Shown here: in pieces, positions 1 to 64,000 of the stretch
Layout: the number at the start of each line of letters is the position of its first letter
Numbering within the stretch: the first letter of the stretch is position 1
Source of the DNA: Xanthobacter aminoxidans
Lineage (GTDB): Bacteria > Pseudomonadota > Alphaproteobacteria > Rhizobiales > Xanthobacteraceae
Direction: 5' to 3'
Length of the DNA stretch: 64,000 bases
NCBI RefSeq assembly: GCF_023571765.1
Contig: NZ_JAMJXC010000009.1
Coordinates: 124,001 to 188,000 of the forward strand
Program-made: the position numbers and the translations under genes
Notes under the pieces: generated by a model
Database searches by the model: none
Told to the model about the DNA's origin: nothing
Seen by the model: only the letters and a program-made list of their open reading frames with translations

Positions 1-1359
1 CCTTGCGATGGCGCTCGTGAGCCCGGGCAGATTGGTGACCATGGGTACGCCCGTCTCGATCATGGCCATGCGCCAGATTTCGGATGGCTGCACATAGGAA
101 TAGAGGCACACCGGGATCGGGCTGTCCGCAACGACGCGTGCGAGTTCCGCGAGATCGAGGTTGATGTGTGTGCCACCCAGCGAATGCACAATGATGATCG
201 CATCCACCTCGCCGGAGCAGGACAGCAGGGCGATGGAGCGCAGGAGTGCCCCTGTCCGAACGCCGGTTGCCGTGATGTCGATCGGGTTCACCGCCGAGCC
301 ATAGGATGGCAGCATGCCTTCGATGGCCGCCCGCGTGGGGGCGGAGGGCAGGGGCAGGACGAGGCCGCTGCGCTCGGCGGCATCCGCGGCAAGCGCGCCG
401 GCCCCGCCCGACACGGTCACCACAGCGACACGGGGACCCGGCGGGCGACGCCCGGCGAGGAGCAGAGCCACGGCCGCGAGGGCTTCGTCCAGATCGAGCG
501 GCTGCAGAATGCCGAGGTCGCGGAACATGGCATCATAGGCCACGTGCCACCCCGCGACGCTCGCCGTGTGGGAGAGGGTCGCGCGCTGCCCGGCCGCACT
601 CTGGCCGATCTTGATTGCCACGATCTGCTTGCCCTGGGCTCTGGCGCGGCGGGCGGCGCGCACGAAGCCGTCCGGGTCGCGGATCGTCTCAAGGTAGAGG
701 AAGATGACCGACGTATCCGGGTCGTCCACGAGATAATCGAGATAATCCGAGAGGGTGAGATCAGCCTCGTTGCCGCTGGTGATGATATGGCTGAACGCGA
801 ACCCGAGGCGGCGCCCGTGGCTGAACAGGGCAAAGCCGACGCCGCCGCTCTGCGCCACGACGGCGACGCGGCGTGTCCCCAGCACGGGCAACGGCTCGCG
901 CGCGTGCTCCAGCGTCGGGCTGAAGCTTGCGATGATCCCGCCGACGGCATTGTAGAAGCCTTCGGCGTTGGGGCCGATCACCCGCATGCCGGTGCGCCGC
1001 GCGATCTTCCCGATGCGAGCCTGGATCTCGGCGCAGCCGTCCCCGCCCTCCGCAAAGCCGGACGTGATGATGACCGCGAACTTCGTGCCCGCCGCCGCGC
1101 AGCGTTCCAGTTCGTCCAGCACCTGTTCGGCGGGAATGGCGATCAGCGCCACGTCGACGCTGCGCCCGACCGCTGTGATCGAGGGGAAGCAGCGCAGCCC
1201 GTCGATCTCGGCATAGCTGGGATTGATCGGGAACACGTCTCCCGAGAAGGCGCTCTTGCGCACATAGGCGAGCAGACGGCCGCGAATCTTGCCGATGTCC
1301 GGGGACGCGCCGACGACAGCGATGCTCGATGGCCAAAGAAGGGAATGAAGAGGATGCAC
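1..1359 (-). CDS. NDP-forming acyl-CoA ligase (CoA-binding part), cut by left edge
   Basis: The open frame runs off position 1, so about 453 N-terminal residues are seen. They begin with a CoA-binding Rossmann segment (SSIAVVGASPD) and include the RVIGPNAEGFYN and VAVVAQSGGVG stretches typical of ADP-forming acetyl-CoA synthetase/succinyl-CoA ligase alpha domains. The reaction in this family is acyl-CoA formation or breakdown through a phosphohistidine; the active His lies in the TLSHTAS stretch. The GTG start at 1359 lies 6 bases after the stop of the upstream acyl-CoA dehydrogenase, suggesting coupling. Whether a C-terminal ATP-grasp domain follows, as in the complete relative at 11589-13730, cannot be seen. 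The substrate is unknown. Confidence 0.85.
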   Translation of the reverse strand, partial: MHPLHSLLWPSSIAVVGASPDIGKIRGRLLAYVRKSAFSGDVFPINPSYAEIDGLRCFPSITAVGRSVDVALIAIPAEQVLDELERCAAAGTKFAVIITSGFAEGGDGCAEIQARIGKIARRTGMRVIGPNAEGFYNAVGGIIASFSPTLEHAREPLPVLGTRRVAVVAQSGGVGFALFSHGRRLGFAFSHIITSGNEADLTLSDYLDYLVDDPDTSVIFLYLETIRDPDGFVRAARRARAQGKQIVAIKIGQSAAGQRATLSHTASVAGWHVAYDAMFRDLGILQPLDLDEALAAVALLLAGRRPPGPRVAVVTVSGGAGALAADAAERSGLVLPLPSAPTRAAIEGMLPSYGSAVNPIDITATGVRTGALLRSIALLSCSGEVDAIIIVHSLGGTHINLDLAELARVVADSPIPVCLYSYVQPSEIWRMAMIETGVPMVTNLPGLTSAIAR

Positions 1360-1364
1360 GTGCG

Positions 1365-2456
1365 TCAGGCCTTGCTGGAAAATGCCCACAGATGGTCCGC
1401 GCCGGCGGCGAGCCCCTGCCGGCCGAGGCGCTCGGCCCAGACGGCCTCGCGTCCGAAGTCCTCGCGCCAGGCCCAGAGGCGCCGCGTGGTGTAGTGGAGC
1501 GTGTGCTCGTGCGTGAAGCCCATGGCCCCATGCACCTGGTGGGCGATGGCGGCGGCGGCCGTGGCGGCTTCGCCTGCACGGATCTTGGCGACGGCGGCGC
1601 TGATTGCGAGCGTTTCCAACGGTTCGTTTCGCGCCAGCGCGGCCAGCCCCAGCTCCGCCGCCATGCCGGCGGCTGCCACATGCGCCGCCATCACCGCGAC
1701 CATCTGCTGGATGGCTTGGAATTTTCCGATGGGGCGGCCGAACTGCACCCGGTCGTTGGCATAGCGGACGGTGCCGTCGAGCAGGCCATCGAGCGCGCCC
1801 GCCATCTGGAGAGCCCGCATCACCGCCCCGCAGCAGGCGATCCATCCGGGCGTCAGGAAGGCCGGGGCCGGTCGCACGGCCTCCGGGGGAAGCGGGACGG
1901 CATCGAAGATGACCGTGTCGCGGGGCTCGTGCGCCACATTGCGGGCTTTTACGAGACGCGCCGCAGAGGGATCGACGCTCACGACGAAGAGCCCGGCCCG
2001 GCTCTCGCTCCGGGGCATGCCATCGTCTAGGGCGAGCATCGCGAGGTGGGCGCACCGAGCCCATGGCACCGCGTTCACGGCGCCGCTCAGCAGGTAGCCA
2101 CCCGCGTTCGAGGGCGTGATCCGCGGAAGCGCCTCATCTTCCCGGGCCGGAGCGAATGTCAGGACGGCGCTCGTGCGAGGAAAGCCCACGCGGTCGAGGA
2201 TCCACGCTGCCACCATGGTCTCGGGAAGGGGGGCGGGCACCGTGAAGCGACCCGCCGGGCGCAACAGCACAAGTCCCTCGGCAAGGCCGCCAAGGCCGCC
2301 TTCCGCCTCCGGCAGGCATGCGCCTTGAAATCCGAGTTCGGAGAGCGTGGCCCACAGCGCCACCGGGAACTGCCCCGCCTCTGCCTGCTCGAGCACATCG
2401 CGCGTGACAAGATCTCCAAAGACACTTTCCGCAACGGCTACGGATTGGTCCTGCAT
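1365..2456 (-). CDS. Acyl-CoA dehydrogenase family protein
   Basis: A 363-residue flavoprotein of the acyl-CoA dehydrogenase fold. It has the N-terminal helical part (GFQGACLPEAEGGLGG), the flavin-site region, and a C-terminal QVHGAMGFTHEHTLHY segment. The C terminus lacks the EGT motif that carries the base in classical short-chain enzymes, as in CaiA-like and half-subunit ACADs. It would oxidise an acyl-CoA to the 2,3-enoyl-CoA. The ATG at 2456 is used; a TTG 15 codons upstream with CGGGAG six bases before it is a possible alternative. It sits just upstream of the acyl-CoA ligase gene and divergent from trxB. Confidence 0.85.
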   Translation of the reverse strand: MQDQSVAVAESVFGDLVTRDVLEQAEAGQFPVALWATLSELGFQGACLPEAEGGLGGLAEGLVLLRPAGRFTVPAPLPETMVAAWILDRVGFPRTSAVLTFAPAREDEALPRITPSNAGGYLLSGAVNAVPWARCAHLAMLALDDGMPRSESRAGLFVVSVDPSAARLVKARNVAHEPRDTVIFDAVPLPPEAVRPAPAFLTPGWIACCGAVMRALQMAGALDGLLDGTVRYANDRVQFGRPIGKFQAIQQMVAVMAAHVAAAGMAAELGLAALARNEPLETLAISAAVAKIRAGEAATAAAAIAHQVHGAMGFTHEHTLHYTTRRLWAWREDFGREAVWAERLGRQGLAAGADHLWAFSSKA

Positions 2457-2771
2457 CTCTCGCGTCGTTTGCGACGCCGGGTACGCTTCCTGGGTGATCA
2501 AGCGATGCTCCCGCAGAACTTTGGCGCCACAGCGCGATGACTGACCGATACGACATCGGGGGGAGCGGACCAACGGCGGCACCGTTTTTCGCATTCTCCT
2601 GCGGTTTCCCGTGCGCGGCGCCGCATGTTCGGCGGCTTTTGCCGGCGGGTATTGCGGCCCCCACACCCCGGCATTTTTCCCAGATGCTTGCTCAATTGTC
2701 CGGAGCGGCCAGCTTTCCTTCCGAAATCGCTGTTGCGACGTATGGTTATTGAAAAGGGAAGGGAGTCATCA
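2457..2771. other. Divergent intergenic region, no gene seen
   Basis: This is the 315-base gap between the divergent acyl-CoA dehydrogenase and thioredoxin reductase genes. Open frames here lack plausible products. The purine-rich tract AAGGGAAGGGAG at 2753-2764 is the likely ribosome-binding site for trxB. No clear promoter or operator was found by eye. Confidence 0.5.
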
Positions 2772-3770
2772 TTGACGACGGTCCGACAGTCTCGGCTGAT
2801 GATTATCGGCTCTGGCCCCGCCGGGTACACCGCGGGGATTTATGCGGCTCGCGCGGGGCTTGCCCCGTTGCTGGTCACCGGCCTGACCCCCGGAGGCCAG
2901 CTCACCACGACCACAGACGTCGAAAACTATCCCGGCTTCGCTGAGGCGGTCCAGGGCCCGTGGCTGATGGACCAGATGCGCGAGCAGGCCGAGCACGTGG
3001 GGTGCGAGCTGGTCTACGACGCCGTCGCGGAGGTTGATCTGTCGGAGCGGCCTTTCAAGATCCGGACCGAGGCGGGAGATGTGTTCCTGGCCGACACGCT
3101 TGTGCTCGCCATGGGGGCTCAGGCGCGCTGGCTCGGGCTGGAGGCCGAGCGGGCCTTCTCCGGATACGGTGTCTCGGCGTGCGCCACCTGCGACGGCTAT
3201 TTCTTCCGCGGCAAGGAGGTCGTGGTGGTGGGAGGTGGCAACACCGCCGTCGAGGAGGCGCTCTACCTCACGGGACATGCCACGAAAGTCACCGTGGTGC
3301 ACCGGCGGGACAGGTTCCGGGCCGAGCAGGTCCTTCAGGACAGGCTGCTTGCAAACCCCATCGTGAGCGTGCTGTGGAACCATGTGGTCGAGGACATCGT
3401 CGGCACCACCGATCCATCCCCGGCGGTCACCGCCCTCCGTCTGCGAGACCTCGGCACGGGAACGGACCGAGAGATGCCCACGGATGGGCTTTTCGTGGCC
3501 ATCGGCCATGATCCCTCGTCCGCCCTCGTCCGCGGCCAGCTCGACCTCGATGAGGCGGGCTATGTGAAGGTCGCCCCCTGGTCGACCCGGACCTCGGTTC
3601 CCGGCGTCTTTGCCGCCGGCGACATCTGCGATCCGGTGTTCCGTCAGGCGATCACTTCCGCGGGAATGGGGTGCATGGCAGCCATCGAAGCCGGCCGTTT
3701 CCTCTCCGAGCACGCGCCGTCCCTATCCTCGGAGCCCGCCGGCACCCGAGCGCAGGCTGCGGTGGCATGA
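2772..3770 (+). CDS. trxB: Thioredoxin reductase (NADPH)
   Basis: A 332-residue low-molecular-weight flavoprotein disulfide reductase. It has an FAD site GSGPAGYTAG near the N terminus, a redox-active ACATCDG disulfide near residue 140, an NADPH site GGGNTAVEE and a C-terminal FAD-binding GVFAAGD. It transfers electrons from NADPH to thioredoxin or a similar dithiol protein in the cytoplasm. I chose the TTG at 2772 because GGGAAGGGAG ends eight bases before it and because translation then opens like other TrxB proteins (TTVRQSRLMIIGSG). An in-frame ATG at 2742 is the alternative. It converges, 16 bases apart, on the selenoprotein operon, so it could supply reducing power to the UGSC selenoprotein; that link is inference. 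Confidence 0.93.
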   Translation: MTTVRQSRLMIIGSGPAGYTAGIYAARAGLAPLLVTGLTPGGQLTTTTDVENYPGFAEAVQGPWLMDQMREQAEHVGCELVYDAVAEVDLSERPFKIRTEAGDVFLADTLVLAMGAQARWLGLEAERAFSGYGVSACATCDGYFFRGKEVVVVGGGNTAVEEALYLTGHATKVTVVHRRDRFRAEQVLQDRLLANPIVSVLWNHVVEDIVGTTDPSPAVTALRLRDLGTGTDREMPTDGLFVAIGHDPSSALVRGQLDLDEAGYVKVAPWSTRTSVPGVFAAGDICDPVFRQAITSAGMGCMAAIEAGRFLSEHAPSLSSEPAGTRAQAAVA

Positions 3771-3786
3771 CGGGCCGCCATGGCTG

Positions 3787-4764
3787 TCAGGGGAGGGCAG
3801 GTGCCGCGCGCCGGGGTGCCACGGGCACCGTCTGCGGCCTTGATCCGCCCGGCCAGGACGGGATCGCGCACATCTTGATTCCAGCGCCACCCGTGACGAC
3901 GGGGATGATGGCGTAGCCGGCGCGCTCGGCGAGGATGGCCTCGACCTCGACGCGCGTCAGGCCCAGCTCACGCAGCCGCAAGGCAAGTTCCGGCGGGAGC
4001 AGGAGGATATCGACGTCATCGGGGCGTGTCTCGCCCGAGGTGCGTCCCGCGCACTTCGCCGCGTGAAGGACGTCTGCGGGTGGAAACAGAATGTCGCTCG
4101 CGCTGCGGTCCACGCGGGGCAGGACTTCGATGGTCCCGGTCGCCCCCACGACCGTGACGAGGTCCGCGCCATCCGCACCTCCCTGCCGGTCGGCAAGGGC
4201 CGCCAGAATGGCCTCCTGGTTCTCGGCACAGACGAAGGTATATTTCCCCGGCTGGCCGATGGTCGCCATGTCGACGCCGGGTCGGGCCCCGCCCAGCGCG
4301 CCGAGGACGAACTGCAGCGCGCGTCCCAACGTGGCGTTGGCGGCGCAGCCGGGTCCCAGGCCGTTTCCCCCCGGATTGAAGCGAAGTCTCGTGACCTGCG
4401 GTCCCGAGACAATGACGGCGACCGTTGCGGAGCCGGTCGTCGTCGCGATGCCGAGCAGGTTGAACGCCGGTGCGAGCATGGCATCGACCGCCGCTGTCAG
4501 GATGGCCAGCACGCCCGGCCGGCAGCCCGCGAGCACGCTGAGGTAGGCCAGGTTGCCCATGGACGCCTCGCCGAACAGCGGCGGGACAGGGCCGAGGCTG
4601 CGGTCCGGGTCCCGGCCGTCCAGCATGGCTTCGATGGCATCCCGCGTCGGGAGTGCCAGCGGGAGCCCGTCTCCCAGGCCAAGCGGCTCCATGTCCCAAC
4701 GGATGTCGCGCCATGGCTCCGCCGCGTCGAAGACCGGCGCGTGGACTTCGCCGATGCGGATCAT
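3787..4764 (-). CDS. Uncharacterised protein, paralogue of its upstream neighbour (UGSC operon)
   Basis: A 325-residue protein that I cannot assign to a named enzyme. It aligns along its length with the product of 4761-5831: both share GDGLPLALPT-like and GCRP motifs, a VIVSGP stretch, a GRAL...GGARPG block and a C-terminal TGGAG...PS segment. A conserved Cys sits in GCRP. No signal peptide or membrane segment is evident. The ATG start overlaps the stop of the upstream gene (ATGA, 4761-4764), so translation is coupled. Its position third in line behind the selenoprotein gene suggests a subunit or partner of the same redox system. Confidence 0.8.
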   Translation of the reverse strand: MIRIGEVHAPVFDAAEPWRDIRWDMEPLGLGDGLPLALPTRDAIEAMLDGRDPDRSLGPVPPLFGEASMGNLAYLSVLAGCRPGVLAILTAAVDAMLAPAFNLLGIATTTGSATVAVIVSGPQVTRLRFNPGGNGLGPGCAANATLGRALQFVLGALGGARPGVDMATIGQPGKYTFVCAENQEAILAALADRQGGADGADLVTVVGATGTIEVLPRVDRSASDILFPPADVLHAAKCAGRTSGETRPDDVDILLLPPELALRLRELGLTRVEVEAILAERAGYAIIPVVTGGAGIKMCAIPSWPGGSRPQTVPVAPRRAAPALP

Positions 4765-5831
4765 GGGTCGATCGCGGCGGAGCACATCTGGGTGTATCCG
4801 AAGCTGGGAACCCAGGCGGAGTGCTTGCCCGCGCCGCCAGCGACGAGCACGTGGATGTCGGCAGGTGACGGCGCCATGGTGTAGTGATCATCCACCGGGA
4901 AATGCTGGACGTTCTGCTCGTAGTGGCGGCGGTTGTCGGCGCCGATCCGGGAGATGTGCACGCGCGCGCCTTGGTACAGGGCCTGCTGGATCATCTCGAC
5001 GGACCATCCGTCCCGATGGAGGGTCGCGGCGTGCTCCGGCCCCAGCACCACGGCGAAGGGCCCTTTCGCATAGATAGTGTTGGTGCCGGGCTGGCTGATC
5101 GCCTCGGCCAGCATCTTGACGATGCCCTCGGCGCTGTTGCTGCCGTGGTCGTTGATGTTGTGCGGCCCTTCGCTGGCCATGCAGGAAACGAGGCTGGTAT
5201 CCCTCGCAAAGCCCCGCCGCACGCCATAGGGCTCCCAGGGGCTCTGTTCCTCGTTTTCGCCGAAGCAGAACGTGATTTTCGCCGGGGTGCCCTGGGTGGC
5301 GTTGTCCATCTCCCCCGGTCTTGCGCCGCCGATGTTGCGCAGGATGAGATTGAGCGCCCGACCGATCGTCAGATTGGCCCGCCAGCCCTGTCCGAAACAA
5401 TTGCTGCCGCATGCGATGCCGAGCCGCGTCCGGATCGGGCCACTGACGATGATGACGATCCCGCAGGGATGCGTCGTTGCAAGCATACCGTGCAGGTTGA
5501 AGTCAGGTTGCAGCACGGCGCGCAGCGCCGCGAGTACGACAGGGAAGTCCGAGGGGCGGCAACCCGCCATGACAGCGTTCGCTGCCAGGCTCTCCGGTGT
5601 CGGTAGAACCTGCCGGGGAGAAATGGGAGCCCATGGCTCCCGAACCTCCCCGGCAACCGAAAGGAAGCGTTCCACCGCCTTCTCGGTCGGGATGACCAGA
5701 GGAAGGCCGTCGCTCCAGCCCTGCGCGATGGCGAACTCCGTCCATTCCTCATCGCGGAGGTCGAGATCGAAGGTCTGCCGCGCGGCGAGGTCGTCCAACA
5801 TCTTCATGCGGCCCATCCCGGGTTCAGCCAC
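4761..5831 (-). CDS. Uncharacterised protein, partner of UGSC selenoprotein
   Basis: A 356-residue soluble protein of unknown function, paralogous to the 3787-4764 product. It has SDGLPLVIPT near residue 40, AGCRP, GIVIIVSGPI, the block GRALNLILRNIGGARPGE, and TFCFGENEEQSPW, which has a Cys near a run of acidic residues. The GTG at 5831 is chosen because AGGAGG lies nine bases upstream inside the end of the selenoprotein frame, and the two frames overlap by eight bases. The tight overlap is strong evidence for co-expression with the selenoprotein and independently supports the UGSC frame extending through its TGA. The function is not known to me. Confidence 0.82.
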   Translation of the reverse strand: MAEPGMGRMKMLDDLAARQTFDLDLRDEEWTEFAIAQGWSDGLPLVIPTEKAVERFLSVAGEVREPWAPISPRQVLPTPESLAANAVMAGCRPSDFPVVLAALRAVLQPDFNLHGMLATTHPCGIVIIVSGPIRTRLGIACGSNCFGQGWRANLTIGRALNLILRNIGGARPGEMDNATQGTPAKITFCFGENEEQSPWEPYGVRRGFARDTSLVSCMASEGPHNINDHGSNSAEGIVKMLAEAISQPGTNTIYAKGPFAVVLGPEHAATLHRDGWSVEMIQQALYQGARVHISRIGADNRRHYEQNVQHFPVDDHYTMAPSPADIHVLVAGGAGKHSAWVPSFGYTQMCSAAIDP

Positions 5832-6360
5832 GGCCGATCTCCTCCTTGAGCCTGCCGAACGCCGTATCGATGCGCTCGGACAGCTCGTCCGGACTGAGCC
5901 CGCCCACCGGATGCCGGACCACAAGCAAGCGGGGTTCGACCTTGCGGGCCTTGGCCTGAGCCATCACGAGGCCACGGAACGTCTCGGTCACGATGACCCA
6001 GCTGCGCACGCCCCGTTTCTCAAGTTCTACGCTGTCGTGGAAACTCCACGATGAGCAGGAGCCTCAATCGCCGAGGGCGACCAGCGCCATCCTGTACTTC
6101 TGGGCGACCGCATCGATCATCGCGGAGGTGGCCGCCACGCTGGGGCCGGGCTTGAGGACGAGATCCACATTGTCGACGGGCCGAAGCTCGGCGAGGCGGT
6201 CCCGGAGGCCAAGGAGCAGTTCCTGGCTGTTGGGCTTGCCGTTGCTGAAGAGGGCGATGGGCGAGGATGTCCAGTCCGACAGCTCGGCCGTATCCTTCGC
6301 CACCTCGCCGCGATTGTGCGTCGCGGGCGGGAGAGCATAGCTGGGATTCACGATGCGCAT
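5824..6360 (-). CDS. UGSC-family selenoprotein (in-frame TGA read as selenocysteine)
   Basis: The 178-residue frame is interrupted only by a TGA at 6064-6066, which falls at residue 99. Reading it as selenocysteine gives ALGDUGSCSSWSF, the signature U-G-S-C of a selenoprotein family known mainly from sequence surveys. Cys102 could form a selenenylsulfide with Sec99. The ATG at 6360 has AGGAGA seven bases upstream. The second half, with VIVTETF and SPDELSERI stretches, stays open to 5824, where it overlaps the next gene. A hairpin follows the TGA, and selC and selB lie directly upstream on the same strand. The motif resembles the UGTC site of glycine reductase GrdB as I recall it, but the reaction here is unknown. 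A gene finder that stops at TGA would split it in two. Confidence 0.93.
6035..6051 (-). promoter_or_regulatory. Bacterial SECIS-like hairpin after the Sec codon
   Basis: On the coding strand the sequence TCGTGG-AGTTT-CCACGA forms a perfect 6-bp stem with a five-base loop containing GU. It starts 12 bases after the in-frame TGA of the selenoprotein gene. Bacterial SECIS elements lie inside the coding region just downstream of UGA, and SelB contacts G and U in a small apical loop. Position and shape fit. The exact contacts with this SelB are inferred. Confidence 0.75.
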
Positions 6361-6433
6361 GGTTTCTCCTGTGCAATTCGGCGTTTTGGCAGCAGGCGCT
6401 GGTTCCGCGGGCGTCGGCCGGGCCGGCGGGGCA

Positions 6434-6529
6434 TGGCGGAGGAGAATGGGAGTCGAACCCACCCAGGACCGCCATGCGGCCCTGCCCGGATTTGAAGTCC
6501 GGACACCCCACCGGGGGCGACTCTCCTCC
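6434..6529 (-). tRNA. selC: tRNA-Sec (anticodon TCA)
   Basis: This 96-base gene includes an encoded 3' GCCA. It has an 8-bp acceptor stem (GGAGGAGA with TCTCCTCC), the long acceptor/T domain typical of selenocysteine tRNA, and a loop CTTCAAA carrying the TCA anticodon (complement at 6493-6495). A long variable arm (GGGCCGC-ATG-GCGGTCC) and a TTCGACT T loop are also present. It decodes UGA with selenocysteine when delivered by SelB. It lies 15 bases after selB and 73 bases before the UGSC selenoprotein gene on the same strand, so one transcript could carry all three. Confidence 0.97.
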
Positions 6530-6544
6530 CTGCAACGGTCAGGC

Positions 6545-8461
6545 TCATGAGCCCGCCCCCGCGAACAACGTGCATGAATCTCTCAGCGCTCGTCGGCTAT
6601 CGCCGGAACGTGCCGTGAAGCGCTTGCGATCGAACAATTCGAGCACCGCGACCGCAAGATTCCGCCCCACCCCGACGGTGTCGCGGAACTCGGCAACCGT
6701 GAAACCCTCCCCGCGATGGGAAAGGCTGACCGCGGCCTCGGCCATCCGCACCAGCGTCGCGCGCGGCAGAAAATGGTCCGGAGCAGCCTCGACCAGAACG
6801 CCCGCCCGGGCCATCCGCTTGAAGACCTGCCGAACCTGAGCCTCATGGAGGCCGGTGGTGCGCGCGATGTCGGCAAGCCGCGCTGGAACGGGCTCGATCT
6901 CCAGCAAATGGCAGGTCTTTGACCAGATCTTGCTGTCCGTCTCCGAAAGGCCGGTGGAATGATGCGGCAAACGCACCTCCCCGCGGTCGACGAGGACATG
7001 TCCTTCGACCGACCAGGCGCGCAGGAGAGACAGCAGGGCGCTCCGGGAAAGCGGCTCACGCAGACCTCGCCGCAGGCCATCCAGGCTCAGTCCGCTTTTC
7101 GTCGGTTCGAGAGCATGGAAGGCGTGCAACTGTGCGAGCACTGCCGCGCGAAGAATGGCGTCTGCTGCGGGAGCGATGGCAAAGGTCCGCCCGTCGGCTT
7201 CCAGCACCGCGAGGTCCGCGATCCGTGCGGCGTCCTGAGCCTCCTCGATCGGCAGGTCCCGGTCCTCGGCGAACGCCGACAGATCGACGAGGCCCGGGGC
7301 GATCCGCGACAGTGCGGCCAGCGCCTCCGCCTCATCGGCCGGGCGCATCGCGGCGAGCTGCGCAAGGCGCCGGATGGTTCGGCGGCCGCGCCGCGGCGCC
7401 CGGGGATCGACGATCGTGCCACCGCCGATGGTCCGGGAGCAGCCGGCATCGCGCAGGACGATATGGTCCCCATGGCGCAGCGGCGCCGGCCGATCCAGCA
7501 CGACCTGGACCAGTCCGGATTCGCCAGCGCGCAGTTCATCACGCTCGATCGGCACCAGATGCCCCGGGATCTGGGCCGCGCCGTGATGCGCCAGCACCGG
7601 GGACCAGGCCTTGATCATCAGGCCCGGATGGTGGGCAAGGCAAAGCTCGATGTCTGCGCGATCACTGGTCCATGCCGCCGGTGGGGCCAGCACCCAATCT
7701 CCGCGCTCGATGGCGTCCTTGCGAATTCGGCGGCCTGTGAGATTGAGGGCGCAGCGCTCGCCGGGGCCGGCGACGGGCACCGGCCGTCCGGCCATCTGGA
7801 TCGAGCGCACGCGCGCTTCGAGACCGGAGGCAAGGCAAACCTCATCCCCGACCCGGACGTTGCCCGAAGCCACGAAGCCGCTGACCACCGTTCCGATACC
7901 GGCGAGGGTGAAGCTCCGGTCGACGGAAAACCGCAGCCGCCGGTCCGAACGTGCATCGCGCGACGGCGCCGCAAGCCGGCCCAATGCCGCCCGCAGGTCT
8001 GTCAGCCCTTCTCCGGTCTCGACCGATACCGGCACGATCTCCATTTGCGGACTGAAGGATGCCTGGAGGCTGCGGATCTCTTCGGTGACCTGCTGACGGC
8101 GTGTGGCGTCTGCAAGATCCGCCTTGGTCAGGGCGAATACGCCGCGCCGGACGCCCAGGAAGCGCATGATATCGAAATGCTCACGCGTCTGCGGCATGAT
8201 TCCGTCATCGACGGCGACTACCAACAGGACGCTGTCGATGCCGCACGCCCCCGCGATCATCGTATGCACAAGGCGCTCGTGACCCGGCACGTCGACGAAC
8301 CCGATCGTGCGGCCATCCAGGAAATCCGTGTAGGCGAAGCCGAGATCGATCGTGATCCCGCGCGCCTTCTCTTCCTTGAGCCTGTCGGTATCCACGCCGG
8401 TGAGGGCTCGGACGAGCGCGGTCTTCCCGTGATCGATGTGGCCTGCAAGTCCGATGATCAT
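6545..8461 (-). CDS. selB: Selenocysteine-specific elongation factor SelB
   Basis: A 638-residue translational GTPase that brings selenocysteinyl-tRNA to UGA codons marked by a SECIS hairpin. The N-terminal G domain shows GHIDHGKT (G1), DVPGHE (G3) and TKAD (G4). EF-Tu-like beta-barrel domains follow, then a long C-terminal region of winged-helix character (LADIARTTGLHEAQVRQVFK and FRDTVGVGR stretches) that binds the SECIS RNA. The ATG at 8461 gives an opening MIIGLAGHIDHGKT typical of the family; frame upstream of it is non-conserved. The gene precedes selC. selA and selD are not in this window and must lie elsewhere. Confidence 0.96.
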   Translation of the reverse strand: MIIGLAGHIDHGKTALVRALTGVDTDRLKEEKARGITIDLGFAYTDFLDGRTIGFVDVPGHERLVHTMIAGACGIDSVLLVVAVDDGIMPQTREHFDIMRFLGVRRGVFALTKADLADATRRQQVTEEIRSLQASFSPQMEIVPVSVETGEGLTDLRAALGRLAAPSRDARSDRRLRFSVDRSFTLAGIGTVVSGFVASGNVRVGDEVCLASGLEARVRSIQMAGRPVPVAGPGERCALNLTGRRIRKDAIERGDWVLAPPAAWTSDRADIELCLAHHPGLMIKAWSPVLAHHGAAQIPGHLVPIERDELRAGESGLVQVVLDRPAPLRHGDHIVLRDAGCSRTIGGGTIVDPRAPRRGRRTIRRLAQLAAMRPADEAEALAALSRIAPGLVDLSAFAEDRDLPIEEAQDAARIADLAVLEADGRTFAIAPAADAILRAAVLAQLHAFHALEPTKSGLSLDGLRRGLREPLSRSALLSLLRAWSVEGHVLVDRGEVRLPHHSTGLSETDSKIWSKTCHLLEIEPVPARLADIARTTGLHEAQVRQVFKRMARAGVLVEAAPDHFLPRATLVRMAEAAVSLSHRGEGFTVAEFRDTVGVGRNLAVAVLELFDRKRFTARSGDSRRALRDSCTLFAGAGS

Positions 8462-8627
8462 AGGGAGCGCCCCATGGCAGAGCCGGAGGTCGGAAGGCTG
8501 ACATGCCGGTCCGATGACGGTTCTCTCAAGCCCTGGCTGCCAGTTCCGCGCACCGGTTCGATCATGCGCGCAGTAAGATTGGAGGCTCCGCGCCGTGCAA
8601 GTGCGCGCCGGGGATAGGAGATTTAAG

Positions 8628-8641
8628 CCCACATATGTGGG
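8628..8641. promoter_or_regulatory. 14-bp perfect palindrome between selB and an IclR gene
   Basis: CCCACATATGTGGG is fully self-complementary. It lies in the 265-base divergent region, 86 bases before the IclR-family start codon and 167 bases before selB. IclR proteins bind short palindromes of this size and often control their own gene, so it is a candidate operator. Which gene it controls is not shown. Confidence 0.45.
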
Positions 8642-8701
8642 ATCAAGGCGCGCGCGTTGACACCTTGTGGGCACCGTGACCACTGTTGCCGTCCGCTTAA
8701 C

Positions 8702-8727
8702 AGGAGCGTTTCAGTAGGAGCGTTTCA
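8702..8727 (+). repeat. Tandem 14-bp duplication of the ribosome-binding site
   Basis: AGGAGCGTTTCA occurs at 8702-8713 and again at 8716-8727, the second copy ending on the A of the IclR start codon. Each copy contains AGGAG, and the second is six bases before the ATG. The duplication could provide two Shine-Dalgarno sites or be a slippage-prone expression switch. Confidence 0.6.
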
Positions 8728-9578
8728 TGGGCAGACCTCCAGCTCAGAGGCTCGACAAGGAGCGGATCGGCGCGTTTCCGTCGCTCCCGTCCACGGTTGT
8801 GAAATCGGCCGGACGAACCGCGCAAATTCTGGAATATTTCGATGACGTCCAAAGAGATGTCAGCATCGTCGAGGTGGCCGAAGCGCTGCGGTCGCCTCAA
8901 TCGAGCATCGGCGTCATCCTGAAAAGCCTCGTGGAGCTCGGCTTCCTGGAGCTGACTCCGCGCCGGACCTACGCCCTCTCCTACCGTGTCGCGATGCTCG
9001 GGAGCTGGATGGACCACAGCCTGTTCGGACGTGGACAATTGCGCGCGCTCATGGAGCGCATTTCCGCCGAGAGCGGCGAGTTCGTCGTGCTGGCACAGCG
9101 CGTCGGCATGCACGCCAAGTTCATTCAGGTGGTTCAGGCCGCCAAGCCGGGCCGGCGCCACATCACCGTTGGCACGGAACGTTGCCTTCTGCGTTCCGGC
9201 ACGGGACGCACGCTCCTGAGCATGCATTCGGACCTTGAGGTGGCGAAGCTGATACGGCGGTTCAATGCCTCTGTCGATGATGCGGGACGGGTCGACGCTG
9301 CCGAGGTCATGGGGACCATCAATTCCATCCGCCAGAACGGCTATGCCATGACGCTGGACGCGGTGACGCATGGCGGGGGCGTCATATCGGTCCCGGTGAC
9401 ACGCGACACCCGTCCGGGCTTCGCCCTGGGGATCGCCAGCACGTCGATGACCCTGCGCCGCAACGAAACCGCGTTTGCGAACCTGCTCCGGGACGGTGTC
9501 CAGAGGCTGTTCGCCTCGCCGGGGCGGGGCAACGGTCCCGTCGGCACCGGCCTGCGCCCGGTCGCCCTGGCGGGGTGA
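8727..9578 (+). CDS. IclR-family transcriptional regulator
   Basis: A 283-residue protein with an N-terminal winged helix-turn-helix (about residues 28-90, AGRTAQILEYFDD and PQSSIGVILKSLVELGFL). A C-terminal ligand-binding IclR domain follows (GTERCLLRSGTGRTLLSMH, GYAMTLDAVTHGGGVISVPV). It shares its plan with the second IclR gene at 19422-20261. AGGAG sits six bases before the ATG and is duplicated upstream. It lies between selB and the operon at 9648-14850 and likely controls nearby acyl-CoA catabolism rather than selenium genes; the ligand is unknown. Confidence 0.9.
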   Translation: MGRPPAQRLDKERIGAFPSLPSTVVKSAGRTAQILEYFDDVQRDVSIVEVAEALRSPQSSIGVILKSLVELGFLELTPRRTYALSYRVAMLGSWMDHSLFGRGQLRALMERISAESGEFVVLAQRVGMHAKFIQVVQAAKPGRRHITVGTERCLLRSGTGRTLLSMHSDLEVAKLIRRFNASVDDAGRVDAAEVMGTINSIRQNGYAMTLDAVTHGGGVISVPVTRDTRPGFALGIASTSMTLRRNETAFANLLRDGVQRLFASPGRGNGPVGTGLRPVALAG

Positions 9579-9579
9579 G

Positions 9580-9601
9580 GGGGCGCCGATCCATGCGCCC
9601 C
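9580..9601 (+). terminator. Candidate terminator hairpin after IclR gene
   Basis: GGGGCGC and GCGCCCC form a 7-bp GC stem with an eight-base loop, starting two bases after the IclR stop. There is no U-run, so its strength is uncertain. It sits between convergent genes. Confidence 0.4.
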
Positions 9602-9647
9602 GTCCCGGACCTTGTGCGGTGATCGGGAGCGGCGGGGCAAACACCCT

Positions 9648-10427
9648 CTATTCCGCCGACGTCTTTCGGTCTCGCGCCTCAAGGAAGCGGCGCTTGGCTT
9701 CAGCATGCTCTTCGGACATCGCGAGCATGGGCTGAAAGGCGATCTCCTGGCGAAGCGCGGCCTCGAGGCCCTCGGAAAAGGCTTCCTTCAGCATGGCCAT
9801 CGCGGGCGGTGAGGCCTTCGCAAAACGCAGTGCGACCGCCTTCGCGGCGGCGAGGGCGGCCCCCGGCTCGACAACTTCGTCCACAAGGCCGATGCGACCG
9901 GCTTCCGCTCCGTCCAGCACGCTCGCCAGAGCCGTCAGCTCCTTGGCCTTGCCGAGCCCGACCCGGCGCGGCAGGCTCCACAGGGTTCCGAGATCGGGGA
10001 TGAAGCCCATCCGGATGAAGGCGCAGCACAGTTTCGCGTCGCGCGCCGCCACGGCGTAGTCGGAGGCCGACATCAGCGAAAGACCGGCGCCGTAGCAATT
10101 GCCTTCCACGGCCGTGATGACGGGTTTGCGTCCGGCGATCAGGAGGCGGACCAGCTGCATGCTTGTCCGCTCCATGCGCGAGCGCATCGCCAGCGCGTCG
10201 CGCTCGTTGAAGCTCGCGATGTCGCCGCCGGCCGAAAAGTGTCCGCCGGCCCCGGTGAGCACGATGGCGCGACAGGTGTCGTCATCGTTCAGGTCGCGCA
10301 GGCGCCCCAGAAGCTGGTCGCGCAGCTGTGGCGAATACACGTTCATCCGCTTCGGTTCGTTCAGGGTAAGAATGGCGAGGGGCCCCTCTCGCGTGCAGAG
10401 CACGCGGTCTTCGTCGGCTTCGATCAT
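9648..10427 (-). CDS. Crotonase (enoyl-CoA hydratase/isomerase), PaaG-like
   Basis: A 259-residue crotonase-fold enzyme. The oxyanion-hole region reads HFSAGGDIASF and NCYGAGLSLMSASD. The usual first catalytic Glu (GGxEL) is missing, while an Asp appears in FIPDLG, the arrangement of PaaG-type isomerases. It is therefore more likely an isomerase or other crotonase than a simple hydratase. The ATG at 10427 has GAGGAG 11 bases upstream. It is the last gene of a minus-strand set (nitronate monooxygenase, acyl-CoA ligase, binding protein, this gene). The substrate is unknown. Confidence 0.87.
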   Translation of the reverse strand: MIEADEDRVLCTREGPLAILTLNEPKRMNVYSPQLRDQLLGRLRDLNDDDTCRAIVLTGAGGHFSAGGDIASFNERDALAMRSRMERTSMQLVRLLIAGRKPVITAVEGNCYGAGLSLMSASDYAVAARDAKLCCAFIRMGFIPDLGTLWSLPRRVGLGKAKELTALASVLDGAEAGRIGLVDEVVEPGAALAAAKAVALRFAKASPPAMAMLKEAFSEGLEAALRQEIAFQPMLAMSEEHAEAKRRFLEARDRKTSAE

Positions 10428-10474
10428 GATCGCGTTGCTCCTCAGTTCCCGGCAGGGCCCGCTTCGGCGACCCT

Positions 10475-11533
10475 TCATTTCTTCCAGTCGGCGGCGGCCT
10501 TCAGGACGGCTTGCTGGTCGAAGCGGTTGAAGGCCGGCACCAGAGCGTTGGTGTAGAGATCGGTGGGGGGAATGCCGGGCTGGATCATTTTCCATTTCAG
10601 CAGGAAGTCGACGTAGGCGGCATAGTGGGCCGGATTGCTCTCGCCCCAGTCCGAGACCCCGCCCAGGGCGAGATCCCAGTTGGCGAGGCGCGCTTTCAGC
10701 ACGGCAACCTCGTTGGCCAGCGCCTGTTCTTCGGGTGTGCCGACGGGCTTCAATTGGGGAAAGTAGTCCCATGCCATCCGCACGGCGGCCTCGGGATTGG
10801 CCTGGGTGAATTCGGAGCCCATGGCCCACAGCCGGCCCAGCGCCTCCAAGGCCGCGCGCTTGTCCCGCAGCGTCGATTCCAACGCGACGAAGCCGGTCGT
10901 GGGAAACGCCCGATATTCCTGTGGGAGAGGGAGGAGCCGCAGCGGGGTTCCGGCATTCCCGATCATTGCGAACTGGGTGTCGAACATGCTCACGGCGTCG
11001 ACCTGCCCGCGATTGAGCAGGGCGGCCGCCTGGGCGCCGGTGCCGGCGGCGGAGAAGGCGACGTCTGTCTGCGGATTGAGGCCGACGGTCGCGAGGAACG
11101 CCCGCCCGTTCAGCACGCCGACCGAACTCATGGACGTGACGCCGATGCGTTTGCCCTTGAGGTCCGAGAGGGTCTTGATGGCGCTGTCCTGCGGCACGGC
11201 GATGCCGTAGACGTTGCCTTGGCTGAACGTGTAGAAGGTCGTCATCCTGACGCCCTGAAGACGCATCGCGATGATCTGCTCGATGGAGAATTGTGCGGTG
11301 TCAAACTGGCGCGTGGCCAGATACTTCGCGCAATCGGTCGAGGTTCCCGCCACGATGAAGTCGAAGCGCAGGTTCTCCCGTTCGCTGTAGCCGAGTTTTT
11401 CCGCGACCGCGAACGGTGCGAGGCTGACGCTGACCGTGGGCGCGCAGACCCCCACCCGCAGGGTTACAGGCTCGGCTGCCGCGCAGGCGATCGAAATCGC
11501 GGCGAACAGTGAGGCCAAGGCCCACCTCATCAT
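10475..11533 (-). CDS. ABC transporter substrate-binding protein (NMT1/SsuA type)
   Basis: A 352-residue exported protein. The signal peptide runs to about residue 18 (WALASLFAAISIACAAAEP). The mature part is a type-II periplasmic-binding fold of the NMT1/THI5/SsuA class, with the LRVGVCAPTVSVSLAPFAVA start and GKRIGVTSMSSVG hinge segment. GGAGGT lies six bases before the ATG at 11533. No permease or ATPase is adjacent, so it must use a transporter encoded elsewhere, or the one at 61341-63051. It sits between an acyl-CoA ligase and a crotonase, suggesting a small organic acid ligand. Confidence 0.86.
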   Translation of the reverse strand: MMRWALASLFAAISIACAAAEPVTLRVGVCAPTVSVSLAPFAVAEKLGYSERENLRFDFIVAGTSTDCAKYLATRQFDTAQFSIEQIIAMRLQGVRMTTFYTFSQGNVYGIAVPQDSAIKTLSDLKGKRIGVTSMSSVGVLNGRAFLATVGLNPQTDVAFSAAGTGAQAAALLNRGQVDAVSMFDTQFAMIGNAGTPLRLLPLPQEYRAFPTTGFVALESTLRDKRAALEALGRLWAMGSEFTQANPEAAVRMAWDYFPQLKPVGTPEEQALANEVAVLKARLANWDLALGGVSDWGESNPAHYAAYVDFLLKWKMIQPGIPPTDLYTNALVPAFNRFDQQAVLKAAADWKK

Positions 11534-11588
11534 GATGCACCTCCGATCATCTGCCATCCCGTCTGGAAGTGCTGCGCCCTGAGCGCCT

Positions 11589-13730
11589 TCAATTTTCGGG
11601 CGAGAGCACCACCACGGCATCAGCGGCGAGGGCGCCCTTCGGGCGCACCAGCAGCGGATTGATCTCGAACTCGCTCATGAGGTCGCCTGCAGCGACGGCG
11701 AACTGCGAAAGCAGCGCAACGGCGTGGGCGGCGGCTGCCACGTCCGCCTTCGGCGCACCACGGAAGCCGTCAAGCAGCGCGAAGCCCTTGAGGCTGCGGA
11801 ACATCTCTTCCGCGACCTGGGGGCTGACGGGCGCGAGGCGGGTTTCCGCGTCGCCCAGGAGTTCTGTGAAGACGCCGCCGAGACCGACCGTCACCATCCA
11901 GCCGAAAACCGGATCGCGGGTGAAGCCGACCAGCACTTCGACGCCATCGGTTACATATGGCTGCACCGAGATGCCGTCGATGCGGGCGTCGGGTGCCAGG
12001 CGCCGGGCGCCGGCGAGGATGTCGTCATAGGCCGCGCGCGCCGCCGCTTCGCCCGCCACGCCCAGCCGGACGCCGCCAATTTCCGTTTTGTGCAGGACAT
12101 CCGGACTGACGAGCTTCAGGACCGCCGGCTCCCTGAGGGCGAGGACGGCTGCGGCCGCCTCCTCCGGCGAATGGACCAGCCGATCGGTAACGGCATCGAC
12201 GCCGATCTCCTGGAGTAGCGCCTTGCCCTCCACCTCGCTCAGCGCGGTACGTCCGGCCTCCTTCAATCGCGCGAGGCTGGTGCGCGCCGACAGAACAGCG
12301 GGAGAGGGCGGAATGTGCGCGTCCTCCGCTGCTGCCTTCGCATTGCTGAGGTAGGCACAGAGGGCACGCGCGGCGCGGGTCATGTCGTTGAAATAGGCGA
12401 AGCCGCTGGCTTCCGCCTCCTCCCGTGCATTGCACAGCGTGTCGACCGTAATGAGCAGCTTTTTCGGCCGTTCGGGGTCCCGCGCGATGTCCGCCCACGG
12501 CTTGCGCATGACATTCGCTGAGCCGCAGGTGACAATTGCGCTCACGGCATCCGAGCGTCCCACCAGACGCACCAGTGTTGGCAGGGTGGCATCGTCGTTG
12601 ACCACATTGGCCGTCATGTCCACGGGGTTAGCCACCATGCCGTAGGCAGGGACGAGAGTCCGCAGCTCCTTTTGGAGTTCGGCATCGAACGTCGGCAGCG
12701 GATGGCCTCCCTCGGCGAACTCGTCGGCGAGCGCGACGCACGCCGCTCCCGACACGGAGAGGACACCGACGCCACCCACGGGGGTGCCCGCCGCGAAGCG
12801 ATGCAGGTAGGAAATGTCCACGAGTTCCGCGACGTTGCGCGCCTCGATCACCCCCGCTGCCCGGAACGCCTCGCGATACGCCCGGTCGTTGCCGGCGAGC
12901 GCGGCGGTGTGGGACTGCGCCGCCTCCGCGCCCTTGGCACTGCGTCCGACCTTGTAGGCGACGAGCAGCTTGCCGTTGCGCTTCAGACGCCGCGCCGCGG
13001 CAAGGAAGCGGGGGCCGTCCCGCACCTGTTCCACATAGGAGAGGACGACGTCGATGTCGGGAGCGTCCGCGAAATATTCGATGAAGTCCGACAGGTCGAG
13101 ACAGGCCTCGTTCCCGGTCGTGACCACATGGCTGATGCCAAAGCCGGCCTGGCTGGCGCTGGCGTAGATGGCGGCTGCCAGCGCCCCGCTCTGGGACACG
13201 ATGGCCGCGCGCTTGGAGCCGGACTGGGGGGCGAACAGGTTGAAGCTGGCGATGGCTCCGCTGTTGAAGTTGGCGACGCCGAGGCAGTTGGGACCGATGA
13301 TCGCCATGCCGGTGCGCGCGGCGATATCCCTCAGCCGGACCTGCCGGGCGATGCCTTCCTCGGTGCCGAGTTCGGCGAAGCCGGCGGAGAAGACGATGGC
13401 CGCCTTCACCCCCAGCGCGGCGCAGCGCTCGATCTCGTCGAGGCCGGCATCGGCGTTGACCGAGAGCAGGGCCGCGTCGGGCGTCGCGGGCAGGGAGGCG
13501 ACATCGGGATAGCAGGGAAAGCCCTGCACCTCCCGATAGCGGGGATTGATGCAGTAGATGGAGCCGGAATAGCCATAGTCGCGCATCTGCGCGAGAGGCC
13601 GTCCGCCGATCCGGGTGGGATCGGGCGAGGCGCCGATCACCACGATGGATGACGGATCAATGAGGGCCTTAAGATCGGGCTTGGGAACAGCGAATGCTTT
13701 CTGGCCAGACGAAAATACGGTTGAATTCAT
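11589..13730 (-). CDS. NDP-forming acyl-CoA ligase, full length (acetate-CoA ligase family)
   Basis: A 713-residue fusion of the CoA-binding/succinyl-CoA-ligase-like domains (SSIVVIGASPDPTRIGG, MAIIGPNCLGVANFNSG, IVSQSGALAAAIYA; likely phosphohistidine in AAQSHTAALAG) with a C-terminal ATP-grasp domain (PAVLKLVSPDVLHKTEIGG, FGWMVTVGLGGVFTELLGD). It makes acyl-CoA from acid and CoA with NDP formation, or runs in reverse to make ATP. The start is the ATG at 13730. It is the second gene after nitronate monooxygenase on the minus strand. The partial gene at 1-1359 is a homologue of its N-terminal half. The substrate cannot be read from sequence. Confidence 0.92.
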   Translation of the reverse strand: MNSTVFSSGQKAFAVPKPDLKALIDPSSIVVIGASPDPTRIGGRPLAQMRDYGYSGSIYCINPRYREVQGFPCYPDVASLPATPDAALLSVNADAGLDEIERCAALGVKAAIVFSAGFAELGTEEGIARQVRLRDIAARTGMAIIGPNCLGVANFNSGAIASFNLFAPQSGSKRAAIVSQSGALAAAIYASASQAGFGISHVVTTGNEACLDLSDFIEYFADAPDIDVVLSYVEQVRDGPRFLAAARRLKRNGKLLVAYKVGRSAKGAEAAQSHTAALAGNDRAYREAFRAAGVIEARNVAELVDISYLHRFAAGTPVGGVGVLSVSGAACVALADEFAEGGHPLPTFDAELQKELRTLVPAYGMVANPVDMTANVVNDDATLPTLVRLVGRSDAVSAIVTCGSANVMRKPWADIARDPERPKKLLITVDTLCNAREEAEASGFAYFNDMTRAARALCAYLSNAKAAAEDAHIPPSPAVLSARTSLARLKEAGRTALSEVEGKALLQEIGVDAVTDRLVHSPEEAAAAVLALREPAVLKLVSPDVLHKTEIGGVRLGVAGEAAARAAYDDILAGARRLAPDARIDGISVQPYVTDGVEVLVGFTRDPVFGWMVTVGLGGVFTELLGDAETRLAPVSPQVAEEMFRSLKGFALLDGFRGAPKADVAAAAHAVALLSQFAVAAGDLMSEFEINPLLVRPKGALAADAVVVLSPEN

Positions 13731-13821
13731 CTGGCCATATGCTCCGTTCCTATAGATCTGAGGCAATTTTAGGTGTTCGCGCTGCGCGCAGCCAGTGTTC
13801 GTAAAGCCCCCTTGATCAATC

Positions 13822-13835
13822 GACACATATCTGTC
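13822..13835. promoter_or_regulatory. Near-palindrome with CACATATC core
   Basis: GACACATATCTGTC has GACA/TGTC arms and shares CACATAT with the palindrome at 8628-8641 and with 14995-15010. It overlaps the stop of the nitronate monooxygenase gene and lies about 90 bases before the acyl-CoA ligase start. It is a possible IclR-type site. Confidence 0.25.
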
Positions 13836-14850
13836 ACCCCACCGCGTCTGCGTCCTGCACCTGCCGGGCCGTGAGGGCGGACATTCTGGATATGGCTGCG
13901 CAAGCCCCGTCCAGCATGTCGTCGAAGATCGTCTCCACACTCTGGATCGACGTGGCGAAGGCGGCCGCCGGCCCGAAGTCGAGCATGCCCCGGGACCGGT
14001 CGCCGGTGCGGTAGGCTTCGCGGGCGAGCTTGCCAGCGACGTGGGGCCGGTAGGCGTCGAAATCCGTCACCTTCCGGTCTTCCAGGGCCAGCAGGTCCCG
14101 GGCGCTGTCATTTTCGAGCACCCGGTGGTGATCGCGCAGAATCTGCTTCACCACCACGCTCTGGGTTCCATCGCTCTCGGCGATGAACTGCTTGTAGGAC
14201 GGGTGAATCCACAATTCCTCGGCCACCAGCATGCGGGTGCCCATGATGATCGCGTCCGCGCCCATGGCGAGCGCGGCTGCGAGCTGGCTGCCCGTCCCTA
14301 TGCCCCCGCCCACGACGAGCGGCAGATCGATCTCCCGTGCCGCCACCGGGGCCTGAACCATGGTGGAGATCATGAAGACACCCGGATGGCCGCCGCAATC
14401 GGCGCCGACCACGGTGATCGCATCGACGTCGAGGCGCGCCGCGCTGCGCGCATATTTCACGGCCGGCACCTTATGGATGATCTTGATGCCCGCTTCCCGC
14501 AGCGCCGGGATGATCGGCTCGGGCGAGGCGCCGGCCGTCTCCACGCAGGAGACGCGATTGTCCGCGAGCAGGGGGATGAGTCGGCGGGCCCGCTCGATGC
14601 CTTCGTCGAAGCGCGAAATGTAGATGTTGACCCCAAAGCCGAGATCACCGAGCGTCGCGCGGCAGGTGCGCACCTGTTCCTCGACCCAGTCCGTCTCGCC
14701 GGACGAGACGATGAAGCCCATTCCGCCGGCCTTCACCACGGCGGCAACATAGGCTGCGTCTGACACGCCCGGCCCGAGCCCTCCGCACAGGATAGGATGT
14801 CGGATGCCGAGAAGCTCGGTGATCCGCGTTTTGAAGATCTGCGGTCGCAT
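13834..14850 (-). CDS. Nitronate monooxygenase family flavoprotein
   Basis: A 338-residue FMN-dependent TIM-barrel protein of the 2-nitropropane dioxygenase/nitronate monooxygenase family. Motifs include HPILCGGLGPGVSDAAYVAA at the start, VGADCGGHPG in the FMN phosphate-binding loop, and LVVGGGIGTGSQLAAALAMG. Members oxidise alkyl nitronates, but several act as enoyl-CoA reductases or have unknown roles. Here it leads an operon with an acyl-CoA ligase, a binding protein and a crotonase. A role in CoA-linked catabolism is therefore as likely as nitronate detoxification. The start is the ATG at 14850. Confidence 0.88.
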   Translation of the reverse strand: MRPQIFKTRITELLGIRHPILCGGLGPGVSDAAYVAAVVKAGGMGFIVSSGETDWVEEQVRTCRATLGDLGFGVNIYISRFDEGIERARRLIPLLADNRVSCVETAGASPEPIIPALREAGIKIIHKVPAVKYARSAARLDVDAITVVGADCGGHPGVFMISTMVQAPVAAREIDLPLVVGGGIGTGSQLAAALAMGADAIIMGTRMLVAEELWIHPSYKQFIAESDGTQSVVVKQILRDHHRVLENDSARDLLALEDRKVTDFDAYRPHVAGKLAREAYRTGDRSRGMLDFGPAAAFATSIQSVETIFDDMLDGACAAISRMSALTARQVQDADAVG

Positions 14851-14994
14851 GGAAGACGCACTTTCGCTGTGGATCAGGAAGGCGGCACGCCGCCCGGAGC
14901 CGCGCAGGCCTGATCCGTCGGCGGCGCGGACCCGAGCCGCATTATCGGCAACCTGCCAAAGCCGTGGAGCGCGAAGACGCAGGCCAGGGATAAT

Positions 14995-15010
14995 CAACAC
15001 ATATCGGTTG
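14995..15010. promoter_or_regulatory. Inverted repeat CAAC-N8-GTTG upstream of nitronate monooxygenase
   Basis: CAACACATATCGGTTG lies in the 295-base gap between two divergent genes (starts at 14850 and 15146). The inner CACATATC matches the site at 13822-13835. No other feature was seen in this gap. It is a candidate operator shared with the IclR regulon. Confidence 0.3.
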
Positions 15011-15145
15011 CGGTCGGGCATGACGGCGCGTGGGCCCGGCTCCATACTCCGCCTGTCCGTTGGGAGCAGGCCGGCGTTGCCGGACGTGGTTCGTCCCGCG
15101 CCTTTCCCACGATCCTTCCCTTCCCCGAAATGGCGAGCCCGACCC

Positions 15146-15907
15146 ATGGAGTCCATCGTCAAGGTCGAGCGTCCCGCTGACGGCGTGTCGCTCGTGAGGC
15201 TCAACCGCCCCGAGGCGCGCAATGCCTTAAGTCGCGCGCTCAAGGATGCCCTCGATGCTGCCCTGCTGGATGCGGAGCGGGCGAGCGACGTGCGCGTCAT
15301 TGTCCTGACCGGCACCCCTGAAGCCTTCTGTGCCGGTGGCGACATCAAGGAACTCGGCGCCGTCACCGTCGAGGAGCAGCTCGCGATGCGCGAGCATCCG
15401 CTTTGGCGAACCCTCGGCGCGCTGCGCAAGCCGCTGGTGGTGGCCGTCGATGGCTATGCGCTCGGCGGAGGCATGGAGATCGCGCTGGCGGCTGATCTGG
15501 TGGTCGCCAGCGAGGGGGCGGTGTTCGGCCTTCCCGAGATCCGGCTCGGCATCCTGCCCGGCGCCGGCGGCACGCAGCGCCTGGTGCGGCTTGCAGGCCG
15601 CCAAAGGGCTCTTCGCTATCTCCTCACCGGAGATCGCCTGTCCGCACGCGCGGCGCAGGCCATGGGGATCGTCTGCGAAGTCGCGGCGGACGATGCGGTG
15701 GCGGCCGCGTTGGCGCTGGCCGCTTCTATTGCCGCGATGCCGCCGCTCGCGGTCCGCCAGATCAAGGAGGTCGTCCAGCTCGGGCCTGATGCTTCGCTGG
15801 CCGCCGCCCTTGCCCTGGAGCGTAACGCCAATCTGGCCCTGTTCGGGACCGAGGAACGTACCCGCCGCATGAAGGCCTTTACCGAGAAGGGCAGCGGCCG
15901 GGCCTGA
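15146..15907 (+). CDS. Enoyl-CoA hydratase (crotonase)
   Basis: A 253-residue crotonase-fold enzyme with both catalytic glutamates of true enoyl-CoA hydratases: ALGGGMEIALAAD (first Glu) and LPEIRLGILPGAGGTQ (second Glu). The CoA oxyanion hole includes AFCAGGDIKEL. It hydrates 2,3-enoyl-CoA to 3-hydroxyacyl-CoA in beta-oxidation. It is transcribed alone on the plus strand, divergent from the nitronate monooxygenase operon. The ATG at 15146 gives the usual opening of the family. Confidence 0.93.
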   Translation: MESIVKVERPADGVSLVRLNRPEARNALSRALKDALDAALLDAERASDVRVIVLTGTPEAFCAGGDIKELGAVTVEEQLAMREHPLWRTLGALRKPLVVAVDGYALGGGMEIALAADLVVASEGAVFGLPEIRLGILPGAGGTQRLVRLAGRQRALRYLLTGDRLSARAAQAMGIVCEVAADDAVAAALALAASIAAMPPLAVRQIKEVVQLGPDASLAAALALERNANLALFGTEERTRRMKAFTEKGSGRA

Positions 15908-15924
15908 GGCTGGCTCCCGGCCGC
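15894..15924. terminator. Candidate bidirectional terminator hairpin
   Basis: GCGGCCGGG and CCCGGCCGC form a perfect 9-bp stem with a 13-base loop containing the stop codon of the enoyl-CoA hydratase. It separates the convergent genes ending at 15907 and 15945. No U-tract is present. Confidence 0.45.
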
Positions 15925-15944
15925 AGCCTGCCGCGCTCCGCCGC

Positions 15945-16793
15945 CTAAGCCTTGTAGGCCACGGAGAGCGAAATCTCGGCGAATGTCTCGAACTCGTTGG
16001 CGACGGCCGCGGCCTTGCGACGGAGGCGATCGAGGGAATCCTCGCCGAGCGGAAGGCGGCCCGGCGGGTCGGGCATGCGGGCGATCTTCAGCAGCACTTC
16101 CCCGACCTTTCTGGGATCGTTCGGCTGCTGTCCATCCCGCGCGTTCATGCGGTCGAGGGTGGTCTTGGTCGCACCGGATTGGTAGGCCGCGATGGGATGG
16201 CGCGGACGCTGGAGCGAGGTGCCGGCGAACCGGGTCCTGATCGATCCGGGCTCCAGGATCGTGACCTTGATGCCGAAGACGGCGACCTCCTGGGCGAGCG
16301 CATCCGAAAAGCCTTCCACGGCATACTTCGTGGCGGCGTAGAATGCGAAGCCCGGAGATGCCGAATAGCCGCCGCTGGACGACGTGTTCATGATGTGCCC
16401 GCGCCCGCGGCTGCGCATGCCGGGCAACACGGCCCGCGTCACTTCCGCGAGGCCGAAGAAATTGACATCGAAGAGCGGTCGGTACTCGTCGGGTGTCGTT
16501 TCCTCGGCGGCGGCCATCAGGCCGTAGCCCGCATTGTTGACCAGCACATCGATGCCGCCGGTCCGCCGTTCGGCCTCGGCAACGGCGGCGGCGATCTGAT
16601 CGGGCCGTGTGACGTTCATCTCCAGGGCGAGGAGCCGGTCGCCGAAGCGAGTCACCAGGTCTGCGAGATTGGCCGTGTCGCGCGCCGTGGCGACGACCGT
16701 CTCGCCGTGCTCCAGCGCGACCTCGGCGAAGGCGTAGCCCATGCCGCTGTCGCAGCCGGTTATGAACCAGGTCAGGGGTGCAGGTGTCGACAT
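15945..16793 (-). CDS. SDR-family oxidoreductase
   Basis: A 282-residue short-chain dehydrogenase/reductase. The cofactor site is TGCDSGMGYA, followed by VLVNNAG and the catalytic Ser/Tyr-Lys set (NTSSSGGY...YAATKYA). It would oxidise an alcohol or reduce a carbonyl with NAD(P)H. Its sequence style is that of retinol/17-beta-hydroxysteroid-like classical SDRs. The ATG at 16793 follows GGAGAGG. It is the last gene after aldehyde dehydrogenase and crotonase on the minus strand, so it may handle an alcohol, aldehyde or acid series. Confidence 0.88.
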   Translation of the reverse strand: MSTPAPLTWFITGCDSGMGYAFAEVALEHGETVVATARDTANLADLVTRFGDRLLALEMNVTRPDQIAAAVAEAERRTGGIDVLVNNAGYGLMAAAEETTPDEYRPLFDVNFFGLAEVTRAVLPGMRSRGRGHIMNTSSSGGYSASPGFAFYAATKYAVEGFSDALAQEVAVFGIKVTILEPGSIRTRFAGTSLQRPRHPIAAYQSGATKTTLDRMNARDGQQPNDPRKVGEVLLKIARMPDPPGRLPLGEDSLDRLRRKAAAVANEFETFAEISLSVAYKA

Positions 16794-16809
16794 GTTTCCT
16801 CTCCGCCGC

Positions 16810-18249
16810 TTACTGCAGAAGATGCGTGACCGTCTTGCTGACGGTGTATCCCTCAACGCCCTCGACGCCGCCCTCGCGTCCGTGCCCGCTTTCCTTCACG
16901 CCGCCGAACGGGATGCCGACGGTGGAGACGACGAGATGGTTGATGCCCACCGTGCCGCATTCGAGCGCGCCGGCGAGCTTGTCCGCCCGGGCGGCCGAGC
17001 GGGTGAAGACGTAGCCCGCGAGCCCGTAGGGCAGGGCGTTCGCACGCACCAGCACCTCCGCCTCGTCGTCGTATCGCGCAATGATGGCGACCGGGCCGAA
17101 GGGCTCCTCGTTCAGGATGCGGGCATCCTCCGGGACATCGACGAGCACGGTCGGAGCGTAGAAGTACCCCGTGTTGCCGATCCGGCTGCCGCCTGCCAGC
17201 GCGCGCCCGCCCCGGCGCACCGCATCGGTCACCAGTTCATCGACGGCGGCAAGGCGGCGGGCATTCGCGAGCGGCCCCATGGCGGTCGTCGCCGCCACGC
17301 CCGGCCCGACGGGGATCTTCCTCGCAAGAGCTGCGAACTGATCCACGAAGCGGTCGTAAACCGACCGATGGGCATAGAGCCGCGTCGGCGAAAGGCAGGC
17401 CTGGCCGGCATTGCGGAACTTGGTGCCGGCGATGCGGGTCGCTGCCGTCTCCACATCCGCGTCCTCGCAGATGATGACCGGGGCGTGGCCGCCCAGCTCC
17501 ATGATGGTGGGCTTCATTTCGCGCGCGGCGAGCTGGGCCAGGTGCTTGCCGACCGGAACCGAGCCGGTGAACGTGACGAGGCGCACCTGCGGCGCAGCGA
17601 TGAGGTGTTCGGAGATGGCCGCCGGGTCGCCGAACACGACGTTGAGGACGCCGGGCGGCACCCCGGCATCAATGAAGGTCTGCACCAGCGCCAACGTGCT
17701 CGCCGGGGTCTCCTCCGCGGGCTTGAGAACCAGCGTGCAGCCGGCCGCGAGGGCACTCGCGATCTTGCGGCATGGAGTGAACACCGGCGCGTTCCAGGGC
17801 GCGAACGCCGCCACGACCCCGACGGGCTCACGCACCACCATCTGGCGCAGGCCCGGTTCGGACGGGATGATCCGCCCGTAGAGCCGCCGGCCTTCCTGGG
17901 CGTCCCATTCGATGATCTCGATGCCCCGCAGGATGTGAACCTTCGAATCCCCAATGGGTTGCCCCTGTTCGCGGGTCGTCAGCCAGGCGATTTCCTCTAT
18001 TCGTTCACGCAACAGCGCCGCCGCCTTCATGAGGATGTCGCAGCGCTTGAGCGGCGGTGTGCTCCGCCATCCGGGAAGCGCCCGGCTCGCCGCCATCACG
18101 GCCTTGTCGAGATCTGCTGCGCCTGCCACGGGCAGGCGGCCGATCTCTTCCTCCGTCGCGGGATCGAACACCGGCCGGGTGATGCCGGACGAGCCGGCGG
18201 TCCACTCGCCGTCGATGTAGAGCTTCGGTTCCGGGTATGCGAACGACAT
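16810..18249 (-). CDS. NAD(P)-dependent aldehyde dehydrogenase
   Basis: A 479-residue enzyme of the aldehyde dehydrogenase superfamily, close to succinate-semialdehyde/vanillin-type members. It has the PWNAPVFTP substrate-side motif, the ELGGHAPVII motif with the general-base Glu, and the catalytic Cys in NAGQACLSPTR. It oxidises an aldehyde to an acid. It is full length, and the opening AYPEPKLYIDGEW is typical. It lies 16 bases upstream of the SDR start and 27 bases after the crotonase stop, so the three form an operon. Confidence 0.93.
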   Translation of the reverse strand: MSFAYPEPKLYIDGEWTAGSSGITRPVFDPATEEEIGRLPVAGAADLDKAVMAASRALPGWRSTPPLKRCDILMKAAALLRERIEEIAWLTTREQGQPIGDSKVHILRGIEIIEWDAQEGRRLYGRIIPSEPGLRQMVVREPVGVVAAFAPWNAPVFTPCRKIASALAAGCTLVLKPAEETPASTLALVQTFIDAGVPPGVLNVVFGDPAAISEHLIAAPQVRLVTFTGSVPVGKHLAQLAAREMKPTIMELGGHAPVIICEDADVETAATRIAGTKFRNAGQACLSPTRLYAHRSVYDRFVDQFAALARKIPVGPGVAATTAMGPLANARRLAAVDELVTDAVRRGGRALAGGSRIGNTGYFYAPTVLVDVPEDARILNEEPFGPVAIIARYDDEAEVLVRANALPYGLAGYVFTRSAARADKLAGALECGTVGINHLVVSTVGIPFGGVKESGHGREGGVEGVEGYTVSKTVTHLLQ

Positions 18250-18276
18250 GGGCTAGGAAACTCCGGGAGGGTAGGG

Positions 18277-19083
18277 CTAGCGGCCTTCGAAGCGCGGGGC
18301 GCGCTTCTCCCGCAGGGCGGCGACGGCCTCCACGTGGTCGCGGCTCGACCGCACGATGGTCATGTGGGAGGAAACGAGGTCGAGGCTGGTGGAGAGGTCG
18401 GTGTCGAGGCCCTGGTAGACCGCGCGCTTGATGAGCCGCGCCGAGAGCGGAGGGCCGGCGGCGATGCGGCGGGCGAACGCGCGCGCCTGCTCCATGAGCT
18501 CGTCATCAGGATAGATGCGGTTGACGAGCCCGATGCGCAGGCATTCCTCGGCGCCCACATAGTCCGCGCTCCAGAACATCTCGAGTGCCTTTGCGGGCCC
18601 GACGATCCGCGGCAGGTAATGAGCGCCTCCGGCACCCGGCACGAGCCCGAGCTTGAAGTAGGTTTCAGCGACTTTGGCGCCCAGCGCCATGAAACGCAGG
18701 TCGCACATGAGGGCGATGTCGAGGCCCGCTCCCGCCGCAACGCCGTTGATCGCCGCGATCGCCGGCTTGTCGAGGGCGGCCATGGCGTGGGTGATGCGCT
18801 GGATGCCCTTTGTCAGACGCTCCTTGACCTGCAGCGGCGTCATCTCGGCGCTGCCCATCTTGTCCACGTCGCCACCGCTGCAAAACGCGCGTCCCGCCCC
18901 CGTCAGGATCACCGCCCGCACCGCGTCGTCCGCTGCGACCTCGCGGATGGCGGCTTCCCATAGCGTCAGCATGGGGTCGTTGAAGGCGTTGAGCTTGTCC
19001 GGGCGGTTGAGGAGGATCGTGGCAACGCCACCCTCGATGTTCAGGCGGATCTCGGCTTCTACTTCTGTCGAGGGAAGAGACAT
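18277..19083 (-). CDS. Enoyl-CoA hydratase/isomerase family protein
   Basis: A 268-residue crotonase-fold protein. The oxyanion region AFCSGGDVDKMG is intact, but the first catalytic Glu is replaced by Asp (AGAGLDIALMCD), and the second region reads AETYFKLGLVPGAGGAHYL. It may therefore be a hydratase with altered chemistry, or an isomerase or lyase. The first gene of the minus-strand trio with aldehyde dehydrogenase and SDR, it is divergent from an IclR gene. A crotonase next to an aldehyde dehydrogenase is also the layout of feruloyl-CoA hydratase/lyase pathways, but the sequence is not close enough to claim that. Confidence 0.87.
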   Translation of the reverse strand: MSLPSTEVEAEIRLNIEGGVATILLNRPDKLNAFNDPMLTLWEAAIREVAADDAVRAVILTGAGRAFCSGGDVDKMGSAEMTPLQVKERLTKGIQRITHAMAALDKPAIAAINGVAAGAGLDIALMCDLRFMALGAKVAETYFKLGLVPGAGGAHYLPRIVGPAKALEMFWSADYVGAEECLRIGLVNRIYPDDELMEQARAFARRIAAGPPLSARLIKRAVYQGLDTDLSTSLDLVSSHMTIVRSSRDHVEAVAALREKRAPRFEGR

Positions 19084-19421
19084 GATCTTTGGCACTCGGC
19101 GTGACGGCGGTATCCAACGGATCATCGGACGAAAAGAGTGAAGTCACCACCGGGCGTTTCTTATTCGCAGGGGGATGGAAATTATCGCGTGATCTGCAAT
19201 CCGGCGGGGGAAGACGCCGTTCTTGGGGGCGGATGGGCCGTTGGATCTCCAACCTGTCTTTCGGGCACTCTTTGCCTTTCTGCGCTGCGCTGCGGCAGGA
19301 TCAGCAAGGGGTTCCTGAGGGGGTGTCCGTCAATATCTTGACATTATTGCCCGCTTGCATTCTCCTAGCGAACAACAGACGTGGAGGCGGCGACAAGCTG
19401 CCCCGCCAATGGGAGGATGCC
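19084..19421. other. Divergent intergenic region before IclR gene
   Basis: This 338-base gap lies between the crotonase and the IclR gene. In-frame sequence upstream of the IclR ATG is open but shows no family similarity. GGGAGG lies just before the ATG at 19422. No clear promoter or palindrome was seen by eye. Confidence 0.4.
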
Positions 19422-20261
19422 ATGCTGATGCGAGGTTCGCCGTCAGGTCGCGATGAGGCCCATGTCGTCAAGTCCGCCGTCAGAACGCTGGAGATCCTCG
19501 AGTTCTTTGACGAGGTGCGGCAGCCGACGAATGTCGTGACCGTGTCGGAAGCCCTTGGATATCCTCAGTCGAGCACGGCTGCCCTTTTGCGCAGCATGGT
19601 TGCCATGGGCTATCTGCAGTTCGATGCCAAGGCTCGCACCTACCTTCCGACCGACCGGGTGGGCCTGCTGGGGAACTGGATCAGTCCGCCGCTCTTTGAG
19701 GACGGGGCGCTCCTGCGAATGATGCGGGCGGTCCATCGTCGGACCGGCCAACTGGCCTTGATCGCCGCGCGCAACGGCGATTTCGCGCAATATATTCACG
19801 TACTGAAGCAGCCGGACGCCATCGCGTACCACATCCAGATCGGCATGAAGCGACCGCTTGCTTCCTCGGGTGCCGGGCGCGTGCTGCTGGCGGCCTCTTC
19901 CGATGGGGAGGTGAGAAGCCTGGTCCATCGGCTGAACGCCTACGCATCCAGCGATGCGGTGCGGATCGACCTTCTCGAACTGCTCAACGAGCTGACGGCG
20001 ATCCGTCGCCGCGGGTATTGCGTTTCCAAGAACCGGGTGGTCGACAATTTCGGCTCGATCGCCATCAGGTTGCCGGCGGAGTTGACTTCGCGTCCGCTGG
20101 TGGTCGGGCTCGGTGGCCGCACGAACGTGATCGAGGAAATGGAGAGCGACTTTGTCGCCATCGTGCGGGAGGAAATTGCCCGCCATCTGGTGCGGCCTTG
20201 CGGCGAAGGCGGGCCTTCGGTGAGTTTTGCGGCGGGGCACCTGCAGCCGAGCGCGGCCTGA
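19422..20261 (+). CDS. IclR-family transcriptional regulator
   Basis: A 279-residue regulator with an N-terminal winged helix (HVVKSAVRTLEILEFFDE, YPQSSTAALLRSMVAMGYL) and a C-terminal ligand-binding domain (MKRPLASSGAGRVLLAA, RRRGYCVSKNRVVDNFGSIA). It is clearly related to the IclR protein at 8727-9578. GGGAGG lies five to six bases before the ATG at 19422. It is divergent from the crotonase, aldehyde dehydrogenase and SDR operon and probably controls it. The effector is unknown. Confidence 0.9.
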   Translation: MLMRGSPSGRDEAHVVKSAVRTLEILEFFDEVRQPTNVVTVSEALGYPQSSTAALLRSMVAMGYLQFDAKARTYLPTDRVGLLGNWISPPLFEDGALLRMMRAVHRRTGQLALIAARNGDFAQYIHVLKQPDAIAYHIQIGMKRPLASSGAGRVLLAASSDGEVRSLVHRLNAYASSDAVRIDLLELLNELTAIRRRGYCVSKNRVVDNFGSIAIRLPAELTSRPLVVGLGGRTNVIEEMESDFVAIVREEIARHLVRPCGEGGPSVSFAAGHLQPSAA

Positions 20262-20279
20262 GCTTCCGCCGAGGGGCAT

Positions 20280-20304
20280 GAGGGGTGCGCGGGGGCAGCC
20301 CCTC
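20280..20304. terminator. Candidate terminator hairpin between convergent genes
   Basis: GAGGGG with CCCCTC, extended by TGC/GCA with one bulge, forms a strong stem between the IclR stop (20261) and the Bug receptor stop (20331). No U-run follows. Confidence 0.45.
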
Positions 20305-20330
20305 GTCAGCGTTGGGTTTGGCGCCAGCGA

Positions 20331-21320
20331 TTACTCGAGCTTCGCGCCGGAAATGCTCAGCATGTTCTTCCACATCTGAACATCCGGCGCGAGGAAAGCC
20401 TTGAATTGGGCGCTGTCCATCGGCTTTTTGCAGTCAAGGCCGATCTTGGCCAGCTTTTCCGCGACGGACGGCTTGGTCAGGGCGTTGCGGATGGCGCTGT
20501 CCAGGCGAGCGGTGACTGCAGGGTCGAGGCCCTTGGGGGCGATGACGCCGGTCCAGGGGAGCACCACGAGATCCGTGACGCCGGATTCCTTCAACGTCGG
20601 TACGTCTGGAATCAGGTCGGAGCGCTGATCCGACGTCACGGCGAGGATTTTGATGCCTCCCGATTTCGCAAGTTCTGCCTGCGACGCATAGGCATCGAAC
20701 ATCAGGTCGATCTGTCCCGAGAGGAGGGCCGTCACGGCAGGGGCGCTTCCCTTGAAGGCCACATGGGTCATCTGCGTGCTGGTCAGCTTCTTGAACCATT
20801 CGCCGATCAGGTGAGGAGATGATCCGGCGCCGGCCGTGCCATAGAAATACTTGTCCGGGTTTGCCTTCAGCGCGGAGATGAAGCCGCCGACGTTCTTCAC
20901 GGGCATTTTGTTCGGGTTGACCGAAAGGACCATGAGAATCGAGCAGGCCAGCGTGATGGGCTGGAAGTCCTTGACCACGTCATACTTCGTCGAATTGTAC
21001 AGCGAGGGCGCGACGACGACGCCTGGCGTCGCCACCAGGATGGTGTAGCCGTCGGGTGCGGCCCTGGCCACGTATTCCGAGCCGATCATGGTGCCCGCGC
21101 CGGGCTTGTTGTCGACGATAACCGGCTGGCCCAGGCTCTCCCGCAGTGCCTCGGCCATGATGCGGGCGAAGGCGTCGGTCTGGCCGCCGGGTGCATAGGG
21201 CACCACGACCGTTACGGGTCGGGTCGGGTAGTCGGCGGCGCGGGCCGCGGTGATCGGAGCGGCCGCCCCCAGAGCCAATGCGATCAGGGTCGCCAAGCTA
21301 CGACGAAGTGGCTTCTGCAA
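20331..21320 (-). CDS. Bug-family tripartite tricarboxylate transporter receptor (TctC type)
   Basis: A 329-residue exported receptor. The signal peptide covers about residues 1-28 (TLIALALGAAAPITAARAAD), followed by YPTRPVTVVVPYAPGGQTDA and IVDNKPGAGTMIGSEYVA, the hallmark ligand-loop motifs of Bug proteins. It captures a carboxylate in the periplasm for a TctAB-like permease. No such permease is in the window, as is common for Bug genes. AGGGAGGA precedes the ATG. A 16-bp palindrome lies 52 bases upstream of the start. Confidence 0.92.
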   Translation of the reverse strand: MQKPLRRSLATLIALALGAAAPITAARAADYPTRPVTVVVPYAPGGQTDAFARIMAEALRESLGQPVIVDNKPGAGTMIGSEYVARAAPDGYTILVATPGVVVAPSLYNSTKYDVVKDFQPITLACSILMVLSVNPNKMPVKNVGGFISALKANPDKYFYGTAGAGSSPHLIGEWFKKLTSTQMTHVAFKGSAPAVTALLSGQIDLMFDAYASQAELAKSGGIKILAVTSDQRSDLIPDVPTLKESGVTDLVVLPWTGVIAPKGLDPAVTARLDSAIRNALTKPSVAEKLAKIGLDCKKPMDSAQFKAFLAPDVQMWKNMLSISGAKLE

Positions 21321-21371
21321 GGAATCCTCCCTCTCTGTTCCGCCTCAAGCGATCGGCGATCTGAGAAATTT

Positions 21372-21387
21372 ATGAATATATATTCAT
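21372..21387. promoter_or_regulatory. 16-bp perfect AT-rich palindrome
   Basis: ATGAATATATATTCAT lies in the 329-base divergent gap between the Bug receptor (start 21320) and the DUF1330 operon (start 21650). Its core TGAATATATATTCA differs by one base from TGAATATAAATTCA at 37532-37545, before another catabolic operon. It is a candidate operator for a regulator common to both. Nothing else was recognised in the gap. Confidence 0.5.
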
Positions 21388-21649
21388 TCCTAGCGTAGAT
21401 CCCACGCGACACTCAGGTGGCGTGAAGCGGCTGCTGCGCATCCCGCCAGAGAGCAGGATGGTGTTGAGTGTACGCATAAAGTCAATGGTCGCCCCATCGA
21501 TTGCACGATGGTGTCATTTTGAGGTTCGTGCGACCTGGAGACGGGCGTGGCATTGACATTCGCGGTCCCACAATAAATCACTGTTCATAAATCGGCCGCG
21601 ACACGTCGTGGCACGAGGCATTCCATGAAATGCAGGCAGGGAGACGCGA

Positions 21650-21937
21650 ATGGCGGCGTATTTGATTTGCGAGGTGGATCAGATCGATGCGGAAGCCGCG
21701 TCGACCTATCTGCCCCAGGCCGCTGCAGCGATTTCCGCGTTCGGGGGGCGCTATCTGTCTCGCGGCGGCGAAACACGGCTTGTCGAAGGGGAAAAACAGC
21801 CCGGCCGCATCGTCGTTATCGAGTTCCCATCGATGGACGTCGCCATGCAGTTCTATGAATCGGATGCGTATCGGGCGCCGCGAGATCTTCGTCGCGCAAC
21901 GACGAAATCCCGTCTCGTCCTGGCGGATGGTCTCTGA
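21650..21937 (+). CDS. DUF1330 family protein
   Basis: A 95-residue protein with the ferredoxin-like DUF1330 pattern: a YLICEVDQID start, GGRYLSRGG in the middle and IVVIEFPSMDVAMQFYES toward the C terminus. Such dimeric alpha/beta-barrel proteins are small and often sit in catabolic operons; their biochemical role is unsettled. GGGAG precedes the ATG. It is first in an operon with two acyl-CoA dehydrogenases beginning 15 bases later. Confidence 0.88.
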   Translation: MAAYLICEVDQIDAEAASTYLPQAAAAISAFGGRYLSRGGETRLVEGEKQPGRIVVIEFPSMDVAMQFYESDAYRAPRDLRRATTKSRLVLADGL

Positions 21938-21951
21938 GGGGCGGAAAAGAC

Positions 21952-23082
21952 GTGACGGCTATGTTGCTTCCAGACGACCAGATGGTCGATGACAGCGAAT
22001 TGCGGTTGCTCGGGGATAGCGCGGAGGCCTTCCTTGCGGCGCGCGCATCCAGCGGGCGGCTGCGCGCGGGCGGTCCGGCCCTTGATCCGGACATATGGGC
22101 CGCCATGGCCGAGCAGGGGTGGCTCGGCATGTGTCTGCCCGAGGCCCAGGGCGGGCTCGGGATGGACGCTTCCGCGGCCTGCGTGCTCACCGAGGCGTTC
22201 GGTGCCGCGCTCCTTCCCGACCCCTTCATCGCCATGGCGCTGATGCCGTCGCTGCTCCTCGCCGCCCTGCCGGGTGCCGGGGATGAGATCGCAGCCGGTA
22301 TCGCCGCAGGGGAGCGCCTTGTGACCGTCGCCTGGCAGGAGGCCGCGGAGAACCTCGCTCCTCTTCCAAGGGATGCCGTGGTCGAGCGGAACGGTGATCA
22401 CCTTGTGCTGCGCGGGCGCAAGGTCTGCGTTCCGGCCATTGCCAGCGCGGGCGAATGGCTCGTCACGGCCGTGCTCGACGGGGCGAGCGCGTTGCTGCGC
22501 GTGGATCCCGCGTTGCGGGGCGTGGAGGTGGAGCAGGTCCTGCTCGTCGACGGCACCCGCATGGGCGCCGTGTCGTTTGCGCAGGTCCGCCTGGATGAGA
22601 CTGCGGTTCTGGCTCGGGGTGACGAGGTGGAGCGGGCAACCGCGCGGATGATCGCCGGCGGCCAGCTCGCTCTGGCGGCGCAGCTGTACGGCATCGCCAA
22701 GGCGAGCCTGCACATCTCATTGCGATACATGGAGACGCGGGTCCAGTTCGGCAGCGCGATCGCGCGTTTTCAATCCCTCAGGCATCGGGCGGTGGACCTG
22801 AAGATCGGTCTTGAACTGGCCCGGGCCGCGCTGCGGGACGCTCGTCGTCCCCATGGGGCCGGAGACCAAGCCATCAGCGCCGCCAAGGCGAGCGCATCGG
22901 AGGCGGCGGTGGCAACCAGCCGTGCCGGCATTCAGCTGCACGGCGCGATGGGCTTCTCCGATGAAGCCGACATCGGGCTCTACCACAAGGCCGCGTTGAC
23001 CGGGGCCGCATGGCTCGGCAGCGCGCGCCTTCACCGGACCACCTCGACCCAGGGGAGAGGACGCGACCGTGAATCGGCTTGA
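21952..23082 (+). CDS. Acyl-CoA dehydrogenase, probable subunit of a two-component enzyme
   Basis: A 376-residue acyl-CoA dehydrogenase-fold protein with GWLGMCLPEAQGGLGMD, RVQFGSAIARFQSLRHR and a C-terminal IQLHGAMGFSDEADIGLYHK. It lacks a terminal EGT/GGTSE motif. The next gene overlaps it by 14 bases and encodes a second dehydrogenase carrying GGTSE. That is the pattern of alpha2beta2 heteromeric acyl-CoA dehydrogenases such as steroid ChsE1-ChsE2, where both chains form one active site. The start is the GTG at 21952 after GAGGGGCGG. The acyl substrate is unknown. Confidence 0.9.
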   Translation: MTAMLLPDDQMVDDSELRLLGDSAEAFLAARASSGRLRAGGPALDPDIWAAMAEQGWLGMCLPEAQGGLGMDASAACVLTEAFGAALLPDPFIAMALMPSLLLAALPGAGDEIAAGIAAGERLVTVAWQEAAENLAPLPRDAVVERNGDHLVLRGRKVCVPAIASAGEWLVTAVLDGASALLRVDPALRGVEVEQVLLVDGTRMGAVSFAQVRLDETAVLARGDEVERATARMIAGGQLALAAQLYGIAKASLHISLRYMETRVQFGSAIARFQSLRHRAVDLKIGLELARAALRDARRPHGAGDQAISAAKASASEAAVATSRAGIQLHGAMGFSDEADIGLYHKAALTGAAWLGSARLHRTTSTQGRGRDRESA

Positions 23083-24244
23083 AGAGATTTCCGCTTCCGT
23101 CGTGGTGCATCGGTCGGAACTGGCGGATGCCGAATTCCGGGCCGCGTGGCGCGCGTGGCTGGAAGAGCATTGCGATGTGCAGATGCTGCGTCCGGCGCGA
23201 CGGCTGGCCGGAGCCCCCCTGAAGGCGTGGCTGCGCAAGCTCAATGTCCATGGCTGGCGCGCCCCGGGCTGGCCGCGAGAGCACGGCGGCATGGGCCTGT
23301 CCTTCGCCAAGCAGCTCATCTATCGCGAAGAGCTGGAACGGCTTGGTGTCACACGTTGGCTCGACCTTGGTGAAACCCTGCTCGGCCCCATGCTCATGCG
23401 TCATGGCACGCAGGAGCAGAAGGCCACTTTGCTGCCGCGCATTCTTGATTGCTCGGATTTCTGGTGTCAGGGCTACTCCGAGCCGAATGCAGGATCGGAT
23501 CTCGCCAGCCTGCGGACCACAGCGGTGCGTGACGGGGACGACTTTATCGTCAATGGCCAGAAGATCTGGACCACGTTCGTTCAGGACGCAACGCACATCT
23601 TCACCCTGGTCCGCACCGGGCGCTACGAGCGCAGGCAGCAGGGCATCAGCTTTCTTCTCATAGACATTGAGACGCCTGGAATCACGCGGCGCGGCATCCG
23701 CAATATTGCAGGCGATAGCGAGTTCGGCGAAGTCTTCTTCGACGATGTCCGGGTGCCGTCCTCGCAGCTTCTTGGCACGCTGGACGAGGGGTGGACCATC
23801 GCGAAGTCTCTTCTGGAGTTCGAGCGGACCAGCATCGGAAGCCCTTTCCTCGCGGATCTCGCGCTGAAGATGCTGAACAGCCTCGCGGAGCGCTGCGGCA
23901 TCGCGGATGATCCCGTGTTTGCGGCCCGGATGAAGGGGTTCGCGTCCGAGCTTGACGTCGCGCGTTTGCTCTATGCCGACTTGTGCGGGCGGTTTGTCTC
24001 CGGCGAGAAGCTCGACAGCGAGTTCTCCATGATGAAGCTTGTATCCACCGAGCTTTTCCAGCGCACCGCGGAGTATGCGGTGGAGGTGCTGACCCCCTAC
24101 CAGGCCGGACATCACGACCAGCCCACGCGCGTGCTGTTCGAGGAACTCAACCATCTCTACCTGATCTCGCGACCGGTAACGATTTTCGGCGGCACCAGCG
24201 AGGTCCAGCGCGACATCATCAGCCGCTCCCTTCTCGCTGTCTGA
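23069..24244 (+). CDS. Acyl-CoA dehydrogenase, second subunit
   Basis: A 391-residue FAD-dependent acyl-CoA dehydrogenase. Motifs include GYSEPNAGSDLASLRTT and FIVNGQKIWTTF (flavin and substrate binding), EFGEVFFDDVRVP, and the C-terminal IFGGTSEVQRDIISRSLL. It introduces a 2,3-double bond into acyl-CoA and passes electrons to ETF. The GTG start at 23069 lies inside the preceding gene, with GGGGAGAGG upstream. Overlap and co-orientation argue for a heteromeric enzyme with the 21952-23082 product. Confidence 0.92.
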   Translation: MNRLEEISASVVVHRSELADAEFRAAWRAWLEEHCDVQMLRPARRLAGAPLKAWLRKLNVHGWRAPGWPREHGGMGLSFAKQLIYREELERLGVTRWLDLGETLLGPMLMRHGTQEQKATLLPRILDCSDFWCQGYSEPNAGSDLASLRTTAVRDGDDFIVNGQKIWTTFVQDATHIFTLVRTGRYERRQQGISFLLIDIETPGITRRGIRNIAGDSEFGEVFFDDVRVPSSQLLGTLDEGWTIAKSLLEFERTSIGSPFLADLALKMLNSLAERCGIADDPVFAARMKGFASELDVARLLYADLCGRFVSGEKLDSEFSMMKLVSTELFQRTAEYAVEVLTPYQAGHHDQPTRVLFEELNHLYLISRPVTIFGGTSEVQRDIISRSLLAV

Positions 24245-24296
24245 GGCGGGTTCACCCCTTTTTCCTAGCAATCGGGACGGCCGAACAGGAGGCCTC

Positions 24297-24668
24297 ATGG
24301 GATACATTCGTCCACTCCAGGACTACATGGAGTTTCTTTCGAAGGGGAAGCTGATGCTTCTCAGGTCTCGGTCGACGGGTGGGTACGTCTTCTATCCCCG
24401 CGTCGCCGAGCCTCGGACGGGAGCCACCGACCTCGAGTGGGTGGAAGCCTCGGGCCGGGGATCGATCTATGCCTGCACCATCGTGCGCCAGCGCCCGCCC
24501 ACGCCGCACTACAACGTCGTTCTGGTCGATCTCGCCGAGGGGCCTCGCATGATGTCCACCGTCGTCGAGATGGAGAACGAGGACATCCGCATCGGCATGC
24601 CGGTCCAGGCTGCCATCATCGAGCGCGACGGAGCGCCCCTCGTCGTGTTCAAGCCCGCCAATACCTGA
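24297..24668 (+). CDS. DUF35 OB-fold protein lacking zinc-ribbon cysteines
   Basis: A 123-residue protein of the DUF35 (rubredoxin-like ribbon plus OB fold) family. The OB part is clear (GRGSIYACTIVRQRPPTPHY, NVVLVDLAEGPRMMSTVVE). The N-terminal ribbon reads RSRSTGGYVFYPR, with none of the usual paired Cys. DUF35 proteins partner thiolase-fold enzymes and bring them to acyl-CoA substrates, as ChsH2 does with Ltp2. The gene precedes a thiolase-fold gene by 16 bases, so the two likely form a complex. Confidence 0.88.
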   Translation: MGYIRPLQDYMEFLSKGKLMLLRSRSTGGYVFYPRVAEPRTGATDLEWVEASGRGSIYACTIVRQRPPTPHYNVVLVDLAEGPRMMSTVVEMENEDIRIGMPVQAAIIERDGAPLVVFKPANT

Positions 24669-24684
24669 GGATAGGATCGAGAGC

Positions 24685-25839
24685 GTGGACGACACCTTTC
24701 CCCGCGGTCGAACCGCAATTGTCAGCAATGCCACCTACGGGTTGGGCGAGGCGCCGGGCCTCAGCTCCATGGACCTCGCCGCGCACGCGAGCGTGGCCGC
24801 GCTCTCGCGCATGGGCTTGACGCCGGCAGACGTGGATGGCGTATTCATCGGCCTGCCCGACGATTATCTCTCCGGGCTGACCCTGTCGGAGTATCTCGGC
24901 ATCAAGCCGCGCATCTCGGACAACAACCGCACCGGCGGGTCGGCCTTCCAGACCCATGTCGCCTGGGCCGCGATGGCGCTGGCCGCCGGCCAGTGCGACG
25001 TGGCCCTCATCGCCTATGGGTCCAACCAGCGCACCGCCTCGGGAAAGCTGGTCCAGTCGAACCGCCCGTCCCCCTACGAGGGACCCTACCGGCAGCTCCT
25101 GCCGATCTCCTCCTATGCGCTTGCCGCCTCGCGCCACATGCATCTCTACGGCACCACGCGGCGGCAGCTCGCGGAGGTCGCCGTGGCCGCGCGCGGCTGG
25201 GCGAAGCTCAATCCGGAAGCATTCATGCGGGATGACCTCACCATTGAGGACTGCCTCGCGGCGCGCCTGGTTTCCGATCCGCTGGGGCTCAGGGATTGTT
25301 GCCTCGTCACGGACGGGGCCGGTGCCATCGTGATGGTGCGGGCGGACAGGGCGCGGGACTTCACGCCGAAGCCGGCCTACGTGCTCGGCGCGGCCTCCGC
25401 CGTCACGCACCGCGACATCACCAACATGCCCGACCTCACGGTGACGGGCGTGGCCGAGGCTGCGCCCCGCGCCTACGCGCAGGCTAGGGTGAAGCCGGCG
25501 GACATCGACGTGGTCGAGCTTTATGACGCCTTCTCCATCAACACCATTCTCTTTCTGGAGGATGCCGGCTTCTGCCCGAAGGGCGAGGGCGGCCGCTTCG
25601 TGGAGAATGGCGCAATCGGACCTGGCGGCCGGCTGCCGGTCAACACCAATGGCGGCGGCCTCTCGTGTGTCCATCCCGGGATGTATGGGCTGTTCACGAT
25701 CATCGAGGCGACCCGCCAGCTGGCCGGGGAGGCGGGTGCGCGGCAGGTGGCCGACGTGAACCTCGCCTTCGCTCAAGGGAACGGCGGGATGCTGTCCAGC
25801 CAGGCCGTGGTGATCCTCGGCAGCGAGGCGACCCTCTGA
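24685..25839 (+). CDS. Thiolase-fold protein without catalytic Cys, possible retro-aldolase
   Basis: A 384-residue thiolase-superfamily protein (SCP-x/lipid-transfer type). Where active thiolases read ACASG, this protein has NRTGGSAF, so the nucleophilic Cys is absent. The ELHDPF motif is replaced by ELYDAFS, and the C-terminal site reads NGGGLSCVHPGMYG. These changes match the non-thiolytic branch that includes the steroid side-chain aldolase Ltp2, which uses Tyr residues and a DUF35 partner. Carbon-carbon cleavage by retro-aldol chemistry is therefore more likely than CoA-thiolysis. This is inference from motifs. The start is the GTG at 24685. The neighbours are two acyl-CoA dehydrogenases and DUF35. 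Confidence 0.88.
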   Translation: MDDTFPRGRTAIVSNATYGLGEAPGLSSMDLAAHASVAALSRMGLTPADVDGVFIGLPDDYLSGLTLSEYLGIKPRISDNNRTGGSAFQTHVAWAAMALAAGQCDVALIAYGSNQRTASGKLVQSNRPSPYEGPYRQLLPISSYALAASRHMHLYGTTRRQLAEVAVAARGWAKLNPEAFMRDDLTIEDCLAARLVSDPLGLRDCCLVTDGAGAIVMVRADRARDFTPKPAYVLGAASAVTHRDITNMPDLTVTGVAEAAPRAYAQARVKPADIDVVELYDAFSINTILFLEDAGFCPKGEGGRFVENGAIGPGGRLPVNTNGGGLSCVHPGMYGLFTIIEATRQLAGEAGARQVADVNLAFAQGNGGMLSSQAVVILGSEATL

Positions 25840-26690
25840 CCCCCCGGCAGACCGATCACGCGGCCCCGCGTCATGCCGCGCAGGACCCGTTTCGGCTGGA
25901 TGGCCGCACCGTCGTCGTGACCGGTGCGGGATCGCGCGGCGAGGGGATCGGCAACGGCCGCGCCATCGCGGTGCTGATGGCGCAGGCGGGCGCGCGCGTC
26001 GTGGCCGCGGATCGCGACGCTTCGGCGCTCGACGCCACGCTGGCGATGATCGCCGAGACCGGTGTTCCCGGCCTGGGGGTGGTCGCGGACGTGGGGGACC
26101 CGGCCGGCTGCGCGCAGATCGTGAATGGCGCGCTGGAGCGGTTCGGGCAGCTCGACGTGCTCGTGAACAATGTCGGGATCGTCGGCCCCGCCGGGACCGC
26201 CGAGGACGTCGATCCGGAGGCCTGGGACGAGGCCTTCCGGATCAACGTGAAGTCGGTGATGCTGATGGCCCGTCATGCGGTTCCCGCGCTGCGGCGTTCG
26301 TCCGCCGCGGCGATCGTCAATGTCTCTTCGATCGTGGCGCAACGCGGCGGACATCCGAGCCTGTGCTACCCCGCCACGAAAAGCGCTGTGCTGGGAATGA
26401 CCACCGCCATGGCATCGCACTATGGGCCGGCGGGCATTCGCGTGAACAGTGTGATGCCGGGCAACGTCTTCACGCCGATGGTCACAGCCCGTGGCATGTC
26501 GGAGGAGATGCGGCTGCAGCGCCGGGAGAACAACCTCCTGAAGATCGAGGGGACGGGGTGGGACGTGGGTTATGCGACCCTGTTCCTGGCGAGCCAGGCG
26601 GCCCGCTGGATCACGGGTGTGATCCTCCCGGTCGATGGCGGCCTGACCTCGTCCGTTCCCCTTCCGACGCCTCCCGTCAGCCGCGGCTGA
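25836..26690 (+). CDS. SDR-family oxidoreductase, probable CTG start
   Basis: About 284 residues. It has the SDR cofactor site TGAGSRGEGIGNG, DVLVNNVGIVG, and the catalytic Ser/Tyr-Lys in NVSSIVAQ and YPATKSA; it ends in ITGVILPVDGG. It likely oxidises a hydroxyacyl-CoA or an alcohol. No ATG, GTG or TTG lies between the upstream stop and the Rossmann fold. The best start is a CTG at 25836 overlapping the thiolase stop (CTGA), with GCGAGG upstream, implying coupled initiation. An upstream in-frame GTG would overlap the thiolase gene deeply. The product call is firm; the start is tentative. Confidence 0.82.
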   Translation: MTPRQTDHAAPRHAAQDPFRLDGRTVVVTGAGSRGEGIGNGRAIAVLMAQAGARVVAADRDASALDATLAMIAETGVPGLGVVADVGDPAGCAQIVNGALERFGQLDVLVNNVGIVGPAGTAEDVDPEAWDEAFRINVKSVMLMARHAVPALRRSSAAAIVNVSSIVAQRGGHPSLCYPATKSAVLGMTTAMASHYGPAGIRVNSVMPGNVFTPMVTARGMSEEMRLQRRENNLLKIEGTGWDVGYATLFLASQAARWITGVILPVDGGLTSSVPLPTPPVSRG

Positions 26691-26772
26691 AGTGTGGGGC
26701 CTTCGGCGTTGATGGCGCCGCCGGCCTCGCTGCCCGGTCTTCACGCAGGCCATACTTTCGGAGGACATGCCG

Positions 26773-27531
26773 ATGAATTCCCGCGTAGATTCAAGAGTCG
26801 CGGTGGTGACGGGAGCCGGGCGGGGCATCGGGTTTGCCTGCGCCCGGCGTTTCCTCGCCGATGGCTATTCCACCATCCTGCTTGACCGTGTCGAACCCAA
26901 GGACACCGGCGGCTCGCTGGGACCCCGGGCCTCCTTCATGGCGTGCGACGTCGGCTCGGCCGCGGCGGTTGCCGCCGTCTTCGAGGCGGTAAGGGCTGAA
27001 CATGGCCGGCTCGACGTGCTGGTCAACAATGCCGCCATCAACATTCCCGCCCACTTCCTTGAGCTGACAGAAGCCGTCCTCGACGAGACGCTCCGGGTCA
27101 ACGTCAAGTCCGTCCTTCTGTGCGGGCAGGCTGCGGCACGGCTGATGATGGGAAACGGCGGGGGCGCCATCGTCAACATCGCCTCCGTGAGCGCGACCAT
27201 GTCGACGCCGACCAGCGTCCCCTATGCGACGTCCAAGGGGGCGGTCGTGTCGCTGACCAGATCCATGGCTCTCGGCCTTGCCGGCCACGGCATCCGCGTC
27301 AATGCCGTTGCGCCGGGTACGGTCGTGACGGAAATGACCCGGGAGAGGCTGCTGGGAGACGAAGCCGCGCGCCGCCGCATCCTGTCCCGCACGCCAATCG
27401 GCAGGGTGGGAACTCCCGAGGAGATCGCAGGCGTGGTGGCCTTCCTCGCCGGCCCGGACTCGAGCTTCATGACCGGCGAGGTGGTCAATGTGGAGGGCGG
27501 CCGCTTCTGCCTCAACTATGTCGTGGACTGA
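26773..27531 (+). CDS. SDR-family oxidoreductase
   Basis: A 252-residue short-chain dehydrogenase with TGAGRGIGFACA (cofactor), VLVNNAAIN, NIASVSATM...YATSKGA (catalytic) and GEVVNVEGG at the end. It resembles beta-ketoacyl-reductase/glucose-dehydrogenase-like SDRs and would act as a hydroxyacyl-CoA or alcohol dehydrogenase in this operon. GGAGG is eight bases before the second ATG (26773) but only two bases before the first (26767), so the second is preferred. It is the last gene of the 21650-27531 operon. Confidence 0.9.
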   Translation: MNSRVDSRVAVVTGAGRGIGFACARRFLADGYSTILLDRVEPKDTGGSLGPRASFMACDVGSAAAVAAVFEAVRAEHGRLDVLVNNAAINIPAHFLELTEAVLDETLRVNVKSVLLCGQAAARLMMGNGGGAIVNIASVSATMSTPTSVPYATSKGAVVSLTRSMALGLAGHGIRVNAVAPGTVVTEMTRERLLGDEAARRRILSRTPIGRVGTPEEIAGVVAFLAGPDSSFMTGEVVNVEGGRFCLNYVVD

Positions 27532-27552
27532 GGCATCCCGGCTTGTGCCTCA
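27529..27552. terminator. Bidirectional hairpin spanning two stop codons
   Basis: TGAGGCA and TGCCTCA form a 7-bp stem with a ten-base loop. The left arm begins with the stop of the SDR gene and the right arm ends with the stop of the convergent Bug gene, so one compact element could terminate both operons. Confidence 0.5.
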
Positions 27553-28533
27553 TTCCAGCGAAATCTTCGCCTTCGCCGTGACGAGCCGCCATTTTTCCAG
27601 ATTGCTGGCGATGTAGTCTTTCGCGCTGACAGGGTTCGAATCCGCGATCGGGTCGATCAGCGAGGCGCGAATCTCGTCCTGGAAGGCGGTCTTGGACATG
27701 ACGTCGTGCGTGATGTCCGCCAGCTTGCCGACGACCGCGGCCGGGGTGCCGGCCGGAGCGAGGACGGCATTGAAGGTGCTGGCCAGCATGCCGGGAAGGC
27801 CCGCCTCGCGGGTCGTCGGTATGGCGGGCGCGTATGAGGCCCGCTTGTCGCTGCAATAGGCGAGCAGGCGAAGGGGGCCGCTCTCCTGGGAATAGGGCAG
27901 CATGCTCGTCAGCGTTTCGATGAAGAGGTCCACCTCTCCCCTGATGAGACCCAAAAGGGCTGCCGCGCCTCCGGTGTAGGGCACGTGGACGAGGTCGAGG
28001 CCGCCCGCCTCCATCTTGAAAAGCTCGAGCGAATAGTGGGCGATGGCGCCGATGCCGGTGGACGCGGCAGAGTATTTCCCCGGATTGGCCTTGATCTCCC
28101 GGATGAGGGCTTCGAGATTCTCGACCGGAAGTTTGGCCTTGTTGACGCCGATGACCATCGGCGTCTCCCCCACGATCGCGATGGGGCTAAAGCTCGTAAC
28201 GGGGTCGTAACCGGCCTTGGAGTTCAGAAGGGCGTAGAGGATCAGGCTCGATGTGGCGAACGACAGCGTGTACCCATCCGGCGTAGACCGCGCCACCGAC
28301 GCATTTGCGATGCTCGCCGAGGCTCCGGGCTTGTTGTCAATGACGACCGGGACGCCGAGGAGGGGGCTGACACGTTCGGCGTAGCGCCGCGCGAAGATGT
28401 CGGACTGACCGCCCGGCGGAAATCCCACGACGAGGCGGATCGGACGGTTCGGGAAATCGTCCTTGGCCAGCGCGATACCCGGAGACATCACCGCAACACC
28501 GGCGCCGACCTTCAGAAAAGTCCTGCGATCCAT
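27550..28533 (-). CDS. Bug-family tripartite tricarboxylate transporter receptor
   Basis: A 327-residue exported receptor. The N terminus RRTFLKVGAGVAVMSPGIALA is signal-like and resembles a Tat leader, with adjacent arginines. FPNRPIRLVVGFPPGGQSDI and VIDNKPGASASIANASVA are the Bug ligand-loop motifs, and YSAASTGIGAIAHYSLELFK is the second half of the pocket. It captures a carboxylate in the periplasm. It is expressed after the crotonase gene at 28609-29478 on the minus strand. No TctAB permease is nearby. Confidence 0.92.
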   Translation of the reverse strand: MDRRTFLKVGAGVAVMSPGIALAKDDFPNRPIRLVVGFPPGGQSDIFARRYAERVSPLLGVPVVIDNKPGASASIANASVARSTPDGYTLSFATSSLILYALLNSKAGYDPVTSFSPIAIVGETPMVIGVNKAKLPVENLEALIREIKANPGKYSAASTGIGAIAHYSLELFKMEAGGLDLVHVPYTGGAAALLGLIRGEVDLFIETLTSMLPYSQESGPLRLLAYCSDKRASYAPAIPTTREAGLPGMLASTFNAVLAPAGTPAAVVGKLADITHDVMSKTAFQDEIRASLIDPIADSNPVSAKDYIASNLEKWRLVTAKAKISLE

Positions 28534-28608
28534 TTTGTTCTCCTCCCATTCTTGTTGTGTCGGTTCGGGTTGTCCTGGCCGCGCGGTCTGACGCCGCCTT
28601 CGGGAGGC

Positions 28609-29478
28609 TCAGGCGCCGCCTTCGCGATGTTTCGCGCGCGGCTGGGTCTCTTGTTGGGACTGGCCTTCGGTGGGGTTCGCCGGCCAGCCGAAATAGGCTG
28701 TGCGCTTCTCCCGGAAAGCCCGGACCGCCTCAATGGCATCCGGCGTGCAGACCAGTGCGGCCTGAACGTCCCGTTCAAGGTCCAGCTGATCGCCGAACGA
28801 GTTGAAGGGGGCGGCATCGAGAATCCGGGTCTGTTCGGCGAACGCCCGCGGCGGGCCTTCTCTGAGGCGATGCGCCAGTGCCGTCGCTTCGCCCTGCAGC
28901 GCCTCGTCCTCGACGCACTTCCAGACGAGGCCCCACTGCTCCGCCTGTGCCGCCGGCAACCGGTCGCCAAGCATGGCAAGGCCGAGGGCCCGGCTGCGGC
29001 CGAGAAGTCGCGGCAGGAACCAGGTCATCCCCATGTCAGGCACCCGCGCGAGACGCGGTGCGAACGGGAAAAGGAAGTAGGACGACTGCGCCGCGAGAAC
29101 CATGTCGCAGACCAGGGCAAGTCCGCATCCGCCACCGACGGCGGCGCCGTTGACCGCCGCAATCTTCGGCCGGTCGAAGGCATAGAGGTCACGCATCAGG
29201 CCGTTGATCGCGTCATCCATCAGGGCCCGGAACCGCCGGCTCGGGTCCGCTTGCCCCTCCTCCTGCATGAAAGGCGCGCCGAGGTCGATGCCGGCGCAGA
29301 AGGCGCGGCCCGCGCCGGTAAGCAGGAGCACCCGGGCATCGGGATTGTGGCGCAGTTCGCTCAGGGCCGCACGAAGCTGCACGATCATCTGAAGATTGAC
29401 CGCGTTCAGGACGTGCGGGCGATTGAGCGTTATCCGCGCAACCCCGTCTTCCACCACGGTCTCGATCATCTTTTCCAT
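28609..29478 (-). CDS. Crotonase (enoyl-CoA hydratase/isomerase), PaaG-like
   Basis: A 289-residue crotonase-fold enzyme. AFCAGIDLGAPF forms the oxyanion hole. The first Glu is missing (AVGGGCGLALVCD), and an Asp appears in ARVPDMGMTWFLPRLLG as in PaaG-type isomerases and the gene at 9648-10427. It is likely an isomerase. The extended C terminus is Gln/Arg-rich and atypical. The ATG at 29478 follows GGAGGG. It is divergent from the CoA-ligase gene at 29607, with an AT-rich 128-base gap between them. Confidence 0.87.
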   Translation of the reverse strand: MEKMIETVVEDGVARITLNRPHVLNAVNLQMIVQLRAALSELRHNPDARVLLLTGAGRAFCAGIDLGAPFMQEEGQADPSRRFRALMDDAINGLMRDLYAFDRPKIAAVNGAAVGGGCGLALVCDMVLAAQSSYFLFPFAPRLARVPDMGMTWFLPRLLGRSRALGLAMLGDRLPAAQAEQWGLVWKCVEDEALQGEATALAHRLREGPPRAFAEQTRILDAAPFNSFGDQLDLERDVQAALVCTPDAIEAVRAFREKRTAYFGWPANPTEGQSQQETQPRAKHREGGA

Positions 29479-29606
29479 TGAGCCCTCCATCGGCACTCGA
29501 ACAAAAAATAAATGAGTAGTCAATTTTATTGTGCGAACAGTTCCTCGCTGATACCTTTCCCGCGGGGATCTGGCACGTGGATGCCTATTCATAATCGTGG
29601 GGAAAG

Positions 29607-31268
29607 ATGGATCAGGATCTTGCGCCCGAGATGATCGCTGCCCGGCTGGGCATCGTGCTTCAGTCCGAGCGGATCGCGCGCATGAAGCAGCAGGGCTTCT
29701 GGACGGACGAACGCCTCGTCGATTGCCTCGATCGCGCCGTCCTGGCCCACCCGGATGCCGAGGCGATCGTGTCCGCCCGAAAGGACGGGGGACACGTGAA
29801 GCGCCTCACCTATCGCGAACTCGCCGGGGAAGTGGAGCGCATCGCCGCCGGCCTTGCCGTGCTCGGCGCCCAACCAGGCACAATCGTGTCGGTGCAACTG
29901 CCGTGCTGGTGGCAGTTCGCAGCCATCGTGCTCGCCTGCACGCGGCTCGGCTGCATCGTCAATCCGCTCATGCCCACCGCCAGGGCCCATGAGCTGAAGG
30001 CGGCACTCAGCCTGTGCGACACGCGGATTCTCTTCATTCCCCGCAGCTTCCGGCAGGTGGACTATCCGTCTCTCCTTGATGGATTGCGGAAGGACCTTCC
30101 CGGGCTTCGCTATGTGGTCGTGGTCGACGAGGCGGCACCGGACGGCTTCGAGGGGCTACCGTCCGGTGGGGGCATCCCGAAGACCTTCACCCATGCCGAC
30201 GCCGTCACGGAAATCATGTTCACCTCGGGCACCACGGGCGCGCCCAAGGGTGTGATGCAGACCTCGAACACGCTTCTCGCCGCGACCCGTGCCTTTGCGG
30301 AGCGCAATGGTCTCGGCGCCGACGACACGATCTTCATGGCGTCGCCCCTCGCGCACCAGACCGGCTATCTCTGGGGGATCTTCCTTCCGATCTTCCTCGG
30401 TGCCCGCGTCGTCTACCTGGACCAGTGGGTGCCGCAGCGCGCGGCGCAGCTGATCGCGGCGGAACGCGCCACGTTCAGCGTCGCCGCCCCCACCTTCCTG
30501 ACGGATCTCCTCGGCGTTCAGGAAGCCGAAGGGGCGGATCTTGGATCGCTGAACGCCTTCCTGCTCGCCGGAGCGCCGGTGCCGAAAGTGCTTGTGGAAC
30601 GAGCGGCGGAGCGCCTCGGCGTCCGCATCGGCTCGGCATGGGGCATGACTGAGGTGGCACTCGTCACCATCTCCCACCCCTCGGACAGCGCCGAGCGGGT
30701 CTCCGCCACCGACGGCGCGCCGCTCCCCGGCACGCAGATCCGCATCGTGAATTCTGGCGGCGTGCCGGTGCCACCGCGCGTGGAGGGGCGATTGCAGGCG
30801 CGGGGGCCGTTCAATTTCGTCGGCTATCTCAAGCGTCCCGACCTCAACGACACCGATGCGGACGGCTGGTTCGAGACCGGCGACCTCGGCTACGTGGATG
30901 ACGCCGGCTATCTCAGAATCACCGGCCGCGCCAAGGACATCGTCATTCGCGGTGGCGAGAAGATCCCGGTCGCGGACGTGGAGAACGTGCTGTACCGCCA
31001 CCCGGCGATCGCCGACGCGGCCATCGTGGCCGTGCCGGATCCGCGGCTCGGCGAACGCGCCTGTGCCTATGTCACCTTGCGGGGCACGGACGGCTTCGAC
31101 ATGGCCGAGATGACCCGCTTTCTCGCCGCGTGCGGCGTGACCCGCACCTATTTCCCCGAGCGTCTCGAGATCATCGCCGAAATGCCCCGCACGGCCAGCG
31201 GGAAGATCCAGAAGTTCCTGTTGCGACAGCGGGCTGAGGTGGACACGGCCACCGCTTCGGCAGGGTAG
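29607..31268 (+). CDS. AMP-forming acyl-CoA ligase, cyclohexanecarboxylate-CoA-ligase-like (AliA-type)
   Basis: A 553-residue adenylate-forming enzyme. P-loop MFTSGTTGAPKGVMQTS, ITGRAKDIVIRGGEKI hinge/A8 and the catalytic Lys in TASGKIQKFLL are present. The N-terminal VSVQLPCWWQFAAIVLACTR and NPLMP stretches recall the cyclohexanecarboxylate-CoA ligase branch as I remember it. It activates a carboxylic acid with ATP and CoA. The downstream partner is a binding protein. The BadI/MenB-like crotonase and acyl-CoA dehydrogenase nearby fit alicyclic acid catabolism. The exact substrate is inference. Confidence 0.92.
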   Translation: MDQDLAPEMIAARLGIVLQSERIARMKQQGFWTDERLVDCLDRAVLAHPDAEAIVSARKDGGHVKRLTYRELAGEVERIAAGLAVLGAQPGTIVSVQLPCWWQFAAIVLACTRLGCIVNPLMPTARAHELKAALSLCDTRILFIPRSFRQVDYPSLLDGLRKDLPGLRYVVVVDEAAPDGFEGLPSGGGIPKTFTHADAVTEIMFTSGTTGAPKGVMQTSNTLLAATRAFAERNGLGADDTIFMASPLAHQTGYLWGIFLPIFLGARVVYLDQWVPQRAAQLIAAERATFSVAAPTFLTDLLGVQEAEGADLGSLNAFLLAGAPVPKVLVERAAERLGVRIGSAWGMTEVALVTISHPSDSAERVSATDGAPLPGTQIRIVNSGGVPVPPRVEGRLQARGPFNFVGYLKRPDLNDTDADGWFETGDLGYVDDAGYLRITGRAKDIVIRGGEKIPVADVENVLYRHPAIADAAIVAVPDPRLGERACAYVTLRGTDGFDMAEMTRFLAACGVTRTYFPERLEIIAEMPRTASGKIQKFLLRQRAEVDTATASAG

Positions 31269-31326
31269 GGGAAGGGCGGAATGCCGCGCCGCCTCAAAAA
31301 TGAATCAAGCTTCAGGAGGAGGAAAC

Positions 31327-32541
31327 ATGCGAGCTGTTCTGCTGGCTGCGCTTGCGGCAGGGTTTATGGCGGTGTCCGGGTTGCCGGCCGCATCGGCCGA
31401 CGGATCGACCGGCCCGGTCCGCGTTGGCGTGCTTACCGACATTTCCGGCTATCTGTCGTCGGCCCTCGGTCCGCCGACGGTCGATGCCGCCCGTATGGCT
31501 GCGGAAGACTTCGGCGGCACCGTCCTCGGTCGGCCGATCGAGGTGCTCGGGGCCGATCACCAGAACAAGGCCGATATCGGCGCGGCCATCGCCCGCCGCT
31601 GGTTCGACGAGGATCAGGTGCAGGTGATCACGGGCATGGGGAATTCTGCGGTTGCCCTGAGCGTGCAGGGGCTGGCGGCGGAAAAGAACCGGATCGCGCT
31701 CTTCGCCTCGGCGGCGAGCACGGCGATCACCGGCAAGAGTTGCACCCGCAACGGCCTGCACTGGACTCACGACACTTACATGTTCGCCAACGCCTTGCCG
31801 AAGACGCTGCTGGCGCAGGGCGTGGACAGCTGGTTCCTGATCGCTTCCGACTATGCGTTCGGGCGCTCGCTGGCGGACGAGACGCGCAAGGTCATCGAGG
31901 CCCGGGGCGGCAAGGTGGTCGGGGTCGTCTATCATCCGCAGGGCACCACGGACTTCTCTTCCTTCCTGCTCCAGGCGCAGGGCTTCGGGGCCAAGGCGGT
32001 CGCCATCCTAAATTCGGGCAACGACACGGTGAACGCCATCAAGCAGGCGTCCGAATTCCAGATCACCCCCCGCCAGCGCCTGGTGGTGGGCATGCTTCTG
32101 GTCTCCGACGCTTATGCCATCGGCACCCAGCTGGGGCAGGGGCTTGAATTCTCGACCATCTTCTACTGGAACCAGAACCCCGAAGCGGCGGCTTTCTCGC
32201 GCCGCTTCTTCGCTCGCAACAAGGTGATGCCGACCGAGGCGCACGCCGGCGTCTACAGCGCGGTGACCCATTATCTGAAAGCCGTGAAGGCGGCGGGGAC
32301 CACGGATGTCACGACGGTGGTCGACAAGATGCGGGCGACGCCGGTGAATGATTTCTACAGCGACAACCTCGAAATCCGCGCGGACGGCCGGTTGATGCGC
32401 CCCGCCTATCTCGCGCGGATCAAGGCGCCGTCGCAGCAGAAAGAGCCCTGGGATCTCTACGAGATCGTCGCCCGCATCGATCCGCAGGATGCATTCCGTC
32501 CGCTCGCCGAGGGGGAGTGCCCTCTGCTCATGAAGAAGTAG
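31327..32541 (+). CDS. ABC transporter substrate-binding protein (LivK type)
   Basis: A 404-residue type-I periplasmic-binding protein. The signal peptide covers about residues 1-25 (AVLLAALAAGFMAVSGLPAA), then VRVGVLTDISGYLSSALGP and AARMAAEDFGG, typical of branched-chain amino acid/aromatic acid binding proteins. The start at 31327 follows GGAGGAGG. It is a close paralogue of the 45148-46374 product; they share the C-terminal VRADGR-like, WDL and DAFRP...CPL segments. It follows the CoA ligase gene, so its ligand is probably that acid. The nearest LivHMGF genes are 22 kb away. Confidence 0.91.
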   Translation: MRAVLLAALAAGFMAVSGLPAASADGSTGPVRVGVLTDISGYLSSALGPPTVDAARMAAEDFGGTVLGRPIEVLGADHQNKADIGAAIARRWFDEDQVQVITGMGNSAVALSVQGLAAEKNRIALFASAASTAITGKSCTRNGLHWTHDTYMFANALPKTLLAQGVDSWFLIASDYAFGRSLADETRKVIEARGGKVVGVVYHPQGTTDFSSFLLQAQGFGAKAVAILNSGNDTVNAIKQASEFQITPRQRLVVGMLLVSDAYAIGTQLGQGLEFSTIFYWNQNPEAAAFSRRFFARNKVMPTEAHAGVYSAVTHYLKAVKAAGTTDVTTVVDKMRATPVNDFYSDNLEIRADGRLMRPAYLARIKAPSQQKEPWDLYEIVARIDPQDAFRPLAEGECPLLMKK

Positions 32542-32552
32542 GCCCGGGCGAC

Positions 32553-32580
32553 CGGATGCCGGCTCATCGTCCGGCATCCG
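32553..32580. terminator. Strong terminator hairpin between convergent genes
   Basis: CGGATGCCGG and CCGGCATCCG form a perfect 10-bp stem with an eight-base loop. The stem lies 11 bases after the LivK-type stop and 41 bases before the TetR stop; both operons converge here. Confidence 0.65.
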
Positions 32581-32621
32581 CCCTTCCCGTCGGGCCCTTG
32601 GCACAGGGGCGGTGGAGGAAA

Positions 32622-33320
32622 TCAGAGCGGGCGGCCATCCAGCAGGTTGTGGCGTGAGAAATGCGCCTCGCCCGCGTCATTCAACATGCCGCGGATGATG
32701 ACGCCAAGGGTCTTGCGGGCATAGTCTTCGAAGCTGATGACCTTGCGCAGCCGCCAGTTCTTGAGCCCCCAGGCGTGGGCGGAGTTGATGATCCAGTAGG
32801 TGGCGAGTTCCGGATCAACGTCCATGCAGAAGCCGGCGCGTTCGCATTCCAGAACGCAGTCCACGATCAACTGGTTGGTCTGAAGCTCCTTGGACTTCAG
32901 GATCGCGATCTGCTCCTTCTCAAGGGAGGCGCTCTCGCGATAGGCGAACAGGGTGGCCTGAACGCGCTGATCGATCACCTTGTAATAGGCGATCGCCGCG
33001 GCCTGGAGCCGTTCCAGCGGGTCCTTGACGCCGATCAGCGCGCTCGGGACGTCGCGGTTGTAGGCTTCGAGGATTTCCAGGATCACCTGGAAAAGCAGGT
33101 CGCGCTTGTCGTTGAAATACTGGTAGATCAGGCCCGAGCTGACGCCGGCGGCGGCCGCGATATCGGCGACTGTGGTCTCATGGTAGCCCTTCTGCTCGAA
33201 GCAGCTGAGCGCCCCGGAGAAAATCTGCTGGCGCCGCTGCTCCGTCTTGCGGTGGCGGCGCGTCGGCGTCGTCCCGCTCTTGCGGGCGGGTCGACGCGTT
33301 GGCAGCACGGTCTGATCCAT
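32622..33320 (-). CDS. TetR-family transcriptional regulator
   Basis: A 232-residue regulator. The helix-turn-helix spans about residues 32-78 (RRQQIFSGALSCFEQKGYHE, TTVADIAAAAGVSSGLIYQY, FNDKRDLLF), with a long helical ligand domain after it, as in FadR/PsrA-like fatty-acid sensors. The basic N-terminal tail (RRPARKSG) is longer than usual. The ATG at 33320 is nine bases downstream of the MenB/BadI-like stop, so it is co-transcribed with the catabolic genes and likely regulates them. Candidate operators are the AT-rich sites near 37320 and 37532. Confidence 0.92.
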   Translation of the reverse strand: MDQTVLPTRRPARKSGTTPTRRHRKTEQRRQQIFSGALSCFEQKGYHETTVADIAAAAGVSSGLIYQYFNDKRDLLFQVILEILEAYNRDVPSALIGVKDPLERLQAAAIAYYKVIDQRVQATLFAYRESASLEKEQIAILKSKELQTNQLIVDCVLECERAGFCMDVDPELATYWIINSAHAWGLKNWRLRKVISFEDYARKTLGVIIRGMLNDAGEAHFSRHNLLDGRPL

Positions 33321-33328
33321 CCAGCCCC

Positions 33329-34117
33329 TTATCCCTTCCGTCTGGCCGCGAAGTCGGGGGCACGCTTCTCGGCGAAGGCGACCCGACCCTCCTGGCACTC
33401 CGGCGATTCCAGATACAGCTGGAGGCCGGCATCGGCGAACAGCGCCTGCGCGCCCAGTCCACCGGTCTCCAAATTGAACGCACATTTAAGAAATTTCAAT
33501 GCCGTCGGGCTGAGTGCGACAGTCTCCCGCGCCCAGGCTGTGGCTTCGGCCATCAGGCTGTCCCCCGGCACCACCTTGTTGACAAGGCCCCAGCGCTCCA
33601 CCTCCGTCGCCGTGTACTGGCGACAGAAGAACCACATCTCGCGTGCCCTGCGCTCGCCGATGAGCCGGGTGAGATGGGTGCCCCAGCCGGCATCGAACGA
33701 TCCGACGCGCGGCCCGACCTGTCCGAAGCGGGCGTGTTCGGCGGCGATCGCCACGTCGCACACCGCTGCCAGGACGTTGCCTCCACCGATGGCGAATCCG
33801 TTCACCGCGGCAATGACCGGCTTGGGAATGGAGCGGATGGCGACGTGCAGGTCCTCGATCTCCCAGCGCCCGTTCTGGCTCAGGCCATAGCTTCCGGTCT
33901 CGACGAATTCCTTCTGGTCTCCGCCGACGCAGAACGCCTTGTTGCCCGCCCCGGTGAAGATCACCGCCCCCACATCGTCATCCGCCCAGGCGGCGCGGAA
34001 GGCGTGCAGCAATTCCTCCACCGTGCGTCCGCGAAAGGCATTGAGCCGCTTTTCGCGGTCGATGGTGATGGTGGCGATGCGGTCTGCCACCTCGTAGCGG
34101 ATATCCGTGTAGTCCAT
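33329..34117 (-). CDS. MenB/BadI-subfamily crotonase (possible ring-opening hydrolase)
   Basis: A 262-residue crotonase with the MenB/BadI signatures: FCVGGDQKEF, GFAIGGGNVLAAVCDVAI, FGQVGPRVGSFDAGWG and WFFCRQY. MenB closes a ring in menaquinone synthesis, while BadI opens 2-ketocyclohexanecarboxyl-CoA by a reverse-Claisen hydrolysis in benzoate and cyclohexanecarboxylate degradation. The catabolic neighbours (CoA ligase, acyl-CoA dehydrogenase, enoyl-CoA hydratase, CaiB) favour the BadI role. The GSFDAGWG stretch is equally MenB-like, so I give no gene symbol. Its stop lies nine bases before the TetR gene. Confidence 0.9.
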   Translation of the reverse strand: MDYTDIRYEVADRIATITIDREKRLNAFRGRTVEELLHAFRAAWADDDVGAVIFTGAGNKAFCVGGDQKEFVETGSYGLSQNGRWEIEDLHVAIRSIPKPVIAAVNGFAIGGGNVLAAVCDVAIAAEHARFGQVGPRVGSFDAGWGTHLTRLIGERRAREMWFFCRQYTATEVERWGLVNKVVPGDSLMAEATAWARETVALSPTALKFLKCAFNLETGGLGAQALFADAGLQLYLESPECQEGRVAFAEKRAPDFAARRKG

Positions 34118-34129
34118 GAAACGCGCTCC

Positions 34130-34888
34130 TCAGCGGGCACCGGCGAGAAAATCGGCGATGCGGGTTCGTGTGTCGGCCTGGTCGAACAGGCGGCGATCCG
34201 CCTCGCGTTCCTCGGCGTATCCGTCTCGCGCCGGGTCGCCGGCTGCGGCGATGAGGGCCTTCGCCTCGCGAACGGCCGCCGGCGCGAGCCCGGCGATGCG
34301 GGTGACCACCGCCTCTACGGTCGCCTCCAGCGCCTCCGGGGGGCAGGACCATTGCACCAGGCCGAGTCGCTCTGCCGTCGCGCCGTCGAGCGTGTCTGCG
34401 GAGAGGATGATGCGGGAGGCGATTCCCCGTCCGCACAGGCGGGTCAGGCGCTGGGTGCCGCCGGCGCCCGGGATGAGCCCGAGGCGCGCTTCGGGCAGGC
34501 CGAGCTTCGCCTTGTGCGATGCGATGCGGATGTCGCAGGCGAGCGCCAGTTCGAGGCCGCCGCCGAGCGCCGCGCCGCCGATCTCGCACACCACCACGGC
34601 CGGAAGGGCCTCGATGCGGGCGAACAGGCGCTGGAACTCGGACACGTCGCCCACCATGGCGTCCGCGCCGTCGGCGCGGGCGAAGAGCGCGCGGACGTGG
34701 TCGAGATCCATGCCGGCGCAGAAGATCTTCTGATCAGAGCGGATCAGGAGGGCCGACAATCCAGCCGCGCCCTCCAGCCGGTCCAGCAAGGCGTGGAAGC
34801 CTGCGAGCCATTCCGCGTTGATGGCATTGACCGGCGGGCGGCACAAAGTGAGGACGGCCTTCGCGCCGTCGAGCTTGAGGTCGAACAT
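34130..34888 (-). CDS. Enoyl-CoA hydratase (crotonase)
   Basis: A 252-residue enzyme with both catalytic Glu: ALGGGLELALACD and LPEARLGLIPGAGGTQ. The oxyanion hole is FCAGMDLDHV. It hydrates an enoyl-CoA to the 3-hydroxyacyl-CoA; in an alicyclic pathway this would be the BadK step on cyclohex-1-ene-carboxyl-CoA. The ATG overlaps the stop of the upstream acyl-CoA dehydrogenase by one base (TGATG), so translation is coupled. It lies 12 bases before the MenB/BadI-like gene. Confidence 0.92.
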   Translation of the reverse strand: MFDLKLDGAKAVLTLCRPPVNAINAEWLAGFHALLDRLEGAAGLSALLIRSDQKIFCAGMDLDHVRALFARADGADAMVGDVSEFQRLFARIEALPAVVVCEIGGAALGGGLELALACDIRIASHKAKLGLPEARLGLIPGAGGTQRLTRLCGRGIASRIILSADTLDGATAERLGLVQWSCPPEALEATVEAVVTRIAGLAPAAVREAKALIAAAGDPARDGYAEEREADRRLFDQADTRTRIADFLAGAR

Positions 34889-36066
34889 CAGCGGTTGCTC
34901 TTCTTCTGCGCGAACGATCGGCCGATCAGCTGGCGATGCACCTGGTTGGTGCCCTCCCAGATCTGGGTGATCTTGGCGTCGCGCATCAGGCGCTCCACCT
35001 CGTATTCCCGGCAGTAGCCGTAGCCGCCGAACAGCTGGACGGCCTCTTCGGTCACGCGCATGGCGACGTCCGTCGCCTTCATCTTCAGCATGGAGGATTC
35101 GATGCCGAAGTCGTCCGTGCCGCTCTCCACCATGTCCGCCACACGCCACAGCCAGCTCTCGGCCAGCACGATGTCCGTGGCGAGATCGGCGAGCAGGAAC
35201 TGGATGCCCTGGTTGTCGATGATGCGCCGGCCGTTCTGCCTGCGATCGTTGACGTAGGCGACAGCCCGCTCGAACGCGCTCCGCGCGATGCCCAGCGCAT
35301 GGGCGGCGACGCTCGGGCGCGACCGGTTGAGAGAGCCGAAAAGGATGTCGAGCCCCTCACCGGGCGCGCTGATGAGGTTCGCACGGGGGACACGGCAGCC
35401 GTCAAAGGCGAGGACCGCCGTACTGGAGGCGCGGTGTCCCATCTTCTTCTCCGTGCCCAGCACGGAAAGGCCGGGAGTACCCTTTTCGAGCACCAGCACA
35501 GAGATCGCCGCCTTGGGGTCCTCGATCTCGGACCACTTGCCGAACAGGAGATAGAGATCCGCCACGTCGCCGTTGGTGATGAAGCACTTGCCGCCGTCGA
35601 CGATGATGTCGTCCCCATCGGGGGTGAAGCGGGTTTTCATGCCCGTGGCGTCGGACCCCGCGCCGGGCTCGGTGATGGCGAGTGCCGCGAGGCCGCCATC
35701 CGCGATGCGCGGCAGGAGACGCGCCTTCTGTTCCTCGCTGGCGAAGGCCACCACCGGCTTGATGGCGTGGAAGTTGGTCGCCCAGATGATGCCGGTGGAC
35801 GCGCAGGCGCGGCTGATCTCCCGGACGCAGGCCAGATAGGCGCGATAGCTCAGCTCGGCGCCGCCATAGGCCTCCGGAATGAACATGGCATTGAGGCCGA
35901 GGGCGTTGATCGCCTGCACGTTTTCCCAGGGAAACGCGCTGGTTTCGTCGTAATGCGAAGCCTTCGGTGCGAACTGGTCCCGCGCGAGCGTGCAGACGCT
36001 GTCGAATAGCATGCGTTCGCTCTCGCTGAGGTCCAGCTGAGCATCGAGCCTGTCCAGTATGGTCAT
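34888..36066 (-). CDS. Acyl-CoA dehydrogenase (AliB-like)
   Basis: A 392-residue classical acyl-CoA dehydrogenase with AITEPGAGSDATGMKT (FAD/substrate), FITNGDVADLYLL, MGHRASSTAVLAFDGCRVP, QLFGGYGYCREYEVERLMRD and the C-terminal catalytic IWEGTNQVHR with its Glu. It oxidises an acyl-CoA and reduces ETF. In an alicyclic route it would convert cyclohexanecarboxyl-CoA to the 1-ene. It lies five bases after the CaiB gene and overlaps the following enoyl-CoA hydratase gene. Confidence 0.94.
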   Translation of the reverse strand: MTILDRLDAQLDLSESERMLFDSVCTLARDQFAPKASHYDETSAFPWENVQAINALGLNAMFIPEAYGGAELSYRAYLACVREISRACASTGIIWATNFHAIKPVVAFASEEQKARLLPRIADGGLAALAITEPGAGSDATGMKTRFTPDGDDIIVDGGKCFITNGDVADLYLLFGKWSEIEDPKAAISVLVLEKGTPGLSVLGTEKKMGHRASSTAVLAFDGCRVPRANLISAPGEGLDILFGSLNRSRPSVAAHALGIARSAFERAVAYVNDRRQNGRRIIDNQGIQFLLADLATDIVLAESWLWRVADMVESGTDDFGIESSMLKMKATDVAMRVTEEAVQLFGGYGYCREYEVERLMRDAKITQIWEGTNQVHRQLIGRSFAQKKSNR

Positions 36067-36071
36067 GGGGG

Positions 36072-37301
36072 TCAGATCACTCCTTGGCGACTCAGGCGAT
36101 CGATTTCTGTGGCATCGAGTCCGATCCAGCAGGCGAGCACGTCGCGCGTATCGGCGCCCAGCGCCGGCGGGGCGCGGCGTGGCCCGCAGGTGGACCCGTC
36201 GATGCCGATGCCGAGGCCGACCTGGGGAATGGTGCGGCCGTTGTCCTCCATCCGGTAGAGGAAGCCGCGAGCCTGAAGTTCCGGGTCTTCCACCATCTGG
36301 TCGATCCGGTTGATGGGGCCGCAGGGGATGCCGGCGGCATCGAAGAGGTCCAGCCAGTGGGCGCGCGGCTTCGTGAGAAGGCGCGCCTGGATCTGCGCCA
36401 CGATCTCCGCCCGCGACGCATGGCGGTCGGCGTTGCTCCCGAAACGCGGATCGGCGCCGAAGGCCGGGTCGCCGATCGCCTCCCAGAAGCGGCGCCACAA
36501 GCCGTCATTGCCGAGGCCGAGGGTGATCGGATCGTCGGCCGTGTCGAACGCCTGGTAGATGGCGATGACGCTGTCCTTGCCGCCGGAGCGGCGGGGCACC
36601 TCGCCGGAGCCGAGATAGGTGACCACACGGGGGGTGAGAAAGCGGGTCATGCTCTCGAACATGGAGACGTCGATGGTGTGGCCCCGTGCGTTCTTCGCGC
36701 GGTCGTACAGGGCGGCGAGCGTGCCGATGACGGCATCCATGCCCGAGAGAAGATCGGCCGCAGGGGTGCCCACCTTCTGCGGCGGGCTGTCCGGCTCGCC
36801 GGTGAGGTCCATGACCCCGCTGAAGCCTTCCGCCACGATATCGTAGGAGGTCTTGTCGGCCCGCACGCCATCGAGGCCAAAGCCGGTGATGGAGACGAAC
36901 ACGAGGTTCGGGTTGAGGGCGCGCAGCGTCTCCCGGTCCACTTTCAGCTTTTTCTGAACCCGCGGAACGAGGTTGAGCACCACCACGTCGCTGACCGCCA
37001 CGAGGCGGTGCAGCACCGCGAGGCCCTCCGGCTGGGCATAGTCCAGCGTCACGCTCGCCTTGTTGCGGTTCACGCTCAGGTACCAGAGCGACTCGCCGTC
37101 GAGGAAAGGCGGTCCCCACGCCCGGGAGTCGTCGCCGCGCCCCGGTCGCTCGATCTTCGTGATCTCCGCGCCGAGATCGGCGAGCAGCATGGTGGCATAG
37201 GGGGCGGCGATGGAGGTGGTGAGGTCAAGCACTCTGACGCCGGCGAGCAGCGTGCAGGGCGGTGCGTCAGGTGCTGGGGGAAGGCGATGCAGCGGCAGCA
37301 T
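36072..37301 (-). CDS. CaiB/BaiF family CoA-transferase
   Basis: A 409-residue class III CoA-transferase that moves CoA between carboxylates. It has the N-terminal GVRVLDLTTSIAAPYATMLL and LGAEITKIERPGRGDDSR, FVSITGFGLDG, and HTIDVSMFESM in the middle. It heads the minus-strand operon (CaiB, dehydrogenase, hydratase, MenB/BadI-like, TetR). It offers an ATP-independent way to activate the same acid as the ligases nearby. It is divergent from the 3-hydroxyacyl-CoA dehydrogenase operon across a 260-base AT-containing gap. Confidence 0.93.
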   Translation of the reverse strand: MLPLHRLPPAPDAPPCTLLAGVRVLDLTTSIAAPYATMLLADLGAEITKIERPGRGDDSRAWGPPFLDGESLWYLSVNRNKASVTLDYAQPEGLAVLHRLVAVSDVVVLNLVPRVQKKLKVDRETLRALNPNLVFVSITGFGLDGVRADKTSYDIVAEGFSGVMDLTGEPDSPPQKVGTPAADLLSGMDAVIGTLAALYDRAKNARGHTIDVSMFESMTRFLTPRVVTYLGSGEVPRRSGGKDSVIAIYQAFDTADDPITLGLGNDGLWRRFWEAIGDPAFGADPRFGSNADRHASRAEIVAQIQARLLTKPRAHWLDLFDAAGIPCGPINRIDQMVEDPELQARGFLYRMEDNGRTIPQVGLGIGIDGSTCGPRRAPPALGADTRDVLACWIGLDATEIDRLSRQGVI

Positions 37302-37500
37302 GGAGCGTCCGTCATAAAATAATTACTTGTTCAATCATTTTTGACTGAAGGCGCTTGGCGCTGTCAATAGCGGAACACGCGCGCCTCCCCTTTCGAGACC
37401 GGCCCGGTGGTGCGCCAGATCACGCATTCGCAAAGGCTACGGCGAACTATAACGCCGATCTACGAAATGCCCGGTTTGGACGGAAGCCTGCGGTCAGGTC

Positions 37501-37529
37501 TTGACGAAGATTGGAGGGGTGCGATAAAA
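37501..37529 (+). promoter_or_regulatory. Candidate sigma-70 promoter
   Basis: TTGACG at 37501-37506 and GATAAA at 37523-37528, with a 16-base spacer, resemble -35 and -10 boxes. They lie 33 bases before the start codon of the 3-hydroxyacyl-CoA dehydrogenase gene, immediately upstream of a near-palindrome. Confidence 0.35.
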
Positions 37530-37531
37530 AC

Positions 37532-37545
37532 TGAATATAAATTCA
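37532..37545. promoter_or_regulatory. Near-palindromic operator candidate TGAATATAAATTCA
   Basis: This 14-base near-palindrome lies between a putative -10 box and the start codon at 37562. It differs at one position from the core of the perfect palindrome at 21372-21387. A repressor bound here would block transcription of the 37562-48373 operon; the TetR protein at 32622-33320 is a candidate. Confidence 0.45.
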
Positions 37546-37561
37546 AAAAAGGCAGTTGCAG

Positions 37562-38440
37562 ATGGCCTGGGAGTGGAACGCCGCCGCGGTCGCCGGTGCG
37601 GGGACGATGGGTGCCGGCATCGCGATCACCATTGCGCGCTCGGGGCTGAACACCCTCGTGTTCGACGAGAGCCCTGATGCCCTCGACCGCGCAAAGCGGC
37701 AGGTGGAGGCGTTTTTCGAAGGCTCGGTGCGCAAGGGCAAGCTCGATGCCGCGGCCGCGGCGGCGGCGACCGCGCGCCTGTCCTACGTCAAGGACGTCTC
37801 AGCCCTCGCCGAGGCGGACGTGGTCGTCGAGGCGATCTACGAGGAACTGGCAGCCAAGCAGCGGCTGCTGTCGACCCTGAATGCGGTGTGCCGGGATGAC
37901 ACCCTTTTTCTCACCAACACCTCGACGCTTTCCATCACCGAGCTCGCGGCGGGTTCGGGGCGGCCGGATCGGGTGGTCGGAGCGCACTATTGCCTCCCGG
38001 CGCAACTGATGCGGCTGGTGGAGATGTCAAAGGCGATCCAGACCTCGGCGGCGAGCTGGGATCAAGCCTGGGCCTTCCAGCGTGCCACCGGCCAGCATCC
38101 TGTCGAGACCAAGGACCGGCCGGGCTTCGTGCTCAATTTCTTTTGCGTGCCCTACCACAACGACGTGATCCGCATGGTGGAGGCCGGGGTCGCCGAGCCC
38201 GCCGACATCGACAAGGCGGTGAAGGCGGCCATGGGCTTCGCCATGGGGCCGTGCGAGCTGATCGACCTCATCGGGCTGGACACGCAGCTGCGCGCCTCGG
38301 AGGCGTTCTTCTCGGTCACCAACAATCCGCGGACGTTTCCCCCTCCGCTGCTGCGCCGGATGGTGGCGGCCGGGCAGCTCGGCCGCAAAACCCGGCGCGG
38401 GTTCTTTGATTACGGTTCCGACGCCCTGTTCGGCGCCTGA
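37562..38440 (+). CDS. 3-hydroxyacyl-CoA dehydrogenase
   Basis: A 292-residue NAD-dependent dehydrogenase with the N-terminal site AAVAGAGTMGAGIA, DVVVEAIYEELAAKQRL, FLTNTSTLSITELA, the catalytic His in GAHYCLPAQLM, and the C-terminal dimerisation domain (MGFAMGPCELIDLIGLD). It oxidises 3-hydroxyacyl-CoA to 3-ketoacyl-CoA. The usual HFFNP reads HYCLP, a moderate divergence. The ATG at 37562 is preferred over the TTG six bases earlier. It is first in a long plus-strand operon. Confidence 0.92.
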   Translation: MAWEWNAAAVAGAGTMGAGIAITIARSGLNTLVFDESPDALDRAKRQVEAFFEGSVRKGKLDAAAAAAATARLSYVKDVSALAEADVVVEAIYEELAAKQRLLSTLNAVCRDDTLFLTNTSTLSITELAAGSGRPDRVVGAHYCLPAQLMRLVEMSKAIQTSAASWDQAWAFQRATGQHPVETKDRPGFVLNFFCVPYHNDVIRMVEAGVAEPADIDKAVKAAMGFAMGPCELIDLIGLDTQLRASEAFFSVTNNPRTFPPPLLRRMVAAGQLGRKTRRGFFDYGSDALFGA

Positions 38441-38494
38441 GACGAGAAAAACCAAGCGCTGGCGCCGGATGGGCAGCCGCGAACGTGGGGAGGT

Positions 38495-39184
38495 ATGATG
38501 CCGGACCTGAGCTATTCGATCGCGCGGACAGGCGAAAGTCGTGCATTTCCAGGCACACACGCTTTCATCGATGGTGCCACCGCCGAAGGTGCGGTGCTTG
38601 TGCTGCTCGGCCCCGCGATGGCCCCGCGCTGCGTCGCGCCGGAGCGGACGGCGGTGCTGGTGGAGCTTAGTACGGAATGCCTGGCGGCTTATGAGCGCGA
38701 GGAGGATCCGCCGGCGTCGTCGAACCTGGTCGGCTTCGCGCGCTGGCGGCTCGGAGCCAATCCTCCATCGGATCTGATCGAACTGGTGGCCGGCCGCACC
38801 ACGCGCCCGAATGCGCTCGATGCCGCCCAGGCCGTCTTCGAAGCGGCGGGCTTCACCGTCAGCCGATGCGCGGACCGCGCCGGCCGCATCGTCGACCGCC
38901 TCCTGCGACCGCAGTTCAACCTCGCCCTCACGGCCCTCGACGACGGCCTTGCGACGGCCGAGGACATGGATCTGTGCCTCAAGCTGGGGCTTGGATATCG
39001 GCAGGGCCTGCTCGCGCCGCTCCTCGGCTCCGGGCTCGCCGACCACTACGACGTGACGCGGGCGCTGTTCGAGGTGTACGGGCAGGCGCAGTACGCCCCG
39101 CCGCGTCTGGCGGTCGTGGCGCGCCAGAAGGCGGACAAGGCTGAACCCTCCCATGCCTCCCTATTGCGGGAGGCCGGGGAATGA
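38495..39184 (+). CDS. Stand-alone 3-hydroxyacyl-CoA dehydrogenase C-terminal-like protein
   Basis: A 229-residue protein with no NAD-binding glycine motif. Residues about 125-205 (AGRIVDRLLRPQFNLALTAL, DDGLATAEDMDLCLKLGLGY, YDVTRALFEVYG) match the C-terminal helical domain of 3-hydroxyacyl-CoA dehydrogenases. The N-terminal 90 residues resemble a worn Rossmann segment (GAVLVLLGPAM). It could support the adjacent full dehydrogenase as an accessory or substrate-binding chain. GGGAGGT directly abuts the ATG pair, so the start may be 38495 or 38498. The ligase gene overlaps its end by four bases. Confidence 0.8.
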   Translation: MMPDLSYSIARTGESRAFPGTHAFIDGATAEGAVLVLLGPAMAPRCVAPERTAVLVELSTECLAAYEREEDPPASSNLVGFARWRLGANPPSDLIELVAGRTTRPNALDAAQAVFEAAGFTVSRCADRAGRIVDRLLRPQFNLALTALDDGLATAEDMDLCLKLGLGYRQGLLAPLLGSGLADHYDVTRALFEVYGQAQYAPPRLAVVARQKADKAEPSHASLLREAGE

Positions 39185-40803
39185 GCATCTACGACGACCT
39201 GCCTCTGGACCGGGTGTGCCATGCGCCTCTCACGCCCCTGCGCTTCCTCGATCGGGCGGAGAAGTACTTCTCCGACCGAACCAGCGTTGTCAGCGGCGAA
39301 ATCGCGCTGACGTGGCGGGAGACCGCCGCGCGATGCCGGCGGCTGGCCTCGGCGCTGGCGCGACGCGGCGTCGGTCCCGGCGACACGGTGTCGGTACTGG
39401 CGCCCAACGGCTTGGCCATCTACGAGGCGCACTTCGGCGTGCCCATGACGGGGGCCGTGCTCAATGCCGTCAACACGCGCCTCGAGCCCGAGACTGTCGC
39501 CTACATCCTCGCCCATTGCGAAGCCAAGGTGCTTCTCGTCGATACCGAATTCTCTGAGCTTGCCCGACAGGCCCTCGCCACGCTCGCGCAGCCGCCTCTG
39601 GTCGTCGACATCGCCGACCCCGGCGGTCCCGGAGGCGCGCGGATCGGCTCGATCGAGTACGAGGACTTGCTGGCGGAGGGCGACCCCGCCTTCCGCTCGG
39701 CCCAGCCGTCGAGCGAGCTGCAACCCATCACGCTCGGCTATACGTCCGGCACCACCGGAAAGCCGAAGGGCGTGGTCTATGACCACCGCAATGCCTTCGT
39801 CGAATCCCTCGGCAACATGCTCGCCCTCGGCGTCAGCGGGCGTCCCCGGCTGGTCTGGGTGGTCCCCATCTTCCACGCAAACGGCTGGTGCTATCTGTGG
39901 CCCATGGCTGGGGTGGGCGCCACCAACATTCTGGTTCGCAAACCCTCCGGCGGCGCGATCCTCGGACTGATCGCCCGCCACGGTGCCACCCATGTCTTCG
40001 GCGCGCCGGTCATCGCGCAGATGATCGCCCAGGTTCCGGCGGCGGAACGGCCCGTCCTGTCGCACAAGGTGCGCATGCTCACGGCGGGCGCTCCACCGAC
40101 CACGGCGCAGTTCCTCGCTTTGGAGCAGATGGGGATCGATCTCGATCAAGGCTACGGCCTGTCCGAAGTATGGGGACCAGCCATTTTCCGCGAGCCGCAG
40201 GAGGAATGGGCTGCCATGGCGCCTGCCGAGCGGGCGGCATTGAAGGTGCGGCAGGGCATTCCCAACCTTGTTCTGGACAGCGCCATCGTGGCCGATCCGC
40301 TGACCCTGGAGCCGGTTCCGCGCGATGGCACCACGCTGGGCGAGGTGATGTTCCGCGGCAATGTGGTGATGCGCGGCTATCTCAAGAATCGGGAAGCGAC
40401 CCGCGAGGCCTTCGCCGGCGGTTACTTCCATTCCGGCGACCTCGCGGTCTGGCACCAAGATGGTGCGATCGAGCTGAAGGACCGGTCCAAGGACATCATC
40501 ATCTCGGGCGGCGAGAACATCTCGTCCATCGAGATCGAGAATGCCATCTGCGCCCATCCCCATGTGCTCAGCGCCGCCGTTGTCGGGGTTCCGAGTGCAC
40601 GGTGGGGCGAAAGTCCGTTCGCATTCGTGGAGGTCAGGGACGGTGTGGCGCTCGATGCTGCGGAACTTGAGGCGCACTGCCGGGCTCGGCTCTCCAGCTT
40701 CAAGGTTCCCTGCGGCTTCGCGTTCGGGCCGATCCCCAAGACGGCGACGGGAAAGGTTCAGAAATTCCTGCTGAGGCAGCAGGCACGGGAGAATGCGGCA
40801 TGA
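39181..40803 (+). CDS. AMP-forming acyl-CoA ligase (fatty-acyl-CoA synthetase family)
   Basis: A 540-residue adenylate-forming ligase with LGYTSGTTGKPKGVVYDHR (P-loop), DRSKDIIISGGENISSIEIE (A8/hinge) and TATGKVQKFLLRQQ (catalytic Lys). The sequence FHANGWCYLWPMAGVGAT is typical of the medium-chain/dimethylmalonyl-type branch. It makes acyl-CoA from an acid, ATP and CoA. Four-base overlaps at both ends couple its translation to the neighbours. This is one of three ligases in the window; the acid is unknown. Confidence 0.93.
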   Translation: MSIYDDLPLDRVCHAPLTPLRFLDRAEKYFSDRTSVVSGEIALTWRETAARCRRLASALARRGVGPGDTVSVLAPNGLAIYEAHFGVPMTGAVLNAVNTRLEPETVAYILAHCEAKVLLVDTEFSELARQALATLAQPPLVVDIADPGGPGGARIGSIEYEDLLAEGDPAFRSAQPSSELQPITLGYTSGTTGKPKGVVYDHRNAFVESLGNMLALGVSGRPRLVWVVPIFHANGWCYLWPMAGVGATNILVRKPSGGAILGLIARHGATHVFGAPVIAQMIAQVPAAERPVLSHKVRMLTAGAPPTTAQFLALEQMGIDLDQGYGLSEVWGPAIFREPQEEWAAMAPAERAALKVRQGIPNLVLDSAIVADPLTLEPVPRDGTTLGEVMFRGNVVMRGYLKNREATREAFAGGYFHSGDLAVWHQDGAIELKDRSKDIIISGGENISSIEIENAICAHPHVLSAAVVGVPSARWGESPFAFVEVRDGVALDAAELEAHCRARLSSFKVPCGFAFGPIPKTATGKVQKFLLRQQARENAA

Positions 40804-41564
40804 GCGACGCGCGGGAGCTGGCGGGCAAGACGGTTCTTGTCACAGGGGCATCCTCCGGGCTCGGACGGCATTTCGCGCTGATGCTGGCGCGCAAGGGCGC
40901 GCGCGTCGCCGCCGCGGCTCGGCGCACCAGCCTCCTTGAAGATCTCGCGCGCGAAGCGGACGCGCTGGGCTGCACCGTCGTGCCGGTCGCCATGGACGTG
41001 GCGTCCGTCGACGCCATCAAGGCCGGCGTCGCCGAGGTGGAGGCGGCGCTGGGGCCGATCCATATCCTCGTCAACAATGCGGGCATCGCGGTGCAGGCCA
41101 AGGCGCTTTCCACCACCGAGGCGGAATTCGATCGGGTGTTCTCCACCAACGTTCGTGGCGCCTTCTTCGTGGCTCAGGTCTGCGGCCAGCGGATGATCGA
41201 GGGGGGCATCGCCGGCCGCATCGTCAACATCGCGTCCGTGGCGGGGCTCGTGCCCATGCCGCAACTCGGCGTCTACGGCATGTCCAAGGCGGCGGTGGTG
41301 CAGATGACGCGGGCGCTGGCCATCGAGTGGGCGCGTCACGGCATCTCCGTCAACGCCATCTGCCCCGGCTATGTCGCCACCGCCCTCAATGCCGCGTTCT
41401 TCGGTTCCGAGGCCGGGCAGAAGATCACGGCGGCCCTGCCGAAGCGCCGGATCGCGCAGCCGCATGATCTCGACGGAACCCTGCTGCTGCTCGCCTCGCC
41501 CGAAGCCGGCGCCGTCATCAACGGCGCCATCATCTCCGTAGACGACGGATACATGCATTCATGA
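40800..41564 (+). CDS. SDR-family oxidoreductase
   Basis: A 254-residue classical SDR with VLVTGASSGLGRHFA, HILVNNAGIAV, NIASVAGL...YGMSKAA (catalytic Ser, Tyr, Lys) and the C-terminal GAVINGAIISVDDG. It probably oxidises or reduces a hydroxyacyl-CoA intermediate. Both ends overlap neighbours by four bases, placing it in the middle of a tightly coupled operon between the ligase and DUF35 genes. Confidence 0.92.
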   Translation: MSDARELAGKTVLVTGASSGLGRHFALMLARKGARVAAAARRTSLLEDLAREADALGCTVVPVAMDVASVDAIKAGVAEVEAALGPIHILVNNAGIAVQAKALSTTEAEFDRVFSTNVRGAFFVAQVCGQRMIEGGIAGRIVNIASVAGLVPMPQLGVYGMSKAAVVQMTRALAIEWARHGISVNAICPGYVATALNAAFFGSEAGQKITAALPKRRIAQPHDLDGTLLLLASPEAGAVINGAIISVDDGYMHS

Positions 41565-41971
41565 CGGCCACGCGCAATCTCAGGGACGACCTGTTCGTCG
41601 CCGGCCCGCCGCCGCGCCTTCTCGGCAGCCGCTGCCGCGAGACGGGGGAGCTGTTCTACCCGGTGCAGGTGATGAACCCGGTGACCCATCGGGCCGGGAC
41701 CATGGAAACGTGCGAGCTGGAGGGGACCGGGCGGCTCCTCAACTTCACCCGCATCCACCGCGGCATGCCCGGCTACGACTCTCCCCTCGTTCTGGGGATC
41801 GTGGAGCTGGACGCTGGCCCGACATTGACGGCCCAGATCGCCGACTGGGCCGGAACCGACCTGCACATCGGCCAGCGGCTGGATCTCGTCATCGGCACCA
41901 TTCGCACCGATCCCGACGGCACGCGAGTTCTCGGACCGAAATTCCGCCCGATCAAGGATGAGAACCTATGA
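41561..41971 (+). CDS. DUF35 OB-fold protein
   Basis: A 136-residue DUF35 protein. The N-terminal ribbon is incomplete (SRCRETGELFYPVQVMNP...METCEL; only single Cys residues instead of paired ones). The OB fold follows: GRLLNFTRIHRGMPGYDSP, LVLGIVELDAGPTLTAQI, GQRLDLVIGTIR. DUF35 proteins pair with thiolases, and the next gene, overlapping by four bases, is a thiolase with intact active-site residues. The pair probably forms one complex. Confidence 0.9.
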   Translation: MTATRNLRDDLFVAGPPPRLLGSRCRETGELFYPVQVMNPVTHRAGTMETCELEGTGRLLNFTRIHRGMPGYDSPLVLGIVELDAGPTLTAQIADWAGTDLHIGQRLDLVIGTIRTDPDGTRVLGPKFRPIKDENL

Positions 41972-43107
41972 GTGCGGTCCATGTGATTGGCGCCGGGATG
42001 ACGCAGTTCAAGCCGCATCCCACGGTCGAGGTCCACGAACTGGCGCGGCAGGCCGCCTGGGCGGCCATCGAGAGTTCGGGCGTGCGCCCGGAGGATATCG
42101 AACTGGCCTATGCCGGCCACGCCTATCAGGGGCAGTGTTTCGGCCAGAAGGTGCTGCTGAAGATCGGCATGACCGGCATGCCGGTGGTGAATTGCGAGAA
42201 CGCCTGCGCGAGCGGCGCATCGGCGGTCTGGGGCGTCGTCAACGCCATCAAGGCTGGTCAGGCGGATATCGGCATCGCCATCGGTGCAGAAAAGCTCGCC
42301 TCGGCCAAAGGGGGCTTCACCCCGCTCGTTGCCGATGATCTCGAAAGCAGCATGGGCCGGGTCATGCCCTCCGTCTTCTCCATGATGGCGCGCAAGCACA
42401 TGGACCGCTATGGCACCACGCTGGATCAGCTGGCCCGCATCGCGGTGAAGAACCGGCGCGGCGGGGTGCGCAATCCCTATTCCCCGTGGCGCGACGAGAT
42501 CACGGTCGAGGACGTGCTTGCCGCGCCCATGATCGCCGAGCCCTTGACCCGCCTGTCCTGCTGCCCGGTGTCGGATGGCGCCGCCGCGGTCATCCTCGCG
42601 TCCGATCGGGTGGCGCGGCGTTACACCGCGCGGCCGGTGGAAGTCCGCGCCGCCATTCTCGCGTCCGGCATCCGCAACGGCGTCGGCATGGCGGACGACC
42701 ATTCCGAGATGACCATCCGCGCGGCCCGCCGGGCCTATGAAGTCGCCGGGATCGGTCCGGAGGACGTGGACCTGTGCGAGCTGCATGATCCCTTCACCAT
42801 CGCCGAGCTTGTGCACTACGAGGACCTCGGTTTCTGTGCGCCGGGGGAGGGAGGGCGCGGCGTCGACGAAGGATGGTTCGACATCGGCGGGCGCGTCGCG
42901 GTGTCGCCCTCGGGCGGCCTGCTCGCCCGCGGTCATCCCCTGGGCGCGACCGGGGTCGCGCAGATCGCGGAAATGTTCTGGCAACTGCGCGGAGAAGCCG
43001 GCGAGCGGCAGGTGCCGGGCGCGCGGGTGGGTCTCGCGCACACGGTCGGCGGAGGCGTCACCCAGATCGAGGCGGGCGCCACTTCGGTTCATATTCTGGT
43101 GGGATGA
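41968..43107 (+). CDS. Thiolase (acetyl-CoA acetyltransferase-like, SCP-x type)
   Basis: A 379-residue thiolase with the nucleophilic Cys in ENACASGASA, ELHDPFTIAE, and the C-terminal GGLLARGHPLGATGVAQ with the catalytic His. It cleaves 3-ketoacyl-CoA with CoA, giving a shortened acyl-CoA. Unlike the Cys-less homologue at 24685-25839, all key residues are present. Its start overlaps the DUF35 stop by four bases. Confidence 0.93.
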   Translation: MSAVHVIGAGMTQFKPHPTVEVHELARQAAWAAIESSGVRPEDIELAYAGHAYQGQCFGQKVLLKIGMTGMPVVNCENACASGASAVWGVVNAIKAGQADIGIAIGAEKLASAKGGFTPLVADDLESSMGRVMPSVFSMMARKHMDRYGTTLDQLARIAVKNRRGGVRNPYSPWRDEITVEDVLAAPMIAEPLTRLSCCPVSDGAAAVILASDRVARRYTARPVEVRAAILASGIRNGVGMADDHSEMTIRAARRAYEVAGIGPEDVDLCELHDPFTIAELVHYEDLGFCAPGEGGRGVDEGWFDIGGRVAVSPSGGLLARGHPLGATGVAQIAEMFWQLRGEAGERQVPGARVGLAHTVGGGVTQIEAGATSVHILVG

Positions 43108-43111
43108 CGCG

Positions 43112-43924
43112 ATGGAACTCGAACTCGAAGGGAAGGTGGCCCTCGTCACCGGCGGTGGCATGGGAGTCGGGCGCGCCATCTGCAAGCGCCTCGCGGCCGA
43201 AGGCGCGCGGGTCGCGGTCAACGACATCCTGCCGGAACGCTGTGCGGCGGTCGCGGCCGAGATCGCCGAGGCCGGCGGCACGGCGCTGGCGGTGCCGTTC
43301 GACATCATCGACCTTGACGCCGCCCGTGCGGGCGTGGCCCGGATCGCAGAAGCGCTCGGTCCTGTGGACATTCTCGTCAACAATGCCGGCGTGGTGCCGG
43401 AGCGGCGCACCGGAGAGATCGGCATGCCGACCTTCCGGGAGATGGCGCCGCATTTCTGGAAGAAGATCGTCGATCTCAACTATTATGGCGTCATGAACTG
43501 CGTGGCCGCCGTGGCGGATTCCATGGTGGAGCGGCGCGCCGGCAAGATCGTGTCGATGGTGTCGGACGCCGGCCGTGTCGGCGAACCGCGCATGGCAGTC
43601 TATTCGGGGGCAAAGGCCGCCATCATCGGTTTCTCCCGCGCCATCGCCAAGGAGCTGGGGCCGCACGGCATCACGGTCAATGCCGTGTCCCTGTCGGCGG
43701 TCGCCCACGAAAATCCCATCGCCGGCTTCCAGAAGCTGACGGCGACGGTGGAGAGCGATGAGACCCTGCGCAAGGTGCTGCGCAACTACCCCATCGGCGA
43801 AGGCCTGGGCCGCCTGACCCGGCCGGAGGACGCGGCTGACGCGGTCGCCTTTCTGGCCTCTGCCCGCGCCGCCTACATCACCGGTCAGGTGCTGGGAGTG
43901 AATGGCGGCTTCGTCATGGTCTGA
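43112..43924 (+). CDS. SDR-family oxidoreductase (BadH-like)
   Basis: A 270-residue SDR with ALVTGGGMGVGRAIC, DILVNNAGVVPE, and MVSDAGRVGEP...YSGAKAA. The C-terminal YITGQVLGVNGGFVM end and the SDAGRVG stretch recall 2-hydroxycyclohexanecarboxyl-CoA dehydrogenase BadH, which makes the BadI substrate. That similarity is from memory and moderate. It lies four bases after the thiolase gene and 42 bases before the CaiB gene. Confidence 0.9.
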   Translation: MELELEGKVALVTGGGMGVGRAICKRLAAEGARVAVNDILPERCAAVAAEIAEAGGTALAVPFDIIDLDAARAGVARIAEALGPVDILVNNAGVVPERRTGEIGMPTFREMAPHFWKKIVDLNYYGVMNCVAAVADSMVERRAGKIVSMVSDAGRVGEPRMAVYSGAKAAIIGFSRAIAKELGPHGITVNAVSLSAVAHENPIAGFQKLTATVESDETLRKVLRNYPIGEGLGRLTRPEDAADAVAFLASARAAYITGQVLGVNGGFVMV

Positions 43925-43966
43925 GCCGCGCGCGGCAACGCACGGCGGATGAGGAGGATCTCCAGG

Positions 43967-45070
43967 ATGGATGCTCGCGAGGGGCAGGACGCGTCGCGCC
44001 CGGAGGGGGGAGCTTTGCCCCTGCGTGGACTGAAGGTGGTCGATTTCTCGACCCTTCTGCCCGGCCCGTTCGCCACGCTGATGCTGGCAGAGGCTGGCGC
44101 GGACGTGGTCAAGATCGAGCGTCCGGGCAAGGGCGACGAGATGCGCGGCTACGAGCCGCGCGTCGGGCCGGACAGCGCCATATTCGCGCTGCTCAATCGC
44201 GGCAAGGCCAGCGTTGCGCTGGATCTGAAGTCCCCGGACGGTCTTGCACAGGCAAAGGAGCTTGCGCGCGGCGCGGATATCCTCGTCGAGCAGTTCCGTC
44301 CCGGCGTCATGGCGCGGCTCGGCCTCTCCTACGAAGCGCTTTCGGCGGAAAATCCGCGTCTCATCTATTGCTCCATCACGGGTTACGGACAGGACGGTCC
44401 GAAGGCGCATGTCGCCGCGCACGACATGAACTACGGCGCCGACGCGGGGCTCCTCTCGCTGGTGTCCGACAGCGACGGCACCCCGTCGCTTCTGCCGATC
44501 CCGCTGGCCGATATCGGCGGGGGAACCTATCCCGCCATCATCAACATTCTGATGGCCGTGATCGAGCGCACCCAGACCGGGCGCGGGCGGCATCTCGATA
44601 TCTCCATGACGGACAATCTGTTCCCGTTCCTCTACTGGACGCTCGCCGGCGTCGCGGCTGGCCAATGGCCGTCGCCCAATGGCGAACTCATCACCGGCGG
44701 CTCGCCCCGCTATGCCATCTATCGCACCGCCGATGGCCGGCACCTGGCGGCGGCTCCCCTGGAGGATCAGTTCTGGCGGACCTTCTGCGCGGTGCTCGGC
44801 CTGAGCGAGAACGCGAGCAAGGCCGACGTGGCGACGGCCGTGGCGGCGCGCCCCTCGGGCGACCTCATAGCCGCATTCGCCGGCAAGGACGCCTGCGTGT
44901 CGCTCGTCGCCTCCATCAAGGAAGCCATGGCCGACCCTCATGTCGCCGCCCGCGACCTCTTTCGCCGCCGCATTGCGAGCAAGGCCGGAACGATCGCCGC
45001 GTTGCCGCTGCCGCTCGTGGAAGCCTACCGCGATCCTGAAGAGACGAAGCCGTTTCCCGATCTCGGGTGA
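43967..45070 (+). CDS. CaiB/BaiF family CoA-transferase (short)
   Basis: A 367-residue class III CoA-transferase with LKVVDFSTLLPGPFATLMLA, GADVVKIERPGKGDE, IYCSITGYGQDGP and RHLDISMTDNLFPFL. It is shorter than the usual 400 residues and close to the alpha-methylacyl-CoA racemase (AMACR) branch, in which GYGQDGP is common; it could epimerise an alpha-methylacyl-CoA rather than transfer CoA. GAGGAGG lies nine bases before the ATG at 43967. It precedes a binding-protein gene. Confidence 0.9.
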   Translation: MDAREGQDASRPEGGALPLRGLKVVDFSTLLPGPFATLMLAEAGADVVKIERPGKGDEMRGYEPRVGPDSAIFALLNRGKASVALDLKSPDGLAQAKELARGADILVEQFRPGVMARLGLSYEALSAENPRLIYCSITGYGQDGPKAHVAAHDMNYGADAGLLSLVSDSDGTPSLLPIPLADIGGGTYPAIINILMAVIERTQTGRGRHLDISMTDNLFPFLYWTLAGVAAGQWPSPNGELITGGSPRYAIYRTADGRHLAAAPLEDQFWRTFCAVLGLSENASKADVATAVAARPSGDLIAAFAGKDACVSLVASIKEAMADPHVAARDLFRRRIASKAGTIAALPLPLVEAYRDPEETKPFPDLG

Positions 45071-45147
45071 CGGCGCAAAGGGTTGAAGGGCGCGCAGTCG
45101 CCCGTGCCCGAGAAAAACGAAAAGAAAACAACGGTGGAGGAAACGCC

Positions 45148-46374
45148 ATGTCCAGGAGCAAGCATCCCATAGGATTCACGCTGTTGACCCTCGGCGCGCT
45201 TATCGCCTGGGCCGACATCGCCCAGGCACAGGTCTCCGACGATATCGTCAAGATCGGGGTGCTCGACGGTCTTTCAGGCCCTTATGCCGACCTGCAGGGC
45301 CCGGGGGACGTGGTGGCCGCCCGGATGGCGGTGGAGGATTTCGGCGGCAAGGTGCTCGGCAAGCCGGTGGAAGTGGTTGCCGGTGATCTCCAGCACAAGG
45401 TGGACGTCGGCAGCACCATCGCGCGTCGCTGGTACGATCAGGAGAAGGTGGACGCCATCTTCGGCCTCGGCGATTCCGCCGTCGCTCTGGCGGTTCAGGA
45501 CATCACCCGCGAGAAGGATCGGATCAACATCGTCATCGCGGCGGGGACGCCGGCGCTGACGGGCAAGAACTGCTCGCCGAACGGCATCCACTGGACTTAC
45601 GACAATTACGCCATTCCGCGCGCCACGGCTCTGGCGACCCTGAAGGATGGCGGGAACACCTGGTTCTTCATCACCGCGGACTACGCCTTTGGCCAGTCGC
45701 TTGAGGAGAGCACGCGCCGGGTGGTGGAGGGCAGCGGCGGAAAGGTCGTGGGGGGCGTCCGCGCGCCCATTAATACCACAGACTTCTCATCCTTCATCCT
45801 TCAGGCGCAGGCATCGGGCGCGAAGGTGATCGGCCTTGCCAATGCCGGCGCCGATATGACCAACACGATGAAGCAGCTCGTGGAATTCGGTGTCGCGGGG
45901 AATCGGCAGCGGCCCGTCGGTCTGCTGGTGACACTCACCGATGTGCACAGCCTCGGCCTCAAGGCCGCCCAGGGGCTGACCTTCACCGAGGCCTTCTACT
46001 GGGACCAGACGCCGGAGACGCGGGCCTTTTCCAAACGTTTCCAGGCCATTCACGGCAAGCCTCCGACCATGATGCAGGCGAGCATATATGGCGCTGTCAT
46101 GCACTATCTCAAGGCGGTCCAGGGTACCGGCACGGACGGTGCCAAGCCGGTGATGGCAAAGATGAAGGCCACGCCCATCAACGATTTCATGACGAAAAAC
46201 GGCGAAGTGCGGGCGGATGGGCGCGTCATCCGGGACCTTTATCTGTTCCGCGTGAAGAAGCCGGAGGAGTCGAAGGGCGAATGGGACCTGCTGGAGCAGG
46301 TCGCGACCATCCCCGGCAAGGATGCGTTTCGCCCGATGAGCGAGGGGGGCTGCCCCCTGGTCTCCGGCCAGTGA
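45148..46374 (+). CDS. ABC transporter substrate-binding protein (LivK type)
   Basis: A 408-residue exported type-I periplasmic-binding protein with signal peptide FTLLTLGALIAWADIAQA, then DIVKIGVLDGLSGPYADLQG. It is a close paralogue of 31327-32541 (AVEDFGGKVLGKPVEVV; VRADGRVIRDLYLFRVK; DAFRPMSEGGCPL). Its ligand is presumably the acid degraded by this operon. GGTGGAGG precedes the ATG at 45148. No permease is adjacent, and the LivHMGF set at 54915-58292 may serve it. Confidence 0.92.
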   Translation: MSRSKHPIGFTLLTLGALIAWADIAQAQVSDDIVKIGVLDGLSGPYADLQGPGDVVAARMAVEDFGGKVLGKPVEVVAGDLQHKVDVGSTIARRWYDQEKVDAIFGLGDSAVALAVQDITREKDRINIVIAAGTPALTGKNCSPNGIHWTYDNYAIPRATALATLKDGGNTWFFITADYAFGQSLEESTRRVVEGSGGKVVGGVRAPINTTDFSSFILQAQASGAKVIGLANAGADMTNTMKQLVEFGVAGNRQRPVGLLVTLTDVHSLGLKAAQGLTFTEAFYWDQTPETRAFSKRFQAIHGKPPTMMQASIYGAVMHYLKAVQGTGTDGAKPVMAKMKATPINDFMTKNGEVRADGRVIRDLYLFRVKKPEESKGEWDLLEQVATIPGKDAFRPMSEGGCPLVSGQ

Positions 46375-46495
46375 GGATCTGAACGGCGGGGTGCGGCCCA
46401 TCCACCAATGCTTCGAACCGGCGGCGGCGCGCCGCCGGTCCTGTTCCGACGCCGGCGACCGACGACGCCGGCGGTCTTCAGCGAGTCCTTCTCCG

Positions 46496-48373
46496 ATGCC
46501 AGCCCACGCCAGCTTTCCCCATCTCTTCACACCGCTCCAGCTCAGGGCGAAAACGGCGCGCAATCGGTTGATCGTACCGGCCATGGCGACCCATTTCGCC
46601 GAGCCTGACGGTTCGGCGGGCGAGCGCCTTGCCGCTTATCTGGAGGCCCGCGCCGAGGGCGGCTTTGGGATCGTGGTGACGGAGAATATCGGTGTGCACC
46701 CGGGAGGGCGGGTGATGGCCCGAATGCTTATGGCGGAGGATGAGTCCCGGATCGCGGGCCTCGCGCGCCTCGCCACGGCGATCCGCGGCCATGGGGCCCT
46801 CGCCATCGGGCAGATCAACCACGGCGGCCGGCAAACCTCCAGCCGCCTGACCGGGCAGGAGCTTGTCGCCCCCTCGGCAATCGCATGCCCGCTGATGCGT
46901 GAAATGCCCCGGGCATTGTCGGCGGACGAGATTCCCGCGTTGCAGGAGGCCTATGTGGCGGCGGCGGGGAGGCTGGAGAAGGCGGGATTTGACGGCGTGG
47001 AGATCCATGCCGCCCATGGCTATCTGGCCGCCTCTTTCCTTTCCGCCTATTCCAACCGGCGCGAGGATGCCTATGGCGGCTCGCCGGAGAACCGCCTGCG
47101 CTTCCTTGCGGGCATCGTCGCGGGCATTCGGGTCCGTTGCAGTCCCGACTTTCTTCTCTTCGTGCGCATGAGCGTGGAGGAATTCGTCCCGGATGGACTC
47201 GTTCCGGCGGACGTCGTGGCGATCTCCCGGCAACTGGAGGCGCTGGGGTGCGACGTGATCTCCCTGTCCGTGGGCGTCTATGAATCCTACAACCAACTGA
47301 CCATGTTGTCCGGCGAGCCGGAAGGCCCCTGGCTGGACCGCGCCGGCGTGGTGCGGCGGGCCATCGGCATTCCGGTGGTGGGGGTCGGTCGCATCAAGCG
47401 CCCGGAACGCGCAGAGGCGGCGCTGGCGGAAGGCAAGATCGACCTCGCGGCGATCGGGCGTGGATCGATCACCGATCCGGATTTTCCGAACCGTTTGTAC
47501 CGAGGCGCGGGGCCGGCGGCGGTTGCTTGCATGTCGTGCAATCTCTGCCTCGGCCGCAGCGCACGACCGGAGATGATCTGCCCGGTCAATCCCTTCGTCG
47601 GCCGCGAGCGAGATCTGGCTCCGCCCGCCCCGAAACAGGGCATGCGGCTGCTGGTGCAGGGCGCCGGCTTCGCGGCCCTCACGGCCGCCTGGCTCGCGGC
47701 GCGCCGGGGCCTTGATGTCACTTTGGCCCATGGCGCGCAGCCGCTCGGAGGCATGCAGGCGTGGCGCAGCCGGGTGCCGGGTCAGGCGGAATATGCTGTC
47801 GCCGTGCGTGCGGTCGTGGAACGCGCCCGCGCCGAGGGCGTGGACATCCGGCCCGGCAGAGTGGCCCCCGCAGGTTTCGACCTGATCTGGCGCGAGCGCC
47901 GCCTCGAGCCGGCTCGCATCGATGCGGCATCGGCGTCAAAGACGGTTGTGACCGCCTACGCCGTGCTTGCCGACACAGCGGGCTCGATCAAGGGCCGCGT
48001 GCTGGTTGCCGGGGATGACCTTGCCGCCGTGGATGCGGCCCTGCTCTTGGCGGATCGAGGCCTCGCCGTCACGCTCCGCACTCCTGCGCGGGACATCGGG
48101 TTTGACGCTCATCCGGGCTTTCGCGTTCTCAACCGCCGACTGCTGCTGGAGCGCGGGGCGCAAATTGACATATCGGTCGCTGATCCCTGCGATCACGTGC
48201 AGAACTTCGATGCTGTCGTTGTCGGCAGGCTCGACGCTGCGTCTTCGGCCGATCCCCAGCTCTGGCACACCGACTGGGGAAATCCGGCCGATGCCCAGAT
48301 CGACGATTGCTACGAACCGGGCGCCCTGGCTCAAGCCGTCTATCGGGCCGTAGAGCTGACGCAATCCTTTTGA
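46496..48373 (+). CDS. Old-Yellow-Enzyme-type NADH:flavin oxidoreductase with degenerate FAD domain
   Basis: A 625-residue 2,4-dienoyl-CoA-reductase-like protein. The N-terminal FMN TIM barrel has IGQINHGGRQTSSR and HAAHGYLAASFLSAYSNRR. A [4Fe-4S] motif (CMSCNLCLGRSARPEMIC) follows near residue 350. The C-terminal FAD/NAD domain is abnormal: GAGFAALTAAWLA replaces the usual GxGxxG, and GRVLVAGDDLAAVDAA replaces the second nucleotide site. It may reduce an enoyl- or dienoyl-CoA with reduced coupling to NAD(P)H, or take electrons elsewhere. The ATG at 46496 is chosen because upstream frame is low complexity. It is the last gene of the 37562-48373 operon. Confidence 0.9.
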   Translation: MPAHASFPHLFTPLQLRAKTARNRLIVPAMATHFAEPDGSAGERLAAYLEARAEGGFGIVVTENIGVHPGGRVMARMLMAEDESRIAGLARLATAIRGHGALAIGQINHGGRQTSSRLTGQELVAPSAIACPLMREMPRALSADEIPALQEAYVAAAGRLEKAGFDGVEIHAAHGYLAASFLSAYSNRREDAYGGSPENRLRFLAGIVAGIRVRCSPDFLLFVRMSVEEFVPDGLVPADVVAISRQLEALGCDVISLSVGVYESYNQLTMLSGEPEGPWLDRAGVVRRAIGIPVVGVGRIKRPERAEAALAEGKIDLAAIGRGSITDPDFPNRLYRGAGPAAVACMSCNLCLGRSARPEMICPVNPFVGRERDLAPPAPKQGMRLLVQGAGFAALTAAWLAARRGLDVTLAHGAQPLGGMQAWRSRVPGQAEYAVAVRAVVERARAEGVDIRPGRVAPAGFDLIWRERRLEPARIDAASASKTVVTAYAVLADTAGSIKGRVLVAGDDLAAVDAALLLADRGLAVTLRTPARDIGFDAHPGFRVLNRRLLLERGAQIDISVADPCDHVQNFDAVVVGRLDAASSADPQLWHTDWGNPADAQIDDCYEPGALAQAVYRAVELTQSF

Positions 48374-48775
48374 CATCCGTCGGTTTGCGACGGTGAGCTT
48401 TAGATCATAGAGCGGCAGAATGCGGTAGGGCCGGCCGTTCTCCCCCTCCCGTGAAGCCAAATTCGGCCAGCGGCCGATCTCAGGTTCAAGCGCCCTGACG
48501 TGATCGGCGGGAGCGCCATCGGCTCGCACCGCACCCTCCGCCGGTGTCCAGCAGAAGCGCGCCCCTTGGACAGGAAACCAGCGCCAGCGAGATCGACACT
48601 GCGACGTGCCGGCCGGACCGCACCGAGCTCCGGCCGGTTTGCGCTCGGGGGCACTTCCCCCTTGCGGTGCGCAGTTTGATCCGATACCCCTACTATAAAG
48701 ATATAAAACTTACTCACGAGTTTTGCGGTCGCCTTGAACTGCGGAACCGATGAGTTTTGATGGGGAGGAGCGGGT
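48374..48775. other. Intergenic region with AT-rich promoter-like segment
   Basis: This 402-base gap precedes the LivK-type gene at 48776. The first 300 bases show no gene or repeat. Positions 48676-48720 are AT-rich: TTGATC, 17 bases, then AGATAT, followed by AAACTTACTCACG. This may be the promoter and operator of the downstream gene. Confidence 0.35.
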
Positions 48776-49945
48776 ATGGTTCGGATGGGATCAGGAGGAG
48801 GCGCGCTGCTCGCGGGCGCCGCCATGGCGCTGTTGCTCGCGCCGGTTGGCGCCGTGCGGGCCCAGACGCCGGTCAAGATCGGTGTGGTGGAAGGCCTGAG
48901 CGGACCGCCGGCCATCGTCGACTTCGGCGAGAGCTACCTGCAAGGCGTCAAGCTGGCGCTGGAAGACTACAAGGCGAAGGGTGGCAAGACGCCAATAGAG
49001 CTTGTGGTCTATGATGACGAGGCCAATCCCCAGCGCGCTGTTTCGGTGGTCCAGCGCCTGATCCAGAACGATGGCGTCGCTGGCGTCATCGGCACGGTGT
49101 CGAGCGGCAATGTCATGGCCTTTGCCCCCGTGCTCCAGCGCGCCGGCGTGCCGCTCATCGCCGGGCCGTCAGCCGCCACGGACATCACCACCAAGTTCAT
49201 CGACCAGAAGCCGAGCTTCATCTTCCGCTGCTCGATGATCGAGAAATACCAGATCGACGCGATCCTCGATTGGGCGGTGAAGAACTACAAGAAGATCGGC
49301 CTGCTGCACTCGACCACCGGCTACGGCAACTTCGCCGCACAGGAGGCGACCGCCGGCCTGAAGGCGCGCGGCGTGGAGCTTGCGGCAGTCGAGGCGGCAG
49401 CGCCGGGCGTCAACGACCTGACGCCACAGATGATCAAGATGCGCGATGCCGGCGTCGATCTCATCCTGCACTTTCACGAGTCGTTCGAGCTGCCGTATCG
49501 GCCCCTGCCGCGGCTCGACTACAAGCCGACCTTCGCCGGCAACTGGGGCCTCTCCTCGCTGAAGGTGAAGGACATCGTGGGCGTCGAAGCCATCCAGGGC
49601 ACCGCCATGGGCCAGGCTCTCGACCTCTCCGATCCGAAGGCGCAGGCCTTCAACAAGCGCATGACCGAGAAATACGGCAAGGACTATCGCTGGCCGGTGG
49701 TCGCCGCGCTCGGCTATGACGCGGGCCAGATCATGTTCGCCGCCGTGGACAAGGTCGGCAAGTCGGACCCGGCGAAGCTGCGGGATGCCATCGAGAACAT
49801 CGACGGCGTCCAGGCGGTCTCCGCCACGCCGGCGAAGCCGTTCGGGCCGAACGACCACGAATGCCTCGGCCAGGGCGACATCTTCCTCGGCATCTGGAAG
49901 GGCGACACGGTGGTGCCCGCGCCGAAGCTGATGCCCCAGAAGTAG
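48776..49945 (+). CDS. ABC transporter substrate-binding protein (LivK type)
   Basis: A 389-residue exported protein. The signal peptide covers about residues 1-30 (LLAGAAMALLLAPVGAVRAQ), then VKIGVVEGLSGPPAIVDFGE and FIDQKPSFIFRCS, in the branched-chain/aromatic-acid binding protein family. It is a different branch from the pair at 31327 and 45148. GGGAGGAG precedes the ATG. It is the nearest binding protein to the LivH-LivM/G-LivF genes at 54915-58292, so it is the likely partner. A TetR gene converges on it. Confidence 0.92.
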   Translation: MVRMGSGGGALLAGAAMALLLAPVGAVRAQTPVKIGVVEGLSGPPAIVDFGESYLQGVKLALEDYKAKGGKTPIELVVYDDEANPQRAVSVVQRLIQNDGVAGVIGTVSSGNVMAFAPVLQRAGVPLIAGPSAATDITTKFIDQKPSFIFRCSMIEKYQIDAILDWAVKNYKKIGLLHSTTGYGNFAAQEATAGLKARGVELAAVEAAAPGVNDLTPQMIKMRDAGVDLILHFHESFELPYRPLPRLDYKPTFAGNWGLSSLKVKDIVGVEAIQGTAMGQALDLSDPKAQAFNKRMTEKYGKDYRWPVVAALGYDAGQIMFAAVDKVGKSDPAKLRDAIENIDGVQAVSATPAKPFGPNDHECLGQGDIFLGIWKGDTVVPAPKLMPQK

Positions 49946-49957
49946 CCGCGCCGTTCG

Positions 49958-49985
49958 GCCGCCGGGGCGATCACGGTCCGGCGGC
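49958..49985. terminator. Candidate terminator between convergent genes
   Basis: GCCGCCGG and CCGGCGGC form an 8-bp GC stem with a 12-base loop, 13 bases after the LivK-type stop and 14 bases before the TetR stop. No U-run is present. Confidence 0.45.
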
Positions 49986-49998
49986 GCGAGGGGAGGGA

Positions 49999-50679
49999 TC
50001 AGGCCTGTGACTTCGCTCTCTTGCGCGTGGGCTTCGGCGACGCCGGGGCCGCAAGGCCGGAGATCAGGAGAGCCGCGAAGCTCTCCATGATCTCCTCCGG
50101 CGTGTTGGGGCCGGAATCCCGATACCAGGCCGGAATCCAGTTGACCACGCCGAGGGCGAACAGGCTCGCGAGCTTCGGGTCGCAGGGGCCGATGGAGCCG
50201 TCGGCGACGCCAAGGGCGATCAGTTCCTTCGTGGCGGCGCTGATGCGCTTTCGGCGCGCCACCACGTTCGCGCGATCTTCAGGTGCCAGCGAATCCACGT
50301 CGGTGAGCACCGGGCAGTTTCCAAGGTCGCCGAAGATGCCTTCCATGTAGCGACGCAGGTAGATGATCAGCTTTTCGAGGCCCGTCCCGTCATGGGCCGC
50401 GGCGAGGGCGAGGCCCGCCTCGCCATTGTCCATGGCCACCTGGTGGCAGGCGTAGAGCAGCTCCTGCTTGCTCTTGAAATACTGGTAGAGCGTCGGCTTC
50501 GACACGCCGAGAACCGACGCCACATCATCCATGGACGTGTTGGCGAAGCCGCGGCGGTTGAAGGCGGATGCCGCCACCCGCAGCACCGCCTCGCGCTTGC
50601 GACGGCGCTGCTCGTCTCTGTCGAAGGCCGCACGCCCCGGCGCGGGAGCGCGGGTCGCCGCGCTGGGAGTGTCACTCAT
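49999..50679 (-). CDS. TetR-family transcriptional regulator
   Basis: A 226-residue regulator with helix-turn-helix residues about 26-72 (RREAVLRVAASAFNRRGFAN-like segment, SMDDVASVLGVSKPTLYQYF, KSKQELLY), an all-helical ligand domain (AAAHDGTGLEKLIIYLRRYM), and a basic C-terminal tail (KPTRKRAKSQ). The ATG at 50679 is divergent from the CoA-ligase operon at 50846, so it probably represses that operon from the AT-rich intergenic site at 50780-50830. Confidence 0.93.
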   Translation of the reverse strand: MSDTPSAATRAPAPGRAAFDRDEQRRRKREAVLRVAASAFNRRGFANTSMDDVASVLGVSKPTLYQYFKSKQELLYACHQVAMDNGEAGLALAAAHDGTGLEKLIIYLRRYMEGIFGDLGNCPVLTDVDSLAPEDRANVVARRKRISAATKELIALGVADGSIGPCDPKLASLFALGVVNWIPAWYRDSGPNTPEEIMESFAALLISGLAAPASPKPTRKRAKSQA

Positions 50680-50845
50680 GAACTGGCAGGTCCTGCTTTC
50701 GGCGATAACGAGGAGCGGCTTCCCGGAGAACGCATCCGGCGCGCCGACCTCCGAACAAATACTGTGTCGCATGCTTGCATAAAACTCACAAAACAGCTAG
50801 CCTGACTCATCAGTAAATATAACTACTAAATGGTAGGGAGGGCCG
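50680..50845. promoter_or_regulatory. Divergent regulatory region of TetR and ligase operon
   Basis: The last 70 bases before the ligase are AT-rich (AAAACTCACAAAACAGC, AGTAAATATAACTACTAAA), in contrast with flanking DNA. GTAGGGAGG precedes the ligase ATG. This is the natural place for the ligase promoter and TetR operator; the exact boxes are not assigned. Confidence 0.4.
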
Positions 50846-52402
50846 ATGAGCATCGCCACGCTCATCCTGCAGACCGCGCGACGCCTGCCGGACAAACCCG
50901 CGATCACCGACGCCAACGGTACCCTCACCTACGCCGCCTTCGCCGATCGGTCGGCCCGGATCGCCGGCGGCTTGCGCGCGATGGATCTCAAGCCGGGCGC
51001 GCGTGTCGTGCTGTTCATGGAGAACACCGGCGCTTTCTTCGAATGCCTCTTCGGCTGCTGGATCGCCGGCCTGTGCGCCGTGCCGGTCAACGCCAAGCTG
51101 CATCCGCGCGAGGTGATCGGCATCGCGGCAGATGCGGAGGCCGAAGCGCTCTTCACCACGCCCGGCCTGTCCGAGGCCCTTGCGGCCGAGATCGATGCCC
51201 TCGCCCAGCTCGCGATCATAACGACCGGCTCCGAGGCCTATGCGCGCCTTGTCGCCGCCGAGCCCATCGCCTGCGAGGATGCGGCGCCGGAAGAACGCGC
51301 CTGGCTGTTCTACACCTCCGGCACCACCGGCAAGCCCAAGGGCGCGATGCTCAGCCATCGCAACCTCCTGGCCATGTCGCTCGCCTACTATGCCGATGTC
51401 GATCCCATCGACACCGATGACACCCACATCGCATGCGCGCCGGTCTCCCACGGCGCGGGCCTCTACGCCTTGCCCTTCCTGATGAAGGGGGCGCATCAGG
51501 TGGTGCTGCCGGGCTTCGATGTGGAGGAGGTGCTGGAGGCCATCGCGCGCTACAGCAAGGTCGCGCTTTTCGCCGCCCCCACCATGCTCACGCGCATGGT
51601 GAACCATCCGGCGACGCTCTGCGCGGATCTGTCCAACCTAAAGACCATCTACTATGGCGGCGCACCCATGTACGTCGCCGACCTGAAGCAGGCCCTGCGC
51701 GTCATCGGCCCGAAGCTGTGCCAGATCTTCGGCCAGGGCGAATCCCCCATGACCATCACCTTGCTGCCGAAGGCGCTGCATGTGCGCGCCGATGGTGCTC
51801 CGGCCGACGACGCCGTGCTGGGCTCCTGCGGCTTCCCCCGCTCCGGGCAGGAGGTGCGGGTGGTCGACGAGAACGGGCATGATCTCCCGCCCGGCGAGGT
51901 GGGCGAGGTCATCACCCGCAGCGATTGCGTGATGGAAGGCTACTGGAACAACCCCGCCGGCACGGCAGCCGCCCTGCGCGACGGCTGGCTCTACACCGGC
52001 GATGTCGGCAGCCTCGACGCGCGCGGCTACCTCACGCTGCGCGACCGCTCCAAGGACCTCATCATCTCCGGCGGCAGCAACATCTATCCCCGCGAGGTGG
52101 AGGAGGTGCTGCTGCGCCATGAAGGCGTGCTGGAGGTGTCCGTCATCGGCGCGCCTCATCCCGACTGGGGCGAGGAGGTGGTGGCGTTCGTCGCCGTGCG
52201 CCCGGGGGCGGAGGTCGACTCTTCCGAGCTGGACCAGCTCTGCCTCGACAACATCGCCCGCTTCAAGCGACCCAAGCGCTACCGCTTCGAGGCGGCGCTG
52301 CCGAAGAACAACTACGGCAAGATCCTCAAGACCGAGCTGCGCCGCCGGCTTGCCGAGGCCGATGCCGCAGCGGGTGTCCAGGACCAGGGAGCCACCTCAT
52401 GA
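50846..52402 (+). CDS. AMP-forming acyl-CoA ligase
   Basis: A 518-residue adenylate-forming enzyme with LFYTSGTTGKPKGAMLSHR, YYGGAPMYVADLKQAL, IFGQGESPMTIT, DRSKDLIISGGSNIYPREVE and NNYGKILKTELRRR. The GQGESPMTIT motif is shared with long-chain/aromatic acyl-CoA ligases. It activates the transported acid as acyl-CoA. Its stop overlaps the thiolase ATG by four bases (52399-52402), and the operon continues to livF. Confidence 0.94.
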   Translation: MSIATLILQTARRLPDKPAITDANGTLTYAAFADRSARIAGGLRAMDLKPGARVVLFMENTGAFFECLFGCWIAGLCAVPVNAKLHPREVIGIAADAEAEALFTTPGLSEALAAEIDALAQLAIITTGSEAYARLVAAEPIACEDAAPEERAWLFYTSGTTGKPKGAMLSHRNLLAMSLAYYADVDPIDTDDTHIACAPVSHGAGLYALPFLMKGAHQVVLPGFDVEEVLEAIARYSKVALFAAPTMLTRMVNHPATLCADLSNLKTIYYGGAPMYVADLKQALRVIGPKLCQIFGQGESPMTITLLPKALHVRADGAPADDAVLGSCGFPRSGQEVRVVDENGHDLPPGEVGEVITRSDCVMEGYWNNPAGTAAALRDGWLYTGDVGSLDARGYLTLRDRSKDLIISGGSNIYPREVEEVLLRHEGVLEVSVIGAPHPDWGEEVVAFVAVRPGAEVDSSELDQLCLDNIARFKRPKRYRFEAALPKNNYGKILKTELRRRLAEADAAAGVQDQGATS

Positions 52403-53562
52403 GGCCGGTCTTCGTCGCCGGCATCGGCTCCTCGGCCTTCGGCCGTCACCCGGAAACGTCTATCGAGGCCCTCGCCATCCGCGCGGCGGACGCGGCGATC
52501 CGCGAATCCGGGCTCGATCGTGGTGACGTCGGAGCCCTCTATCTCGGCAATTTCGTCGCGGGGCCGCTGCTCGGGCAGGAGGTGCTGGCGGGGCTGGTGG
52601 CGGACGGGCTCGGCCTGCCGCAGATTCCTTGCACCAAGGTGGAGGGCGCATGCGCCTCCGGCGGCATCGCCTTCCGCCACGCCTATCTCGCGGTGGCGAC
52701 CGGCATGTGCGACATGGCGCTCGCCGTGGGCGCGGAGAAGATGACCCATGCCGACACGGCGGCCGTCACCTCGGCACTCAACTGCGCCATGGATTTCCGC
52801 AGTGACGGGGTGAGCGGGCTTACCTTCCCCGGACTGTTCGGCCTTGCCTGGCGCCTCTATGAGCAGCGTTACGGCGCGACGCGGGACGACATCTCCGCCG
52901 TCGTGCGCAAGAACAAGGGCAACGGCCTGCGGAACCCGCTCGCCCAGATGGGCGCGGAGCTCTCCGTCGAGGAGATCGGCAACGCCCGCCTCATCTGCGA
53001 TCCGTTGCGACTTTACGATTGCTGCCCGGCCAGCGACGGCGCGGCTGCCGTGCTCCTCGTCGCCGGCGATCGCCTGCGCGACGTGATCCCACAGCCGGTG
53101 CAAGTGCTGGCCTCGGCGCAGGCGCGTGGCAGCGCGCGCATCGCCGGCCATCCGGACCTCTGCACCTTCGAGGCGACGGTGGCCGCAGCCCAAGGAGCCT
53201 ATGCGCAGGCGGGCATCACCGCCGACGAGGTGAGCTGCGTGGAGCTGCACGATTGCTTCTCCATCGCGGAGATCATCGATGCCGAGGATCTCGGCCTGAT
53301 GCCGCGTGGTGCGGGGGCCGCCTATGCCGCCGAGGGTCGCACCGCCGTCGACGGCGACCGGCCCATCAACGCCAGTGGCGGGCTGCTGGCCAAGGGCCAT
53401 CCGGTGGGCGCGACCGGCCTCGGCCAGATCTATGAGAGCGTGCTCCAGCTGCGCGGCGCGCACCCCAACCAGGTGAAGGGGGCGAAGGTGGCCCTCACCC
53501 ACAATCTCGGCGGCACGGGCGTCGCCTGCACGGTCAATATCCTGCGCGCGACCGACGCCTGA
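52399..53562 (+). CDS. Thiolase (acetyl-CoA acetyltransferase-like)
   Basis: A 387-residue thiolase with the catalytic Cys in VEGACASGGIAF, ELHDCFSIAE and the His in GGLLAKGHPVGATGLGQ. It cleaves a 3-ketoacyl-CoA. It is a close relative of 41968-43107, and both belong to the SCP-x-like branch with a DUF35 partner, which here lies downstream at 54433-54798. Four-base overlap with the ligase gene. Confidence 0.94.
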   Translation: MRPVFVAGIGSSAFGRHPETSIEALAIRAADAAIRESGLDRGDVGALYLGNFVAGPLLGQEVLAGLVADGLGLPQIPCTKVEGACASGGIAFRHAYLAVATGMCDMALAVGAEKMTHADTAAVTSALNCAMDFRSDGVSGLTFPGLFGLAWRLYEQRYGATRDDISAVVRKNKGNGLRNPLAQMGAELSVEEIGNARLICDPLRLYDCCPASDGAAAVLLVAGDRLRDVIPQPVQVLASAQARGSARIAGHPDLCTFEATVAAAQGAYAQAGITADEVSCVELHDCFSIAEIIDAEDLGLMPRGAGAAYAAEGRTAVDGDRPINASGGLLAKGHPVGATGLGQIYESVLQLRGAHPNQVKGAKVALTHNLGGTGVACTVNILRATDA

Positions 53563-53594
53563 GCGCGTCCCCCGCAACAGCATCGGAACATCCC

Positions 53595-54389
<795 letters not shown>

Positions 54390-54432
54390 GTTCTTCACCA
54401 TCGATCACAGCCATTTGGATCACAACCCGCCC

Positions 54433-54798
54433 ATGTCCTCCGTCCTCTCCGCCTCGCCTGTCATCGAGATCCTGCGGTGTGCCGACTGCGGCCAGCTCGA
54501 TCCGGGCCCGCGCGAGCTTTGCGCCTCCTGCTACAGCCCCAGGATGGAACCGGTGACGGTCGATGGCGACGGTGTCCTCGTCTCCTGGACGCTGGTGCGC
54601 CGTCCGCCGACCCGCTTCCAGGCGGACGGGCCCTATGCGGTGGCGGTGGTGGACCTCGACTGCGGTGTGCGCCTGACCGGGCGCCTTGCGAGCGTGCCGT
54701 TCGAGGAGGCCGAAGCGCCGCCGCTCGGTGCCCGCATGCGCGTCTGCGGCGGAAGCGCTGGCATTGCGCTGTTCGCGCCGGCCGACGCCGGCCGCTGA
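54433..54798 (+). CDS. DUF35 zinc-ribbon/OB-fold protein
   Basis: A 121-residue DUF35 protein with a complete zinc ribbon: CADCGQ...CASC at residues about 17-35, then the OB fold (GDGVLVSWTLVRRPPTRFQ, YAVAVVDLDCGVRLTGRLA). It is the intact member among the three DUF35 proteins in the window and likely partners the thiolase at 52399-53562. The ATG at 54433 is 44 bases after the crotonase stop. Confidence 0.9.
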   Translation: MSSVLSASPVIEILRCADCGQLDPGPRELCASCYSPRMEPVTVDGDGVLVSWTLVRRPPTRFQADGPYAVAVVDLDCGVRLTGRLASVPFEEAEAPPLGARMRVCGGSAGIALFAPADAGR

Positions 54799-54914
54799 GT
54801 TTTCGCACGACGAGGCCGGCGCAAGACCGGCCGGAGAAAGCCTCCGGGAGAACGCATGCACACGAGACCGCCCGAACCGCATCCGTCCTTTCCGCCCTGC
54901 CGGGGAGGGGCGTC

Positions 54915-55811
54915 ATGACCCTCCTCAACTTTTTCCAGCTCCTCGTCAGCGGCATCGCGATGGGCGCCATCTACACGCTCACCGCCAAGGGCCTGTTCAT
55001 CACCCATCTTGCCACCCACCGGCTGAATTTCGGCCAGGGTGATTTCCTCATGGTGGGCGCTTTCGCCTCCATCGGCATGCTCACCGCGGGCGTTCCGGCG
55101 CCCCTCGCGGTGCTCGGCGTGCTCGTCATCATGGGCGTGCTTGGCTATCTGCTGGAGCGCTTCGCCATCCGCCCCCTGGACCGGCTCGGCGACCGCGCCG
55201 GAGCCTATTCCTGGGTGCTGACCACCGCGGGATCGGCGCTGATCCTCCAGAACATCGTCGAACTCGGTTTCGGCAAGTCCGCGCAATATGCGCCGCCCCT
55301 GTTCTCCAAGACCCGCGACAACGTCATCAACATCTTCGGCGTCGGAATCTTTTTCGAGGAGGCGGCGATCATCATCACCGCCTTCGTCGTCGTGGGCGCC
55401 TTCTACTGGTTCCTGTTCGGCTCGCGCTGGGGCAAGGCCGTCTATGCCGTGGCCTTCAATCCGGAGGCGGCTTCCCTCTTCGGCATCGACGTGCGCGGCG
55501 TGGTGGTGCTGGTGTTCGTGCTCGCCGCGCTGATGGCCGGCATCTCCGGCGTGCTGGTCGGGCCGCTGGTGTCGGTGCATCCGCACATGGGGCTGATCTT
55601 CACCATCAAGGCATTGGCGGTCGCGGCGGTGGGTGGCTTCACCAATCCCGTCGGGATCCTGGTCGGTGGCCTGCTGTTCGGGGGCGCGGAGGCATTTTCC
55701 AACTATTGGGACAGCGCCTTCGGCGACCTCTACCCGCTGCTCTTCGTCATGGCCCTCCTCGCTGTGCGCCCGTCCGGGCTGTTCGGCGAGCGACGTGCCG
55801 ACGTGCGTTGA
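54915..55811 (+). CDS. livH: Branched-chain amino acid/aromatic acid ABC transporter permease LivH
   Basis: A 298-residue integral membrane protein with about eight hydrophobic helices (FFQLLVSGIAMGAIYTLTAK, FVVVGAFYWFLF, GVVVLVFVLAALMAGISG). The HRLNFGQGDFLMVGAF stretch is typical of LivH permeases. It forms the inner-membrane channel with the LivM part of the next protein. GGGGAGGGG precedes the ATG at 54915. With LivM/G, LivF and a binding protein it imports an acid or amino acid. Confidence 0.93.
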   Translation: MTLLNFFQLLVSGIAMGAIYTLTAKGLFITHLATHRLNFGQGDFLMVGAFASIGMLTAGVPAPLAVLGVLVIMGVLGYLLERFAIRPLDRLGDRAGAYSWVLTTAGSALILQNIVELGFGKSAQYAPPLFSKTRDNVINIFGVGIFFEEAAIIITAFVVVGAFYWFLFGSRWGKAVYAVAFNPEAASLFGIDVRGVVVLVFVLAALMAGISGVLVGPLVSVHPHMGLIFTIKALAVAAVGGFTNPVGILVGGLLFGGAEAFSNYWDSAFGDLYPLLFVMALLAVRPSGLFGERRADVR

Positions 55812-55821
55812 GGAGGCCCAG

Positions 55822-57588
55822 ATGCCAAGCCTTATGCCACGCATTCCCCGCCTTGCCGTCTATGGCCTCGCCGCCGCCGCCATCGCGATATTCCCGCTGG
55901 TCGCTCCGAACCCCTTCTTCGTCCATGTGGGGCAGACCTTCGCCTACACCGCCATCGCGGTGATCGGCCTCAACATCCTGCTGGGGCTCTCCGGGCAGAT
56001 GTCGCTCGGTCACGGCGGCTTCTATGCTGTGGGTGCCTACGTCTCCGCCATCCTTGCCACCACCTATGGCTGGCCGCTCACGGTCTCCATGGCGATGGCG
56101 CTCGCCGCCTGCCTTGTCGTCGGGCTGATGGTGGGGGCGGTGGCGCTCCGCACGCGGGGGCTCTACCTCGCCATGGCGACGCTCGCCTTCGGTTTCATCG
56201 TCGAGATCGTGGCCCAGCGCTGGGTGAGCGTGACCGGTGGGACCATGGGCCTTATGGGCGTGCCGCAGGTCGACTTCGGCAATTTCCGCATGGGGCCAAC
56301 CTATTTCTTCTGGTTCGCCGCCGGCCTGCTGCTGCTGGTGCAGATCGCCAGCGACTATGTGTTCGGCTCCTCCATCGGCCGCCGTCTCAATGCGGTGAAG
56401 GAAAGCGTATCCTTCGCCGCGACGGTCGGGCTCAACGTGCCGCTCTGGCGCATCGGCGTGTTCGCAGCCAGTGCTGCGCTGGCGGGACTGGCGGGCGTGC
56501 TGTTTGCACACCAGAGCGGGTTCGTCTCCTCCGATGCCTTTAACATCCGCCTCACGATCTCGCTGCTGATCGCCACCGTCATCGGCGGGCTGGGGCGTTC
56601 GGCCGGGCCGCTGCTCGGCACCGCGATCCTGATCGGCATCGCTGAGGCCATCGCCGCGGTGCACGACATCGGCCTCATGCTCTATGGCGGCATCCTGCTG
56701 GTGGTACTGCTCCTCTTCCCCGAAGGCGCCATCGGCCTGTTCGGCAGGCGGCGGGCGAAGAGCGGCGTCGCGGCGGATGCCGTTTCGGCCTTCCTTCCGG
56801 CCCTTGCCGCACGCGGCCGGGCCGCCGGGCGGCTCGACGTGGAGGGCGTGACCAAGAGCTATGCGGGCGTCGTGGCGCTGCGCGACGCAACGCTCTCGGT
56901 CGAGCCCGGCACGGTCCATGCGCTGATCGGCCCGAATGGGGCCGGCAAGTCCACCTTCATCAACGTGGTGGCGGGCCTCTATGCCCCCACGGCCGGCCGC
57001 ATCCTGATCGGCGGCTCGGACGTGACCCAACTGCCGGCGCATCGCCGCGCGCGCCTCGGGCTGGTGCGCACCTTCCAGAACCTTCAGCTCATCCAGGGCG
57101 TGAGCGTGCTGGAGAACGTGATGCTGGGGATGGAGCGCCGCCGCGGCCTCCTTGCCGACGTGCTCGATTTTCTCGGTGGCAAGGGCCATGAGGCCCGCGA
57201 GCGGGCGGAGGCTGCCTCCATCCTCGCCTTCCTCGGCATCGGCACCCTTGCGGACATGAAGCCCAAGGACCTGTCCTATGGGCACCGCAAGCTGGTGGAA
57301 CTGGCCCGCGCCATCGCCCAGAAGCCCGCCATTCTGCTGCTGGACGAGCCGGTGGCGGGCGTGAACCCGCAGGAGGCGCGGGAGGTCGCGCGCATCGTCG
57401 GAAAGCTCCGGGACGCCGGCATCAGCGTGCTGCTGGTGGAGCACAACATGGAGTTCGTGATGGGCCTTGCCGATCGCGTCACCGTGCTTGATTTCGGCAA
57501 CCGGATCGCCTGCGGCACGCCGGCTGAGGTGCAGAAGGACCCCAACGTCATTCGCGCCTATCTCGGCGCCGTGGAGGATGCGGCATGA
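55822..57588 (+). CDS. LivM-LivG fusion: ABC transporter permease plus ATPase
   Basis: A 588-residue fusion. Residues 1 to about 310 are a LivM permease with many helices (IAVIGLNILLGLSGQMSLGH, TISLLIATVIGGLGRSAGPL). From about 340 on is a LivG ATPase: Walker A GPNGAGKST, Q-loop LGLVRTFQNLQLIQG, a divergent ABC signature LSYGHRKLVELARA and Walker B ILLLDEPVAGVNP. Such LivMG fusions occur in hydrophobic-amino-acid-type transporters. GGAGG precedes the ATG at 55822, and livF overlaps its end by four bases. Confidence 0.94.
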   Translation: MPSLMPRIPRLAVYGLAAAAIAIFPLVAPNPFFVHVGQTFAYTAIAVIGLNILLGLSGQMSLGHGGFYAVGAYVSAILATTYGWPLTVSMAMALAACLVVGLMVGAVALRTRGLYLAMATLAFGFIVEIVAQRWVSVTGGTMGLMGVPQVDFGNFRMGPTYFFWFAAGLLLLVQIASDYVFGSSIGRRLNAVKESVSFAATVGLNVPLWRIGVFAASAALAGLAGVLFAHQSGFVSSDAFNIRLTISLLIATVIGGLGRSAGPLLGTAILIGIAEAIAAVHDIGLMLYGGILLVVLLLFPEGAIGLFGRRRAKSGVAADAVSAFLPALAARGRAAGRLDVEGVTKSYAGVVALRDATLSVEPGTVHALIGPNGAGKSTFINVVAGLYAPTAGRILIGGSDVTQLPAHRRARLGLVRTFQNLQLIQGVSVLENVMLGMERRRGLLADVLDFLGGKGHEARERAEAASILAFLGIGTLADMKPKDLSYGHRKLVELARAIAQKPAILLLDEPVAGVNPQEAREVARIVGKLRDAGISVLLVEHNMEFVMGLADRVTVLDFGNRIACGTPAEVQKDPNVIRAYLGAVEDAA

Positions 57589-58292
57589 TCGAGGTCGATC
57601 ACATCGATGTCGCCATCGGTCCGGTCGGGATCCTGCATGATGTCTCCCTGCGGCTGACGCAGGGGCGGCTGGTGACGGTGATCGGAGCCAACGGCGCGGG
57701 CAAGACCACGCTGTTGCGCACGCTCTCCAACATTGTCACCCCGCGCTCAGGGGCGATCCGCTTCGGCGGCAAGCCGACCGCCGGCATCAAGCCTCACCTT
57801 CTGGCGCGCGCGGGACTGGTGCATGTGCCTCAGGGGCGGCAGATCGTTCCCGGCCTGACGGTGCGCGACAATCTGGTGATCGGCGCCGACCGCGTGGCCG
57901 GTCTCGACGCCGACACCATTGCGCAGGGGCTGGAGCGGGAGTTCGCGCGCTTCCCCGTGCTGAAGGAGCGCCAGCACATCCTCGGCGGCAACCTCTCCGG
58001 CGGCGAGCAGCAGATGCTCGCGGTGAGCCGGGCGCTGATGATGCGGCCGAAGGTGCTGCTGCTGGACGAGCCGTCCCTCGGGCTCGCGCCGCAGGTGGTG
58101 ACGACCATCCTCAAGGCGCTGCGGAGCCTTGCCGACGATGGTCTCGCCGTGCTGCTGGTGGAACAGCTCGCCCTGCTCGCGCTCGATACGGCAGACGAGG
58201 CCCATGTGCTGCAGCGCGGGCGCGTCGCCCTCAGCGGACCGGCCCACGACCTGCGCCGCGACCGGGCCGTGATCGAGAGTTATCTGGGATAG
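57585..58292 (+). CDS. livF: ABC transporter ATPase LivF
   Basis: A 235-residue ABC ATPase with Walker A GANGAGKTT, signature LSGGEQQMLAVSRAL, Walker B VLLLDEPSLGLAP and the LivF-type HVPQGRQIVPGLTVRDNL segment. It pairs with the LivG half of the fusion to energise transport. It overlaps the livM-livG stop by four bases and ends the 50846-58292 operon. Confidence 0.95.
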   Translation: MIEVDHIDVAIGPVGILHDVSLRLTQGRLVTVIGANGAGKTTLLRTLSNIVTPRSGAIRFGGKPTAGIKPHLLARAGLVHVPQGRQIVPGLTVRDNLVIGADRVAGLDADTIAQGLEREFARFPVLKERQHILGGNLSGGEQQMLAVSRALMMRPKVLLLDEPSLGLAPQVVTTILKALRSLADDGLAVLLVEQLALLALDTADEAHVLQRGRVALSGPAHDLRRDRAVIESYLG

Positions 58293-58362
58293 CTCCCGGT
58301 CGCCGCCTTTGCCGGTCACAGGACGCCGCCGCCGCGTCTCCGCCCTCGCCTGAGGGGAGCTT

Positions 58363-59196
58363 TCACGCGGACCGGGGCGCCTGGCTGTCGATGCGCATGA
58401 AGAATTGGGTGCGCGGGACGAAGATGCGCTGGAACGAGCCGTAATGCGCCGGGCTCGCCGAGCTGAAGATTTCCACCACCATGCCGATGGTCTTAGCTTC
58501 CACTCCGATCTTGGAGCAGATGTCGCGCGGCAGCGGCTCGATGCGGATGTCATACGTCATGCGCTGGACCGTCAGGTTCAGCTCACGGCGCAGATTGACG
58601 CCTTCCAGTGCCGTCCGCTTGTCCTTGCGCACCTGGTCATAAACCCGCGCATCAATGATGAACTGGCTGTAAACGAGGAATTCGTGGCCGATGTCGACGA
58701 TGCGGTCGATCTCGACCACCTCGTCTTCCACCCACTGCATGTGCATGTTCCAGGACCCGCGGCTCCTGTGCCGGTGAATACGGTCCACCTGGGGGAAGAC
58801 GGGAAAGAAGTTCTCGCGCCGCTCATCGCTGAACAGGAAGTGCCAGACCGTATCCACCTGGCGCGGCTCGCGATTGACGAAGCTGCCGGCCCGCCCCTGC
58901 TTGCGATCCACCGCCCCGTCCTGCACCAGTTCGCGATAGGCCTTCTGCACCGTCCCGAGACTGAGCCCGGTGGCGAGCGCCAGATCCTTCTCCGGCGGCA
59001 GGCGGTCGCCAAGGCTCCAGTATCCCTCGCGAATTCCCGCCAGCACCGCGTCCCGCAGCTGGAGGTATTTGGGGGACTGGCCGGGGTCCTTCGGCGCAAA
59101 GCGGCGCCAGAAGTCGTGGCCCGCCTGGGACGCCGGAGCCTTGGTCACGGCATCTGCCTTGTCGTGCGTCGCACGCGGAACCCGAGGCTTTGTCAT
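58363..59196 (-). CDS. GntR-family regulator (HutC/UTRA type)
   Basis: A 277-residue regulator. The winged helix-turn-helix is at about residues 42-108 (YLQLRDAVLAGIREGYWSLG, DRLPPEKDLALATGLSLGTV, QKAYRELVQDGAVDRKQGR). The UTRA-like effector domain follows (TALEGVNLRRELNLTVQRM, YGSFQRIFVPRTQFF). It is encoded last in the NMT1-type transporter operon on the minus strand and likely controls it through the inverted repeats at 63137-63162. Confidence 0.91.
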   Translation of the reverse strand: MTKPRVPRATHDKADAVTKAPASQAGHDFWRRFAPKDPGQSPKYLQLRDAVLAGIREGYWSLGDRLPPEKDLALATGLSLGTVQKAYRELVQDGAVDRKQGRAGSFVNREPRQVDTVWHFLFSDERRENFFPVFPQVDRIHRHRSRGSWNMHMQWVEDEVVEIDRIVDIGHEFLVYSQFIIDARVYDQVRKDKRTALEGVNLRRELNLTVQRMTYDIRIEPLPRDICSKIGVEAKTIGMVVEIFSSASPAHYGSFQRIFVPRTQFFMRIDSQAPRSA

Positions 59197-59294
59197 GGGA
59201 GATTCCGAACGCAGGTGAGAGGGCGGTGGTACTGACATTCCCCGGAGGAGGCAAGGCGCCGGCACGTGGCGTGTCCGGTGCCCGCCACGAGGGG

Positions 59295-60311
59295 TCAATC
59301 GCCGGGCAGATCGTGGACGTTGCTGAAGAAAACGTCCTTCCAGGAGGTCGGCAGGTTCTTCAGCAGGCCGGTCTTGTGCATGTATTGCGCGAAGACCATC
59401 ACCTTCCGGGGCGTCGGCGAAAAGGTCATCATGTTGGGATCGTTCAGGATCGCCACGATCTCGGCCACCGACAGCTTCGAATTGTCGAACCGCTTGAACG
59501 CCTCCGCCGCCGCGGTTTTGTCGGCAGCGATGAGGCCCATCGCCTCGGTCAGCGCCGCATAGGTGGCGGCGTAGAGCTTGGGATTGGCCGCCCGCCACTT
59601 GTCATTGGCATAGGCGGTGATCAGCGTGTTGGCGCCGCCGGTGACATCATAGGAACTGAGGATGGTGCGCACGTTCGGATTGGCGAGCTCCATCTGGATG
59701 AAGGGCACAGTCGTCACATGCGTCCTGGCGACGGCACCGCCCGAGAGCAGCGCGGCGACGCCGTCGGGATGGGACATGGTGATGGCCAGCGTGTCGAACT
59801 TGTTGCGCTGGTCGAACCCGAAAGCTTGTGCGGTGGCCATCTCCAGGATCAGCGCATGCTGCGTGCCCTTGCCGGCGGCCATGGCGATCCGGTCGGTGGG
59901 CTTGAAGTCCTTGATGGACGTGATCGCGGGATCGATGGTGTTGAAATAGATCGGGGAATCGCAGATCGCCATCATCCCCTTCACGGGGGCGAACTTCACC
60001 GTCTTGTCCCACAGATTGAGCATCACCGACGTGCCGGCCATGGCGATGTCGGCATTGCCGGAGATCAGCGCATCGGTGATGGCCGGGCCGCTGGTCAGCT
60101 GCGAGTAGATGACCTTGGCATCGGGCAGGCCGAGGGCCGTCGCATGCTTTTCGATCAGCTTGTTTTCCGCCGCGACGATCATGGGCAAATAGCACAGGCC
60201 GAGACCGCTCACGACACGCACCTCGGCCGCCGCGGCGGGCCTCGCGAGGGGCGGGGTGATGGTGGCGGCAAGAGCGACGGCCAATGCGGCCAGCCGGGCA
60301 AAATGTTTCAT
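59295..60311 (-). CDS. ABC transporter substrate-binding protein (NMT1/TauA type)
   Basis: A 338-residue exported binding protein. The signal peptide covers about residues 1-28 (AALAVALAATITPPLARPAA), then EVRVVSGLGLCYLPMIVAAE and FKPTDRIAMAAGKGTQHALI, of the nitrate/sulfonate/taurine-type group. It works with the permease (61341-62240) and ATPase (62233-63051) of the same operon. The ligand is unknown; the embedded metallo-hydrolase gene may act on it. Confidence 0.93.
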   Translation of the reverse strand: MKHFARLAALAVALAATITPPLARPAAAAEVRVVSGLGLCYLPMIVAAENKLIEKHATALGLPDAKVIYSQLTSGPAITDALISGNADIAMAGTSVMLNLWDKTVKFAPVKGMMAICDSPIYFNTIDPAITSIKDFKPTDRIAMAAGKGTQHALILEMATAQAFGFDQRNKFDTLAITMSHPDGVAALLSGGAVARTHVTTVPFIQMELANPNVRTILSSYDVTGGANTLITAYANDKWRAANPKLYAATYAALTEAMGLIAADKTAAAEAFKRFDNSKLSVAEIVAILNDPNMMTFSPTPRKVMVFAQYMHKTGLLKNLPTSWKDVFFSNVHDLPGD

Positions 60312-60415
60312 CTGGATCCCCTCATTGTCTGGAAGGTTCCGCGCCAGTTCGGCGTCTCGTTTTGCGATCGATGAAACGCGACGCCCGCAGGCGCCGCGTT
60401 CCCATTTTCAATGCC

Positions 60416-61300
60416 TCAGAGCAGGCGGTCGTTCTGCGGTCCCTTGAGCGGGATTTCCATGAGATCCTCGCCGAAGAAGATGTTGCCGCCGTACACGCGA
60501 GAGATGTCGGCGACCACCCGCTCCCTGAGGCCGGGCCGGTCGAACTGCTCGGTGATGTGGGTGAGCACAAGGTTCTTCACCCGGGCATCGCGCGCCAGCT
60601 CGGCCAGCTCCATATGCCCCATGCAGCTGTGCGAGAAATCGGGGCTGTAATTGGTGCCGGAGAGGTAATGGCACATGTGCACCAGCACGTCGCAATCCCT
60701 TGCCAGCACGTGCATGCTCTCCGCCGGCCCGCTGTCGCCGGAATAGACGAAGACGCCTTCTGGCGTCGTCAGGCGGAAGCCGAGGGTCACGAGGAAGGGC
60801 TGGAAGTGGTTCACCTGATCCGTCTCCAGCGTCCAGCCATCGCCCTTGATGACGTCGCCGGGCGACAGCGTCGTGACCTCCGGGGCGGGGCGCGGCCGGG
60901 GCAGGGTGCCGCCGCGGGCCTTGAACAGATCGAGGCTCGAACCGTGCGACGTGCGCGCCACCAGATCCGCATTGTACACGCCATCGAGCCCGAACAGGCG
61001 CTCGGTGATATCGGCGATGGGCGCCGGCCCGAACACCTTCAGCTCGGGAATGCGGTCGGCGCCCTGGTCCCAGCGCGTCAGGAGCAGGCGGCCATAGTCG
61101 CCGCAATGGTCATAGTGCAGGTGGGAGAAGAAGAGGTGGGTCACCTTGGTCGCGGGGATACCCAGCTCCAGCAGGCGATGATGGGCGCCGAAGCCGTGGT
61201 CCATGACGATCACGTCGTTGCCGGTCTCGATCACATAGCCGGAGGACATGCGGCGCAGGGACGGCGTGGGCGTGCCTGTGCCGAGAAGGCGAATACGCAT
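60416..61300 (-). CDS. Metallo-beta-lactamase-fold hydrolase
   Basis: A 294-residue MBL-fold enzyme opening MRIRLLGTGTPTP, with the metal-binding motif SHLHYDHCGDYG near residue 80, VYSGDSGPAE, and the HITEQFD and distal His residues for the two-metal site. The fold and opening resemble RNase Z/arylsulfatase-type and ribonuclease-Z-like hydrolases. It sits between the permease and binding-protein genes of an ABC importer, so it probably hydrolyses the imported compound. Substrate unknown. Confidence 0.92.
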   Translation of the reverse strand: MRIRLLGTGTPTPSLRRMSSGYVIETGNDVIVMDHGFGAHHRLLELGIPATKVTHLFFSHLHYDHCGDYGRLLLTRWDQGADRIPELKVFGPAPIADITERLFGLDGVYNADLVARTSHGSSLDLFKARGGTLPRPRPAPEVTTLSPGDVIKGDGWTLETDQVNHFQPFLVTLGFRLTTPEGVFVYSGDSGPAESMHVLARDCDVLVHMCHYLSGTNYSPDFSHSCMGHMELAELARDARVKNLVLTHITEQFDRPGLRERVVADISRVYGGNIFFGEDLMEIPLKGPQNDRLL

Positions 61301-61340
61301 GGGACTGCTCTTTTCCTTGGGTTGTATGTGCAGGGTGAGG

Positions 61341-62240
61341 TCAGCCGCGGCTCATGCCCCAGCGGCGGATGGTGCGGGCCTCGATGGTGCGGAAGATCAG
61401 TCCTTCCACCAGCAGGCCGATGATGATGACGCAGGTGAGCCCGGCGAAGACCTGATCGGTCTCCAGCTGGTTGCGTTTCTCGAACAGGAACCAGCCGAGG
61501 CCACCGGAGCGCGAGGACACGCCGAACACCAGCTCCGCCGCGATCAGCGTGCGCCAGGCGAAGGCCCAGCCGATCTTCAATCCGGAGAGGATCGAGGGGA
61601 AAGCGGCCGGGATCAGGATCAGCGCCACGTAGCGCACGCCGCGCAGACCGTAGTTCTGGCCGGCCAGCCGCTGGGTTTCGGAGACGCCCAGAAAGCCCGT
61701 CAGCGTGTTGAGGGCCACCGCCCAAAGCACGGAATGCACGATGACGAAGACGAGGCTCGGAATACCAAGTCCGAACCACAGCAGCGCCAGCGGTAGGAGG
61801 GCGATGGCGGGCAGGGGATTGAACATGGCGGTCAGGGTCGCCAGAAGGTCGGCACCCAGCCGCGAGGAGACGGCGAAGGTGGTCAGCATGGCCGCAAGGG
61901 CGATGCCGATGGCATAGCCCGTCATGAGCACCTGGAGCGTGGCGCCGATGCGCTGGAGCAGGACGCCGTGGATGAGGCCATCCCACAAGGCGCGCAGGGT
62001 ATCCGTCAGCGTGGGGAACATCAGCGGGTTGGAGAGCCAGATGGCATAGACCTGCCAGGCCACCATCAGCGCCACGACGATGGCACCGCGCCTGACCCCC
62101 TCCATGTTGGCGAGGTGCTCCCAGAGCGAGAGCGGGCGCTCGATCTCGGCCGCATCGCTCACGGGGGGCGTGGTCCGCTCGAATTCCGGCCGGATCGGCG
62201 GAGACAGCCGGGCGACCGGCAAGGGGGTGATTTCAGCCAT
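61341..62240 (-). CDS. ABC transporter permease (SsuC/TauC type)
   Basis: A 299-residue membrane permease with a soluble N-terminal region of about 45 residues, longer than usual, followed by about six helices. The EAA-like loop is LAGQNYGLRGVRYVALILIP with AAFPSILSGLKIGWAFAW. It forms the channel of the NMT1/TauA-type importer. The ATPase gene overlaps its start by eight bases (62233-62240). Confidence 0.94.
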   Translation of the reverse strand: MAEITPLPVARLSPPIRPEFERTTPPVSDAAEIERPLSLWEHLANMEGVRRGAIVVALMVAWQVYAIWLSNPLMFPTLTDTLRALWDGLIHGVLLQRIGATLQVLMTGYAIGIALAAMLTTFAVSSRLGADLLATLTAMFNPLPAIALLPLALLWFGLGIPSLVFVIVHSVLWAVALNTLTGFLGVSETQRLAGQNYGLRGVRYVALILIPAAFPSILSGLKIGWAFAWRTLIAAELVFGVSSRSGGLGWFLFEKRNQLETDQVFAGLTCVIIIGLLVEGLIFRTIEARTIRRWGMSRG

Positions 62241-63051
62241 GGTGCCCCTCGGCGAAAAGCATGGTGTTGATCTTCTGGGACAGGGCCATGAAATCGCTGC
62301 CGCCCTGATGGTCGTGCCCGTATTGGTGGGCGTTCAGCTCCGCCTTCACCTGGCCGGGATGGGGCGAGAGCACGAGGATGCGCGAGCCGACCACGATCGC
62401 CTCCTCGATGGAGTGGGTGACGAACAGGACGGTGAAGCGGGTGTCGTCCCACAGCTGCAGTAGTTCGTCCTGCATCTGGCGGCGGGTCAGGGCGTCGAGG
62501 GCGGCGAAGGGCTCGTCCATCAGCAGGATGGCGGGCTCCATGGCCATGGCACGGGCGATGGCCACGCGCTGCTTCATGCCGCCTGACAGCATGTGCGGAT
62601 AGGCATCGGCGAACTTGCCGAGCTTGACCTTCGTGATGCTGGCCATGGCCCGCGCACGGGCTTCGGCGCGGGGAAAGCGGCGACTGACCAGGATGGGGAA
62701 CATCACGTTCTCCAGCACGGTCTTCCAGGGCATCAGCTGGTCGAAGTCCTGGAACACCATCATGCGGTCGGGGCCGGCGCCGTCGATCATCTGGCCGTTC
62801 AGCCGCATGAAGCCCGCCACCGGTTTCAGGAAGCCGGCGACGCCTTTCAGCAGGGTGGACTTGCCACAGCCGGAGGGGCCGAGCAGCACGAAGCGGTCGG
62901 CGGGATAGACTTCGAAGCTCACGTCGCGGGTGGCCGTGACGAGTAGATCGCGGGTCTTGTACTGGAGCGTGACCCCGGAGACCTCCAGCAATGGCCTCGT
63001 TTGTGAAGGCGGATACGTCTGGTCTTTCGGATGCATGGCGGCAGCGTTCAT
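62233..63051 (-). CDS. ABC transporter ATPase (SsuB/TauB type)
   Basis: A 272-residue ABC ATPase with Walker A GPSGCGKST, signature LSGGMKQRVAIARAMA, Walker B ILLMDEPFAALDALTR and the switch His in VTHSIEEA. It is the energy subunit of the importer. GAGGGGGCC precedes the ATG at 63051. It is the first gene of the operon, downstream of inverted repeats at 63137-63162. Confidence 0.94.
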   Translation of the reverse strand: MNAAAMHPKDQTYPPSQTRPLLEVSGVTLQYKTRDLLVTATRDVSFEVYPADRFVLLGPSGCGKSTLLKGVAGFLKPVAGFMRLNGQMIDGAGPDRMMVFQDFDQLMPWKTVLENVMFPILVSRRFPRAEARARAMASITKVKLGKFADAYPHMLSGGMKQRVAIARAMAMEPAILLMDEPFAALDALTRRQMQDELLQLWDDTRFTVLFVTHSIEEAIVVGSRILVLSPHPGQVKAELNAHQYGHDHQGGSDFMALSQKINTMLFAEGHHG

Positions 63052-63136
63052 CGGCCCCCTCGTTGTTCCGGCTCTGGTTTCGCCTTCGACAGTGTCCGAA
63101 CGGGACGCCGGCGCGGCGAATTGCATTTGTGATATG

Positions 63137-63162
63137 TAGCGAAAGATAAAACGCTATATAGC
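63137..63162. promoter_or_regulatory. Inverted repeats upstream of the importer operon (GntR operator candidate)
   Basis: TAGCG at 63137-63141 faces CGCTA at 63152-63156, and GCTATATAGC at 63153-63162 is a perfect palindrome. They lie 86-111 bases upstream of the ATPase start in an AT-rich patch. The operon's own GntR regulator is the likely ligand. Confidence 0.45.
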
Positions 63163-63171
63163 ATACTGTCA

Positions 63172-63681
63172 AGCAAGCTGTAGCGGCGCCCGAATGGCGC
63201 GGAACGGCCGCGGTGCCGGCGGATGTTTCCATTCGCCCGGGGCGTTAGCTGGCGTGGAAGCGGCGTCGGCAAGCCATCCGTTCTCGGGGGCCGAGGTGCG
63301 CAGCCGGGCGGAATTCGGGCGCATGGGGATCACGTGGACTCCCGCGTCGCCGTGCCGGCAGAAGGCGGGCCATGTCCTCATTGTCGAGCGGCTTGATGGG
63401 GCTCGGCCTTGTCGCGGCCGTTGATCATCTCGGCGCAAGCAATGTCATAGCTGTCCCCGACGCTGCCGCCGGCGGGCGTGATGCCCGCCTTCGCAAGGCG
63501 CGGGGTGTCGGGGGGCTCAGCTGTTGCGAGCTGCGGTTGCCATGACGCACCGGACCGCCGCGATGAAGCGGGGCGGTTCACACCGATGCATCCCGCCGAC
63601 GATGGCGGGAAAAGCGGCGGGCTGGGACCAGCACTGATACCGCGCCGGCCACGCCGGCCGCTTGGTTGATCGCGGACCGGA
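63172..63681. other. Intergenic region, no gene supported
   Basis: This 510-base GC-rich stretch lies between the importer operon promoter and the gene at the right edge. Several open frames cross it on both strands, but none has a recognisable domain, plausible start or neighbour coupling. GCCGGCCACGCCGGC at 63648-63662 could be a weak hairpin near the end of the right-hand gene. Confidence 0.45.
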
Positions 63682-64000
63682 CTACGCGTCCTTGAGGGCC
63701 CCGGTGGCATCCGCCGGAAGCCCGCTCAGCCGGCGCAGCGGGATGACCTTCGGGGCATCCACGCCCGCGAGCGCGTCTAGGTCGAGACGCGTGTAGTTCA
63801 TGCCGGCGTAGTCGCGCACGAAGAACAGCCGCCGGCCGAGGTCCGAAAGGCTGGTCCAGCAGGTAAATTCCGTGGCGTAGGGGTGGGCCCCATCGTCCTT
63901 GAGGCCGGCCACCTCCATATGGCCGCCGCCGGAAGAATCGATCGAGATGCCACGCGGCCGATCGAAATTGTTCATCATGTGGGCGAGCGCGCAGACCGCC
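63682..64000 (-). CDS. Choloylglycine hydrolase-like (linear amide C-N hydrolase), cut by right edge
   Basis: The last 106 residues of a gene that continues beyond 64000; the frame is open upstream of the internal Met (AHMMNNFDRPRGISIDSS). The segments ATEFTCWTSLSDLGRRLFFV and DYAGMNYTRLDLDALAG are those of the C-terminal half of Ntn-type choloylglycine hydrolase/penicillin V acylase family proteins. These use an N-terminal Cys, which is outside the window, to hydrolyse linear amides. Function and start cannot be completed here. Confidence 0.8.
   Translation of the reverse strand, partial: AVCALAHMMNNFDRPRGISIDSSGGGHMEVAGLKDDGAHPYATEFTCWTSLSDLGRRLFFVRDYAGMNYTRLDLDALAGVDAPKVIPLRRLSGLPADATGALKDA

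Follow-up and report, generated by a model that had tools for sequence, protein, structure and literature searches.

The UGSC family of selenoproteins was described in 2008 in a GOS survey, and the available parts of that paper count its proteins among the major selenoprotein families of aquatic GOS samples (PMC2398784). No functional study of UGSC was met in the available parts of PMC2398784, PMC13188914, PMC9312934, PMC7539508 and PMC5029168, or in the literature searched, the coverage of which leaves out most subscription journals. As far as the available text of PMC5330540 goes, Photobacterium profundum 3TCK has two Sec operons in one genome, and UAG-coded UGSC selenoproteins of Geodermatophilaceae have already been reported (PMC5330540, citing its reference 56). 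The locus compared here with these systems lies in a stretch of 64,000 nucleotides from Xanthobacter aminoxidans (the window), where a run of genes on the minus strand reads selB, tRNA-Sec, UGSC, U1a and U1b. The selenoprotein itself is an additional member of a family already in print. The best explanation of the whole, which we hold to be very probable, is that of a UGA-decoded UGSC selenoprotein that would form one thioredoxin-dependent reductase with a partner of the Unknown_1 family, the extra selB and tRNA-Sec going with the cassette.

The UGSC gene (5824..6360, minus strand) codes for 178 residues with Sec as residue 99. Its frame starts with ATG at 6360, preceded by AGGAGA, and holds a single in-frame TGA (6064..6066, minus strand), followed by 79 sense codons and a terminal TGA whose last base is 5824. 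The earlier note had described this frame and had read D-U-G-S-C in it as the mark of a UGSC selenoprotein. The frame was confirmed from the sequence, and the family is borne out by the Pfam profile PF24696 (UGSC), which matches residues 13-172 at 107.7 bits against a gathering cut-off of 25. The NCBIfam equivalog profile NF041046 (UGSC_fam) gives 104.1 bits, and because this falls below its cut-off of 125 bits, we read the window protein as a divergent subgroup (DUGSCSSWSFH) of the Pfam family. In an alignment of 27 UGSC sequences, residue 99 (U or C), G100 and C102 are invariant while D98 and S101 are nearly so. A class-wide sample, in which at most eight candidates per genome were scored, gave UGSC at E 1e-8 in 38 of 385 genomes; exactly one in-frame TGA was present in 93 of the 97 matches and none in the other four.

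Were the TGA an ordinary stop, the UGSC protein would be cut short at 98 residues and the downstream frame would be open by chance or belong to a separate gene. At high GC, long chance frames are common, and this speaks for such a reading. Because 63 open frames of at least 80 aa, in six frames, overlap the first 14 kb of the window, open length by itself would be no proof of read-through in this DNA, and it is comparison that supplies the proof. Nine close relatives are 51-61% identical to the window protein over the whole length, the part after the TGA included, which upholds the claim of the earlier note that the second half is genuinely coding. Its proposed comparison with UGSC homologues found them running past the TGA with the downstream codons conserved, none being seen to end before it, and this supports its further claim that standard annotation would truncate the protein. 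It was also right that the AGGAGG and the GTG start (5829-5831) of the next gene, U1a, overlap the 3′ end of UGSC. Natural Cys forms (CGSC in place of UGSC), which count against an ordinary stop, were found in five UGSC domains among the 80 named-record loci, that is, the best 80 of 582 confirmed stretches from a scan of genomes with the Unknown_1 profile. Against an ordinary stop stands also an orthologue from Blastococcus (L169), 49% identical to the window UGSC, with TAG at the Sec site (L169:9702-9704). A tRNA with a CTA anticodon adjoins a SelB match in the same genome (L169, L250); despite its ARAGORN label of Pyl, it is probably a tRNA-Sec(CUA).

The SECIS element of E. coli fdhF has a bulged U17 and G23-U24. 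In the window, the apical stem-loop of the SECIS hairpin (6035..6051, minus strand) has 7 bp and a GUU loop at positions 23-25, counted from the U of UGA. For comparison, 138 hairpins were extracted and 19 were left out for other motifs (e.g., UGSCTPA and USTC), another register or an N run. The 119 kept by the pattern U-G-[SAG]-C-[ST]-[STA]-[WCG] gave 107 distinct hairpins of the main motif, and 52 were aligned for the count of pairs. G23-U24 is invariant in all 107, as is a C at position 17 paired with G31, and the pair 21:27 is G-C in 65, C-G in 42 and broken in none. In the 52 aligned hairpins, 90.9% of the cells are paired compared to 81.7% in shuffles. Their covariation score is 0.255 compared to 0.119 in shuffles, and 0/500 shuffles reach 0.255, which is not to be taken as the true probability as the hairpin rows are related; six slid controls scored at most 0.101. 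The swap at 21:27 tracks the protein at codons +6/+8, Trp going with Val, Ile or Phe (62/65) and Cys with Leu or Met (37/39), which means that an RNA structure ties amino-acid changes in the protein together. When distinct UGSC domains are taken over all motifs, 107 of 120 have AGT or TGT at codon +7; at other places in these domains, the two account for 85 of the 461 AGC, AGT, TGC and TGT codons. The coding sequence itself seems to account for part of the stem pairing, because four of six Cys-form homologues keep six or seven of the eight stem pairs (7, 6, 7, 7, 3 and 4 in the six; mean 7.4 in 119 Sec forms). GU at 23-24, as read from the sequences, is kept in none of the six.

The strength of the fold in the single sequence is on the side of an ordinary stop: the energy of the window hairpin is not unusual (z −1.27, with 23 of 200 shuffles as good), and the downstream fold is at least as stable for 41% of the 1562 TGAs of the window. 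This energy was set aside as uninformative evidence for a SECIS. A SECIS-type hairpin nevertheless stands just after the Sec codon, as in bacterial selenoproteins, and is conserved through base changes, and this covariation argues against a stop, as do the selB and tRNA-Sec that adjoin the gene. Chance read-through is ruled out by the whole-length conservation, the hairpin covariation and the TAG orthologue, and we give the ordinary-stop reading a negligible probability. Comparison shows the frame 6360-5824 on the minus strand to be a UGSC-family selenoprotein gene, with a UGA predicted to be decoded as Sec and a bacterial SECIS hairpin predicted within the gene.

A few variants may be mentioned here. 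A subgroup (L007, L008, L010, L013) has U-S-T-C replacing U-G-S-C, with another hairpin register and the loop GGUC. The SelB match of Blastococcus (L250 stretch) contains one internal TAG too. MAG records titled Bordetella parapertussis (L182, L210, L235, L237) carry UGSC-Unknown_1 genes and look like mislabelled environmental MAGs.

The gene following UGSC, U1a (4761..5831, minus strand), was assigned to Unknown_1 by the family profile and has no match in Pfam or NCBIfam. Its stop is overlapped by the ATG of U1b (3787..4764, minus strand), a second paralogue matched by the profile at 241 bits over positions 8-261. We take this family to be the Unknown_1 of the 2008 paper, as far as the available text describes it (PMC2398784). 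Seven of the 10 closest loci (L162, L163, L164, L166, L167, L168, L170) likewise have a U1b-type gene immediately next. UGSC lies within 1.5 kb of Unknown_1 and on the same strand in 76 of the best 80 loci, fusions included, with UGSC first in 66 and Unknown_1 first in 10. As for the four loci in which UGSC was not found, two (L174, L227) begin at the edge of a contig, L173 stops close to such an edge, and the 21 kb of L208 hold Unknown_1 but no UGSC, which counts against a joint enzyme. Among the whole-genome UGSC loci that were kept, Unknown_1 is present within 1.5 kb and on the same strand in 40 of 41; L072 has none within its short flank. Fusions of TGA-form UGSC to Unknown_1 number 26, in 22 loci, if the count is limited to those with no stop other than the Sec codon (the Cys row L191 contains a stop). 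As the two genes lie side by side or are fused at almost every locus examined, it is strongly indicated that UGSC and Unknown_1 work as one enzyme. A second UGSC gene of the X. aminoxidans genome (G000:C77:118366-118788), about 11 kb away, reads C-U-G-S-C and is fused in one frame to an Unknown_1 domain. Several Unknown_1 proteins begin with a domain that contains CPTC and a TVPT turn. Ten of these N-terminal domains were combined into a profile, which matched thioredoxins among solved-structure sequences at E 4.1e-7, while single Unknown_1 proteins matched Pfam thioredoxin-like families only below the cut-offs, in two of six tested.

The available text of PMC2398784 calls UGSC likely Trx-like, and the UxxC motif agrees with a thioredoxin-like protein. 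The model of a UGSC-Unknown_1 fusion from a Smithella record (L171; pLDDT 94.0, pTM 0.94) points elsewhere, since its UGSC part is predicted to alternate between helices and five core strands, and the Sec site falls after strand 3, just ahead of the helix that follows. Among the 50 structural matches listed for this part, Rossmann-like, periplasmic-binding and receiver types prevail, the best reaching Z 11.5 over 129 residues, and they would reflect a common arrangement, not kinship; no thioredoxin is among the 50, which does not exclude that fold. The thioredoxin-like matches sit, moreover, in the separate domain fused to the partner, and the near-constant pairing with Unknown_1 also argues against a thioredoxin-like UGSC. 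We consider a thioredoxin-like UGSC unlikely and favor the predicted Rossmann-like fold. The UGSC profile found no credible relative among solved-structure sequences (best E 0.2), and the Unknown_1 profile found no match there up to E 10. The model of U1a (pLDDT 89.5, pTM 0.89) pointed to no clear solved fold, its best VIA match having a Z of 5.0. The best Foldseek match was a class I fumarase, and kinship to class I fumarases was not accepted as this match is weak (E 1e-3, TM 0.30).

UGSC and Unknown_1 would most likely make up a two-subunit, thioredoxin-recharged reductase with a Sec-x-x-Cys site and chemistry like that of the proline and glycine reductases. In the proposed mechanism, the Sec selenolate would sit at a helix N-terminus of the Rossmann-like subunit and attack a substrate held together with Unknown_1, and the Cys three residues on would resolve the Sec intermediate to give a selenenyl-sulphide. 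Recharging of the Sec site would then fall to thioredoxin, which some genomes have fused to Unknown_1, and to thioredoxin reductase. The chemistry may resemble that of D-proline/glycine reductase selenoprotein B. A thioredoxin reductase open frame (2625..3770, plus strand; TIGR01292 388.8 bits against a cut-off of 343.45) is a possible electron source. The second UGSC gene (L003:9191-10900) also has a thioredoxin-reductase-like gene beside it (212.7 bits, under the cut-off of 343), and a sulphonate-type ABC transporter is found on its other side. Neighboring genes give no more than a hint of the substrate, a small imported organic acid or a sulphonate-like compound: parts of sulphonate-type ABC transporters (under curated cut-offs) and acyl-CoA enzymes lie near both UGSC loci. 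A scan of 86 of 100 open frames at eight of the ten closest loci gave no broadly recurring neighbor family as a shared substrate hint, the commonest match being to 3 of the 86 proteins (among the best 25 of 71 families). Given a near-constant partner in Unknown_1, a thioredoxin fused to some of its members and a thioredoxin reductase close by, the function of UGSC lends itself to a direct test in which two purified proteins are combined with a thioredoxin system.

The earlier reading of UGSC is supported, but it overlooked the partner role of the next gene as well as the upstream tRNA-Sec and selB and their status as a second set. In the X. aminoxidans genome, selA and selD each stand out once, and selB and tRNA-Sec twice; extra RF01852 matches near 50 bits, which occur in every genome searched, were taken as other tRNAs. 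Among the 43 UGSC genomes, the TGA form is present in 39, with SelB (E 1e-60) in 37 and tRNA-Sec (E 1e-11) in 36 of these 39; SelB and tRNA-Sec were found in one of the four genomes with only stop-free UGSC. As exceptions that weigh against the best explanation, searches for SelB and tRNA-Sec found neither in G027 (99% complete) and G071 (77%), both with TGA-form UGSC, and no tRNA-Sec match was found in the UGSC genome G426. In G027, the assembly may have a gap, the machinery may have been lost recently or the gene may be dead. The G027 gene (L008, L153) is a TGA-form U-S-T-C. In 7 of the 43 genomes (G000, G030, G117, G151, G183, G247, G401), a UGSC gene lies no farther than about 5 kb from selB or tRNA-Sec, and among the 80 named-record loci only L219 has both tRNA-Sec and selB in the fetched stretch.

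In the window, tRNA-Sec (6434..6529, minus strand; anticodon UCA, found by ARAGORN, Rfam RF01852 81 bits) and selB, coding for the Sec-specific elongation factor (6545..8461, minus strand; TIGR00475 368.7 bits against a cut-off of 242.25), are each one of two in the genome. The other tRNA-Sec (G000:C9:128580-128671) and the other SelB (G000:C9:128750-130630) are close together with selA on contig C9, and a frame beside this set is read, from its sequence, as a Sec-form formate dehydrogenase. Two SelB together with two tRNA-Sec were found in X. aminoxidans (G000) only, among the 43 UGSC genomes. In 13 same-genus genomes, UGSC was found in none and at most one SelB each was over the cut-off. A recent duplication of the host selB is ruled out, as the window SelB (SelB2) shares 48% identity with the C9 copy and no more than 49%, over full length, with any of the SelBs listed from 391 family genomes. 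The idea that Vineibacter/Reyranella-like donors passed on the whole as one package is not supported: their SelBs are 44-46% identical, and neither tRNA-Sec nor selB is present in the fetched flanks (some short) of L162-L168, L170 and L189, which have UGA window-type UGSC, or of L169.

It is a real possibility, though short of probable, that the extra selB and tRNA-Sec are a redundant or decaying duplicate of no special role and that the C9 set decodes everything. One set can serve UGSC, as the thresholds used gave a single SelB in 37 and a single tRNA-Sec in 36 of the 43 UGSC genomes, and the branch of SelB2 in the SelB tree is long (1.43). Decay, however, agrees poorly with a selB that is full length with its domains, and with two tRNA-Sec that share 82 of 96 bases and both fold intact, with a compensatory acceptor pair. 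Second pairs also recur: two SelBs (match E 1e-95) are present in 5 of 114 family genomes with SelB (G000, G488, G671, G675, G698), and in the latter four a lower-scoring selB is followed by its own tRNA-Sec (L312, L314, L315, L316). Two of these genomes, G488 and G698 (stretches L315, L316), have a PrdB-like Sec gene no more than about 7 kb away. No UGSC was found in any of the six stretches taken, and L312 and L314 gave neither a UGSC nor a PrdB-like gene. A further point against redundancy comes from the Acetobacteraceae records G451 and G454, which have window-type UGSC loci (L168, L189) and two SelBs each. In a tree of N-terminal domains, one SelB from each joins the window SelB (97/88), with the limits that the window branch is long and that a contig end truncates the G454 gene; the stretches taken around these SelBs hold no UGSC.

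We read these accessory selB-selC pairs as accompanying selenoprotein cassettes, and the extra selB and tRNA-Sec of the window most likely arrived with the cassette and would raise or secure decoding capacity. A decoding set dedicated to UGSC is possible from the arrangement of the genes, but the idea is weakened because single-set organisms carry the same hairpin type. The same C17-G31 pair and single SelB counts weaken the lack of a bulged U17 as the mark of a special SelB2 hairpin. We find it quite improbable that the locus is a portable selenoenzyme cassette with SelB2 and a second tRNA-Sec partly dedicated and tuned to a UGSC hairpin lacking the bulged U17, beside the C9 set, with UGSC and Unknown_1 as a new two-subunit selenium reductase. 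The second set in any case offers a natural setting for asking whether two sets in the same cell can divide Sec decoding between them, a question that matters for deliberate selenoprotein production. In the literature searched, we met no earlier report of an accessory selB/tRNA-Sec adjoining UGSC, of counts of the UGSC/Unknown_1 pairing, of hairpin-linked amino-acid covariation in UGSC or of a non-thioredoxin model of UGSC.

Among the known systems, D-proline/glycine reductase selenoprotein B (GRDB, PF07355; PrdB-like) may share with UGSC a Sec-x-x-Cys at the same place, to judge by a weak profile-profile alignment (hhalign, P 3.5e-4, probability 37%), in which Sec falls on Sec and Cys on Cys. 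UGSC differs in that the window protein has no match to PF07355 up to E 1 and that its partner Unknown_1 shows no kinship to the same PrdB-like set (P 0.44). PF07355 genes are present in 24 of the 32 UGSC genomes searched out of 43, directly beside UGSC in G401, with none in X. aminoxidans. Photobacterium profundum 3TCK, according to the available text of PMC5330540, similarly has two non-identical tRNA-Sec genes in separate operons, whereas the second set of the window is without selA and is joined to one selenoprotein cassette. The UAG-coded UGSC of Geodermatophilaceae, described in the same available text (PMC5330540), is an orthologous protein with Sec at the same position, as seen in L169; the Sec codon is UAG with a CTA anticodon there and UGA with UCA in the window. 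With the UGSC family itself (PF24696; NF041046; PMC2398784, in its available parts), the window gene shares the UGSC motif, the whole-length profile match, the in-gene hairpin and, in relatives, the fusion to the partner domain. Compared to the family as described there, the window gene stands directly behind selB and tRNA-Sec, has two Unknown_1 genes as separate proteins and belongs to a subgroup under the NCBIfam cut-off.
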